Positions 1 to 42,282 of a stretch of 42,282 nt of DNA are shown piece after piece; positions within the stretch are counted from its first letter, which is position 1, and each line of letters begins with the position of its first letter. The translations under genes were made by a program, and so were the position numbers. The DNA comes from Bacteroidales bacterium (GTDB lineage: Bacteria > Bacteroidota > Bacteroidia > Bacteroidales > Bacteroidaceae). The stretch spans positions 1-42,282 of the forward strand of contig SUXT01000014.1 of assembly GCA_015060835.1 (NCBI GenBank), in the 5' to 3' direction. The notes beneath the pieces are model-generated. The model ran no database searches. It was given only the letters and a program-made list of their open reading frames with translations, and was not told the origin of the DNA.

Positions 1-193
1 TTTCTTTCGTTGTCAACCTCTTATGTTTAGTTGGTAGCAATGAAGAGGTTCCTTCTATCTGATAGGTATACCATAGTTTACCCAAACGTTTTTTGCATAT
101 ACCATAATGTTTACTAATAAAGCTGATGCTTTTACCGGATTCTAATAAATGCATATAATGAAGCAATGCATTGTAGTCATGTTTGAAACCCAT
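1..193 (-). CDS. Transposase N-terminal helix-turn-helix domain, partial
   Basis: Translation from the ATG at 193-191 gives 64 residues before the window ends and begins MGFKHDYNALLHYMHLLESG. The later stretch SISFISKHYGICKKRLGKLW reads as a helix-turn-helix of the type found at the N terminus of IS3/IS150-type transposases (OrfA or InsJ-like): a helix ending in ESGKS, a recognition part with SKHYGI, then LGKLWYTYQIEG. These proteins bind the element ends. No stop codon occurs in the visible part, so the gene is cut by the window and not visibly broken. It could instead be an IS-derived regulator, since the catalytic DDE part is not visible. Confidence 0.6.
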   Translation of the reverse strand, partial: MGFKHDYNALLHYMHLLESGKSISFISKHYGICKKRLGKLWYTYQIEGTSSLLPTKHKRLTTKE

Positions 194-230
194 ATTGAAT
201 CAAAGTTTTTTGTCCAAACTTTGGGGGTCT
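1..230 (-). mobile_element. Partial insertion sequence (IS3-like), cut by the left edge
   Basis: A transposase start codon at 193 reads leftward out of the window. About 20 bases upstream, at 211-229, lies TGTCCAAACTTTGGGGGTC, which resembles the terminal inverted repeat of IS3-family elements, so the element probably ends near 229-230. The other terminus is outside the window, so neither a paired inverted repeat nor a target duplication can be checked. The family assignment rests on the N-terminal domain and this end-like sequence only. Confidence 0.55.
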
Positions 231-596
231 CTTCATTTGAAGAGGGAGAATGTTGTATATTGGCGATATTCAACGATTTACATTCCTCCTCTTGAAGAGG
301 ACATTGCGTAATAAGCAATGTTTGCTTTATGCGAAGCTCGGCTGCGCTCGTTTACAATTGCAAACAAGCTCGCATTGTACTCGCTGGCACGAGCTTTGCG
401 ACGACGGAAGCTTTAGCTTTCCAAAACTATAGCAAGCGAGTGAATGGAAGTTTACTTACATTTACAGCGAGCGCAGCATAGTTTCGATAATATCAAAGGA
501 GTGCCGAGCTTGCGAGGTTATTCAAAAACAGTGTTTTTGAAGACGGAGGAGTTCAAAACACTAACAGAATAAAAATTTATCTGTAGCCGGTGTTAT

Positions 597-624
597 GAAA
601 AAGTCCGACAGCGTCGGATTTTTT
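597..624. terminator. Hairpin with T-run, terminator-like
   Basis: TCCGAC (604-609), a 3-base loop AGC and GTCGGA (613-618) form a stem flanked by A residues on the left and six T residues on the right, so it could end transcription on either strand. No annotated gene runs into it from the left in this window. Confidence 0.5.
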
Positions 625-832
625 CGTCCCTTAGCGTTTGCAACTCGAATGCTTGAGTATAAGCATCTGTGATGCGCAAAATTAAACCTGTTATGATTTT
701 AGAAATCTGACGCTAAGACTCTATTTTTTAGCATCAATTGTTCGGTTGATAGATTTGAACGCATTGCAAATGCGGATGGACGGGGCGATGAATTATATCG
801 AACTCGCGTTAATATAAGGCTTATATACACAA

Positions 833-866
833 GAGGGTGACCCTTTAATACTTTTGGGTCACCCTC
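833..866. repeat. 11-bp inverted repeat, 12-base loop
   Basis: GAGGGTGACCC at 833-843 pairs perfectly with GGGTCACCCTC at 856-866. No T-run follows on either strand, so it is not a standard terminator. It could be a protein-binding palindrome or part of a small mobile repeat. Confidence 0.6.
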
Positions 867-1088
867 TGGATTCAAACGCGATAGCGGTTGAAGACGGAGG
901 AGTTCTCTTCACATCGCATGTTTTTTGCTCTACGATAGATTTTAGAACTCCCTCCGAACTTTTTTTGTAAAAAAAGTTCTCGTCCCTCTTCAAGAGGGAC
1001 AATGTTTTTAGTTTGTTTATAAAAAGATTAGCGAAAGATATAAAGCTAAAAGATGTGTACAAAGATTAGCTTATCCAAGCACAATAAT

Positions 1089-1150
1089 AATTTACCGGAT
1101 ACTAATAAAGCAGGATAAAAATTTACCGGACAGCAATAATTCAGAATGAT
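1089..1150. repeat. Two tandem degenerate 31-bp repeats with TTTACCGGA core
   Basis: Copy 1 (1089-1119) and copy 2 (1120-1150) share AATTTACCGGA, then a variable A-S-Y-AATAA segment, then CAGRAT. The core TTTACCGGATACTAATAA at 1091-1108 differs by one base from 131-148, inside the transposase frame. It also matches the inverted copy near 42141-42158 closely. It may be an IS end motif. Confidence 0.5.
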
Positions 1151-1160
1151 AAAATAAAAA

Positions 1161-1196
1161 GGGGCTCCGCATAATTTATCAGCGGAGCCCCTTTTT
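1161..1196. terminator. Bidirectional terminator of the glycan-degradation operon
   Basis: GGGGCTCCGC (1161-1170) and GCGGAGCCCC (1182-1191) form a perfect 10-bp stem with an 11-base loop. TTTTT follows on the plus strand, and on the minus strand the complement of the AAAAA before 1161 gives a T-run. It lies 26 bases past the stop of the minus-strand SGNH esterase, so it most likely ends that operon. Confidence 0.85.
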
Positions 1197-1216
1197 ATAA
1201 GTTGAATATTCAGGCT

Positions 1217-1972
1217 TTAGTCAAGTGCGTCGATAATACCCTCGGCCCAATACTTGGCGAGTTTCTTTGCCCCTTTGGGGTTGGGGTGGAGGAAGAATGT
1301 ACCTGCGTAGCCGGGTTCGTGGTAGCAGTACTTCTCATAGTTCTTCTCGAAGTATGCGTATGCATCCTTGTCGCCCATCATGGCATCGGCACGCTCTGCT
1401 GCCAGCTCTTCGAGCACAGGGGTGTATCCGTTGAGGCGGTTCAGACCTTTCAAGAGATACTCTGCGCCATTGTAGGTGTTGGGGCTGTACCAGATGGGGC
1501 GCTGGAATACGAATTTTGCACCGGGAGCGAGTTTCTTGAGTGCCTCCATGATGGTGATGAGGTTGTTCTTGTAGTTCTCATTTGATACGGGGCATCCTGT
1601 AGGGCCCTTGCTTGCGCTGTCGTTTGTGCCGAGCATTATTGAGAATACGATGGGGGCATTGGTCTCTGCCTGAATCTCCTTGATAGCTTTCTCTACGCGG
1701 GGGAAGTAGCGTTTGTGCGAGGGGAGGAAGTCGTATGTGGTTGCACCGCTCCAGCCGCAGTTGCGCCAGATGACATTGGCCTTGTACTTCTTCGCAAGAA
1801 TCTGCGAGGTGTATACGGGAGGAGCTGTTACATCGCGCTGCTCGTGTATTGCACCGTATGTGATACTGTTGCCGATGTAGATGATGGCAAAATCCTTTTT
1901 ACCGCCGCCCGCGTATGCTGCTGTAAACGCGAGAAGCATTACTGCCATAAATGAAAAAATTTTACGTATCAT
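1217..1972 (-). CDS. Secreted SGNH/GDSL-family esterase
   Basis: This 251-residue protein has a signal peptide (about residues 1-21, ending AAYA) and the SGNH hydrolase blocks. Block I is YIGNSIT with Ser36 as likely nucleophile; block II is NCGWSG near 71-76; block III is GTND at 115-118; block V is HPNPKG with His229. The usual Asp three residues before that His is Phe226 here, so the triad is a Ser-His pair or uses another acid. Family members remove acetyl or other acyl groups from glycans. It is the last gene of the operon, 27 bases after the sialate O-acetylesterase, which supports an export-side deacylation role. The substrate cannot be read from sequence. The ATG at 1972 is followed directly by the signal peptide. 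Confidence 0.8.
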   Translation of the reverse strand: MIRKIFSFMAVMLLAFTAAYAGGGKKDFAIIYIGNSITYGAIHEQRDVTAPPVYTSQILAKKYKANVIWRNCGWSGATTYDFLPSHKRYFPRVEKAIKEIQAETNAPIVFSIMLGTNDSASKGPTGCPVSNENYKNNLITIMEALKKLAPGAKFVFQRPIWYSPNTYNGAEYLLKGLNRLNGYTPVLEELAAERADAMMGDKDAYAYFEKNYEKYCYHEPGYAGTFFLHPNPKGAKKLAKYWAEGIIDALD

Positions 1973-1999
1973 GTTTTTTTCTATTTGTGTGGTTAAACA

Positions 2000-3484
2000 T
2001 TATCTTTTGAAAAGTTGGTTGTGGGGAATCTCCCAATTATCGGTGCGGAAGGGTGCAAGCGGAGTGCCCATGCCTGTTATTACGTTGGCATCGATGCAGT
2101 TGCGGAAGGCATAGCGTACGGCAACGGGGTTTTTCACTGAGTCGCTCTCGACGGTGATGCGGTCCGACACAGGCCATGAGTTGCGCGCATTTGCCGGGTA
2201 GAATTTTCCGTCAGCACCTGCAATTTCAAATCCCTTGAGGCGGATTATTTTCATATTCTTGTCTACCCACGAGAAGTTGTCACCAACAGCATCGAATTTA
2301 TCGCTGTCGGCCATTCCTGTAAAGTGGAGCACCACCTTATTGCCCTGAATATCCATGCTCTTGAAACGGGGCGACTCCGAAGCGAAGCCGGGCATGCCGT
2401 AGCTCTTGTCAAGAGCAATTCCGGCGAGACGCTCGCCTACTTCGCGCTTGAAGGGCGGGTGTATGATGGAGCCGAATGAAAGGTCGGTGGTAGGTGCCAC
2501 ATATACGTTCTTCAATGTCTGTGCTGCATAGTATTGTCCCTCGATAACGACCGGCAATGAGAGATACTGCTCGCCGTCGTAGCGATACTGAACAAGCTGT
2601 GCAATGAGGAAGGGCATTTCGTCGTTGCCCCATGCCTTGCGCCAGTCCTTAATGAGCGAAACGAGCAGTTTGCCATAGTCGAAGGCTCTGTCGCGGTTCG
2701 AACAGCCCTGATACCAGATGAATCCTTTGGCTGTGAAGCGGGTGATGGGGTGTATCATTCCGTTGTACATCTCCTGCGGGCCCCAGCCGTTGCCGTCGGG
2801 TTTAAGCGCAAATTCGCGGTCGATGCCCTCGGTGGCGTTGATGGCCTCGCGTGTCATCCACACCTCTGCCTTTGTGCCGCCCCAATATGAGGTTACTATA
2901 CCTACGGGCATACCCAAAAGGTCGGTGAGCATACGGCCGAAGAAGTATGCTGTTGCGCTGCAGTTGGCTACATTCTGTGGAGTGGGCTTCTGCCATTCGC
3001 CGTTGCAGTCCTCCTGCGGAGTGTCAATGCGGTTGCGCTCTACGTTGAATATGCGTATGTCGGGGTGGGCGTAGCTCTCGCGGATAGCTTCGGCTGCACC
3101 CTGTACGGGCTGTGCCACGAAGCCTTTGATGGGCATCTCCATGTTGGACTGTCCGCCGCACACCCACACTTCACCTAAAAGTATGCCTGTGAGCGACATC
3201 TTGTCGCCGTCGGAGAATTCAATCTCATAGGGGCCGCCGGCCTCGCCTGTAGCCACTTTCAGTGCCCATTTGCCATCGGCGTCGCTCTTTGTCTTGTACT
3301 TCTTACCGTTCCACGATGTGCGTACGGTAACATTCTTGTCGGGGGTTGCTGTACCCCAAAGGTTGACTTCGCTGTTGCGCTGAAGCACCATGTCGTTGCC
3401 TAAAATTGCAGGCAGTTTGATTTCGGCGCTTGCAACTGCTGCCATCATGCAAGCCAGCGCCAATGAAAATAGTTTACGTACCAT
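2000..3484 (-). CDS. Sialate O-acetylesterase family protein
   Basis: The 494-residue product has a signal peptide (about 1-20, ending VASA), an N-terminal beta-sandwich-like part, then the SASA esterase domain. GQSNM at 111-115 gives the catalytic Ser113. SYWGGTKAEVWM and IWYQGCSN are typical of this family, and IHPPFKREVGERLAG carries the likely catalytic His. Such enzymes remove 9-O-acetyl groups from sialic acids, and some family members deacetylate other sugars. The length matches the family. It starts 9 bases after GH97 ends and sits in one operon with GH110, GH97 and an SGNH esterase, so it probably unmasks O-acetylated host-type glycans in the periplasm or at the surface. Sialic acid as substrate is inferred from the family; no sialidase gene lies in the window. 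Confidence 0.88.
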   Translation of the reverse strand: MVRKLFSLALACMMAAVASAEIKLPAILGNDMVLQRNSEVNLWGTATPDKNVTVRTSWNGKKYKTKSDADGKWALKVATGEAGGPYEIEFSDGDKMSLTGILLGEVWVCGGQSNMEMPIKGFVAQPVQGAAEAIRESYAHPDIRIFNVERNRIDTPQEDCNGEWQKPTPQNVANCSATAYFFGRMLTDLLGMPVGIVTSYWGGTKAEVWMTREAINATEGIDREFALKPDGNGWGPQEMYNGMIHPITRFTAKGFIWYQGCSNRDRAFDYGKLLVSLIKDWRKAWGNDEMPFLIAQLVQYRYDGEQYLSLPVVIEGQYYAAQTLKNVYVAPTTDLSFGSIIHPPFKREVGERLAGIALDKSYGMPGFASESPRFKSMDIQGNKVVLHFTGMADSDKFDAVGDNFSWVDKNMKIIRLKGFEIAGADGKFYPANARNSWPVSDRITVESDSVKNPVAVRYAFRNCIDANVITGMGTPLAPFRTDNWEIPHNQLFKR

Positions 3485-3493
3485 AGTTTATGA

Positions 3494-5488
3494 TTATTTT
3501 TTTGTGAATATTATTGCAAAGCCGCCGCCTGAGCCCATTGGAATATTGAGCTTGTCGGCCGATGTAACGGTCTGTTCCATCAGTTTGTAGTCCTCTGCTA
3601 CTCGGTCGACATTCATTCCATCCTTATATATTTTAGCTGTGTATGTGCCTTCGGGCAGGAATGTGAGGTCTACAGAAATGTTGCGGGGTGTCCAGTCGTT
3701 GAAGCCGCCAAGATAGTATTTGTCGCCCTTTCTGCGGCCTGTAACAAGGTATTTGCCAAATTCGCTCATGTGCACGAATGTGCTGTCGAATATCGTGGGG
3801 ATGCTGTTTATGAAGTATGTAGTCTCGCTCTCGCGTGTGTAGTTGGTGGGGGAGTCGCAGAGCATTGCCACGGGCATGTCGAACATTATATATGTGGCTA
3901 CCTGGTGGGCGCGTGTTCCCTGGCTCATGGGACGGTGGTCGATTGAGCGGAACATTTCGCGTGTGCGGTTGAGCATGGCACCGGGGGTGTAATCGTGGGG
4001 GCCTGCTGTCTGGCGCATGAAGGGTATCATCAGGTCGTTGTGTGCCATGTCTGCCACTTTTCTGTCGCTCCACTTCAACTGCTCAAGACCGAAGACTGCC
4101 TCGAAGTTGATTACGTTGGGATAGGTGCGGTTGAGGCCTTTGGGGACATATACTCCGTGCAGGTTGAGCAGCATGTTGTACTTTGCGGCTGTTGCGGCCA
4201 TGCTGTATGTGCGCTCTATGAGGTTCTGGTCCTGACGCTCGAAGAAGTCGAGTTTGAAGCCTGCAACACCCACTTTAGAGTAGTGTGCGCACACCTCTTC
4301 GGCCTGTTTGTCGAATGCGTCGCCCACCATCCACAGCAACAGCTTGATGTTCTTGCTTTTGGCATACTCGCACAGCATGGGGATGTCGAGTGCGGGGTTT
4401 GCATCCATCACATTACGGTTGTGGTAGGAGTACCATCCGTCGTCGATGAGTACATAGTCGAAGTTGTATTTTGCAGCAAAATCAATGTAGTATTTGTATG
4501 TGTCGTTATTGAAACCTACCTTGAAGTCTACGTTGTAGATTGAGCAGTGGTTCCACCAGTCCCATGTCGAGTGGCCGGGCTTTATCCATGATGTGTCCTC
4601 GATGCGGCAGGGCGATGCAAGGGCATATACCATGTTGTTTACGGGTATCTGTTTTTCGTCGGCGCCATAGGCAATGATGCGCCACGGATAGGTGCGATTG
4701 CCCTTGACTGATGCCACGTAGGGTGCACGCTCCGATACGCGGAGTACACCGTTTGAGGTATCTTTATGTTTAAGAGGGTAGGGAGGGAATTCTCCTACAA
4801 GGCCCAGCTTGTCGTTATTGCAGTTGATGAACATTCCGGGATAGTTCTCTACGTCCGATTCGAGGAGTACCACTTTCGCACCATTGTCATAATGTACCAT
4901 GATGGGTGTGTAACTGAGTCTGCCGCCATGTGTCTTGAAATTGGAGACGGGCTCATAGTCGTACTGCTTCTCGAAACTGCCTATGTACTTGTCGCTGAAG
5001 AGATCGTTGAAGGGGATTGTGAGGTTGTAGTCTTTGTCGAAATTGAATTCCACAACCTCGTTTTTGATGTTGATGTTTTTCTTCAGAGTGGTGAAGAGAC
5101 GGTAGGCTACTCCGTCGTTGAAGGCGCGTGCTTCGATTCCCCAATTTCCTCTCATCTTCAGGGTGATGCTGTTGTAGCTACTCTCGAATTTGCTTTGGCG
5201 GTAGAAGGGGGATGTGATTGTCTCACTCTTGCTGCCTTTGCGCGAACTTGACACACGGGGCTTTTCGCCGAGTGTGGTGCCATCTTCGAGCACAAGTGCT
5301 ATTGCCGAGGGGGCAATAAGTGTCTGTTCTCCGTCTGTTACTGTGTAGGTTACATTGTCGCCTACGCTGATGGTCATTGTCAGTTTGCCGTCGGGGCTGG
5401 TGACTTTGTAGTCGTTGTTTGCGCTCTGTGCCGACAGTGCGAAAAGACTTGTCAGCAGCAGTAGCAATGATAGTGTTCTTTTTTTCAT
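3494..5488 (-). CDS. Glycoside hydrolase family 97, retaining type, probable alpha-galactosidase
   Basis: The 664-residue secreted enzyme (signal peptide about 1-20, ALSA) has the GH97 N-terminal domain, a TIM barrel from about residue 300 to 570 (VLIDDGWYS, IKLLLWMVGDAF) and a C-terminal beta domain. GH97 contains inverting alpha-glucosidases such as SusB and retaining alpha-galactosidases. Here Asp414 in GFKLDFFERQDQ sits where the retaining nucleophile lies. The general-base Glu of the inverting branch is replaced: the segment reads LNLHGVYVPKG, with Gly after His. Glu463 in NFEAVFG is the likely acid/base. I therefore infer an alpha-galactosidase. It lies 9 bases from both GH110 upstream and the esterase downstream, so co-translation is likely. 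It could act on alpha-galactosides exposed by GH110 or on a different linkage. Confidence 0.88.
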   Translation of the reverse strand: MKKRTLSLLLLLTSLFALSAQSANNDYKVTSPDGKLTMTISVGDNVTYTVTDGEQTLIAPSAIALVLEDGTTLGEKPRVSSSRKGSKSETITSPFYRQSKFESSYNSITLKMRGNWGIEARAFNDGVAYRLFTTLKKNINIKNEVVEFNFDKDYNLTIPFNDLFSDKYIGSFEKQYDYEPVSNFKTHGGRLSYTPIMVHYDNGAKVVLLESDVENYPGMFINCNNDKLGLVGEFPPYPLKHKDTSNGVLRVSERAPYVASVKGNRTYPWRIIAYGADEKQIPVNNMVYALASPCRIEDTSWIKPGHSTWDWWNHCSIYNVDFKVGFNNDTYKYYIDFAAKYNFDYVLIDDGWYSYHNRNVMDANPALDIPMLCEYAKSKNIKLLLWMVGDAFDKQAEEVCAHYSKVGVAGFKLDFFERQDQNLIERTYSMAATAAKYNMLLNLHGVYVPKGLNRTYPNVINFEAVFGLEQLKWSDRKVADMAHNDLMIPFMRQTAGPHDYTPGAMLNRTREMFRSIDHRPMSQGTRAHQVATYIMFDMPVAMLCDSPTNYTRESETTYFINSIPTIFDSTFVHMSEFGKYLVTGRRKGDKYYLGGFNDWTPRNISVDLTFLPEGTYTAKIYKDGMNVDRVAEDYKLMEQTVTSADKLNIPMGSGGGFAIIFTKK

Positions 5489-5497
5489 GGTATAGTA

Positions 5498-7240
5498 TTA
5501 TTGTTTTTCTGTGCGTATATCCATATTGCTGCAACCGTCAAAAACAAAAGGACGCTGTTCTTCGCGGGTGTATTCGTAGTCGTTGGTGCGTTCAATCTTG
5601 TTGTTTACGAACAGACAACTGTCTGTGCTTACGAAATTAAGAATACGTGGATCGAAGGATCTGAACAGGTTGTTCTCTATTACTATGTTGCGGTTGTAAC
5701 GGCTTTCGAGCTTGTTCTCGCGGGGGCCGTTGCCCGTGGCTATGCAGGCTTTTCCCCATTGGAAATAACCGTAGTTGCAATTGTCGAAAGTGTTGTTTCG
5801 TATTATTACATCACGTACTCCTGCCTGTTCGAACCAATAGTATCCGTCGCCTTCGAAAAGTATTGCTGCGCCGGGTATGTGGAAGTAGCAATCCTCGACA
5901 ATTGTCTTTGCGCGTGAACCCAAAAGAAGACCGCGTGCACGGTTATTGCCCATGCGACATCCTTTGATGAGCACTTCGGGGTAGTCGAGGGTGGTTATTA
6001 GGTCTGTGGTGCGCACCGAGTCGGACAACGGCTCGGTGAATGTTACTTCGTACCACTCTTTGTTCAAGCGGCGGCACTCTTTCACTGTAAGGTGAGAGTG
6101 GGTGATAAGGCTGTATTGGTGCAGTATCTCGCACTGCTTGCCCGGTTGCAGTATATCAAGACCGTACTGCTGGTCGTGGGGGAATTTTACAAGAATTTTG
6201 TCGTCGCCGCGTTTCTGCATGACCATGCCGTACATCCCGTGTATGTTTGTAGCGTCATCTATCTGATTGAATATCTCGCAATCTATCAGGCGTATCTGTC
6301 CGCTGCAATGCGAGAAGTGTGTGGCATCGGCAGTGATGCTGACCATGCGTCCGCCTTCGCGTGGCTTTATGTTTACTCTGTTTACCTCGATGTCGGAACT
6401 GAATTGTGCAACGACACCCATTCCTCCGCAGTGGTAGATGTTCATGTTGCGCACAAGAACCCCTTTGCTGTGGTTGATTACGACGCAAGGCGAGTAGCGG
6501 TGACGGTGTCCGCCGGGACCGAGCATCAGTATGTTGCCTTTGTTTACATTCAGACGGTCGTGGAAGATGCGTATGTCGCCGTCGGGCTGTTCCTCGGCGG
6601 GGATGGTGTTTTGCGAAAGCCAATAGTCTGCGCCGTCGTGTTCGGGCTCGCGGCGTTCCATGTTCCATTCGAGCAGGTGTGATACGGGGTAGACCTCTCC
6701 GCGTTCATCGAAGAAGTGGAGACAGTTGTTTATTATCTTGTGTATGTATTCCTTGTCGAACGAGAGGTCTGCCCACCCTTTGCCGCAGTCGGTGATGAGA
6801 CCCTCGGAGTGGAAGGCGCGTGCATAGTCGATGTTGAAGCCGGTGATTGTTACATTCTCGCAACTGTCTACATTGAAGGGAACCATATATCCGTGGAAAA
6901 GCAGATTGGCGCCTTCGCCCGATATCTCAAAGTCCTTCATTCCCGCAACATCAAGCAGTATGCGTTTGAGCGCGGCGGTGTTGTTGCTTACATATTGATA
7001 TTTCTCGAATGCGTAGTCGGGGAAGAGTGAGTAGTCTCCGGCGGGGATTATCAGTTTGCTTGCTCCTGTTTTCTTGCAGTATTCCAATGCGTTGCGGAAG
7101 GCAAGCGTGTGGTCGCCGTCGATGGTGCCCTCTTCGATGAATGTTGCGAGGTTCACCTCTTCTGTCTTTTGCGTTGTGTCGCAAGACAGGTTCAGTGCGA
7201 ACAGTGCAAATAATAAAAATCCATTAAAAAGCCTTTTCAT
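5498..7240 (-). CDS. GH110-like alpha-1,3-galactosidase lipoprotein (right-handed beta-helix)
   Basis: From the ATG at 7240 the product is 580 residues; an upstream TTG at 7264 would add eight residues before the signal peptide and overlap the promoter box, so I prefer the ATG. A lipoprotein signal ends LNLSC with Cys20. The rest is a beta-helix with many Asn/Ile-rich coils (VTITGFNIDYAR, VLVRNMNIYHCGG, IVIENNLFR). QIDDATNIHG contains Asp328 and Asp329, matching the Asp pair typical of GH110, whose members remove alpha-1,3-linked galactose from blood-group B and linear alpha-Gal structures. It is the first gene of a four-gene operon with GH97 and two esterases. Another beta-helix polysaccharide lyase or hydrolase is possible, but the motifs and partners favour GH110. 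Confidence 0.78.
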   Translation of the reverse strand: MKRLFNGFLLFALFALNLSCDTTQKTEEVNLATFIEEGTIDGDHTLAFRNALEYCKKTGASKLIIPAGDYSLFPDYAFEKYQYVSNNTAALKRILLDVAGMKDFEISGEGANLLFHGYMVPFNVDSCENVTITGFNIDYARAFHSEGLITDCGKGWADLSFDKEYIHKIINNCLHFFDERGEVYPVSHLLEWNMERREPEHDGADYWLSQNTIPAEEQPDGDIRIFHDRLNVNKGNILMLGPGGHRHRYSPCVVINHSKGVLVRNMNIYHCGGMGVVAQFSSDIEVNRVNIKPREGGRMVSITADATHFSHCSGQIRLIDCEIFNQIDDATNIHGMYGMVMQKRGDDKILVKFPHDQQYGLDILQPGKQCEILHQYSLITHSHLTVKECRRLNKEWYEVTFTEPLSDSVRTTDLITTLDYPEVLIKGCRMGNNRARGLLLGSRAKTIVEDCYFHIPGAAILFEGDGYYWFEQAGVRDVIIRNNTFDNCNYGYFQWGKACIATGNGPRENKLESRYNRNIVIENNLFRSFDPRILNFVSTDSCLFVNNKIERTNDYEYTREEQRPFVFDGCSNMDIRTEKQ

Positions 7241-7261
7241 AGGGTGTCTGTTAAATTTTCC

Positions 7262-7269
7262 CAAAGTTA
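7262..7269 (-). promoter_or_regulatory. -7 box of the GH110 operon promoter
   Basis: The minus strand reads TAACTTTG, a match to the Bacteroidetes TAnnTTTG box, 21 bases upstream of the GH110 ATG. No clear TTG lies at the expected -33 distance, so the promoter may be weak or need an activator. Confidence 0.5.
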
Positions 7270-7315
7270 TGGCTTTTTAATGGATTTTCAGAATATTTGT
7301 TGTGATATTTATATG

Positions 7316-7348
7316 TTAGAAGCTGTTTTGAATTTAAACAGCTTCTAA
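7316..7348. terminator. 13-bp hairpin after the MORN gene
   Basis: TTAGAAGCTGTTT (7316-7328) and AAACAGCTTCTAA (7336-7348) pair perfectly around a 7-base loop. It lies 28 bases past the MORN gene stop and upstream of the GH110 promoter, so it may end the MORN transcript, although there is no strong T-run. The arm sequence AGAAGCTGTTT is the same as the outer arms of the palindrome at 8002-8192. Confidence 0.55.
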
Positions 7349-7376
7349 GTTATTGGAGTTGGCGTGTGCCGACCGA

Positions 7377-7997
7377 TTATTCGGTCTTCTTGTCGCCGAA
7401 CCATTTGCCGTAGAATATCTTGCGGTCGACTTTGAAGAGTGCTCCGTAGCCTTGGCGGTAGCCCTCGCGGTATTTGCCGTACCAGAAGTCGCCGTTTGTC
7501 CAATAGTATATTCCGTAGCCGTGGCGGCGTCCGTTGCGTACCTCGCCGTAGTAGGCATCGCCGTTCTTGTATGTTATCTTCTGGAATGTGTAGGGTTGCA
7601 GCTGCTCTGCGGTGTATTCGGCATCACCTTCGATTGTGTGTACGCGTATGGCCTTGCCTGTGGTGAGGTCATACTCCACGTATGATGTCTCGCTGCCCAC
7701 TTTGGCGGTTCTGCTCTCCATTATTATGCCGAACATGAATTTGCCGCGGCTGTATTGTCCGAAGCATTGCGAACCGTTGTCGGCAAGGTAGTGTCCCCAT
7801 CCGTATATGGTGTTGTCTATGAGGTGTCCGGTGTATTGTCCGGCGGAGCCGGCAATGTATTTTACTTCGGCCTCTTCGAGATGGTCGCAGAAGACGGCCT
7901 GCAGATTGTCGCACATTTCGTCGTACAGTCTAATGCTCTCTTGTGCCGGCAACAGTGTGGGCAACAGTGTGAGCAGTGCTATTATTGTTCTTTTCAT
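7377..7997 (-). CDS. Secreted MORN-repeat protein
   Basis: The 206-residue protein has a signal peptide (about 1-18, LLPAQ). It contains several MORN-like units: YTGHLIDNTIYGWGHY near residue 54, and the clearer YYGEVRNGRRHGYGIYY and FWYGKYREGYRQGYGALF units near the C terminus, then FYGKWFGDKK. MORN units are beta-hairpins that often bind lipids or proteins; no enzymatic motif is visible. Its start lies only 4 bases from the left arm of a long palindromic spacer that separates it from nadD. The role is unknown; an envelope-facing or scaffold function is a guess from the signal peptide. Confidence 0.75.
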   Translation of the reverse strand: MKRTIIALLTLLPTLLPAQESIRLYDEMCDNLQAVFCDHLEEAEVKYIAGSAGQYTGHLIDNTIYGWGHYLADNGSQCFGQYSRGKFMFGIIMESRTAKVGSETSYVEYDLTTGKAIRVHTIEGDAEYTAEQLQPYTFQKITYKNGDAYYGEVRNGRRHGYGIYYWTNGDFWYGKYREGYRQGYGALFKVDRKIFYGKWFGDKKTE

Positions 7998-8001
7998 TCT
8001 T

Positions 8002-8192
8002 AGAAGCTGTTTGAATTTTATTAAAAAATATTACTTACATTGCGAAGCTGCTTTCGGCTTCTTTGAGTCTATTATCGGCATATTTTCTTTCTTATTTTTT
8101 GGAAATAGCCCGCTATTCCCTGCAAAATGCGAAAGAAAATCTACTCAATAATAGCTCTCAAATAATTCCGAAATAAAATTCAAACAGCTTCT
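8002..8192. repeat. Long palindromic intergenic element (MITE-like or hairpin RNA)
   Basis: The whole gap between nadD and the MORN gene is one nested imperfect hairpin. The outer arms are a perfect 21-bp inverted repeat (8002-8022 with 8172-8192). Inside lie CTATTAT (8069-8075) with ATAATAG (8148-8154), ATTTTCTTTC (8082-8091) with GAAAGAAAAT (8131-8140), and GGAAATAGC (8101-8109) with GCTATTCC (8112-8119), all in correct nested order around one centre. The right arm meets the nadD stop codon and the left arm ends four bases before the MORN start. It could be a miniature transposable element, a structured spacer that reduces read-through, or a processed RNA. Confidence 0.75.
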
Positions 8193-8776
8193 TAGGTTTT
8201 GTATAGTTCTTTTTCTTTTATGTAGGCGAGTACGGACGGATGCAACCACTCCTGTATGTCGTTGCCCAGTGCAATTGCTTCGCGTATTTCAGTTGAGCTT
8301 ATATTGTAGAGTGGCGATTGCAACCATTTTACATTGTAGGGTAGTGCGGGGAGTGTCTCATCGTTGTCGCGCGGGTAGACTATTATTCCGAAACGCGACA
8401 TTATTTCATCACCCTTGTACCATTTGTCTATTTTTCTCCAGTTGTCGGCACCCATGAGCAGCAGAAATTCGCGGTCGGGGTAGGCTCTTTCGAGGGCATT
8501 CAGGGTGTTTATGGTGTACGACGGTCGGGGAAGCGAGAATTCGAAGTCGCTGGCCGTCATCCTCTCTTCGCCATCAAGCGCACATTGCACCATTTGCAGG
8601 CGTTCGTTCTCGCCGGTCAGTCTGCATCCCTGTTTATGCGGGTTCTGCGGGGTTATAAGGAACCACACTTCGTCGGCGAGGTCGTGCTCACGTACTGCGC
8701 GGGCGAGAGCAATGTGCCCATTGTGTATGGGGTCGAAACTGCCCCCGAAAAGGGCTGTGCGTATCTTATTGCTCAT
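8192..8776 (-). CDS. nadD: Nicotinate-nucleotide adenylyltransferase
   Basis: The 194-residue protein starts with the nucleotidyltransferase signature GGSFDPIHNGH (residues 11-21) and has ISSTEIR near 158-164, the two hallmark motifs of NadD. It adenylates nicotinate mononucleotide to deamido-NAD in the cytoplasmic NAD pathway. Length is normal. Its start overlaps the end of gmk by 11 bases, so the two are probably co-translated. Its stop codon lies at the arm of the palindromic spacer at 8002-8192, which may separate its expression from the MORN gene. Confidence 0.95.
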   Translation of the reverse strand: MSNKIRTALFGGSFDPIHNGHIALARAVREHDLADEVWFLITPQNPHKQGCRLTGENERLQMVQCALDGEERMTASDFEFSLPRPSYTINTLNALERAYPDREFLLLMGADNWRKIDKWYKGDEIMSRFGIIVYPRDNDETLPALPYNVKWLQSPLYNISSTEIREAIALGNDIQEWLHPSVLAYIKEKELYKT

Positions 8777-9335
8777 TTATAAATTTATTTACAATCAGCA
8801 TGAGCTCCTCTTGTGCCTTTTCGAGTCGGTCGTTTATTATTACAACATCGGCACGGGGGGCGAAACTCATTTCGTATTCGGCTTTGGCAAGGCGCTTCTC
8901 CATCTCTTCGGGAGTGGTGTCTCCTCGTCCTGTGAGACGGTTGCGAAGTTCCTCTATCGAGGGTGCCTGTACGAAGATGAACAGTGCGCGGTCGCCATAG
9001 AATTCCTTGAGGTTGCAACCCCCTTTAACATCTACGTCGAAGATTATGTTGTTTGTCTCCAACTGCTTCTCTACCTGCGACTTCAGTGTTCCGTAGAAAC
9101 GGTCGGTGTAGACCTCTTCGTACTCCACAAATTCGTTGTTATCTATCTTTGCGCGGAACTCTTCGGGGGTGAAGAAAAAGTATTCCACTCCGTTGCGTTC
9201 CTCTCCGCGGGGCTGGCGGCTTGTTGCCGATATAGAGAATGCAAAAGAGTCGTCCTTTGACATCAAGTAGCGTACCAATGTGGATTTTCCCGAACCTGAC
9301 GGTGCCGAGAATATAATGACTTTGCCGTTTTTCAT
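8766..9335 (-). CDS. gmk: Guanylate kinase
   Basis: The 189-residue enzyme converts GMP to GDP with ATP. It shows the P-loop APSGSGKST (about residues 11-19) and the GMP-binding stretch SATSRQPRGEERNGVEYFF, followed by a lid and the C-terminal IINDRLEKAQEEL. Length fits the family. It lies 25 bases after yicC and overlaps nadD; yicC next to gmk is a common bacterial pairing. Confidence 0.96.
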   Translation of the reverse strand: MKNGKVIIFSAPSGSGKSTLVRYLMSKDDSFAFSISATSRQPRGEERNGVEYFFFTPEEFRAKIDNNEFVEYEEVYTDRFYGTLKSQVEKQLETNNIIFDVDVKGGCNLKEFYGDRALFIFVQAPSIEELRNRLTGRGDTTPEEMEKRLAKAEYEMSFAPRADVVIINDRLEKAQEELMLIVNKFINEQ

Positions 9336-9360
9336 CCGCTTCTCTTTTTGTGAATTTATT

Positions 9361-10239
9361 TTACATTACATTGAGCACTTGCTCTTTAATCTGCTCAAGT
9401 TCGTCTTTCATCTTGACCACGATGTTCTGCATTTCGGCGTGATTGCTTTTGCTGCCGAGAGTGTTTATCTCGCGTCCCATCTCCTGTGCTATGAATCCTA
9501 ACTTTTTGCCTTGTCCGTATTCGCCTTCCATGGTGGAGATAAAGTAATCGAGGTGATTGGTCAAGCGCTGTTTCTCTTCGTTGATGTCGAGTTTCTCGAT
9601 GTAGTATATAAGTTCCTGTTCCAGACGGTTGTTGTCATATTCTGTCTGCAGGCGGTTCTCCAATGCCTCTGTTATGCGGCTACGTATCTTCTCTACGCGC
9701 TCCTTTTCGTATGGTTCGACCGATGCGAGCAGGGCTGATATGTTCTGTATCTTTTCGTTGAATTTTCTTGCAAGCGCTTCGCCCTCCTGCTTTCTGAATG
9801 CAATCAGTTCGTCGATGGCTTTCTCTATCGTTGCGCGGGCGACCATCCACTCCTCCTCGGTAAGTTCGTAGACCTCTTTGTTCGATACGACTTCGGGCAT
9901 GCGTATGAGTATTTCCATCAGATTGTCGGGCATTGCAATGCCTGTCTGTTCGGATGCAGCTTTCATCTGCTCGATGTAGTTCTGCATGGCGCTGATGTTT
10001 ATCGAGGGGATTGCAACAGCGCAGTCTCCCTGTTCAACCCACAGCGAAAAGTCTACCTTGCCACGTTCGAGGCGACCGGATATGAGGGTGCGTATCTCCA
10101 TCTCTTTTTCTCGGTACTGTGCGGCCATTCTTGTTGAAAGATCCATCGACTTGCCGTTAAGCGAGCGGATTTCAGCACAAATTTTTCTATTCTGGAATTG
10201 GGTTACAGCCTTGCCGTAACCGGTCATGGAGTATATCAT
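9361..10239 (-). CDS. YicC/YloC family endoribonuclease
   Basis: The family begins M-x-x-SMTG(F/Y)G, and here MIYSMTGYGKA starts at the ATG at 10239, giving 292 residues. A longer frame back to 10320 runs through the promoter and is rejected. The C terminus has the conserved GKKLGFIAQEMGREINTLGSKSN segment, of which GFIAQEMGREINTLGSK is most typical. Members are reported to be endoribonucleases and are linked to stationary-phase survival in other bacteria; the role here is inferred. It leads the yicC-gmk-nadD run and faces tsaB divergently. Confidence 0.92.
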   Translation of the reverse strand: MIYSMTGYGKAVTQFQNRKICAEIRSLNGKSMDLSTRMAAQYREKEMEIRTLISGRLERGKVDFSLWVEQGDCAVAIPSINISAMQNYIEQMKAASEQTGIAMPDNLMEILIRMPEVVSNKEVYELTEEEWMVARATIEKAIDELIAFRKQEGEALARKFNEKIQNISALLASVEPYEKERVEKIRSRITEALENRLQTEYDNNRLEQELIYYIEKLDINEEKQRLTNHLDYFISTMEGEYGQGKKLGFIAQEMGREINTLGSKSNHAEMQNIVVKMKDELEQIKEQVLNVM

Positions 10240-10289
10240 TTTTTTAACTTTTTTAAGATTGATTCTGTAAAATAGCGATGTTAATCCGA

Positions 10290-10320
10290 CAAATATACGG
10301 TTTCTCTGTGGCAAAATCAA
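10290..10320 (-). promoter_or_regulatory. Promoter of yicC-gmk-nadD
   Basis: On the minus strand TTG (10320-10318) is followed after 20 bases by TATATTTG (10297-10290), a good match to the Bacteroidetes -33 TTTG / -7 TAnnTTTG promoter. The ATG of yicC follows about 50 bases later. Confidence 0.7.
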
Positions 10321-10395
10321 ATAACAAGCCTTTCTTTCACGATAAAAACCAACTATTTTTCTGTCTCTATAACTATTTTTCGCTATTTTTATTTA

Positions 10396-10424
10396 TTGAG
10401 TAATCATTATAATCACTATCTTTG
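10396..10424 (+). promoter_or_regulatory. Promoter of the tsaB-murA-dxr-rseP operon
   Basis: TTG at 10396-10398 and TATCTTTG at 10417-10424, 18 bases apart, match the Bacteroidetes promoter. The tsaB ATG lies 65 bases downstream. I see no other clear promoter before the terminator at 19767, so this may drive the whole nine-gene run. Confidence 0.7.
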
Positions 10425-10488
10425 TCGTATGATATGCGTGCTCTGCACAGGAGTGTCGTAACCAAATACCAGAAACAGAATAAAACAG

Positions 10489-11190
10489 ATGGCTGTAATA
10501 CTGAATATAGAAGCATCCACCGAGGTCTGCTCGGTAGCCCTTAGCGAGAGCGGCGAGGTGTTTTTCAATCGCATCAGCGAGAAGGAGCTTACACATGCAC
10601 AAGTGCTTGCCCCCTTTGTGGAAGAGGCAATATCCACTGCCGACAGCAGGGCTATGAAAATAGACGCAGTGGCATTGAGCTGCGGCCCCGGTTCATACAC
10701 GGGCCTTAGAATAGCAAGCTCCACCGCTAAAGGTGTATGCTATGGTCGCGAAATACCTTTGATAGCCCTGCCTACAACCAAAATCATGGCAGTGCCCGTA
10801 CTTTTCCGCGATGATTTGCCTGATGACGCACTTCTCTGCCCCATGATAGATGCAAGGCGTAACGAGGTGTATGCGACAATCTACGACCGTGCCCTCAATG
10901 TTTGCGTTGAGACACGCGCCGAAGTGGTAACAGAAGAGAGTTTCCTCGATGTGCTCGACAAGCACCCTGTATACTTCTTTGGTAACGGAGCCGAAAAATG
11001 CCGTTCGATAATAACCCACAAGAATGCACACTTCCTCGACAAATACAAAAACCCGCTTGCAAAGTGGATGATGCCCCTCGCCGAGAGGGCATGGCTCGAC
11101 GAAAAATTCGAGGATGCAGCCTATTTCGAACCCTTCTATTTGAAAAATTTTGTAGCAACAAAGTCGAAAGACCTGTTGAAAATGCAATAA
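10489..11190 (+). CDS. tsaB: tRNA t6A biosynthesis protein TsaB
   Basis: The 233-residue protein has the ASKHA-fold pattern of TsaB: ILNIEASTEVCSVAL at the N terminus, the LTHAQVLAPFVEEAI helix and the signature SCGPGSYTGLRIASSTAKG near residues 64-82. TsaB acts with TsaD and TsaE to attach threonylcarbamoyl to A37 of tRNAs reading ANN codons. It is the scaffold partner and not the catalytic subunit. It heads the plus-strand operon, 12 bases before the DUF4290 gene. tsaE lies about 11 kb away on the other strand. Confidence 0.93.
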   Translation: MAVILNIEASTEVCSVALSESGEVFFNRISEKELTHAQVLAPFVEEAISTADSRAMKIDAVALSCGPGSYTGLRIASSTAKGVCYGREIPLIALPTTKIMAVPVLFRDDLPDDALLCPMIDARRNEVYATIYDRALNVCVETRAEVVTEESFLDVLDKHPVYFFGNGAEKCRSIITHKNAHFLDKYKNPLAKWMMPLAERAWLDEKFEDAAYFEPFYLKNFVATKSKDLLKMQ

Positions 11191-11202
11191 ACGCCCCAAG
11201 CC

Positions 11203-11811
11203 ATGATGGAATACAATACCAAGAAAAAACGATTGCCTCTGCCTGAATATGGTCGCGCCGTACAGAAGATGGTCGACCATGCGCTGACCATCGAAGATAG
11301 AGAAAAACGTCAGGAGTGCGCCGAGACAATCATCAGCATAATGAGCGGAATGTTCCCCACTGCCAAGGATACCCCCGAAACACGAAGAAAACTGTGGGAT
11401 CACCTTGCCATAATGTCGGATTTCAGTCTTGACATAGACTACCCCTGCGAAGTTATCCGCAAAGAGGAATTTACAGAACCGCCCACACAGATACCTTACG
11501 TCAAGGGCGAAGTAAAGAACAGACACTACGGCCGTTTTGTAGAAAGAATGATAGCTTATGCCTGCGAAATGGAGGATGGTGAGGAGAAAGATTATCTCAT
11601 TTGGCTGATAACCATACAGATGAAAAAAGTCTATCTGCTGTGGAACAAGGATACGGTAGACGACAGTCAGATATACGACGACCTGCGCGAATATTCAGGC
11701 GGCAGAATAGATATTCAGGAGAAGGAGATAAAAACCTACCGCCCCCAGTACAATGCAAACGCACAGCGCAACAATCTCAAACGCAAGAAAAACTTCAAGA
11801 AGAAGTATTAG
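11203..11811 (+). CDS. DUF4290 family protein
   Basis: The 202-residue protein starts MMEYNTKKKRLPLPEYGR and continues with VDHALTIEDREKRQECAETI, matching the Bacteroidetes-specific DUF4290 family that usually lies before murA. It is cytoplasmic, with no signal or membrane segment, and has a strongly basic C terminus (NNLKRKKNFKKKY) that could bind nucleic acid or membrane. The function is unknown; its fixed place between tsaB and murA suggests a core cell-envelope or translation link, which is inference. The start could be either of the two adjacent ATG codons. Confidence 0.85.
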   Translation: MMEYNTKKKRLPLPEYGRAVQKMVDHALTIEDREKRQECAETIISIMSGMFPTAKDTPETRRKLWDHLAIMSDFSLDIDYPCEVIRKEEFTEPPTQIPYVKGEVKNRHYGRFVERMIAYACEMEDGEEKDYLIWLITIQMKKVYLLWNKDTVDDSQIYDDLREYSGGRIDIQEKEIKTYRPQYNANAQRNNLKRKKNFKKKY

Positions 11812-11841
11812 AAACAACCTTTTACACAAAACCGCAAAGCT

Positions 11842-13146
11842 ATGGCATCTTTTATAATCGAAGGAAACAGACGTCTCAGTGGAGAAATAATCCCGCAAGG
11901 CGCGAAGAACGAAGCTCTGCAGATAATCTGCGCCACGCTTCTCACCCCTGAAAAGGTAACAGTAGAGAATATCCCCGATATTCTGGATGTCAACAACCTC
12001 ATATCCCTGCTCATAAGGATGGGAGTCTCCGTCAGTCAGACAGGCGAAGGCCGCTTCACCTTCCAGGCTGCCGACATCAACCTCGAGTACCTCGAAAGCG
12101 ACGAATTTCTGAAAAGTTGCTCGGCGTTGCGAGGCTCTGTGATGCTTATGGGCCCGTTGCTTGCCCGTTTCGGCAAGACCATGATGGCAAAGCCCGGTGG
12201 CGACAAGATAGGCCGTCGTCGTCTCGACACGCACTTTGTAGGTCTGCAAAAGCTGGGAGCCACATTCACGCTCGACGACAAACGGCAGGTATACTCCCTT
12301 ACAGCCGACAGACTCAATGGCGCCACGATGCTGCTCGACGAGGCTTCGGTAACCGGAACTGCCAACATAGTGATGGCTGCAGTCCTCGCCAAAGGCACAA
12401 CCACAATATACAACGCTGCCTGCGAACCCTATTTGCAACAACTGTGTAAAATGCTCAATGCGATGGGCGCAAAGATAAGCGGCATTGCAAGCAATCTGCT
12501 CACAATCGAAGGTGTCGATTCGCTCGGCGGTTGCAACCACCGCATACTCCCCGATATGATAGAAGTAGGTAGCTTTATAGGTATGGCGGCAATGACCGGC
12601 AGCGAACTGACAATCAAGGATGTATCATACGAGAATCTCGGTATAATCCCCGATAGCTTCCGCCGCCTCGGTATAAAATTTGAGAAAAGAGGCTCGGATA
12701 TATACATCCCCTCACAGGAACAATACGAGATAGAATCGTTCATAGATGGCTCTATAATGACAATAAGCGATGCACCATGGCCGGGTCTCACCCCAGACCT
12801 TATCAGTGTGTTGCTGGTAACAGCCATACAGGCAAAGGGCAGTGTACTCATACACCAAAAGATGTTCGAGAGCCGCCTCTTCTTCGTCGATAAGCTCATA
12901 GACATGGGCGCGCAGATAATCCTATGCGATCCCCACAGAGCTGTAGTAGTAGGCCACAATAAACAGCATAAACTGAGACCGCGTACAATGAGTTCTCCCG
13001 ATATTCGTGCAGGAATCGCCCTGCTCATAGCAGCCATGAGTGCCGACGGAGTGAGCCGCATCGACAATATCGAGCAGATAGACAGGGGTTATCAGAATCT
13101 CGAACAGCGTCTGAACAGCATCGGCGCAAAAATAACAAGGTCTTAA
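11842..13146 (+). CDS. murA: UDP-N-acetylglucosamine 1-carboxyvinyltransferase, Asp-type
   Basis: The 434-residue enzyme transfers enolpyruvate from PEP to UDP-GlcNAc, the first committed step of peptidoglycan synthesis. The catalytic Lys22-Asn23 (GAKNEALQ), the LLARFG motif and the loop KPGGDKIGRRRLDTHF are present. The loop position normally held by Cys (Cys115 in E. coli) is Asp121 here. That Cys is the residue alkylated by fosfomycin, and Asp-type MurA enzymes (for example in mycobacteria) are active but fosfomycin-insensitive. The gene lies 30 bases after DUF4290 and 15 before rimM. Confidence 0.95.
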   Translation: MASFIIEGNRRLSGEIIPQGAKNEALQIICATLLTPEKVTVENIPDILDVNNLISLLIRMGVSVSQTGEGRFTFQAADINLEYLESDEFLKSCSALRGSVMLMGPLLARFGKTMMAKPGGDKIGRRRLDTHFVGLQKLGATFTLDDKRQVYSLTADRLNGATMLLDEASVTGTANIVMAAVLAKGTTTIYNAACEPYLQQLCKMLNAMGAKISGIASNLLTIEGVDSLGGCNHRILPDMIEVGSFIGMAAMTGSELTIKDVSYENLGIIPDSFRRLGIKFEKRGSDIYIPSQEQYEIESFIDGSIMTISDAPWPGLTPDLISVLLVTAIQAKGSVLIHQKMFESRLFFVDKLIDMGAQIILCDPHRAVVVGHNKQHKLRPRTMSSPDIRAGIALLIAAMSADGVSRIDNIEQIDRGYQNLEQRLNSIGAKITRS

Positions 13147-13161
13147 TAAACAAGAAATAAA

Positions 13162-13671
13162 ATGCTAAAGAAAGAGGATTTTGTGTACTTCGGCAAACTC
13201 ACCAAGCCCCACGGTACAAAAGGCGAAATAGGCATCAATGGCGACGGGATAATCCTCGGCGAGGATTGCGACTTTGTAGCTGTTGAAATAGACGGCATAT
13301 TGGTGCCTTTCTTTTTGGAAAACTGCCGCGGAAAGAACGATGACACGATAATTGTGAAGTTCGAGCACCTCGACAGCGCAGAGAGCGTACGCTTCCTCAC
13401 CAACTGTCCCACATACATCCCCCGCGAATGGATAGACGAGGAGGAGAACTACACATGGAAATATTTCATAGGCTTCACAGCCGAAGATGAATCCATAGGT
13501 ACCCTCGGCGAAATAATCGATGTGGACGAAAGCACCATAAACACCCTCTTCGTAGTAGATTACGACGGCGAAGAGATACTTCTTCCCACTGCCGAAGAGC
13601 TTATAAAGAACATCGATCACGATGAGAGAACAATAACATTCAACCTCCCAGAAGGACTCATAGAACAGTAA
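13162..13671 (+). CDS. rimM: Ribosome maturation factor RimM
   Basis: The 169-residue protein has the N-terminal RimM barrel (FVYFGKLTKPHGTKGEIGIN) and the PRC-barrel-like C-terminal half (GTLGEIIDVDESTINTLFVV, then EEILLPTAEELI). It binds S19 and assists maturation of the 30S head domain. It lies between murA and the M23 gene with gaps of 15 and 12 bases, so it is part of the operon. Length is normal. Confidence 0.93.
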   Translation: MLKKEDFVYFGKLTKPHGTKGEIGINGDGIILGEDCDFVAVEIDGILVPFFLENCRGKNDDTIIVKFEHLDSAESVRFLTNCPTYIPREWIDEEENYTWKYFIGFTAEDESIGTLGEIIDVDESTINTLFVVDYDGEEILLPTAEELIKNIDHDERTITFNLPEGLIEQ

Positions 13672-13683
13672 TACGCCAAAATA

Positions 13684-14562
13684 ATGGACGAAAAGAAAAA
13701 GACAAAAAAGGGCCTGATGAAGAAGTACAGGCTCACGATACGCAACGAGAGCGAGCTTGGCAAAGCCCTCGGCTTCTACATATCGCCCCTTGCCGTAATA
13801 ATGTCGCTAATACTCTCCTTTTTGGGTGCAGTCGGTATCATCTATCTTATCATCGTCTTTACTCCGGTGGGCGAATATCTTCCCGGCTATGTGAACGAAA
13901 AAGCCCGCGAAAAGCAAGTACGCGAGTTGTTGCGTGTCGACTCCCTCAACAACGAACTTGCCAAGCAGGACAGATACATACGCAACATAAAGGCCATTAT
14001 GTCAGGCGTGGAGCCCGACAGTATACTGCCTCCCGACACCCTCAATACCAAAGAGGGATACCCGATAGCAACGACAGAACTCGAAAGTAAATTTGCTGCG
14101 CAGTTCGAAAAGGATGAAAAGTACAACCTCACTTCGCAGGCATCAGCTGTCGGCGCCCTGCAAGAACTACACCTTTTCCGTCCCACCGGAGGTATAATCA
14201 CCCGCAAGTTCGACGCCAATCTGCGGCACTACGGAGTTGACATTGCGCAAAACCCAGGCGAAGGAGTGCTTGCCATACTTGACGGAACAGTGATAATGAG
14301 CGACTACACAGCAAACGACGGATATATGCTTGTCGTACAGCACAAGCAGAATCTTACATCGGTCTACCGTAACTGTCATGCCGTACTCAAAAAAGCAGGC
14401 GACAAGGTTATAGGCGGCGAAGTGATAGCGACTCTCGGCAAAGATACCGAGGCTGACAAAGAAAAGGAAACAACCGAAACTAACATAAAGAAGCCTTATC
14501 TCCACTTTGAGCTATGGCACAGAGGCGAAGCACTCAACCCTGAGATATACATCGCCTTCTAA
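13684..14562 (+). CDS. Membrane-anchored M23-family protein with altered active site
   Basis: The 292-residue protein has a basic N terminus, one membrane segment (about 33-59) and a periplasmic part with a short helical stretch (75-105) ending in an M23/LytM domain (about 165-292). Zinc-ligand positions are kept: His182 and Asp186 (RHYGVD) and His274 (YLHFELW). The two catalytic His positions are changed: the loop that usually reads Y-x-H-L is YRNC (Asn230), and the HxH motif is Tyr272-Leu-His274. It may therefore be a weak endopeptidase or a regulator of other hydrolases, in the way EnvC and NlpD act. Its place between rimM and dxr points to an envelope role. I am sure of the fold, not of catalysis. 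Confidence 0.85.
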   Translation: MDEKKKTKKGLMKKYRLTIRNESELGKALGFYISPLAVIMSLILSFLGAVGIIYLIIVFTPVGEYLPGYVNEKAREKQVRELLRVDSLNNELAKQDRYIRNIKAIMSGVEPDSILPPDTLNTKEGYPIATTELESKFAAQFEKDEKYNLTSQASAVGALQELHLFRPTGGIITRKFDANLRHYGVDIAQNPGEGVLAILDGTVIMSDYTANDGYMLVVQHKQNLTSVYRNCHAVLKKAGDKVIGGEVIATLGKDTEADKEKETTETNIKKPYLHFELWHRGEALNPEIYIAF

Positions 14563-14577
14563 TACACACAACATATT

Positions 14578-15738
14578 ATGAAAGAACCACAAAAAAGAAC
14601 AATAGCCATCCTCGGCTCGACAGGCTCTATAGGTACGCAGACACTGCAAGTGGTAGAGGAACACCCCGAATGTTTTGAGGTCTACGCCCTCACCGCCAAC
14701 GACAGGGTGGACGAACTGATAGAACAGGCACGTAAGTTCCTTCCCGAAGCAGTAGTTATAGCCAATGAGTCGAAATACGAATATCTCAAGGAGGCACTCA
14801 GCGACCTTCCTATAAAAGTCTATGGCGGCTACGAATCAATCTGCCAGATAGTGCAGTCCGAACCAATCGACATTGTTGTTACAGCCCTTGTTGGCTTCTC
14901 GGGCCTTCGTCCCACAATCGAGGCTATAAAGGCAGGCAAGGCAATAGCCCTCGCCAACAAAGAGACAATGGTGGTTGCCGGCGAACTTATAAATGAGCTT
15001 GCCATGAAGCACGAAACACCCATATTGCCCGTAGATTCCGAGCACTCGGCTATCTTCCAGTGCCTTGCAGGAGAGACCGGAAACAAGGTGGAAAAACTCA
15101 TCCTCACAGCATCGGGAGGCCCCTTCCGTACATTCAGCAAGGAACAGCTCGAAACAGTAACAAGGGAGCAGGCCCTCAAACACCCCAACTGGAGCATGGG
15201 CGCGAAAATCACTATCGACTCCGCATCCATGATGAACAAAGGCTTTGAAGTGATAGAGGCAAAATGGCTCTTCGGACTCGACGCAAAGAACATAGATGTG
15301 ATAGTGCATCCCCAATCTGTTATCCACTCTATGGTGCAGTTTGCCGACGGAGCAGTAAAGGCGCAACTTGGCACCCCGGATATGCGTCTGCCCATAATGT
15401 ATGCTCTCTCCTATCCCACACGCCTCCCCTCGACATTCGAGAGACTCGACTTTACAAAAGTATCGCAGCTCACATTCGAAGAGCCCGATACGGAGCGTTT
15501 CCCCAACCTGCAAATGGCATATCAGGCACTCAAAATGGGCGGCAATATGCCCTGCGTGCTCAATGCTGCCAATGAGGTGTGCGTTGCGGCTTTCCTTAAG
15601 GAGAAGATAAAATTCACAGAGATGAGCCGACTGATAGAGCGTGCAATGCAGAGCACCGACTATCAGCTGCGTCCCACCCTTGACAATCTGATAGATACCG
15701 ACAAGGCTACACGCCGCATGGTAGAGGGCTGGATATAA
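14578..15738 (+). CDS. dxr: 1-deoxy-D-xylulose 5-phosphate reductoisomerase
   Basis: The 386-residue enzyme makes 2-C-methyl-D-erythritol 4-phosphate with NADPH in the MEP isoprenoid pathway. The N-terminal NADPH motif ILGSTGSIGTQTL, the ALANKETMVVAGE stretch, the metal site VDSEHSAIFQCL, the substrate loop TASGGPFR and HPNWSMGAKITIDSASMMNK are all present. Length is normal. It is in the operon between the M23 gene (15-base gap) and rseP (38-base gap); dxr next to rseP is a common bacterial arrangement. Confidence 0.97.
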   Translation: MKEPQKRTIAILGSTGSIGTQTLQVVEEHPECFEVYALTANDRVDELIEQARKFLPEAVVIANESKYEYLKEALSDLPIKVYGGYESICQIVQSEPIDIVVTALVGFSGLRPTIEAIKAGKAIALANKETMVVAGELINELAMKHETPILPVDSEHSAIFQCLAGETGNKVEKLILTASGGPFRTFSKEQLETVTREQALKHPNWSMGAKITIDSASMMNKGFEVIEAKWLFGLDAKNIDVIVHPQSVIHSMVQFADGAVKAQLGTPDMRLPIMYALSYPTRLPSTFERLDFTKVSQLTFEEPDTERFPNLQMAYQALKMGGNMPCVLNAANEVCVAAFLKEKIKFTEMSRLIERAMQSTDYQLRPTLDNLIDTDKATRRMVEGWI

Positions 15739-15776
15739 AATCTAAACAAACTAAATAATATATATTAAACGAACAG

Positions 15777-17099
15777 ATGGAAATATTCTTCATACGCGCC
15801 GTGCAACTTATAATGGCGCTTAGTCTTTTGGTGCTTATACACGAATACGGACACTTCATATTCTCGCGTCTTTTCAAAGTGAGAGTAGAAAAATTCTACC
15901 TCTTCTTCGATTGGAAATTCTCGCTCTTCAAATGGAAACCCAAGAACAGCGATACTGAATATGGCATCGGCTGGATACCCCTCGGAGGCTACTGCAAAAT
16001 ATCGGGCATGATAGACGAGTCGATGGACACAGAGCAGATGAAACTCCCTCCCCAACCGTACGAATTTCGCGCAAAACCCGCCTACCAGCGACTGCTGATA
16101 ATGATAGGCGGTGTGCTCTTCAACTTCATCCTTGCACTGTTCATCTACTCTATGGTGTTATTTACATGGGGCGAGAGCTACTACGATGTGCAGAAGGCAA
16201 CCTACGGAATGGAGTTTAACGAAAATGGCAAGGCTCTCGGATTTGTAGACGGCGATATTCTGCTTAAGGCGGGCGACGACAATCTCTGTAAATTCGATGT
16301 TGACCTCATCCGCAAGATTGTTGATGAAAAGGTTGTTACAGTTCTCCGCAACGGTGCAGAGACTACCGTAACAATCCCCGAAGAATTCGGATTGCTCGAC
16401 ATAGGCAAGGATACCCCTTTCATGCAGTACAGAATCCCCGCAGTCATCGATAGTATATTGCCCGGCAGCCCCGCTGCACTCGCAGGAATCATGCAGGGCG
16501 ACAGCATCACCGCAATTGCCGGCCGCGACGTAAATTCGTGGTATAAACTTATGTCTGCAATGGAAAATCTCAAGGAGAGCGGCAGCCGCACAGTGGAGAT
16601 AAAAGCCATAAGAGAGGGCAATGAGATTGCATTCACCGCCGCCGTCGATTCAACATACAAACTTGGCGTAATGCCCCGTTCGCTCAACTACACTCCGGTG
16701 GTATTGGAATATGGATTCTTCGAGTCCTTCCCCGCAGGCGTGCGCTACGGATGCAATGTGCTTAAGGGCTATGTAAGCGACTTTAAGTATGTCTTCTCAA
16801 GCGAGGGCGCAAAGTCAGTGGGAATGTTCGGTACCATAGGCAGTATGTTCCCCTCGGTGTGGGACTGGCACAAATTCTGGCTCATGACAGCCTTCCTCTC
16901 GATAGTCCTTGCATTCATGAATATTCTGCCCATCCCCGCGCTCGATGGCGGACACGTACTATTCCTGCTTGCAGAGGTGGTAACCGGCCGCAAACCCAGC
17001 GACAAATTCCTCGAATATGCACAGATGACAGGAATGTGCATACTTTTGGGACTCTTCCTTTTGGCAGCATACAACGACATAACAAGATTCCTCTTCTGA
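15777..17099 (+). CDS. rseP: RIP metalloprotease RseP (site-2 protease)
   Basis: The 440-residue inner-membrane protease has the zinc motif HEYGH (His22, Glu23, His26) in the first membrane helix, a PDZ region (about 205-290, with PGSPAALAGIMQGDSITAI) and the second catalytic motif ILPIPALDGGH near the C terminus. Site-2 proteases cut anti-sigma factors or remnant signal peptides inside the membrane. No anti-sigma factor is next to it. The sigma factor at 34802 has its own candidate protease. The order dxr-rseP is typical. Confidence 0.95.
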   Translation: MEIFFIRAVQLIMALSLLVLIHEYGHFIFSRLFKVRVEKFYLFFDWKFSLFKWKPKNSDTEYGIGWIPLGGYCKISGMIDESMDTEQMKLPPQPYEFRAKPAYQRLLIMIGGVLFNFILALFIYSMVLFTWGESYYDVQKATYGMEFNENGKALGFVDGDILLKAGDDNLCKFDVDLIRKIVDEKVVTVLRNGAETTVTIPEEFGLLDIGKDTPFMQYRIPAVIDSILPGSPAALAGIMQGDSITAIAGRDVNSWYKLMSAMENLKESGSRTVEIKAIREGNEIAFTAAVDSTYKLGVMPRSLNYTPVVLEYGFFESFPAGVRYGCNVLKGYVSDFKYVFSSEGAKSVGMFGTIGSMFPSVWDWHKFWLMTAFLSIVLAFMNILPIPALDGGHVLFLLAEVVTGRKPSDKFLEYAQMTGMCILLGLFLLAAYNDITRFLF

Positions 17100-17116
17100 T
17101 AATATAAGAATATAAA

Positions 17117-18340
17117 ATGCGAAAATCCCTATATATAATAATGATGGTAGCAACTATGTGCGCTTGTGGAACATCTACACAAAGCAGGCAGACAGCGGTT
17201 GATGTCTCACAGCCCGACGAGAAGGAGTATGCCATTGCACGTCGTGTAAACGAGGCATCCTTAAAACTCTTCCACGAAGTATACAGGATGGAGAGGAATA
17301 GCGACAACCTCTGTGTTTCACCTGCAAGTGCCTCTTGGGCGCTCTCTATGGCAGCCGGCGGCGCACGTTCGGCAACGGCAACACAGCTGTACAAAGCATT
17401 GGGATTTGACACCCCGGAGAGGGAAACCGTCAATCTCTATCAGCAAAAATATATAGCCCGTCTTGCATCACTCAACGACAAAAAGACAACTGTTGCCATA
17501 GCAAACTCAATGTGGGTAAACAAGCAGTTCAAACTGGAGAAGCAGTTTGTGAAGGAGAATGAGAATTTCTACAATGCAGCAGTGAAGAACTGCACATTCA
17601 ATGCAGACGCAGTGAAGGCGATAAACAGCTGGTGCAGCGAAAATACCGCAGGCAGGATAGATGAGATAGTGAAAGAGATAAACCCTATGGCGCAGATGTA
17701 CCTCATCAATGCCCTCTACTTCAATTCGCGCTGGAAGGATGTCTTCTCCAAGAAGCGCACAACGGAGCAGACCTTTACAAAAGAGAATGGCGAAAAGATA
17801 AAAGTGCAGATGATGCACGACACTTCGCGTGCCCGATACTTCGAGAACGACAAGGTGCAGATGGCAGAAAAGCCTTTCGACAAAGGCGAGTTCAGCATGT
17901 ACTTCATACTTCCTCGCGAGGGAGTGGCAATGGACGATGTTGCGGCTGAACTTTCAACCTCTTTCTATACATGGTGCGACAGCTTTACGAGATGCGATGT
18001 CAACCTCTCACTGCCCCGTTTCAGTGCCGACTACGGTACAAGTCTCAAGGATGCTTTGCAGGCATTGGGCGTGGAAAAGGCATTTACCTCGGAAGCAGAC
18101 TTCTCGGGAATCTCCGACGAAGGTCTACGCATAGGCAATGTGTTGCAGAAGAGCTTTATAAAGGTAAACGAAGAGGGTGCGGAAGCAGCCGCTGTAACCT
18201 CTGTTATGCTCGAAGCAACCGCAGCCGGTCCTCCCGTAATAAAGAACATGAAGCTCGACCGCCCCTTCTTTTATGCAATATGCGAAACTGCGACAGGCGG
18301 CATACTCTTTATGGGTAAGAGCGGACACCCCAAAGAATGA
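17117..18340 (+). CDS. Serpin-family protease inhibitor lipoprotein
   Basis: The 407-residue protein has a lipoprotein-type signal (MMVATMCAC, Cys15 or Cys17) and a full serpin fold: LCVSPASASWALSMAAGGA near the start, the shutter and breach motifs, and the C-terminal DRPFFYAICETATGGILFMG. The hinge of the reactive loop reads EEGAEAAAVTSV, with small residues needed for loop insertion, so it should be inhibitory. Counting from the hinge puts the P1 residue near the Thr of MLEATAAG, which suggests elastase-like or papain-like targets; this is approximate. It follows rseP by 17 bases. Bacteroidetes serpins such as miropin of Tannerella protect against host or co-resident proteases. Confidence 0.92.
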   Translation: MRKSLYIIMMVATMCACGTSTQSRQTAVDVSQPDEKEYAIARRVNEASLKLFHEVYRMERNSDNLCVSPASASWALSMAAGGARSATATQLYKALGFDTPERETVNLYQQKYIARLASLNDKKTTVAIANSMWVNKQFKLEKQFVKENENFYNAAVKNCTFNADAVKAINSWCSENTAGRIDEIVKEINPMAQMYLINALYFNSRWKDVFSKKRTTEQTFTKENGEKIKVQMMHDTSRARYFENDKVQMAEKPFDKGEFSMYFILPREGVAMDDVAAELSTSFYTWCDSFTRCDVNLSLPRFSADYGTSLKDALQALGVEKAFTSEADFSGISDEGLRIGNVLQKSFIKVNEEGAEAAAVTSVMLEATAAGPPVIKNMKLDRPFFYAICETATGGILFMGKSGHPKE

Positions 18341-18366
18341 CAAAATAACCATTAAAAAACAATAAA

Positions 18367-19746
18367 ATGAAAAAATTATTAGGTACAGCCTTGCTGCTTC
18401 TTGTAGTATTGGCAAGCTTTGCAAAAACCCCGAAGTATGTATTTTACTTCATTGGCGATGGTATGGGTCCCTCGCACGTGCTCGGCACAGAATATTATCT
18501 TGGTGAACTCGAAGGTGTAATCGGACGCCCTAATAAGCTCTGCTTTACCCAATTCCCCAAAAGTGCTTTTGTAAGCACCTTCTCAAAGAGCAACGGCGTA
18601 ACCGACTCTGCCGCTTCGGGAACAGCTCTTGCAACCGGCTCGAAGACAAAGAACGGTTACCTCGGTGTAGAAATGGACACAACTGTGGTTTATAGCGTGG
18701 CGCACGCAGCCAAGCAGGCCGGTTATGCAGTGGGTGTTTCAAGTACAGTAGGTATCAACCATGCAACCCCCGGCGCATTCTACGCTCATCAGCCCGGCCG
18801 TTCACGCTACTATGAGATTGGTCAGGATATGCTCACTGCCGATTACGATTTCTACGCAGGTGGCGACCTTATAGTAAACAAGTCTGAGCAGCGCGACGAA
18901 ATTTACGAAAAGGCAAAGGCCCAGGGATACACTATCGCCCGCGGATTTGATGACTACAAGGCAAACGGCAAGAATGCCAAGAAGCTCATGCTCTATCAGA
19001 AGGAGGTTGCAACAGACCTTCCCTATGCCATCGACCGCGAAGAGGGCGACCTTACCCTCGCGCAGATTACTGAGGCAGGTATTGAATTCCTCTCAAAGAA
19101 AAGTAAAAAAGGCTTCTTCTTTATGGTAGAGGGCGGTAAAATCGACTACGCTTCACACTCCGACGACGGCGCGACAGCTTTGAACGAGGTTATCGACTTT
19201 GACAACGCAATCAAGGTTGCATACGAGTTCTACAAGAAGTATCCCAACGAAACACTTATCGTTGTAACAGCCGACCACGAGACTGGTGGTCTTGTACTTG
19301 GTTACAGCGGTGCATACGCCCTTAATCTCAAGGCGTTGAAGGGACAGAAGGTTAGTGCCGACAGAATGGCTTCTATCCTTCGTCGTGCAAGCCGCGCACG
19401 TATGGAACTCCGTTGGGAGCGCGTGCAGGAGCTTCTCAAAGAGAACTTCGGTCTTTGGGGCGAAATTGAAATGACAAAAGAGGAGACTCACGAATTGAGA
19501 GTATACTTCGAGCAGGCATACGCAACTACAGATATAGCAAAGCGCGAGAGCAAACTCTCTTCGATGGCACATCGTGCAAAACAGATGGTAAACCAGAAGG
19601 CTCTTCTTTCATGGGCAGGTCCCAATCACTCGGCAAGTTTCGTGCCTCTCTTTGCGATAGGCGCAGGCTCTGAGAATTTCCACGGAGTAATCGACAATAC
19701 TGATATTCCCAAAACAATAAAGAAGATTGCACGTTACGCAAAGTAG
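18367..19746 (+). CDS. Alkaline phosphatase
   Basis: The 459-residue secreted enzyme (signal peptide about 1-19) has FIGDGMG with metal ligand Asp31, the active-site stretch VTDSAASGTALATG with nucleophile Ser81, a metal-binding VTADHETGG and the C-terminal GPNHSASFVPLFAIG with another His ligand. It hydrolyses phosphomonoesters in the periplasm. It is the last gene of the plus-strand run, 26 bases after the serpin gene, and is followed by a strong terminator. Its codon choice looks slightly different from its neighbours (more GTT and CTT), which may reflect high expression. I see no Pho box. Confidence 0.93.
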   Translation: MKKLLGTALLLLVVLASFAKTPKYVFYFIGDGMGPSHVLGTEYYLGELEGVIGRPNKLCFTQFPKSAFVSTFSKSNGVTDSAASGTALATGSKTKNGYLGVEMDTTVVYSVAHAAKQAGYAVGVSSTVGINHATPGAFYAHQPGRSRYYEIGQDMLTADYDFYAGGDLIVNKSEQRDEIYEKAKAQGYTIARGFDDYKANGKNAKKLMLYQKEVATDLPYAIDREEGDLTLAQITEAGIEFLSKKSKKGFFFMVEGGKIDYASHSDDGATALNEVIDFDNAIKVAYEFYKKYPNETLIVVTADHETGGLVLGYSGAYALNLKALKGQKVSADRMASILRRASRARMELRWERVQELLKENFGLWGEIEMTKEETHELRVYFEQAYATTDIAKRESKLSSMAHRAKQMVNQKALLSWAGPNHSASFVPLFAIGAGSENFHGVIDNTDIPKTIKKIARYAK

Positions 19747-19766
19747 TGGCAGTCGGTTGTATAAAT

Positions 19767-19809
19767 AAATTCTGCCCCTCATTTCCGTCGGAAATGAGGG
19801 GCAGAATTT
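19767..19809. terminator. Strong bidirectional terminator
   Basis: A perfect 20-bp stem (19767-19786 with 19790-19809) closes on a 3-base loop, with an A-rich left flank and T-rich right flank. It sits between the converging alkaline phosphatase and YgiQ genes and ends both transcripts. Confidence 0.9.
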
Positions 19810-19815
19810 ATTATG

Positions 19816-21672
19816 TTATCTTATTCCCAATTTTTTCAACAGATCCGGACGGCCCATCTTTTTCAGTATCATTTTTATTCTTTTTTGCTCCTCGCCCTTG
19901 TACCAAAAGAAGAAAAGACGCTGTTCCTCCTTTTCGCGCATGTTGCGTGCGCAGAAAATCTTTTCACCCGTTTCGGGGTTAATGCCGGTGTAATACATTT
20001 CGGTGGACATGGTCATAGGGGTTGGTGTGAAGTCCTGCACCTGTTCAAGATGGAAGTTCAGCTCTTTTGTCTCTGCCGCGAGGGCTGCCATGCTCTCCAA
20101 TGTACTGCCCGGATGGCTGCTTATAAAATAAGGTATAAGCTGCTGGTTGAGGTTGTGCTCGCGGTTGATGCGGTTGAATATCTCTCTGAATTTGCGGAAC
20201 TGCGAGAATGAGGGCTTTCGCATCAGTTTGAGCACGGCATCATCCGTATGCTCAGGAGCAACTTTCAGACGGCCGCTCACATGGTTCCTTATAAGTTCCT
20301 CGGTGTAGAGAGCGGTGTTCCGGTCCTGTCTCTCATCGCCGCTTCTGTGAAGCAGAAGGTCGTATCGCACACCGCTGCCAATGAAACTCTTTTTGATGCC
20401 CCGCATCGAGTCTACCCGTTTATAAAGATTGAGCAACGGTGTATGGTCGCTGTTGAGGTTGGGGCAGATTGATGGCTGTATGCACGATGGGCGGGCACAT
20501 TTTGCGCATCGTGAAGAGTCCTTGCCGCACATCTTGTACATATTGGCCGAGGGGCCTCCGAGGTCCGAAAGGTAGCCTTTGAAGTCGGGCATTTTTGTTA
20601 TTTTCTCAACTTCGCGGATGATGCTCTCCTCGCTGCGGCTGACGATGAATTTTCCCTGATGGGCCGAAATGGTGCAAAAGGCGCATCCGCCGAAGCATCC
20701 GCGGTGTATGTTTACCGAGAATTTTATCATGTCGTATGCGGGTATGCGCTTGCCGTTGTATTTTGGGTGGGGTAGGCGTGTGTAGGGCAGGTCGAAACTA
20801 TGGTCCAGCTGTTCGCTTGTCATAGGCGGGTAGGGCGGATTGACCACTGTGAGCATGCGCCCTACGGGCTGTATGAGCCTTTTTGCCGTCATCTTGTTCG
20901 ACTCGCGCTCAACAGTGCGGAAGTTCTGCGCCTCCTTTTCCTTGCTCTGCAAGCACTCCTCGTGGCTGTATAGTATGCCGTCATTCTCTGCGGGTTCAAT
21001 CTCCTCTTTGCGTGCAAGGTAGCCTGTCTGCGGAATGTCGCGTGTGAGCGTGGCGGCGCATTGTGCGGTAACATATTCGCTACCGCTCTCCTGCAGGTGG
21101 CTGTTCAGTCTGCGGGCAATCTCTATAATAGGCTGCTCGCCCATGCCATAGACAAGAAGGTCGGCCTTGCTCTCTACGAGAATGCTCTTTTTCAGTGTAT
21201 CCTGCCAATAGTCGTAGTGTGTGAAGCGGCGCATTGATGCTTCAATGCCGCCGATTACAACAAAACTGTCGGGGAACAGCTCCTTTAATATGTTGCTGTA
21301 GACGGTAGTGGCATATTCGGGGCGCATGCTGTGCTTGCCGTCGGGCGAATAGGCATCCTCCGAGCGGAAGCGTTTGGCGGCTGTGTATTTGTTTATCATG
21401 GAGTCCATGCACCCTGCCGATATTCCGAAAAAGAGTCGCGGACGCCCCATCTTCTTGAAGTCGCGCAGGTCGTCCTGCCAGTTGGGCTGCGGCACAATGG
21501 CTACTCGCAACCCCTCTGCTTCGAGTATGCGTCCTATCACCGCCGCGCCGAACGACGGGTGGTCAACGTATGCGTCGCCGCTGAATATTACTGCGTCAAG
21601 TTCCTCCCATCCTCTGGCTTTTGCCTCTTTGCGGGTGGTTGGCAACCAGTCGGTCAGTTTGTGGTTTTCCAT
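19816..21672 (-). CDS. YgiQ family radical SAM protein
   Basis: The 618-residue protein has the radical SAM cluster motif CFGGCAFC with Cys326, Cys330 and Cys333, an N-terminal YgiQ domain (FGAAVIGRILEAEGLRVAIV) and a C-terminal domain with PRPTPMTMSTEMYYTG-like sequence (reads TPTPMTMSTEMYYTGINPET). Extra Cys residues near 380-400 (CGKDSSRCAKCARPSC) resemble a second metal site typical of the family. The reaction is not established. It is the last gene of the minus-strand run and starts 18 bases after the small unknown gene. The ATG at 21672 fits the usual N terminus. Confidence 0.92.
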   Translation of the reverse strand: MENHKLTDWLPTTRKEAKARGWEELDAVIFSGDAYVDHPSFGAAVIGRILEAEGLRVAIVPQPNWQDDLRDFKKMGRPRLFFGISAGCMDSMINKYTAAKRFRSEDAYSPDGKHSMRPEYATTVYSNILKELFPDSFVVIGGIEASMRRFTHYDYWQDTLKKSILVESKADLLVYGMGEQPIIEIARRLNSHLQESGSEYVTAQCAATLTRDIPQTGYLARKEEIEPAENDGILYSHEECLQSKEKEAQNFRTVERESNKMTAKRLIQPVGRMLTVVNPPYPPMTSEQLDHSFDLPYTRLPHPKYNGKRIPAYDMIKFSVNIHRGCFGGCAFCTISAHQGKFIVSRSEESIIREVEKITKMPDFKGYLSDLGGPSANMYKMCGKDSSRCAKCARPSCIQPSICPNLNSDHTPLLNLYKRVDSMRGIKKSFIGSGVRYDLLLHRSGDERQDRNTALYTEELIRNHVSGRLKVAPEHTDDAVLKLMRKPSFSQFRKFREIFNRINREHNLNQQLIPYFISSHPGSTLESMAALAAETKELNFHLEQVQDFTPTPMTMSTEMYYTGINPETGEKIFCARNMREKEEQRLFFFWYKGEEQKRIKMILKKMGRPDLLKKLGIR

Positions 21673-21690
21673 TTTATATGTCTGTGTGGC

Positions 21691-22017
21691 TTATTCGTTC
21701 TCAGTGTTCTCTGTTGCCGGCGCAGCCTGCTCTTCCTCCCATTTGTTGTAGCACTCGATAAGGTTGCCCAATCCGAGGGGTTTCATATTGTCGTCGTAGA
21801 GTACAAGGCATAGTTCGAGCAATGCCTTTGAATCCTCCTCGCATGATGCTATTAGTGAGCGCACAGTGAAGCGCAGTTTGTCGAGTGTCTCCACGCTTAT
21901 GTTGCCGGTGCTGTCGGCTATCTGCATGAAGAGTGAATATTTCTTTATTGTCTGCAAATTGCTCTCTGTAACCTCTATTGTGCGTGTGCCTGAGGCGTTT
22001 GCTTGTATCGTGTACAT
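21691..22017 (-). CDS. Conserved-looking small protein of unknown function
   Basis: From the ATG at 22017 (MYTIQANASGTRTIEVTESN) the product is 108 residues; a TTG at 22041 would overlap tsaE. It is soluble and mostly helical, acidic at the C terminus (EEEQAAPATENTENE), with two Cys residues (near 62 and 70). I do not recognise a family. Its place between tsaE and YgiQ (16- and 18-base gaps) makes it part of the operon. The regular spacing and codon use support a real gene. Confidence 0.6.
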   Translation of the reverse strand: MYTIQANASGTRTIEVTESNLQTIKKYSLFMQIADSTGNISVETLDKLRFTVRSLIASCEEDSKALLELCLVLYDDNMKPLGLGNLIECYNKWEEEQAAPATENTENE

Positions 22018-22033
22018 ATTTAGGGGATTTATG

Positions 22034-22456
22034 TTATTCAATAGTGATTATTCTCTCGCCGCCGGCCTCTTCGGTGATTGTAACCTTTATGGTCTCTTCG
22101 GGCAGCAGCTCCTCGGCAAGTTCGGGCCATTCGATGAGGCAGGTTGCGCCGCTGTAGAAGTAATCCTCGTATCCGAGGTTGTACAGTTCGGCAACCGATT
22201 TTATGCGGTACATGTCAAAATGGTAGATGGGGCGTCCCTTGCCGTCGGCATATTCGTTTACTATGGCAAAGGTGGGTGAGTTTACCGTATCGGTTACTCC
22301 AAGTTCCTCGCACAGGCTTTTTATGAATGTGGTCTTTCCCACACCCATCTTTCCGTAGAAGGCGAATATGCCTCCATCTTCCATCATGGCTGCAAATTCT
22401 TTTGCGGCGGCAGGGTAGTCCTGCAATGTGTTTATTCTTATTGTGTGTCTGTTCAT
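22034..22456 (-). CDS. tsaE: tRNA t6A biosynthesis ATPase TsaE
   Basis: The 140-residue protein has the P-loop GKMGVGKTTF (about 35-44) with NSPTFAIVNEY and the C-terminal YHFDMYRI and LIEWPELAEELLP stretches of TsaE. It is the ATPase that drives turnover of the TsaB-TsaD complex in t6A synthesis. It lies 11 bases after porX and 16 before the small unknown gene. The partner tsaB is at 10489. Confidence 0.95.
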   Translation of the reverse strand: MNRHTIRINTLQDYPAAAKEFAAMMEDGGIFAFYGKMGVGKTTFIKSLCEELGVTDTVNSPTFAIVNEYADGKGRPIYHFDMYRIKSVAELYNLGYEDYFYSGATCLIEWPELAEELLPEETIKVTITEEAGGERIITIE

Positions 22457-22467
22457 GGTTATGTTTT

Positions 22468-24015
22468 TTATCTTCCTTTCGGACGGAGAGTGGCCAATGG
22501 CACGAGCATCTCCTCCATTGATATTCCGCCATGCTGGAATGTGTCCTTGTAGTAGCCTACATAGTGGTTATAGTTGTTGGGGTAGGCAAAAAAGTCGTTG
22601 CCGGTGGCAAATATGTAGCTTGTGCTCAGGTTGGGCGAGGGCAGAAAGGCCTTTGCCGGCTCCTTTATTTCATATACCTCTTTAGGGTTGTAGTTAAGCG
22701 CCTTACCCAGTTTGTAGCGTAGGTTGGTATTCGTATTCTTGTCGCCCACTACCCTTATGGCATTGTCTACTTGCACGCTTCCGTGGTCTGTGGTTATTAT
22801 TGTGGTGTAACCGCTGTCGGCAAGGTAGCGGAAGAGCTTTATTATAGATGAGTGGCGCAACCACGACAGGGTGATAGAACGGTAGGCGGCCTCGCTTGAT
22901 GCAAGTTCTCGAACCATCACCGATTCGGTGCGTGCGTGTGAGAGCATGTCTATGAAGTTTATCACAAGCACGTTGAGCGCGTTTCCCGATAGGCTTTTTA
23001 TCGTGTCGAGATATTTTTCGGCAGCCTGTGAGGTTAGCACCTTGTTGTACGAAAAACTGTCCTTGCGACGGAAACGGGCTATCTGTGTCTCTATGAGCGA
23101 CGATTCATTAAGATTTTTTCCCTCGTCCTCCTCTTCGTCTACCCATAGTGCAGGGTACATCTCCTTTATCTTCGAGGGCATAAGACCTGAGAAGATGGCG
23201 TTGCGGGCATATTGGGTGGAGGTCGGCAGTATGCTGGTGTATAGCTCCTCCTCTATGGTGAAGAGGTTGCCAATCTCGTTCATAAGCACGCGCCATTGGT
23301 CGTATCGGAAGTTGTCTATCACTATCAGAAATATCTTTTCGCCCTTGTCGAGCAGCGGGAAGACACGTTCCTTGAATATGTCGTTGCTCATCATGGGACG
23401 CTCCTTGCGTCCGCCCATCCAATCGAGGTAATTTCTCTTTATGAATTTTGCGAACATTTTGCTTGCTTCGCTCTTCTGCATCTTCAGAAGTTCGTGCATG
23501 CTGCTGTCGGCATTCTCAAGTTCAAATTCCCAAAAGACAATCTTCTTGTAGACATCCATCCAGTCCTCTATTGTCAACGAGTCTGAAATCTGCATGCCTA
23601 ACTTGCTCCAGTTCTGCTGGTAGGCGCTGTTGGCCTTTTCGGTTACAATCTCCTGTTTATGGATGTTCTTCTTTAGTGCAAGCAGTATCTGGTTGGGGTT
23701 TACGGGCTTTATCAGGTAGTCGGCTATCTTTGAGCCTATTGCCTGTTCCATAATGTCCTCCTCCTCGCTCTTGGTTACCATCACTACGGGCATAGATGGG
23801 CGTATCTCCTTTACCCCCACAAGTGTTTCAAGCCCGCTTATTCCGGGCATATTCTCGTCGAGCAGCATAAGGTCGAAGTCCTCGGTTCGGCACAGCTCTA
23901 TGGCATCGTGGCCGTTGGTTACGGTCGTAACTTCGTAACCTTTGGATTTCAGAAAGATTATATGTCCGTGCAGAAGTTCAATTTCATCGTCTGCCCAAAG
24001 TAATCTGTATGCCAT
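22468..24015 (-). CDS. porX: PorX-like response regulator with PglZ domain
   Basis: The 515-residue protein has an N-terminal receiver domain (1-120) with acidic Asp9/Asp10, phosphoacceptor Asp53 (LLDENMPG) and Lys103 (LIKPVNP). A linker follows, then a PglZ/alkaline-phosphatase-like domain from about 205 with metal and catalytic motifs FLIVIDNFRYDQW, LPTSTQYARN (Thr265 or Thr267) and ITTDHGS. This layout and length match PorX of Porphyromonas, which with PorY and the sigma factor SigP controls type IX secretion genes and whose PglZ domain is a phosphodiesterase. It lies downstream of porW across the palindromic spacer. Homologues also occur in Bacteroidetes lacking type IX secretion, so the pathway is inferred. 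Confidence 0.88.
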   Translation of the reverse strand: MAYRLLWADDEIELLHGHIIFLKSKGYEVTTVTNGHDAIELCRTEDFDLMLLDENMPGISGLETLVGVKEIRPSMPVVMVTKSEEEDIMEQAIGSKIADYLIKPVNPNQILLALKKNIHKQEIVTEKANSAYQQNWSKLGMQISDSLTIEDWMDVYKKIVFWEFELENADSSMHELLKMQKSEASKMFAKFIKRNYLDWMGGRKERPMMSNDIFKERVFPLLDKGEKIFLIVIDNFRYDQWRVLMNEIGNLFTIEEELYTSILPTSTQYARNAIFSGLMPSKIKEMYPALWVDEEEDEGKNLNESSLIETQIARFRRKDSFSYNKVLTSQAAEKYLDTIKSLSGNALNVLVINFIDMLSHARTESVMVRELASSEAAYRSITLSWLRHSSIIKLFRYLADSGYTTIITTDHGSVQVDNAIRVVGDKNTNTNLRYKLGKALNYNPKEVYEIKEPAKAFLPSPNLSTSYIFATGNDFFAYPNNYNHYVGYYKDTFQHGGISMEEMLVPLATLRPKGR

Positions 24016-24020
24016 ATTTC

Positions 24021-24285
24021 AGGGAGGTTCTATAAATTAGTAATTTAATGTTCTTTGTAGGGCGGGGTTCTGTTTCGGTCGCTTTGGATTTCTCCGAAGT
24101 TCTTTTGCGCTCGTTGGAAATAAAAGCAAACTTTTATTCACTCGCTTAAGCGAACTTTTGGCTTTATTTTTGCATCTTTTTGATATTTGCTCAGTTGCGA
24201 TGCCCGCATCGCGCCCTTACAAATATTAAAAATCTACTAAAAATAAAACTCAAAATCGTCTCGACCTAATTTATATAACCTCCCT
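24021..24285. repeat. Second long palindromic spacer, between porW and porX
   Basis: The outer arms 24021-24040 and 24266-24285 are a 20-bp inverted repeat with one mismatch. Nested inside are TTTGTAGGGCG (24054-24064) with CGCCCTTACAAA (24212-24223, one bulged base), an A/T-rich pair near 24118-24127 and 24160-24169, and a central 10-bp palindrome CGCTTAAGCG (24143-24152) close to the geometric centre. The right arm ends at the base before the porW stop codon and the left arm starts 5 bases before the porX start, so it fills the gap, like 8002-8192. The sequence is different from that element. Confidence 0.7.
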
Positions 24286-27159
24286 TTATTTCTTTTTGTT
24301 ATCTGCCTTGCCCTCCTCTTTTTTCTCCTCTTCCGAGAAGTCAGGTTCGTCGAGCGTATAGCCTTGTATCTCAATTTCGGGGATATTCGAGAAGTTCTGT
24401 TCGTAGAACTTTGCATATTCGCCGAAGCTGTAGTGCTTTACAAGTATGTCGAGATTGGCCTTTGAGATGAGCAGTATGTTCATTCCTTCCAACAACTGTG
24501 CGGTCTCTTTGTTCTTGAAGAGACGGCGACGGTATTCGAATGCCTCGTCGAAATTGAGGAATTCTTTTATTTGCAGTGTGGATATTGTGGCATATTTCAC
24601 AAACTCCATTTCGAAATTGCGCACCATGTATTTTGTAAAGTTGTAGCGTGCCATTTCGAAGAGCAGACGCTTCTCATCGAGCGAGTCGGTGGGGTAGGCA
24701 ATTACCATGCAGTAGGGTGTTGCACGCTCTTTGCTGAATTCGGGTACCTGCTCGTCGCCACTGCGTATGGTGCCATCGGTGCGACGCTCCCATATAGAGG
24801 TTGTTATGCTGCTGTGCAGCAGGCGTCCCTCCTGCAATCCTTTGGCATACTCCTGTGCAAGGGTGTTAACCTCTTCTTTCGACTTCAGCGCTATGAGAGC
24901 TTTTAGGGTTTCGAGTCCGCCCTTGTTGTCGTCGGTGTATAGTTGTGATACTGCCTTCAGGAACATGAATCGGGCGCGGTGTGCCCCTTGCGGGTACATC
25001 TGTGCGGCCTGTTCGTTGCCGGCGATTACCTCTTTGTACTCCTCCTTTTCAAAGTGTGTGTATGCCTTTGCATAGAGCGAATCCTCTTTGTGGCGCTTTA
25101 CCATTGGGTTGTCGAAGAAGTCGGACGCGGTTATCATCTGTGTATATTTGCTGCCGGCATAGTCGGTTATGAGCTTCTTGCGATACTCTTCGGCTTTCTC
25201 CTGTTCATCCCAACGTGAGCATGAGAGATAGAGATAATAATATATTTCATCGGCCTTTTCGTGCTTGGGGAACTCCTTTATGATGCGCTCAAAGGTGGCA
25301 ATTGTATGCTCTTTATCGTTGAGCTGCTCCTTGTATATGATGCCTGCCTGATAGAGCGATTCGGCGAGTATTTTTTTGGATGCGGCTACCTGTTCGTCTG
25401 TGCGGGGTATCTGGCGCATATAGTATTCGCGTGCGGTGGGGTCGTTTGCGAGCGAGTCGGCTTTTGCCTGCTCTGCACTTTGTGTCGCTTGTGTGTTGTC
25501 CTGTACTGCGGCTGTGCTGTCGCTCTTGACTGTTGCGATGCTGTCGCCGGTGAGTGTGCTGAGGCTGTCGGTGGCTATGCTGTCCTGTTGGGCCGACTTT
25601 ATGGTGTTCTTGCTCATTCGCCAATAGTCTCTGAGTGGACGCTGTCCCCACTTTTCGACGAAGCTGCTGTGTCCCTGTGTTACCAGTTGCCGGTTGTAGA
25701 AGTACCACTGCATCTCTCCGCTGGAGATGGAGTTTCCTACATTGGCCATGATGTTGAGTGCCTGATTGGGGTCGGCGGGCTTGCCGGCCTCCTTTTTCTT
25801 CTCACTGCGTGATTTGAGTTTTTCCTGCCTTTTTACTTCGGCTATCATGGCGTCGAGTATGGGGAATAGTTCCTCTTCGTTCATCGATGCCCATTTCAGC
25901 AGGTTGTCCTGTAATTCTATCGCATCGGTGTGCTTCACCAGGTTGGTGAGTACCGCCGCACGCAGTTGTATTGTTTCAATGCCGGGATATTCGACAGTGA
26001 GCAATGTCGAGGCCTGTTGGTAGTTAGGGAGGGCTTTTGAGAATTTGCCCTGCTCCCAATAGAATTCGGCAAGGCGCAGATGCAACAGTCCTGTTCCGTA
26101 GTTTTTGGTGGTGGCATCGGCAATGCCTGTTTCGTAGACATCTATGGCCTTTGCGGTGTCTTTGGCTGCCATGTGCACGTTACCGAGAGCATAGTGCAAC
26201 TGGCCGAGGTGGCTTGTGTTCTTCGGCTGCTTTATCATCTTTTCGAGTGAACGGATGATTTTCTTGCTCTGCTGATCGGTCATCGTTTCGGTGAGTTTGA
26301 TACGGGCATTTATTTCAAGATCGTACAAAGGACCTTGCAACAGTACTTTTTCGAAATATTTGAAGGCTTTTGTGCTGTCGCCGCGGTTCATATATAGTTG
26401 ACCGAGCAGATAATATTCGCGTGCCTTTTCGGTGCGTGTGATCTTTGGACGCTTGAGCATTGTCTCTATGTGGGGAATTGCCTCGTCGTATCGCTCCTGC
26501 TTGTAGAGCAGGTTGGCATTGGCCGTTGCCCAAATATATTTGAGCCCGGAGGGGAGGCTGTCGCGTTTTACGCGAGAGAGGAGCTCTTCTGCTTCGTATA
26601 ACCAGTCGAGCTGCGAGTAGCAGAGCGAGAGGCGTATGCGTGTCTCGGCAAGCACTTCGGGGTTGGTGGCATACAGGCGCTCCATGTATATGTATGTGCC
26701 GGCGGCCTCCATGAAGTTGCCTTGCAGGTATTGGGAATTTGCCATCATCATCCACACTTTATGCATGAAGGGATTGAACTCCTTCTGCTCATAGAAACGG
26801 CGCTCCTTCTCGGACAGCTTCTGTCCGGGCTTGCGCTTGGGTTTTTTCTTTATCGAGTGGTTCTTGATGGCTTTCTGTGCCTTCTCGATGGCGCGGTTGA
26901 AGTTTACCGAGCCCAATTTCTGTGATGCGGGGTTGCTGTTTATCAGCAGTGGAATCTGTTGCAGGTAGTTGTCCTTGTGGCCGTCTATCTGCGCAAGACG
27001 CCCTGCCACGTATGCCTGTTTCCCGTTGTGATATGTGTTGTATTTCGCCGAGAATGAGTGGTACATACGTGTCTGCTTGGTGTTGTGCTTGCGGCTGGCG
27101 CAGTTGCACAAGGCAAGCATCAGTGTTGTCGTGAATATGTATATGAGTGCTTTTCTCAA
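24286..27159 (-). CDS. porW: TPR lipoprotein, PorW/SprE-like
   Basis: The 957-residue protein has a lipoprotein signal (LMLALCNC, Cys18 or Cys20) and then a basic helical part (YHSFSAKYNTYHNGKQAYV) typical of SprE/PorW. Many tetratricopeptide units run from about 130 to 430 and 610 to 760 (for example ANSQYLQGNFMEAAGTYIYM and AEFYWEQGKFSKALPNYQQA). A low-complexity Ser/Asp/Ala linker lies near 535-590. The C terminus is acidic and lysine-rich. PorW is a component needed for type IX secretion. The gene order porW-porX supports the call. It begins 67 bases after the ABC permease ends. Other large TPR lipoproteins are possible. Confidence 0.78.
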   Translation of the reverse strand: MRKALIYIFTTTLMLALCNCASRKHNTKQTRMYHSFSAKYNTYHNGKQAYVAGRLAQIDGHKDNYLQQIPLLINSNPASQKLGSVNFNRAIEKAQKAIKNHSIKKKPKRKPGQKLSEKERRFYEQKEFNPFMHKVWMMMANSQYLQGNFMEAAGTYIYMERLYATNPEVLAETRIRLSLCYSQLDWLYEAEELLSRVKRDSLPSGLKYIWATANANLLYKQERYDEAIPHIETMLKRPKITRTEKAREYYLLGQLYMNRGDSTKAFKYFEKVLLQGPLYDLEINARIKLTETMTDQQSKKIIRSLEKMIKQPKNTSHLGQLHYALGNVHMAAKDTAKAIDVYETGIADATTKNYGTGLLHLRLAEFYWEQGKFSKALPNYQQASTLLTVEYPGIETIQLRAAVLTNLVKHTDAIELQDNLLKWASMNEEELFPILDAMIAEVKRQEKLKSRSEKKKEAGKPADPNQALNIMANVGNSISSGEMQWYFYNRQLVTQGHSSFVEKWGQRPLRDYWRMSKNTIKSAQQDSIATDSLSTLTGDSIATVKSDSTAAVQDNTQATQSAEQAKADSLANDPTAREYYMRQIPRTDEQVAASKKILAESLYQAGIIYKEQLNDKEHTIATFERIIKEFPKHEKADEIYYYLYLSCSRWDEQEKAEEYRKKLITDYAGSKYTQMITASDFFDNPMVKRHKEDSLYAKAYTHFEKEEYKEVIAGNEQAAQMYPQGAHRARFMFLKAVSQLYTDDNKGGLETLKALIALKSKEEVNTLAQEYAKGLQEGRLLHSSITTSIWERRTDGTIRSGDEQVPEFSKERATPYCMVIAYPTDSLDEKRLLFEMARYNFTKYMVRNFEMEFVKYATISTLQIKEFLNFDEAFEYRRRLFKNKETAQLLEGMNILLISKANLDILVKHYSFGEYAKFYEQNFSNIPEIEIQGYTLDEPDFSEEEKKEEGKADNKKK

Positions 27160-27226
27160 ATGGTGATTGCGTTTAAGCCGTAAAGTTAGGATTTTTTCTG
27201 CTCAATACGAAGCAAACGTCATATTA

Positions 27227-28054
27227 TTAACTTCTCTTTTTGCTTTTTATTGTGTTGCAGATGTATCTTGCCGATGCGCAGAGGGTATATAGGCCTATCG
27301 AGCAGACTATAATTGCAGCGCCGCCGGGAATGTCGAGCGCAAAGGAGAGCAGCAGGCCGCATACGCTTGCCATGTAGCCGAAAATGATTGACAGGGCTGT
27401 TATTTTCTTGTAATCTGCTGTGAAGAGCATTGCTGTCATCTGCGGCACTGTGAGCATAGATATTACAAGTATCACACCTATCATTCGCAGGCAGGCTACA
27501 ATTGTCAGTGCTATGAATATCATCATTACAGTCTCTATCGCTTCGACCGGCAAGCGGCGCGAGCGGGCAAATTCCTTGTCGAATGCTACGGCGACGATGG
27601 CGCGGTACATTATGATTGTGAACAGCACCGATGCAGTGCCTATTGCCGCAAGTACAATGATGTCCGTGGTTGTAACAGTGAGTATGTTGCCGAACAGATA
27701 GGTCGAAAGCTCGGCAGTGTATCCGGGCGTGAGAAAGCAGAAAATGACTCCCATTGTCATTCCAAGCACCCAAAGCAGTGCTATTGCCGAGTCTTCCCTG
27801 ATCTCCTTGTGGCGGCCAAGAATCTGTATGCCCAATGCCGAAGCCACGGCGAATATGAATGCCCCAACTGTGGGGCTGAATGAGAAGAACATTCCCATTC
27901 CCACTCCTCCAAACGATGCGTGCGTTATTCCTCCGCTGATAAATAGCAGTCGTCTTGAAACTACATATGTGCCGGTGATTCCGCACAAGATGGAGGCAAG
28001 CAACGCGCCTGCGAGTGCGTTTCTGAAAAACAGGTAGTCGAGTAATTCTGTCAT
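27227..28054 (-). CDS. Zinc/manganese-type ABC transporter permease (ABC-3 family)
   Basis: The 275-residue integral membrane protein has about eight hydrophobic segments and family motifs near the N terminus (FFRNALAGALLASILCGITG, then GITHASFGGVGMGMFF) and in the middle (IIVLAAIGTASVLFT, FARSRRLPVEAIE). It resembles ZnuB/MntB permeases that import Zn or Mn. No ATPase or binding protein lies nearby, so partners must be elsewhere. It follows the Cys/His-rich membrane protein by 42 bases, in one transcript. Confidence 0.88.
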   Translation of the reverse strand: MTELLDYLFFRNALAGALLASILCGITGTYVVSRRLLFISGGITHASFGGVGMGMFFSFSPTVGAFIFAVASALGIQILGRHKEIREDSAIALLWVLGMTMGVIFCFLTPGYTAELSTYLFGNILTVTTTDIIVLAAIGTASVLFTIIMYRAIVAVAFDKEFARSRRLPVEAIETVMMIFIALTIVACLRMIGVILVISMLTVPQMTAMLFTADYKKITALSIIFGYMASVCGLLLSFALDIPGGAAIIVCSIGLYTLCASARYICNTIKSKKRS

Positions 28055-28096
28055 ATAAGATGTTGATATACAGATTAAACCCGCTTGTGGTGGGTG

Positions 28097-28465
28097 CTAT
28101 TGCAGGATAAGCAGAATCTCATCCTTGAGCTCCGCAGGAACTTCTATTCCTCGCTGTTGCAGGCACTGCACCCATTGGTCGACCTCTTCGCTCTTCATGG
28201 TGTAGAGCACGCCTCGGAACTCCTCAATCTCCTCTTCGGAATACTCCTCCGGGCTGCGTCCTTTGTAGGCATCAAGTTCCTCGTCATCGAAGTAGAGTGA
28301 TTCCTTGTCGAGGCCCTTCTCGCATACAGCATGCCGTCCGCAGCAGCCGCCCTCGACATCGTGGTGCTCCTCGGGTTGCGGTTCGCCTTTTCTGCGGGCA
28401 TTGTAAAGCAGGTAGGCTACAAGAATTATTGCAAGTAGGACAAACAGTATGATGGTTTTGTTCAT
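28097..28465 (-). CDS. Small membrane-anchored protein with Cys/His cluster
   Basis: The 122-residue protein has one N-terminal membrane helix (about 5-22), then His34-His35 and the cluster Cys41-Cys42-x2-His45-x2-Cys48 (CCGRHAVCEK), followed by a charged, acidic helical tail (SPEEYSEEEIEEF and VDQWVQCLQQRG). The cluster could bind zinc or a similar metal; the tail may bind protein. I do not know a function. Direct linkage to the metal permease at 27227 suggests a metal-handling role, which is inference. Confidence 0.7.
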   Translation of the reverse strand: MNKTIILFVLLAIILVAYLLYNARRKGEPQPEEHHDVEGGCCGRHAVCEKGLDKESLYFDDEELDAYKGRSPEEYSEEEIEEFRGVLYTMKSEEVDQWVQCLQQRGIEVPAELKDEILLILQ

Positions 28466-28485
28466 ATTATTGATGATTTGCTATG

Positions 28486-28516
28486 CAAAGGTATGGAAAT
28501 TTGCCATATACGGCAA
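28486..28516 (-). promoter_or_regulatory. Promoter of the minus-strand permease/porW run
   Basis: On the minus strand TTG (28516-28514) and TACCTTTG (28493-28486) are 20 bases apart, a close match to the Bacteroidetes promoter, about 20 bases upstream of the ATG at 28465. Confidence 0.75.
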
Positions 28517-28628
28517 GCGTACAGGGTGTTACTTTGTTGCGTAAAGCGAATTTTTACAAAATGTAATGTGTTGAGGAACTTATATGTTAAAAATGTATTA
28601 AATTGTATGCTGATTCGATAATATATAT

Positions 28629-28636
28629 TATTTTTG
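28629..28636 (+). promoter_or_regulatory. -7 box before the FKBP genes
   Basis: TATTTTTG matches TAnnTTTG; a TTG at 28603-28605 is 23 bases upstream, slightly far. The FKBP start lies about 95 bases downstream. Confidence 0.5.
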
Positions 28637-28729
28637 CCAAGATATTTGATTGTGTTCGTGTGTGGCAGAATCTTTTGCCCCGCATGGTATAAATCATTGA
28701 CGAAGAAAAATTTTCAAACAATAATAAAA

Positions 28730-29314
28730 ATGGACAAATTCAGCTACGGCTTAGGTATGAACATCGGCCAGAATCTGGCCTCTATGGGTGTAAGCACACT
28801 CGAATTCGCGGATTTTGTTAAGGGAATGCAGGATGTGCTTTCCGGCAAACAGACAGAAATAACAGTTGTTGAGGCTCAGAATGCCATCAACGATTTTTTC
28901 AACAAACTCACAGAAGAGAAGTACGGTAAGACCAAAGAGAGCGGCATTGCTTTCCTCGAGGAGAACAAAAAACGCGAAGGCGTTGTAACCCTCCCCAGTG
29001 GTCTTCAGTACGAGATTATCAATGCCGGCTTGGGTAAAAAGCCTACAGCAGCCGACAGAGTACAGTGCCACTACGAGGGTACACTTATCGATGGCACAGT
29101 GTTCGATAGCTCAATCAAGAGAGGTCAGCCCGCAGTTTTCGGTGTGTCTCAGGTGATTGCCGGATGGGTTGAGGCTCTTCAGCTTATGGGCGAAGGCTCA
29201 AAGTGGAGACTCTACATTCCTTATGACCTTGCATACGGCGCGAACGGTGCAGGTGAGATGATTCCTCCCTACAGCGCACTTATCTTCGATGTAGAACTTA
29301 TAAAAGTATTGTAA
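28730..29314 (+). CDS. FKBP-type peptidyl-prolyl isomerase (cytoplasmic form)
   Basis: From the ATG at 28730 (MDKFSYGLGMNIGQNLASMG) the protein has 194 residues and no signal peptide; a TTG start at 28634 would overlap the promoter box. The N-terminal part (1-85) is the FkpA-type dimerisation region, and the C-terminal FKBP domain carries VQCHYEGTLIDGTVFDSS, VIAGWVEALQLMGEGSKW and PYSALIFDVELI. It catalyses proline isomerisation and chaperones folding. It is 19 bases before a lipoprotein paralogue, which suggests duplication with relocation across the membrane. Confidence 0.9.
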   Translation: MDKFSYGLGMNIGQNLASMGVSTLEFADFVKGMQDVLSGKQTEITVVEAQNAINDFFNKLTEEKYGKTKESGIAFLEENKKREGVVTLPSGLQYEIINAGLGKKPTAADRVQCHYEGTLIDGTVFDSSIKRGQPAVFGVSQVIAGWVEALQLMGEGSKWRLYIPYDLAYGANGAGEMIPPYSALIFDVELIKVL

Positions 29315-29333
29315 TTTATATTATCACGAAAAA

Positions 29334-30164
29334 ATGAAAAAGATTGTATTTTTGGTATCTCTTGTTGCTGTTGTGCTTACATCATGCGGCGGTGGCAAGA
29401 ACATGAGAAACGTATCTCTCAAGACTACTCAGGACTCATTGGCATTTGCAGTGAGCCTTGCAAAATCAGAAACATTGAGCGACATCATCTATCTCCAGCT
29501 TGGTGTAGACTCTGCTCACATCGATGAGTTTGTACGCGGTGTGTGCGATGCATTCCCTATGAGCGACGACAAGAAGTCTGATGCTTATGTGAAAGGTCTT
29601 TCAATCGGTTCACAGGCTGCAAACGTATACCTCAATGCAAACGAGGAGGTATATCCCGGTGATTCAGTGAACAAGCTCGATAGAGAGATGTTCCTTGCCG
29701 GTCTTATCGCAGGCGTATACAACGATGGCAAAGTCATGTCAACAGAAGCAGCAGTAGAGTACTCCGACAGAGTAATCTACCGTCAGGCAAGCGAGGATTT
29801 TATGGCTGAGAACAAGAAGCAGCCCGGTGTTGTAGCGCTCCCCAGCGGTCTCCAGTACAAGATGGAGGTTGAGGGTAAAGGCCCTGTTGCAACAGCAGTC
29901 GACACAGCATACGTAATCTACAAGGGTACACTTCCCAACGGCAGAACATTTGACAGCTCACGCGGTAAGGAGGTTGCATTCCCTGTTTCAGGTGTAGTTC
30001 CCGGCTTCTCAGAGGCTTTGCAGGTTCTCCCCGAGGGTACAAAATGCAAAATCTATCTTCCCTGGAACCTTGCGTACGGCAAGAGCGGTAACAGAGGTAT
30101 TCCTCCCTACAGCGCACTTATCTTCGATATTGAGATTATGCGCGTAGTAAAGGCTAAGAAGTAA
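29334..30164 (+). CDS. FKBP-type peptidyl-prolyl isomerase lipoprotein
   Basis: The 276-residue protein has a lipoprotein signal (VVLTSC, Cys18), an FkpA-like N-terminal region (about 45-160) and a C-terminal FKBP domain (TAYVIYKGTLPNGRTFDSS, VVPGFSEALQVLPEGTKCKI, PYSALIFDIEIM). It should work in the periplasm or at the outer membrane as a folding helper. It resembles the preceding gene along its whole length. A terminator follows. Confidence 0.92.
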   Translation: MKKIVFLVSLVAVVLTSCGGGKNMRNVSLKTTQDSLAFAVSLAKSETLSDIIYLQLGVDSAHIDEFVRGVCDAFPMSDDKKSDAYVKGLSIGSQAANVYLNANEEVYPGDSVNKLDREMFLAGLIAGVYNDGKVMSTEAAVEYSDRVIYRQASEDFMAENKKQPGVVALPSGLQYKMEVEGKGPVATAVDTAYVIYKGTLPNGRTFDSSRGKEVAFPVSGVVPGFSEALQVLPEGTKCKIYLPWNLAYGKSGNRGIPPYSALIFDIEIMRVVKAKK

Positions 30165-30178
30165 TAATGATAAAACCG

Positions 30179-30213
30179 TCCGCTGCCTGCCGTAAGGCAG
30201 GCAGCGGATATTT
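30179..30213 (+). terminator. Terminator of the FKBP pair
   Basis: TCCGCTGCCTGCC (30179-30191) and its complement (30196-30208) form a 13-bp GC-rich stem with a 4-base loop, followed by TATTTATAG, a weak T-run. Confidence 0.8.
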
Positions 30214-30241
30214 ATAGAATCTCCCTATATACTATTGCAAA

Positions 30242-30706
30242 ATGAAAGGCGGCGAATGCAAGACAGACAGTCTCGATCTTAAAATATTGAGCATAATTTC
30301 GAAGGATGCCCGCATTCCGTTCAAGAATGTGGCAGAATCGTGCGGAGTATCACGTGCGGCAATACACATGCGTGTGCAGCACATGATAGATATGGGAGTC
30401 ATCATCGGCTCAAGCTACGAAGTGAACATGAAACGCCTCGGATTCACCACCTGCACATATGTAGGAATCAACTTCGAACGCGGCTCGATGTATCGCGATG
30501 TAATAAAACAACTCGAAGAGATTCCCGAAATTGTCGAGTGCAGCTACACAACAGGCCCCTATTCTGTTATGATAAAAATGTATGCCCGCGACAACGAACA
30601 GCTTATGGAACTTCTCAACGGCAAGATACAGAAAATCCCCGGAGTGGTAAGCACAGAAACAATGATAGTGCTCGACAACAGCATAAAAAGAAATTTACCA
30701 TTATAA
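30242..30706 (+). CDS. Lrp/AsnC family transcriptional regulator
   Basis: The 154-residue regulator has the N-terminal winged helix (LDLKILSIISKDARIPFKNV, then SRAAIHMRVQHMIDMGVI) and a C-terminal RAM ligand domain (EIPEIVECSYTTGPYSVMIK and GVVSTETMIVLDN). Such proteins sense amino acids or peptides and control their metabolism. It lies 11 bases before the C26-M19 fusion peptidase gene, so that gene is the natural candidate target; this is inference. The ligand cannot be read. Confidence 0.93.
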   Translation: MKGGECKTDSLDLKILSIISKDARIPFKNVAESCGVSRAAIHMRVQHMIDMGVIIGSSYEVNMKRLGFTTCTYVGINFERGSMYRDVIKQLEEIPEIVECSYTTGPYSVMIKMYARDNEQLMELLNGKIQKIPGVVSTETMIVLDNSIKRNLPL

Positions 30707-30717
30707 TATATAAATAT

Positions 30718-32490
30718 ATGGCAACGGAACAGTTCGAGGATAAATTCAATCTCAATAGTGAATACAATGAACTGCACCGCAAATATCCGATGAGCGGCCG
30801 CCGGCCGCTCATCGGCATTTCGGGCAACTTCAGCGAAGGCAACTGCTGTCTTGCAAACGGGTATTACCTATCGGTTCTCGAAGCAGGCGGAACACCTGTT
30901 ATAATCCCTCCATACCCCCATAGAGAGCAGTTGCTGAGCACCATAGAAATGCTCGATGCCCTTATGCTGTCGGGCGGAGCGGATATTGACCCTCGCTACA
31001 TGAACGAAGCGCCCGACTACAATCTGCTGCACAACATCAATCCCGCCCGCGACGAGCAGGAACTTATGCTTGCCCGCCTCGCTGCCGACCGTCAGATACC
31101 CATTCTCGGCATCTGCCGTGGTATACAGACTATGGCAGCTGCATACGGCGGCAGAGTGCATCAGGATATTTACGCTGCTCTCGGCGATGGACTTCTTGTG
31201 CATAGTCAAGAGGAGGAGCGTAGCATTGCAACCCATTCAGTTGATATTTTTGAGGGCTCGCTGTTGCACAAACTCTTCGGTGCGACATTGGCTGTAAACA
31301 GTTTTCATCATCAGGCTGTATCGCAAGTGCCCGACGGTTTCCGCATTACTGCTGTTGCCACAGATGGAGTAATAGAGGCAATGGAGAGTGTCGATGGCCG
31401 TCCGATGGTAGGCGTGCAGTGGCATCCCGAATGTTTTATTCTTAAAGATGGCAACCGTGTGATGCTGCCTCTCTTTGAATGGCTCGTCTCCGAGGCTGCG
31501 CTCTACAGAGCGGCTCGCACCCTGCACTCACAGATGATAACATTAGATTCTCACTGCGACACCCCTATGCTTTTTGCCGGCGGTTACGACCTTGCGGAGC
31601 GCAGTGCTGTGGCACTTGTGGACCTTCACAAAATGGATGAAGGCGGCCTCGATGTTGTAACGATGGCGGCCTATCTCAAACAAGAGGCCCGCGATGAAGC
31701 GTCGCTGTTGCAAGCAACAGAAAAGGCGTCGGCCTTGCTCGATGGCATACGTCAAAGAGTGGAATGCAGTGGTGGCAACGCTACAATATGCACAACACCT
31801 CAGCAGGTGACTGAGGCCAAGAAACAAGGCAAAAAGATAATAATGCCCGCAATAGAGAACGGGTATGCCATAGGCGCAGACCTTGCCAATATTGAAAAGT
31901 TCCGCGATGCAGGCGTCGTTTATATGACACTTTGCCACAATGGCGACAATGACATCTGCGACTCGGCACGCGGCACAGGCGAGCATGGCGGCCTTAGTCC
32001 TTTCGGGCGCAAAGTGGTCCGCGAGATGAATAGGGTTGGCGTGATGATAGACCTTTCTCATGCATCCGAAAAGAGTTTTTACGATACACTTGAAGCAAGT
32101 GCAGTTCCTGTCGTCTGCTCCCACTCGTCGTGCAAGGCCTTGTGCAATCACCCTCGCAATCTCACCGACGATCAGTTGCGGGCAATAGCCGCTAAGGGTG
32201 GAGTGGTGCAGATAACAATGTACAAAGGCTTCCTCGTGGACAATGGTGAAGCAACGCTTGCCGATTTTCTCCGTCATCTTGAACATGCAATCGGGATAGC
32301 GGGAATCGACCACGTAGGCATCGGTACGGATTTTGACGGCGACGGCACAATTCTCGGATGCCGCGACGCATCGCAGATGATAAATCTCACGCGCGAACTT
32401 CTTCGTCGCGGATATGATACAGCCTCAATAAGGAAAATTTGGGGCGAAAACTGGCTGCGAGTGATGGCGGTGGTTCAAAACAATGTCTGA
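30718..32490 (+). CDS. Fusion of C26 gamma-glutamyl hydrolase-like and M19 dipeptidase domains
   Basis: From the ATG at 30718 the protein has 590 residues; an upstream frame overlapping the Lrp gene is rejected. Residues about 30-260 form a class I glutamine-amidotransferase-like C26 domain with Cys133 (LGICRGIQTM) and His236-Pro-Glu238 (GVQWHPE). Residues about 272-585 form an M19 (renal dipeptidase) domain with metal ligands His279 and Asp281 (SHCDT), Glu380 (AIENGY), His448 (DLSHAS), His469 (CSHSSCK) and Asp538 (GTDFDGD). No signal peptide is present, so it acts in the cytoplasm. A joint role in breaking gamma-glutamyl peptides (glutathione-type or muropeptide) and the resulting dipeptides is plausible. 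It follows an Lrp-type regulator. Confidence 0.9.
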   Translation: MATEQFEDKFNLNSEYNELHRKYPMSGRRPLIGISGNFSEGNCCLANGYYLSVLEAGGTPVIIPPYPHREQLLSTIEMLDALMLSGGADIDPRYMNEAPDYNLLHNINPARDEQELMLARLAADRQIPILGICRGIQTMAAAYGGRVHQDIYAALGDGLLVHSQEEERSIATHSVDIFEGSLLHKLFGATLAVNSFHHQAVSQVPDGFRITAVATDGVIEAMESVDGRPMVGVQWHPECFILKDGNRVMLPLFEWLVSEAALYRAARTLHSQMITLDSHCDTPMLFAGGYDLAERSAVALVDLHKMDEGGLDVVTMAAYLKQEARDEASLLQATEKASALLDGIRQRVECSGGNATICTTPQQVTEAKKQGKKIIMPAIENGYAIGADLANIEKFRDAGVVYMTLCHNGDNDICDSARGTGEHGGLSPFGRKVVREMNRVGVMIDLSHASEKSFYDTLEASAVPVVCSHSSCKALCNHPRNLTDDQLRAIAAKGGVVQITMYKGFLVDNGEATLADFLRHLEHAIGIAGIDHVGIGTDFDGDGTILGCRDASQMINLTRELLRRGYDTASIRKIWGENWLRVMAVVQNNV

Positions 32491-32567
32491 AAGCACTAAT
32501 TTTTAGTGAAAAAAATAAAATTTTTTATAAAGAAAATATATCATAAAATTTTACTTAAATTTTTATT

Positions 32568-32575
32568 TATATTTG
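32568..32575 (+). promoter_or_regulatory. -7 box of the lipoprotein gene at 32616
   Basis: TATATTTG lies in a very AT-rich stretch 40 bases before the start codon. No clear -33 element is seen. Confidence 0.55.
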
Positions 32576-32615
32576 CAAAAGTAAAATAAGTAAGAATACG
32601 TAAAAATAGAAAATC

Positions 32616-33944
32616 ATGAACAAACTGCTTAAATTGTTTGGACTTATAGCAATTCTTGGAGTATTCTCATCGTGCAGCAACGATGATGACAGTTTGAATG
32701 TTCCCAAGTATATGTCTGCCAAAAAATCGACAGAAGTCCGCTTTATAAAAAATCAGAAGACAAGAGCCTGTGATGTAAATGGCAATATGTGGGTAACAAA
32801 ACCTGCGCCTGTAACAGCCGAAGAAGCTGCTGAGGTGTTGGCATACATAGCCACCGACCCCGACTATTGCGATACGTTACCCTCTTACACCCGCTATTTC
32901 ATACAGCATGTAGGCGGTGCCAACCACCTCTACTCTTATGTTGACTGGAACGGTGCCCTCCACACAGGTATAAACGGCACAACCTGCTTCGACAATCTTC
33001 AGGTGCTCGAAAACAACGGACAATGGCAGCATGTATACAACTTCAACGCCGGCAAGTGCGACAATGCAGCAACAAACAACTCATCGCTGATGACCGATGG
33101 CTTCAATGGCATCAAAGCGATGGCAAGCTATGCAAGCAATTGGGCAGATGCCTATAGAATCTATTACTACAAAGGTAATTACTATATAGGCCTCGACTAC
33201 TTCGCAAAGAAGGGCGACGGAGAGGTTCCCGGCGACAAAATCTATGATGACTGGGTGCTGAAGATAGTTCCCGAAAATATCGGTTCATCAGATGATGATG
33301 ACAATGGTGATGACAACGGCGATAATGGCGACGACAACGGTGACAATGGCGATGACAACGGTGATAACGGCGATGACAACGGCGGTGTTGTTCCCGACAC
33401 CATCGTTCCCGGCAAAGGCGAAGTGGAATTTGATGTTCACCAGCAGGAGCACCAGGATTGGAACGAAATAAAGACTACCGTTCACTTGAGAGACAGTGTA
33501 GATGTGCGCATCCTCATCCCCGTACCCTGCGAATACATTGCAGTGCCCGACGACTTTGATATCCGCTCAGGTGCCGACTACACATATATCACCGAAAAGC
33601 AGATTGTAACATACACTGTGGCAGGTCAGGAATTTGAAACAGAGGTTATAATCAACCACACAATCGAAGGTATAGAGATTCTTATCTCAGGTACCGAGTG
33701 CAAAGAGGCGCTCAAGGTGGCCCGTGCAGTATATGCAGACGGTCTTACATTTGAGATTCACAGCTATGTATACAGCGTAGTTGACGAAGAGACCATTTGG
33801 GGCTGGTTGAAGAATACCGAATGTCCGCAGACCTCGTGGAGCAAATGGCCTAAGAGTGGCGATTGCTGCACCCATACCTACGGACAAGTATCCTCGGCAT
33901 TCTATCCCGATGAAGAAATCAAGCACGACAAGAATGTAGAATAA
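32616..33944 (+). CDS. Surface lipoprotein with Asp/Asn/Gly tandem repeat linker
   Basis: The 442-residue protein has a lipoprotein signal (GVFSSC, Cys20) followed by acidic residues (SNDDDS), a pattern that in Bacteroidales often directs export to the cell surface. Residues about 40-220 form an unknown domain rich in Trp, Tyr and Asn; about 225-260 is an acidic linker of DDNGDNG repeats; a beta-rich C-terminal domain follows (about 265-442) with clustered Cys residues near the end (CPQTSW and GDCCTHTYG). I recognise no family. The linker probably separates two domains and may bind calcium. A terminator follows. Confidence 0.7.
   Translation: MNKLLKLFGLIAILGVFSSCSNDDDSLNVPKYMSAKKSTEVRFIKNQKTRACDVNGNMWVTKPAPVTAEEAAEVLAYIATDPDYCDTLPSYTRYFIQHVGGANHLYSYVDWNGALHTGINGTTCFDNLQVLENNGQWQHVYNFNAGKCDNAATNNSSLMTDGFNGIKAMASYASNWADAYRIYYYKGNYYIGLDYFAKKGDGEVPGDKIYDDWVLKIVPENIGSSDDDDNGDDNGDNGDDNGDNGDDNGDNGDDNGGVVPDTIVPGKGEVEFDVHQQEHQDWNEIKTTVHLRDSVDVRILIPVPCEYIAVPDDFDIRSGADYTYITEKQIVTYTVAGQEFETEVIINHTIEGIEILISGTECKEALKVARAVYADGLTFEIHSYVYSVVDEETIWGWLKNTECPQTSWSKWPKSGDCCTHTYGQVSSAFYPDEEIKHDKNVE
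33286..33382 (+). repeat. In-frame 21-base tandem repeat coding DDNGDNG
   Basis: About four units of roughly 21 bases encode DDNGDNG with synonymous variation between copies (GAC/GAT, GGC/GGT). The unit is a multiple of three, so slippage or recombination would change linker length but keep the frame. Confidence 0.8.
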
Positions 33945-33962
33945 TACATGTGCAATTATAAT

Positions 33963-34000
33963 AATGTGTGCAGGGCAAACCTCTGCACACATTTTATTTT
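33963..34000 (+). terminator. Terminator of the lipoprotein gene
   Basis: AATGTGTGCAG (33963-33973) pairs with CTGCACACATT (33983-33993); TTTATTTTA follows. Confidence 0.8.
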
Positions 34001-34105
34001 ACAGCAAATAGTCATTGGGGAGTATAAAAACTCCTGCTCGAAGTGTAGAAAAGTGCCAATTGGAAGAAAAAATCAGATATTTTTAAAATTTTCTTCAAAA
34101 ATCCA

Positions 34106-34135
34106 TTGCGGTTTGAAAAATTAGTTCTACCTTTG
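34106..34135 (+). promoter_or_regulatory. Promoter of tRNA-Pro
   Basis: TTG at 34106-34108 and TACCTTTG at 34128-34135 are 19 bases apart, an exact fit to the Bacteroidetes promoter spacing. The tRNA starts 16 bases after the -7 box. Confidence 0.75.
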
Positions 34136-34151
34136 CAGAGCAAAACCCAAG

Positions 34152-34226
34152 CGGGGTGTAGCTCAGCCCGGTTAGAGTACGCGTCTGGGGGGCGTGTGGT
34201 CGCTGGTTCGAATCCAGTCACCCCGA
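34152..34226 (+). tRNA. tRNA-Pro (anticodon GGG)
   Basis: A 75-base cloverleaf: acceptor CGGGGTG/CACCCCG with discriminator A at 34226; D arm from GCTC (34161-34164); an anticodon stem with loop CTGGGGG giving anticodon GGG at 34187-34189; and the T arm with TTCGAAT. CCA is not encoded. GGG reads CCC and CCU codons. A short leader and a following terminator make it a single transcript. Confidence 0.93.
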
Positions 34227-34231
34227 CTGGA

Positions 34232-34276
34232 AAAGCCTCGAAAATCGAAAGATTTTCGAGGCTTTCGCTTTTTTTG
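34232..34276 (+). terminator. Terminator after tRNA-Pro
   Basis: A 15-bp perfect stem (34232-34246 with 34251-34265) with loop GAAA is followed by CGCTTTTTTT. Confidence 0.9.
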
Positions 34277-34485
34277 TCTGCACTATTCGGCTCGGTGTAA
34301 ATAATTGATGCGCTACCGTAAAAACCTGAAGTGAATCCTTGATACTTTCATAAATTTTCCCATTTCTCTTTTTTGTTTATACTGTTCTATTTTATCTCTT
34401 TTTCTTTGTAAATATCAAATTTATTTTTGGTTTTAAAGTATTAGTTTGTATTTTTTCGTCGTTTTGTAAAGTCGTATTTAATAAA

Positions 34486-34575
34486 ATGAAGTATGACAAT
34501 ATCAACTCTCCCTGTTCCGTAAATATGGGCACAATATTGACAATGAACGCGTATATTTCTACAACGCCAATATAA
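34486..34575 (+). CDS. Possible 29-residue peptide ahead of a terminator
   Basis: The frame MKYDNINSPCSVNMGTILTM followed by nine more residues starts in an A-rich context (AATAAAATG) like many starts here and ends 15 bases before a terminator hairpin. It has no signal or membrane segment. It may be a real small protein, a leader peptide or chance; a small RNA ending at the hairpin is equally possible. Confidence 0.2.
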   Translation: MKYDNINSPCSVNMGTILTMNAYISTTPI

Positions 34576-34590
34576 ACCCCTCTAAAATAA

Positions 34591-34624
34591 AAGGCGGTTT
34601 CCTATGCCGTCTTGTGTTTTTTTG
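34591..34624 (+). terminator. Hairpin with T-run before the sigma-factor promoter
   Basis: AAGGCGG (34591-34597) pairs with CCGTCTT (34607-34613, one G-T pair), followed by GTGTTTTTTT. It marks the end of a short transcript that starts somewhere after the tRNA terminator. Confidence 0.65.
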
Positions 34625-34626
34625 AC

Positions 34627-34634
34627 TATTTTTG
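34627..34634 (+). promoter_or_regulatory. -7 box of the sigma-factor operon
   Basis: TATTTTTG matches TAnnTTTG and lies just after the preceding T-run; no -33 match is visible. Transcription from here gives a leader of roughly 160 bases. Confidence 0.45.
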
Positions 34635-34801
34635 CATCCGACACGGGGGATGTAGCAGTAAGGTATCTGATATAAACAGCATTTTATATCTCACATAAAA
34701 GGCTATAGAATAATCCCATTCAATCAACCAAAACAGAGGCGCTTTTAACAAGCCGGGGTTTGATACCGTCAGCAAGTTGAATTCGCAGGAAAACATAAAA
34801 T

Positions 34802-35515
34802 ATGACAGATTCACAACTTATATTCGGGATAGTGCAGAACGATGAGCGTGCCTGGAGGTACATCTGCAGAGAGATGAGGCCGGGATTCGCTTCAATTTTG
34901 GTACAGGCATTTGTTGATAGGATTTCTGACGAAGATATCGAGGATATCTTTCAGGAGTCGCTGATTGTGTTGATGCAAAAGGTGAAAAGTGGCAGTGTGG
35001 TGAGTAGTCGTGAGGGCGCTCTGTTCAGCTATCTTGTGCAGATAGGCAAACTGACGGCATGCAACATGGTTCGTAAAAAAACTGCACAAAATTTGGACGA
35101 TGCGGTTACCTCTTCGCTTACTCTACATTATAGTAGTGAGGAAGATGCTGACATTACCGTAGATGAAAAGCAGCAAATGCAGAACGAATTTCTGGACAAA
35201 ATCCTGGATATGATTCCAACGGAGTGCAGGAATCTTCTGAAACATTTTTATTGGAACCATAAGCCTATGGATGAGATTGCAGGCATTTTGGGTATGCGTA
35301 ATGCCGATTCCGTAAAGGCTAAAAAGAGTAAGTGTATGAATAAGATCAAGGAATTGGCCGCCCGTATTATTGAAAATGACGAGTTTGCCGAAGAGGTTAT
35401 TCGCAATGCCGTAGAGAGAGCAGCGCTCAGAGAGTTGATCGATAACGAGAGAAACAATGCAGGCGACGGCTACTGTATGGCTGCTTTGGATGTTGATGAC
35501 GATACAGAGGAGTGA
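34802..35515 (+). CDS. Sigma-70 family (ECF-like) RNA polymerase sigma factor
   Basis: The 237-residue protein has a region 2 (about 8-90: DEDIEDIFQESLIVLMQ, then YLVQIGKLTACNMVRKK) and a region 4 helix-turn-helix (about 138-185: RNLLKHFYWNHKPMDEIAGI, then NADSVKAKKSKCMNKIKEL). A linker of about 35 acidic residues separates them, and the tail of about 50 residues is unusual in length and ends DVDDDTEE. It directs RNA polymerase to a special promoter set. The next gene, a membrane HExxH protein, starts within its stop codon (TGATG), so its output is tied to that protein; the targets are unknown. Confidence 0.85.
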   Translation: MTDSQLIFGIVQNDERAWRYICREMRPGFASILVQAFVDRISDEDIEDIFQESLIVLMQKVKSGSVVSSREGALFSYLVQIGKLTACNMVRKKTAQNLDDAVTSSLTLHYSSEEDADITVDEKQQMQNEFLDKILDMIPTECRNLLKHFYWNHKPMDEIAGILGMRNADSVKAKKSKCMNKIKELAARIIENDEFAEEVIRNAVERAALRELIDNERNNAGDGYCMAALDVDDDTEE

Positions 35516-36249
35516 TGAAGGAAAGACTTGGCAAAATCGGCTATATAGCATTTACCTCATTATTCGGTCTGTTGACAGTTCTTTTCTTGGGCGTTTTTAT
35601 AACATCTCTTGCCAAGAACGCCATTGATATGTGGGTGAGGATAGGTTGTGATTGGCGGCATACAGGAAATTATGTAGGTCTGTTTGCCGGTTTTGCTGCA
35701 TACGGGTTGTTTGCTATAACTGTTGTTGTCTTCAAAATCAGTCATAATCTGAATTGGCTCATGAAGTTCACTCACGAGTTGACACATACGCTTATGGCTT
35801 TGTTGTTTTTCAAGAAAATCAGCGAATTTGTGGTCAAGGGCAGAGAATGCTATGTGAATTACAAGCCGGGTAAATATGGAATCGGGTATATCCCTATCAC
35901 TTTATCGCCTTATTGCATACCTATATATACATTCATGATATTTCCGTTCAGGTTTGCCGGCGATAGCCACTATATGATAATATTTGATGCGCTGATTGCG
36001 TTTACTTATGCATTTCATCTCCATTCATTCATAAAGCAGACACGTCTCACGCAGTCCGATATTGAGAACTGCGGCATTGCAAGGTCTGTTTCGTTTCTTA
36101 CATTCACACACCTTGCGGTGGCATCTGTCATTCTTGCTACTCCGAAGGGCGGAGTGCTGAAGGCTGTTGGCAGAATATTTTTTGAATACCCTCTGCGTAT
36201 CCTCACAGACCCGCTGGGCTGGGCACGCGAAATAATAATGTATTTTTAG
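35515..36249 (+). CDS. Integral membrane HExxH protein, M50B- or DUF3267-like putative metalloprotease
   Basis: From the ATG at 35515 (one base overlap with the sigma-factor TGA) the protein has 244 residues; a GTG three bases earlier is possible. It has about five hydrophobic segments (about 8-32, 52-72, 125-147, 148-170 and 190-208). FTHELTHTLMALLFF, near residues 85-100, contains the zinc motif HELTH at the edge of a membrane segment, as in site-2-type or DUF3267 zincins. The usual second motif of RseP (LDG) is not found. Coupling to a sigma factor suggests control of an anti-sigma factor or direct sequestration, but no anti-sigma gene is present. This is inference from context. Confidence 0.7.
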   Translation: MKERLGKIGYIAFTSLFGLLTVLFLGVFITSLAKNAIDMWVRIGCDWRHTGNYVGLFAGFAAYGLFAITVVVFKISHNLNWLMKFTHELTHTLMALLFFKKISEFVVKGRECYVNYKPGKYGIGYIPITLSPYCIPIYTFMIFPFRFAGDSHYMIIFDALIAFTYAFHLHSFIKQTRLTQSDIENCGIARSVSFLTFTHLAVASVILATPKGGVLKAVGRIFFEYPLRILTDPLGWAREIIMYF

Positions 36250-36314
36250 AGGTTTATTCCCCAATAAGATATTTTTTTGAATTAAGCGGTTACCTTTTCT
36301 TCGTAACGACATTA

Positions 36315-36343
36315 TAGAGTGAAAACAATTCAATAACACTCTA
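36315..36343 (+). repeat. 7-bp inverted repeat before the small secreted protein
   Basis: TAGAGTG (36315-36321) and CACTCTA (36337-36343) are separated by 15 bases and end 13 bases before the ATG at 36357. It may be an operator or an mRNA hairpin. Confidence 0.4.
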
Positions 36344-36356
36344 AAATTTCAACGTT

Positions 36357-36749
36357 ATGAAAAAAATCTTTTTTGTTGCGATTCTTTCGCTCGTGTCAGT
36401 TTTTTGTGTAGCTGCAACTACAATCGATGCAACACCATCGTCAAACAACACCTCTTCTGTAACAGCAAAAATTGCAGGAATGGATGAGGAATTCGACTTT
36501 GAAACAAAAACTTTGACGGCTATATATCATCTGATGCCGCAGAAGGTAAAGACGCTTTGCATTAGGAGTTACAAGTCTATAGCTCCGCGAATAGATAAGT
36601 CTGTAGGCAAGCGTTTCGTGTATGAGGGCGTGGCAATTACTCCCATCAAAACAGCCAATGGCATAGACTTGAAATTCAGTTACAAAGGTCACTCTCTCGT
36701 AGTGGAGAACTACACAAAAGCAGAGTTTGATAAAATCTTCGGGTTGTAG
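36357..36749 (+). CDS. Small secreted protein of unknown function
   Basis: The 130-residue product has a clear signal peptide (about 1-20, FCVAA) and a mature part of about 110 residues with a Ser/Thr/Asn-rich start (DATPSSNNTSSV), two helices (KTLTAIYHLMPQKVKTLC, then SYKSIAPRID) and a beta-rich end (FVYEGVAITP and LKFSYKGHSLVVEN). I recognise no family. It lies between the sigma factor/HExxH pair and the transpeptidase-like gene on the same strand. The 107-base gap before it holds an inverted repeat, so it may have its own control. Confidence 0.65.
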   Translation: MKKIFFVAILSLVSVFCVAATTIDATPSSNNTSSVTAKIAGMDEEFDFETKTLTAIYHLMPQKVKTLCIRSYKSIAPRIDKSVGKRFVYEGVAITPIKTANGIDLKFSYKGHSLVVENYTKAEFDKIFGL

Positions 36750-36812
36750 TATTAGTGAATGGATATTCAGTGCAGCTGCAGAAAAGATGTTTTATCTTAT
36801 AATTTTTGTGCC

Positions 36813-37388
36813 ATGAAAAAATTTTTAATAGTTCTATGTGGTGTTCTTATTGCGATTAGTGTAATAAAGCTGTTCATTCCGAATGATCCACCCTCTAACA
36901 TATCCGAAATATACAATTACTGTAAGAATAATGGATATAGCACCGAATATTGTTTCCTGACCGATTTTTCAAAGCCTTCCGGAACTAAAAGGTTCTATAT
37001 CTACAGTTTCAAGGAAAAGAAAATCATTCACAAAAGTCTGTGTGCACAAGGTCTTGGTGTTAACTATAATATATTTAAATCTACTTTCAGTAATGAAATT
37101 GGTAGCAATTACTCCAGCTTAGGTAAATACAAAGTAGGAAAATTGAGACCAATGTCTAATCCCAGATATGAAAAAGGATACAATCTGTATGGACTCGATT
37201 CTACTAATTCAAATGCACTTGTCCGAGGAATCCTTATTCATAATGGAAACGTAGAATTCGAAACATTCCCATTGCCTTGTATACCGGTTAGCAAAGGATG
37301 CTTTGCTGTATCAAATTCTATGATGAAGCATATCGAATCTATTAAAAAACAGTCAAATAAACCAATATTGTTATACGCCTACAAATGA
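36813..37388 (+). CDS. L,D-transpeptidase catalytic-domain-like protein (YkuD_2 type), membrane-anchored
   Basis: From the ATG at 36813 (MKKFLIVLCGVLIAISVIKL) the protein has 191 residues with an N-terminal anchor; an ATG at 36759 would place 18 polar residues before it and is less likely. The C-terminal half has ILIHNG with the likely active-site His and SKGCFAVSN with the catalytic Cys, as in murein L,D-transpeptidase catalytic domains. These enzymes form or edit 3-3 peptidoglycan cross-links in the periplasm. It is a small stand-alone version without a binding domain. The gene is AT-rich (three sampled lines 30-38% GC, against about 52% in murA), which suggests transfer. Confidence 0.75.
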   Translation: MKKFLIVLCGVLIAISVIKLFIPNDPPSNISEIYNYCKNNGYSTEYCFLTDFSKPSGTKRFYIYSFKEKKIIHKSLCAQGLGVNYNIFKSTFSNEIGSNYSSLGKYKVGKLRPMSNPRYEKGYNLYGLDSTNSNALVRGILIHNGNVEFETFPLPCIPVSKGCFAVSNSMMKHIESIKKQSNKPILLYAYK

Positions 37389-37443
37389 TAAAATAAAACA
37401 ATTTCGCGATAATAATCCTATATTGGATTTTGCAGCAGGATTT

Positions 37444-37479
37444 ATCCCTGAGTTGTCTTTCAATGGACAACTCGGGGAT
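37444..37479. terminator. Hairpin between converging transpeptidase and catalase genes
   Basis: A 14-bp stem with one wobble pair (37444-37457 with 37466-37479) and an 8-base loop lies between the two converging genes. The T-runs are short. Confidence 0.6.
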
Positions 37480-37532
37480 TTCTGTGTGGTATCGGTTATA
37501 ATAGAGAGTACTTCTAACTGTCCCAACGAAAA

Positions 37533-39041
37533 TTATACATGCGTTGCTGTCTGTTCCAGGCGCTCCTTTTCGCTTAACGAAGCGAGCCGTTTCACCTCTT
37601 CTATATTCAATGAAAGAGCCTCGGCAAGACGTGTGCCATATTCGCGGTCGGCAAGGAAGCAGTGTGCCGCATGGCGATACTTGATGTTGTCGCTTACAGG
37701 CATTATGTCGGCGGCAGTGTTCTCGATGAGCAGTCGGCGTTTATCCTCGGTCATCAGACGGTAGAGGTCGCCCGGCTGGTAGAAACAGTCGTCGCTTCTG
37801 TCTTCGTAGGGATTGTAGCGCATGGATGCGCCCTCGGCAGGCGAATAGGTGGCCATTGTCTCCTTAACCTGCCATTCACCTATGCTGTTGGGTGAATAGC
37901 CTTTGCGTGCACCATTGTTGCCATCCACACGCATCTGTCCGTCGCGATGGAAACTGTGTACCGGGCATTTTGCCCTGTTCACCGGTATCTGGTCGTGATT
38001 GACACCGAGGCGGTAACGCTGCGCATCGCCGTAGGAGAAGAGTCTGCCCTGCAATAGTTTGTCGGGGGAGAGCCCAATTCCCGGCACAATGTGCGAAGGG
38101 TTGAATGCAGCCTGCTCCACCTGCGCAAAATAGTTGTCGGGGTTGCGGTTGAGTTCTAAGATTCCAACCTCAATGAGAGGAAATTCACTATGCCTCCACA
38201 CTTTGGTGATGTCGAATGGATTTTCGCGGTAGGCTGCCGCCTGCTCCTCGGTCATCACCTGTATGCACATTTTCCAGCGGGGAAAGTCGCCTCGCTCTAT
38301 TGCCTCGAAGAGGTCGCGACCGTGGCTCTCCCTGTCTTTTGCTATGATGTCGGCAGCCTCGGCATTGGAGAGATTTCTGATGCCCTGCTGTGTGATGAAG
38401 TGGAACTTCACCCACACACGCACCCCCTTGCTGTTCACCAGACTGTAGGTGTGCGAACCGAAACCATGCATGTGGCGATAGGAGGCGGGAATGCCCCTGT
38501 CCGACATAACTATGGTTACCTGATGCAGCGCCTCGGGCAACATGGTCCAGAAGTCCCAGTTGCTTTGCGGCGAACGCAGGTTGGTCTGCGGGTCGCGTTT
38601 GATGGCATGGTTGAGATCGGGGAACTGCAGAGGGTCGCGCAGGAAAAAGACCGGTGTGTTGTTGCCCACAAGGTCCCAATTACCCTCGTCAGTGTAAAAT
38701 TTTATGGCAAAGCCGCGTATGTCGCGCTCGGCATCTGCCGCTCCGCGCTCGCCTGCCACGGTGGAGAAACGCATGAAGACCTCAGTCTTCTTGCCCAGCG
38801 AAGAGAATAGCGAAGCACAACTATATCGGGTAATGTCGTTCGTTACGGTGAAATGTCCGAAGGCACCGCTTCCTTTGGCATGCATCCGTCGTTCGGGAAT
38901 AACCTCGCGGTCGAAATGTGCAAGTTTCTCTATCAGCCAGTTGTCTTCGAGAAGCAGAGCACCGCGCGCTCCCGCTGTGAGTGAATTGGTGTTGTCGGCA
39001 ACAGGTGCTCCCACCTCGTTGGTAAGAAATTTTTTATCCAT
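37533..39041 (-). CDS. katA: Monofunctional heme catalase
   Basis: From the ATG at 39041 ([20 protein letters not shown]) the enzyme has 502 residues, normal for a small-subunit catalase. Conserved parts include the distal His region ([16 protein letters not shown]), [49 protein letters not shown] and the proximal heme ligand region [16 protein letters not shown]. It converts hydrogen peroxide to water and oxygen and protects against oxygen exposure. A frame extending upstream to 39482 runs through tandem repeats and is not part of the protein. It diverges from the large secreted gene at 39539. I cannot identify its promoter with confidence. Confidence 0.95.
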
Positions 39042-39538
39042 ATATCTATCTTTGAAGAGTTTATTGAGAAAATAACAAGAATGGGGGCTTTTTGTTTGGG
39101 ATGTGTTACCGCAGTGTCTGAACGTAGCAATATGTCTTTTGGAGAAGAAAATTTTACAAAAAAAATCTTTTTCTGCACTTTTATATAATAAAATCCGTAT
39201 ATTTGAGGCATGCTCGAATATACACTGCACTTGCTGTGAAAAATATTCAAGCAAGCTTGATATTTCTCGCTCGTTTGTTCGTATATTTGAGGCATGCTCG
39301 AATATACACTGCACTTGCTGTGAAAAATATTCAAGCAAGCTTGATATTTCTCGCTCGTTTGTTCGTATATTTGAGACGTGCTCGAATATACACTGCACTT
39401 GCTGTGAAAAATATTCAAGCAAGCTTGATATTTCTCGCTCGTTTGTTCGTATATTTGAGGCAAACTCGAATATATGCTCCACAACAAGTGAAGCATTGTG
39501 ATAAAGAGAATAAATAATAACAGATAAAGATTTACACT
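39042..39538. other. Divergent intergenic region: catalase leader and tandem promoter repeats
   Basis: The 497-base gap holds about 150 AT-rich bases next to catalase without a recognisable promoter, then 3.4 copies of an 84-bp repeat (39196-39480) and about 60 bases of leader before the secreted-protein gene. Frames across the repeats on both strands are by-products of the 84-base (3 x 28) period. Confidence 0.7.
39196..39480 (+). repeat. 3.4 tandem copies of an 84-bp unit with promoter-like boxes
   Basis: Units start at 39196, 39280 and 39364, with a partial fourth at 39448. Each has TATATTTG (39198-39205, 39282-39289, 39366-39373, 39450-39457), a match to the TAnnTTTG -7 box, oriented toward the gene at 39539. 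Each also has an imperfect palindrome around TATTTGAG...CTCGAATA and, in full units, CAAGC-AA-GCTTG. A TTG about 22 bases upstream of boxes 2-4 could serve as a long-spaced -33 element. Copies are nearly identical, with a few changes in unit 3. Such arrays gain and lose copies by recombination. Confidence 0.8.
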
Positions 39539-41788
39539 ATGAAACATTTTTTACTCACTGCAATTGTGGCATTTGCCGGTCTTGTTGCATCGGCTCAGTC
39601 CTCTACATGGCCCATCACCCTTACGACGGCAAACGGTCTTCCAGGTGCGCTGGAGGTAATAGACGACTATGAAGGAGATACGGTAATTACCTTTGTCTCG
39701 GATCTGTATAAGTTTGACGAGCCCATAACAAAGCTCCGCGTGACGGTTGTCTCCACCAATACCGTCGACGCACAGAGCTATGGAACTACGGGTACCACAG
39801 GTGGCAACGGTCCCGGCTTCCCCTTCTTCTGTATATCCGAGTTGCGAATACTCAAGGCCAATAACAAGGGAACCAATTTCGAGGCTACATCAAATGCAGC
39901 CTCATTGAACAGTGGTGCCTATATGGAGTATATAAACGATGGTATATACGACACATACTTCTCCACCACAACTTATATGGGCGACTGCCCCCAGGCATAC
40001 CACTATATAGAGTTCGAATTCGAAGAGCCTATGAGTGAATTCCGTCTCAAATGGCACTCCAGAGTCAACAATTACGAGAATATGCCTACACATATAGGTC
40101 TCACCCCCGGCACAGAGTATCTTCCCTATCCCGAGCAGGAGTTTGTTCTTGGCGAAAAGGTGGCATCGGCAGACGAATTGGCTCAGGGCGGTGTATATGT
40201 TCTCGAGGGTCATGCTCCCGAATATCTCCATTCGTTTACAGGAACAAAGCGTACATATCCCGGTGGTGGATTCTGGCATTCGCCCTATGGTAGCCATGTT
40301 ACACCCAATGCCGCGTCTGCCATATATCTGATTCCGGTTGATGTTCAGGAAGATATATACAAGGTGGTGTGGCTCAACAACAAGCGTTATATGAAGAATA
40401 GTGGTGCGGGCGAAACTTACCACTGGACAGACTCCGAAGCCGATGCTGCTTTTGTGAAGTTTGCTCCATGCGATTCGGTGAGCGGTGATTTCATCCTTAC
40501 CATCAGCGATACATTGCTTCTGGGACACGATGCTATGGGCAGAATGGTGCTTGTGGAACACAAGGCAGATAAAATGGGTAAAAGAGGAAGACCTACGGCA
40601 TGGAACTTTACATTGCACAAGGTGGAACTCAATGCTTCGGCTATAGGTTTTGTGCTGCAGGATGTCATCGACGAGGCGGAACGGCGCATAGAGCGTCTGG
40701 GCTTCCACGACGATGAAGACTGCGGTTGCTCTTACACGGAATTTGCCGCAGAAATAGAGCGCGGAAAGAATCTTCTGAAAAAGAGTGATGTCACATCTGC
40801 GGAGATTATAAATGCCAAGAACAAACTTACCGGGTATCTCATGGAATATGCTGCTGGAGAAATATATACATACAGCGACTCTGTGGATGGGATTCTGCAA
40901 GCGAAAGAGGACGGGGAGATAAAGACTTCGGCTGCTCCTGATTGGGTCATCGGCACATATCCCATAAATTTCCTCAATGCTCTCCTTGCAACCAGTGACA
41001 ATGCCCTTGCCGACATCGAGGAAGTGGGCTGTATGGAGGATGTAGACAATATAATAGATGGTGTAAAGGCTGCTACAGATAAGTTCTGGGCGGGCAGAAT
41101 AGATGAGTTTGCAACCTTCCCCATCCGCATTGACGAGAGCGACGGTCTTCCGGGTGTTGTACAAGAGAATACCGGATATGTGTGGGAATCGCCCTATTAT
41201 TTGTTCGAAAAAGAGGTTACTGCATTCCGCTTCACAGTCTTTGAAACCAACACAGGCAACAAGTTCGGCAACTACGACAGCTATGCGTTGGGCGAGTTCC
41301 AGGTCTACGACATCAGCGGTAATCTTATAGAACTGACTCCCGACAATTTTAAGACAAATTCCATTGCTCCTCTTTACGGTGCGGGAATAAAGGGGTTGTG
41401 TGATGGCAGTTTCACAACATATTTCAACAGTGCAGTCCGCGAAGAACAAGACCCTGGCGGTTACACCGGCACCGAGGGGTATCCCTATATCGAGGTTACA
41501 TTGCCGACTCCTGTATCCGCTTTCTGCTACAAACAGTATGGTCGCTATTATGGCTTCAACCCCATTGACACTCCCGTAAAATTTGCGATAGGTGCTGCCG
41601 GGGTGGATGTTACCCCCGATGGCACATCCATAGGCAGTGTGGCGGCAGATGGTGACGAACCGGTTTCTGTAACCTATTACAATGTGGCAGGTGCTTCCTC
41701 GGTGACACCGTTCAGAAATACGGTGAATATAGTGAAGACCGTTTATGCAAACGGCAAGGTAGATACCTATAAGAGAGTAATGAAATAA
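39539..41788 (+). CDS. Large secreted protein with duplicated N/C domains and type IX-like C-terminal tail
   Basis: The 749-residue protein has a signal peptide (about 1-19, ASAQ). Two similar beta-rich regions bracket it: about 22-195 (WPITLTTANGLPGALEV, ISELRILKANNKG, INDGIYDTYFSTT, YIEFEFEEPMSEFRLKW) and about 523-695 (FPIRIDESDGLPGVVQ, LGEFQVYDISGN, LCDGSFTTYFNS, YIEVTLPTPVSAFCYK). They resemble discoidin-type carbohydrate-binding domains in layout. Between lie a further beta region and a helical stretch (about 380-520). The last 35 residues, from VTYYNVAG through VNIVKTVYANGKV to a final KRVMK, look like the C-terminal sorting domain of type IX cargo. No catalytic motif is seen; adhesin or glycan-binding is a guess. 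Confidence 0.7.
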   Translation: MKHFLLTAIVAFAGLVASAQSSTWPITLTTANGLPGALEVIDDYEGDTVITFVSDLYKFDEPITKLRVTVVSTNTVDAQSYGTTGTTGGNGPGFPFFCISELRILKANNKGTNFEATSNAASLNSGAYMEYINDGIYDTYFSTTTYMGDCPQAYHYIEFEFEEPMSEFRLKWHSRVNNYENMPTHIGLTPGTEYLPYPEQEFVLGEKVASADELAQGGVYVLEGHAPEYLHSFTGTKRTYPGGGFWHSPYGSHVTPNAASAIYLIPVDVQEDIYKVVWLNNKRYMKNSGAGETYHWTDSEADAAFVKFAPCDSVSGDFILTISDTLLLGHDAMGRMVLVEHKADKMGKRGRPTAWNFTLHKVELNASAIGFVLQDVIDEAERRIERLGFHDDEDCGCSYTEFAAEIERGKNLLKKSDVTSAEIINAKNKLTGYLMEYAAGEIYTYSDSVDGILQAKEDGEIKTSAAPDWVIGTYPINFLNALLATSDNALADIEEVGCMEDVDNIIDGVKAATDKFWAGRIDEFATFPIRIDESDGLPGVVQENTGYVWESPYYLFEKEVTAFRFTVFETNTGNKFGNYDSYALGEFQVYDISGNLIELTPDNFKTNSIAPLYGAGIKGLCDGSFTTYFNSAVREEQDPGGYTGTEGYPYIEVTLPTPVSAFCYKQYGRYYGFNPIDTPVKFAIGAAGVDVTPDGTSIGSVAADGDEPVSVTYYNVAGASSVTPFRNTVNIVKTVYANGKVDTYKRVMK

Positions 41789-41796
41789 AGAATAGT

Positions 41797-41832
41797 ACAA
41801 GCCCCGCAGGTAATTTGCGGGGCTTGTTGTCT
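41797..41832 (+). terminator. Terminator of the large secreted protein gene
   Basis: ACAAGCCCCGCA (41797-41808) pairs with TGCGGGGCTTGT (41816-41827), a 12-bp perfect stem with a 7-base loop, nine bases after the stop codon; only a short T-rich tail follows. Confidence 0.8.
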
Positions 41833-41907
41833 ATGTATGGCTATAGGGGTAGGCACTTATAACTATTTTTATATATGATACGTATGTATACTATGTGAAA
41901 AAAATCG

Positions 41908-41915
41908 TACCTTTG
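41908..41915 (+). promoter_or_regulatory. Orphan promoter-like -7 box facing right
   Basis: TACCTTTG matches TAnnTTTG but no gene follows inside the window; no good -33 element is present. It may drive a small RNA or belong to the repeat. Confidence 0.35.
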
Positions 41916-42140
41916 CTTGCGACGACGGAATATTTATATTCCCAAAGTAGCGAATTGCGGCGCCTCAAAATGAATAGAAAATAACAAAAAAGAATATTGA
42001 ATATGCTTAACGAAAAACTCTATAGCACAGCGGTTTAGCATTTTGTTATATAGAAGGAGTGCCGAACGCAAGTGAGGTCTTCCTTTTTTCTAAGGAAAAA
42101 GTTCGGAGGGGGTTCTTAACCTATCGTATTGCAATTATTA

Positions 42141-42282
42141 GTGTCCGGTAAACGTATTTAACCCAACTTTGCTTATCATCAGATGATTCTTTTTGCCTAT
42201 CAGTCATTTGCCGTTTTTCATTTGTGGCTTTGGGTACTACAAACTTTTTTCAATCCTTATCCTTCTGAATGGCATTTTCCTA
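42141..42282 (-). mobile_element. Possible IS end, cut by the right edge
   Basis: The inverted motif near 42141-42158 (minus strand CGTTTACCGGACACTAATAA) matches the repeats at 131-148 and 1091-1108. A minus-strand frame from the edge ends with KMPFRRIRIEKSL and a stop at 42237, about 80 bases inside that motif, as expected for the tail of a transposase. The frame is only 14 residues, so this is weak. Confidence 0.3.

Follow-up and report, generated by a model that had tools for sequence, protein, structure and literature searches.

The stretch of DNA analysed here (the window) comprises 42,282 nucleotides, and all four genes that a preliminary description had placed together were found on the forward strand at 34802..37388: a sigma factor (SIG), a HExxH-containing membrane protein (HX), a small exported protein (SEC) and an L,D-transpeptidase-like enzyme (YkuD_2). 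SIG (34802..35515, + strand; 237 aa; present in 15 of 15 loci) is an ECF-type sigma factor that matches TIGR02937 with 48.5 bits (cut-off 42.9; span 28-184), with matches to PF04542 and PF08281 below cut-off; its sole promoter-binding domains are sigma2 and sigma4, as defines the ECF (group IV) factors. A conserved C-terminal extension follows (about residues 188-237), and SIG-profile matches in three other genomes of the order end at profile position 188-194. The characterisation of such extensions in ECF factors has only just begun, according to PMC8103513.

HX (35515..36249, + strand; 244 aa) starts with an ATG that overlaps the SIG stop, and the shared stop and start described earlier were confirmed (TGATG at 35513-35517, one base in common). 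Six hydrophobic segments are predicted, and the HELTH at residues 87-91 lies at the start of the segment 89-107, which puts HExxH at or within a membrane-spanning stretch, as in M50/M50B proteins. All 26 sequences retain HExxH, and PF13398 matches HX in 10 of 12 members (E up to 0.1); the refuting case named in the preliminary description, a chance HExxH in an unrelated family, is thereby ruled out. When 10 HX relatives were scanned with PF13398, three (L013, L053, L018) passed at 31-32 bits and six stayed below the cut-off; HX of L006 gave no match at E 0.01. In M50 peptidases an Asp in a later transmembrane segment is the third zinc ligand; the candidate residues here are D158 (22/26) and H168 (24/26), for the placement of which the AlphaFold model is too poor (pLDDT 49.7; also unfit for structure search). 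On these sequence features, HX is a distant M50B-like relative and a putative protease.

SEC (36357..36749, + strand; 130 aa) has a single N-terminal hydrophobic segment; no family at cut-off was found in profile searches, PDB sequences gave nothing below E 0.19, and the model (pLDDT 60.9) resembled no known fold significantly. SEC matches were obtained in 2 of 393 genomes of the order, one being the window's own genome. The scan across species relied on exact peptide patterns, which pick up close relatives only. The fourth gene (36813..37388, + strand) matches YkuD_2 (PF13645) with 92.8 bits (cut-off 27) and has an N-terminal hydrophobic segment; its reading frame opens at 36759, and the likely start is MKKFLIV at 36813. 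This last gene had been called AT-rich, in agreement with a GC content of 0.355 across 36501-37500.

Conserved linkage in other genomes had been proposed as a check, and SIG lies directly 5' of HX in 15 of 15 distinct loci; the genomes surveyed were for the most part incomplete MAGs. The reading frames of the pair overlap in 13 of these loci; with the start codons used, L008 has a gap of 1 nt and L009 one of 2 nt. SEC is located downstream of the pair in 12 loci, and HX is retained in L039, L009 and L011 although SEC is absent there. Compared with the window, and where dS was estimable (elsewhere it was saturated), dN/dS was 0.08-0.17 for SIG, 0.04-0.12 for HX and 0.08-0.12 for SEC, in a set without L012 (truncated SIG); the sequences thus place all three genes under purifying selection. 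The pairing of SIG and HX is beyond chance, because the two are adjacent in all loci and are under purifying selection.

Upstream of SEC, a near-invariant motif (GTTACCTTTT-N9-GACATTATAG) is found in 12 of 12 SEC loci, with 0-1 mismatches in 11 loci and three in L008; in the window it reads GTTACCTTTTCTTCGTAACGACATTATAG (36289..36317, + strand; chance expectation in the window 0.00). A common promoter motif before 34802, 36357 and 36813 had been suggested, and this held for 36357 only; none was found in the window ahead of the other two, and the second site in the window lies instead inside SIG. The 15 genomes that carry the module gave 23 motif matches (at most 3 mismatches), of which 21 are at the module: 11 of 11 in the window genome and five module genomes of the same genus, and 10 of 12 in nine further module genomes, where the remaining two stand ahead of gene clusters akin to the cargo of the module. 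The two motif operons that are not linked to a module, L129 and L130, may be binning errors. Ten same-genus genomes counted as module-free, i.e. with no HX match, gave one motif match. A looser core was uninformative at up to 1 mismatch, since the control (56 matches) exceeded the pattern (29); at 0 mismatches, 11 of 13 matches were at the module and two in G517. At 4 mismatches, scattered matches appeared on the minus strand of L008, at three places in L011, and on the minus strand of the window at 41194.

The site inside SIG (GTTACCTCTTCGCTTACTCTACATTATAG; 35105..35133, + strand; codons V-T ... L-H) has two mismatches to the SEC-promoter pattern and none to its core, and represents a weaker, dual-coded copy of the SEC motif with the same spacing. 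It ranks first or second among the motif positions within SIG in 13 of 15 loci, in one alignment column, and at a level of 5% or less it outdoes synonymous shuffles in all but L009, L011 and L012 (12 of 15). In the third-base test, taken without L039 and L011, the bases were G in 13/13 (residues A/M/V/L/E), T in 13/13, A in 11/13 (L/Q/P/G/R/M) and T in 13/13. In L009 and L011, which lack a good internal site, a site with 3 mismatches lies ahead of SIG or of the gene just before SIG. A TAnnTTTG element occurs within 70 nt upstream of SIG in 10 of 14 loci, compared with 5.2% of random stretches.

The genes behind the motif comprise L,D-transpeptidase, C92 and CHAP amidase, M23 endopeptidase and GH25 muramidase types, with Pfam names that rest on representatives; the CHAP type of L003 and L006 is below cut-off (19.1 vs 26), and the YkuD_2 cluster of the window is also present in L006, L041 and L043. 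The peptidoglycan-directed output suggested in the preliminary description is supported by exported wall enzymes after the module in 12 of 15 loci, whereas 186 kb of sequence from other Bacteroidales gave no match; this enrichment is descriptive, because the same loci had supplied the cargo HMMs and the profiles of SIG, HX and SEC. The cargo is wholly different between the near-identical modules of the window and L039. Small membrane companion proteins are found in 8 of 15 loci, seven of which have a hydrolase too.

In ruminant-gut Bacteroidales, SIG appears to switch on its own small exported wall-enzyme set via a private promoter. The reading that we favour, and hold to be fairly probable, is a self-contained ECF-type module with peptidoglycan remodelling as its output and with HX restraining or processing SIG. 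The comparison of sequences shows its linkage and selection, the motif with its positions and near-exclusive occurrence at the module, and the type of cargo; we infer further that the motif is read by SIG, that SIG is under the control of HX, that the internal site serves feedback and that the stimulus is an envelope or wall disturbance. SIG and HX would be co-made, and a housekeeping promoter of the sigma-ABfr type immediately upstream of SIG probably serves both in most loci. HX would bind or cut the C-terminal extension of SIG and in this way keep the sigma factor inactive at the inner membrane. On disturbance of the envelope or wall, SIG would be freed and would take RNA polymerase to GTTACC-N14-ACATTATAG promoters, one of which may drive SEC and the wall-enzyme operon behind it; the internal promoter in SIG might then yield extra HX without full-length SIG, by which the response would be damped or reset. 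For the exchangeable cargo behind the promoter, the likely effect would be peptidoglycan remodelling.

Several observations count against this model. HX of the window scores 20.3 bits with PF13398, below the gathering cut-off of 26, and no anti-sigma domain was matched in HX in family-profile scans. A reversed control pattern at 3 mismatches gave seven matches in 16 genomes and three in another 9, and the internal site is within 3 mismatches in only 4 of 15 genomes; a transcript from that site would lose translational coupling, and HX would therefore need its own initiation. No TAnnTTTG precedes SIG in the window, L039, L008 and L011. No wall hydrolase was recognised in L004, L008 and L042, and in L011 other genes separate HX from the M23 gene, which lies about 4.9 kb further on. 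Furthermore, the GTTACC ... ACATTATAG motif, the putative target of SIG, is without the AAC (-35) and CGT (-10) boxes, which are typical of ECF promoters, though no longer defining (PMC8103513).

HX may alternatively be a downstream enzyme or processing factor (e.g. maturing SEC), with SIG controlled otherwise, such as by its own C-terminal extension, which by itself could be a sensor, or through transcription. HX relatives elsewhere fit such a role: 21 loci were searched, 19 with an HX profile match (two pairs cover the same place), and no SIG or SEC profile match was found around them within flanks of about 1.5 to 5 kb, the upstream side of L013 being lost at a contig end. The invariable adjacency to SIG, the frequent frame overlap and the retention of HX in the three SEC-less loci speak against it, and we regard this alternative as unlikely.

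Similarly, the cargo might be a weapon or lysis set, in which hydrolases exported under SIG kill competitors through vesicles or lysis, the companions confer immunity and the swapping reflects arms-race turnover. The complete cargo difference between window and L039, the co-occurrence of companions with hydrolases and a faint Tae4 resemblance of one CHAP cargo (15.9 bits; cut-off 27) would suit this. Usual T6SS effectors are not known to carry an N-terminal hydrophobic export segment, whereas the cargo N-termini are such segments (judged by eye; computed for SEC and the YkuD_2 of the window), and a synthetic transglycosylase (PF00912) comes after L130, one of the unlinked motif operons. T6SS effector-immunity cassettes carry an immunity gene beside each effector, and the module departs from this, with companions missing in 5 of 12 hydrolase loci (the window, L039, L003, L009, L011) and companion relatives solitary beside other genes in G531, G510, G538 and G482; an immunity role of the companions is thereby weakened. 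No PADLOC match was obtained at E 0.01 for 10 proteins, and a defence system was rejected. A weapon set is, on this evidence, a doubtful reading. That another regulator uses the motif as its operator, the internal copy being due to amino-acid constraint on the sigma linker, draws on the missing ECF boxes and on linker residues T103 (invariant) and H109 (nearly so), and is very improbable given third bases that are conserved even at varying residues, the identical spacing of both sites and a motif that tracks module presence across genomes.

For the favoured regulatory module, precedents exist. SpoIVFB, which governs the release of pro-sigma-K, is an M50-type membrane metalloprotease. RseP governs sigma release in the RpoE system in the same manner (PMC8103513). 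The likeness to both lies in an M50-type protease with a sigma factor, proteolysis by HX being putative; here the protease-like gene overlaps the sigma gene, the candidate regulated part is the C-terminal extension of SIG, and no RseA-like gene was seen beside SIG-HX. As described in PMC13114119, EcfO-Reo of Bacteroides / Phocaeicola is likewise a sigma/partner pair of gut Bacteroidales with exported proteins (NigD) in its regulon; by description only, Reo spans from the cytoplasm to the outer surface whereas HX, at 244 aa, is multi-pass and M50B-like, and in the module it is wall enzymes that lie behind the motif. In CirY-CirZ with the co-transcribed Spy (PMC13114119), too, the gene of a small periplasmic protein comes after a sigma/anti-sigma pair of ECF type; it differs, by description only, in that SEC has no described family at cut-off and HX no anti-sigma domain match. 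Sigma/partner pairs with exported outputs in gut Bacteroidales are already known, and the M50-like partner, the dual-coded site and the swappable cargo set this module apart as a new form; in the open-licence literature searched, including passages of PMC7366714, PMC8103513 and PMC13114119, no account was found of a wall-enzyme operon joined to an ECF/M50-like gene pair.

The strongest form of the proposal, which we regard as less likely than not, is that an M50-type protease directly controls an ECF sigma factor via its C-terminal extension with no separate anti-sigma factor, and that SIG reads a dual-coded internal promoter making HX as negative feedback. With sigma factor, candidate controller, promoter and output all in about 2.6 kb, the compact module would allow a direct test of whether a membrane metalloprotease can release a sigma factor when no separate anti-sigma factor takes part, and the internal promoter is a concrete, cheaply checked prediction. 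The exchangeable cargo suggests a route for gut Bacteroidales to gain wall enzymes under fixed control.

The group had also been considered an acquired island. A tRNA-Pro gene does lie upstream (34152-34227, 574 nt before SIG), as had been described; a same-strand tRNA within 2.5 kb upstream was found in 6 of the 14 loci having upstream sequence (three of these 14 have under 1.4 kb of it), and this neighbourhood and the differing cargo are in favour. The idea is only partly supported: no flanking direct repeat of the tRNA 3' end (at least 14 nt) was found in 34100-40200, and no integrase was spotted by eye among the ORFs listed. The catalase regions of six relatives align to the window across the catalase gene only, so that no clean empty site can be drawn. 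A phage or plasmid origin was rejected on searches with HX and SEC as queries (no viral-contig match for either; no plasmid/phage match for HX).

The SEC leader contains an inverted repeat, AGAGTG (36316-36321) and CACTCT (36337-36342), as a candidate 5' mRNA hairpin (36316..36342, + strand); across 12 leaders, 93.1% of cells are paired and two pairs are changed on both sides, both in L010, a result reached by 11 of 500 shuffles.

The group opens with an ECF-type sigma factor gene (SIG; 34802-35515, + strand), supported by a TIGR02937 match above cut-off, and continues with genes for an HExxH membrane protein (HX; 35515-36249, +), a small exported protein (SEC; 36357-36749, +) and, last, an L,D-transpeptidase-like enzyme (YkuD_2 profile match). 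HX has six computed hydrophobic segments and matches Peptidase_M50B weakly (20.3 bits, cut-off 26); profile searches of SEC returned no family at cut-off. All four genes, and the TGATG shared by the first two, were found as in the preliminary description; for the L,D-transpeptidase the most likely start is 36813.

The distinct loci (n=15) comprise the window, L039 (=L002), L003, L004, L040 (=L005), L006-L012 and L041-L043. Conserved linkage of HX to a sigma factor, suggested earlier as a check, was confirmed: SIG lies immediately 5' of HX in 15/15, including L012, where SIG is cut by the contig end. SEC follows 3' of HX in 12 of the 15 and is absent from L039, L009 and L011; SIG, HX and SEC are alike under purifying selection. 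At L013 the upstream side of HX is cut off. Neither the SIG nor the SEC profile matched at any of 21 additional loci, 19 of which did match the HX profile. Single-gene M50B-like relatives of HX also occur in Bacteroidales (L014-L020, L044-L053), with no SIG-profile match nearby.

When 84,980 species, each represented by a single genome, were scanned by pattern, HX relatives were found encoded at 12 loci. All lie in metagenome-assembled genomes whose titles read Bacteroidaceae, Bacteroidales, Bacteroidia, Muribaculaceae or Alistipes, and a ruminant origin (buffalo, deer, yak, cattle, cow or rumen) is given in every one of the 12. Of 399 genomes sampled from the window's family, 6 carry a close HX protein (E < 1e-120), and all six belong to the window's genus; two of them duplicate the contigs of L002 and L005, as judged by length.

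Residues were counted in 26 HX sequences (window, 11 other members of alignment A1, and 14 more distant sequences): HExxH, P132 and D182 are conserved in 26/26, H168 in 24 and D158 in 22. PF13398 was matched at E up to 0.1 by 10 of 12 aligned members, and its cut-off was exceeded by three of ten scanned (HX of L013, L053 and L018); the predicted HX structure was too poor for use. The 11 aligned SIG proteins share a conserved C-terminal extension, roughly 50 residues long and mostly acidic in its tail. A search of 247 genomes of the order (E 1e-20) gave SIG matches in the window's own genome and in three others; in those three the match ends at profile position 188-194, short of the extension.

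The motif GTTACCTTTT-N9-GACATTATAG precedes SEC in 12/12 SEC loci, ending 37-40 nt before the SEC ATG (chance expectation in the window, 0.00). At L039, where SEC is lost, motif and leader persist about 340 nt 5' of a CHAP gene, and L041 has an additional copy 5' of an M23 gene. Sites with three mismatches lie 5' of M23 and 5' of SIG at L009, and 5' of the gene immediately preceding SIG at L011. AGAGTG at the motif end and CACTCT after it form an inverted repeat (93.1% of cells paired), with two pairs altered on both sides, both in L010; since 11/500 shuffles also reached two such changes, support for the putative leader pairing is modest.

In genome-wide scans with up to three mismatches, six genomes with the SIG-HX module gave 11 matches, 11/11 at the module: seven before SEC, CHAP or M23 and four within SIG. 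Ten same-genus genomes without an HX match gave one, which overlaps an unrelated gene at its end; nine further module genomes gave 12, ten at the module and two on other contigs. The first of these two (L130) heads SEC-C92-companion-CHAP-YkuD_2, the companion being a small membrane protein; this block and L006 match at 90.5% over a span that opens one base ahead of the motif and closes with YkuD_2, and neither SIG nor HX lies within the 9.5 kb read. The second (L129; G802 C2, 2168-5222, minus strand) has zero mismatches and heads two related small unknown genes and a PIF1-like helicase, with relatives at L006 9834-12720. Single three-mismatch matches carry little weight, because the reversed control pattern also matches (7 in 16 genomes, 3 in 9). 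The core pattern at zero mismatches has exactly two sites in the window's genome, both in the module locus, and 11 of 13 matches in 16 genomes at the module (the other two in G517); at up to one mismatch it says little, with 29 matches vs 56 for the control.

A weaker motif copy lies inside SIG (35105-35133, +), in the variable linker, where GTTAC and ACAT recur at unchanged spacing. This internal site falls within the three-mismatch pattern in only four genomes. Its position ranks first among SIG-gene motif scores at 9 of 15 loci, second at four, sixth at L009 and 493rd at L011, and it exceeds synonymous shuffles (5% or less) in 12/15 (not L009, L011 and L012). Across 13 rows (L039 and L011 left out), its third bases are G (13/13, residues vary), T (13/13), A (11/13, residues vary) and T (13/13). 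The best seven-codon segment of SIG for third-base conservation overlaps the site, and that starting from the Val codon ranks 8/223. Recent ancestry does not explain this conservation, because at synonymous positions every locus except L039 is highly diverged or saturated relative to the window. TAnnTTTG, the sigma-ABfr -7 consensus (PMC7366714), occurs within 70 nt 5' of SIG at 10/14 loci vs 5.2% of random stretches; it is absent there from the window, L039, L008 and L011.

Genes for apparently exported wall enzymes (cargo) are represented by at least one gene in 12/15 loci; L004, L008 and L042 have no such family within 6 kb of HX. Within that distance C92 was found at five loci, YkuD_2 at four, two CHAP types at four and two, M23 at four, and GH25 once (L041); at L011 other genes intervene between module and M23. 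Companions occur in 8/15. Sequence identity between the window and L039 is 98% over 34567-36367; from there to 37444 the two differ in cargo, which, judged from this alignment, is a swap of cargo behind a fixed putative promoter. The cargo may serve lysis or antagonism, but remodelling is favoured over killing: the enzymes appear to be exported, one operon is followed by a synthetic transglycosylase, and companion genes lack a fixed association with hydrolases. Some cargo families are also found on their own. In L143 (G577 C34), companion, c8-family and M23 genes lie together within 12 kb, where neither the motif nor a match to SIG or HX is present.

Sigma/partner pairs with exported outputs are already known in gut Bacteroidales, namely EcfO-Reo and CirY-CirZ (PMC13114119); HX differs in kind from Reo as that paper describes it.

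Repeats were also observed in the window. An 84-nt unit stands in three tandem copies 5' of a catalase gene (39196-39482), and related copies are scattered more widely, with 55 matches in the window's own genome and matches in 5/5 genomes searched. Another dispersed repeat lies at 41914-42077 (55 matches to 41900-42095 in the same genome, many partial), and one copy is also found 5' of the module at L039.
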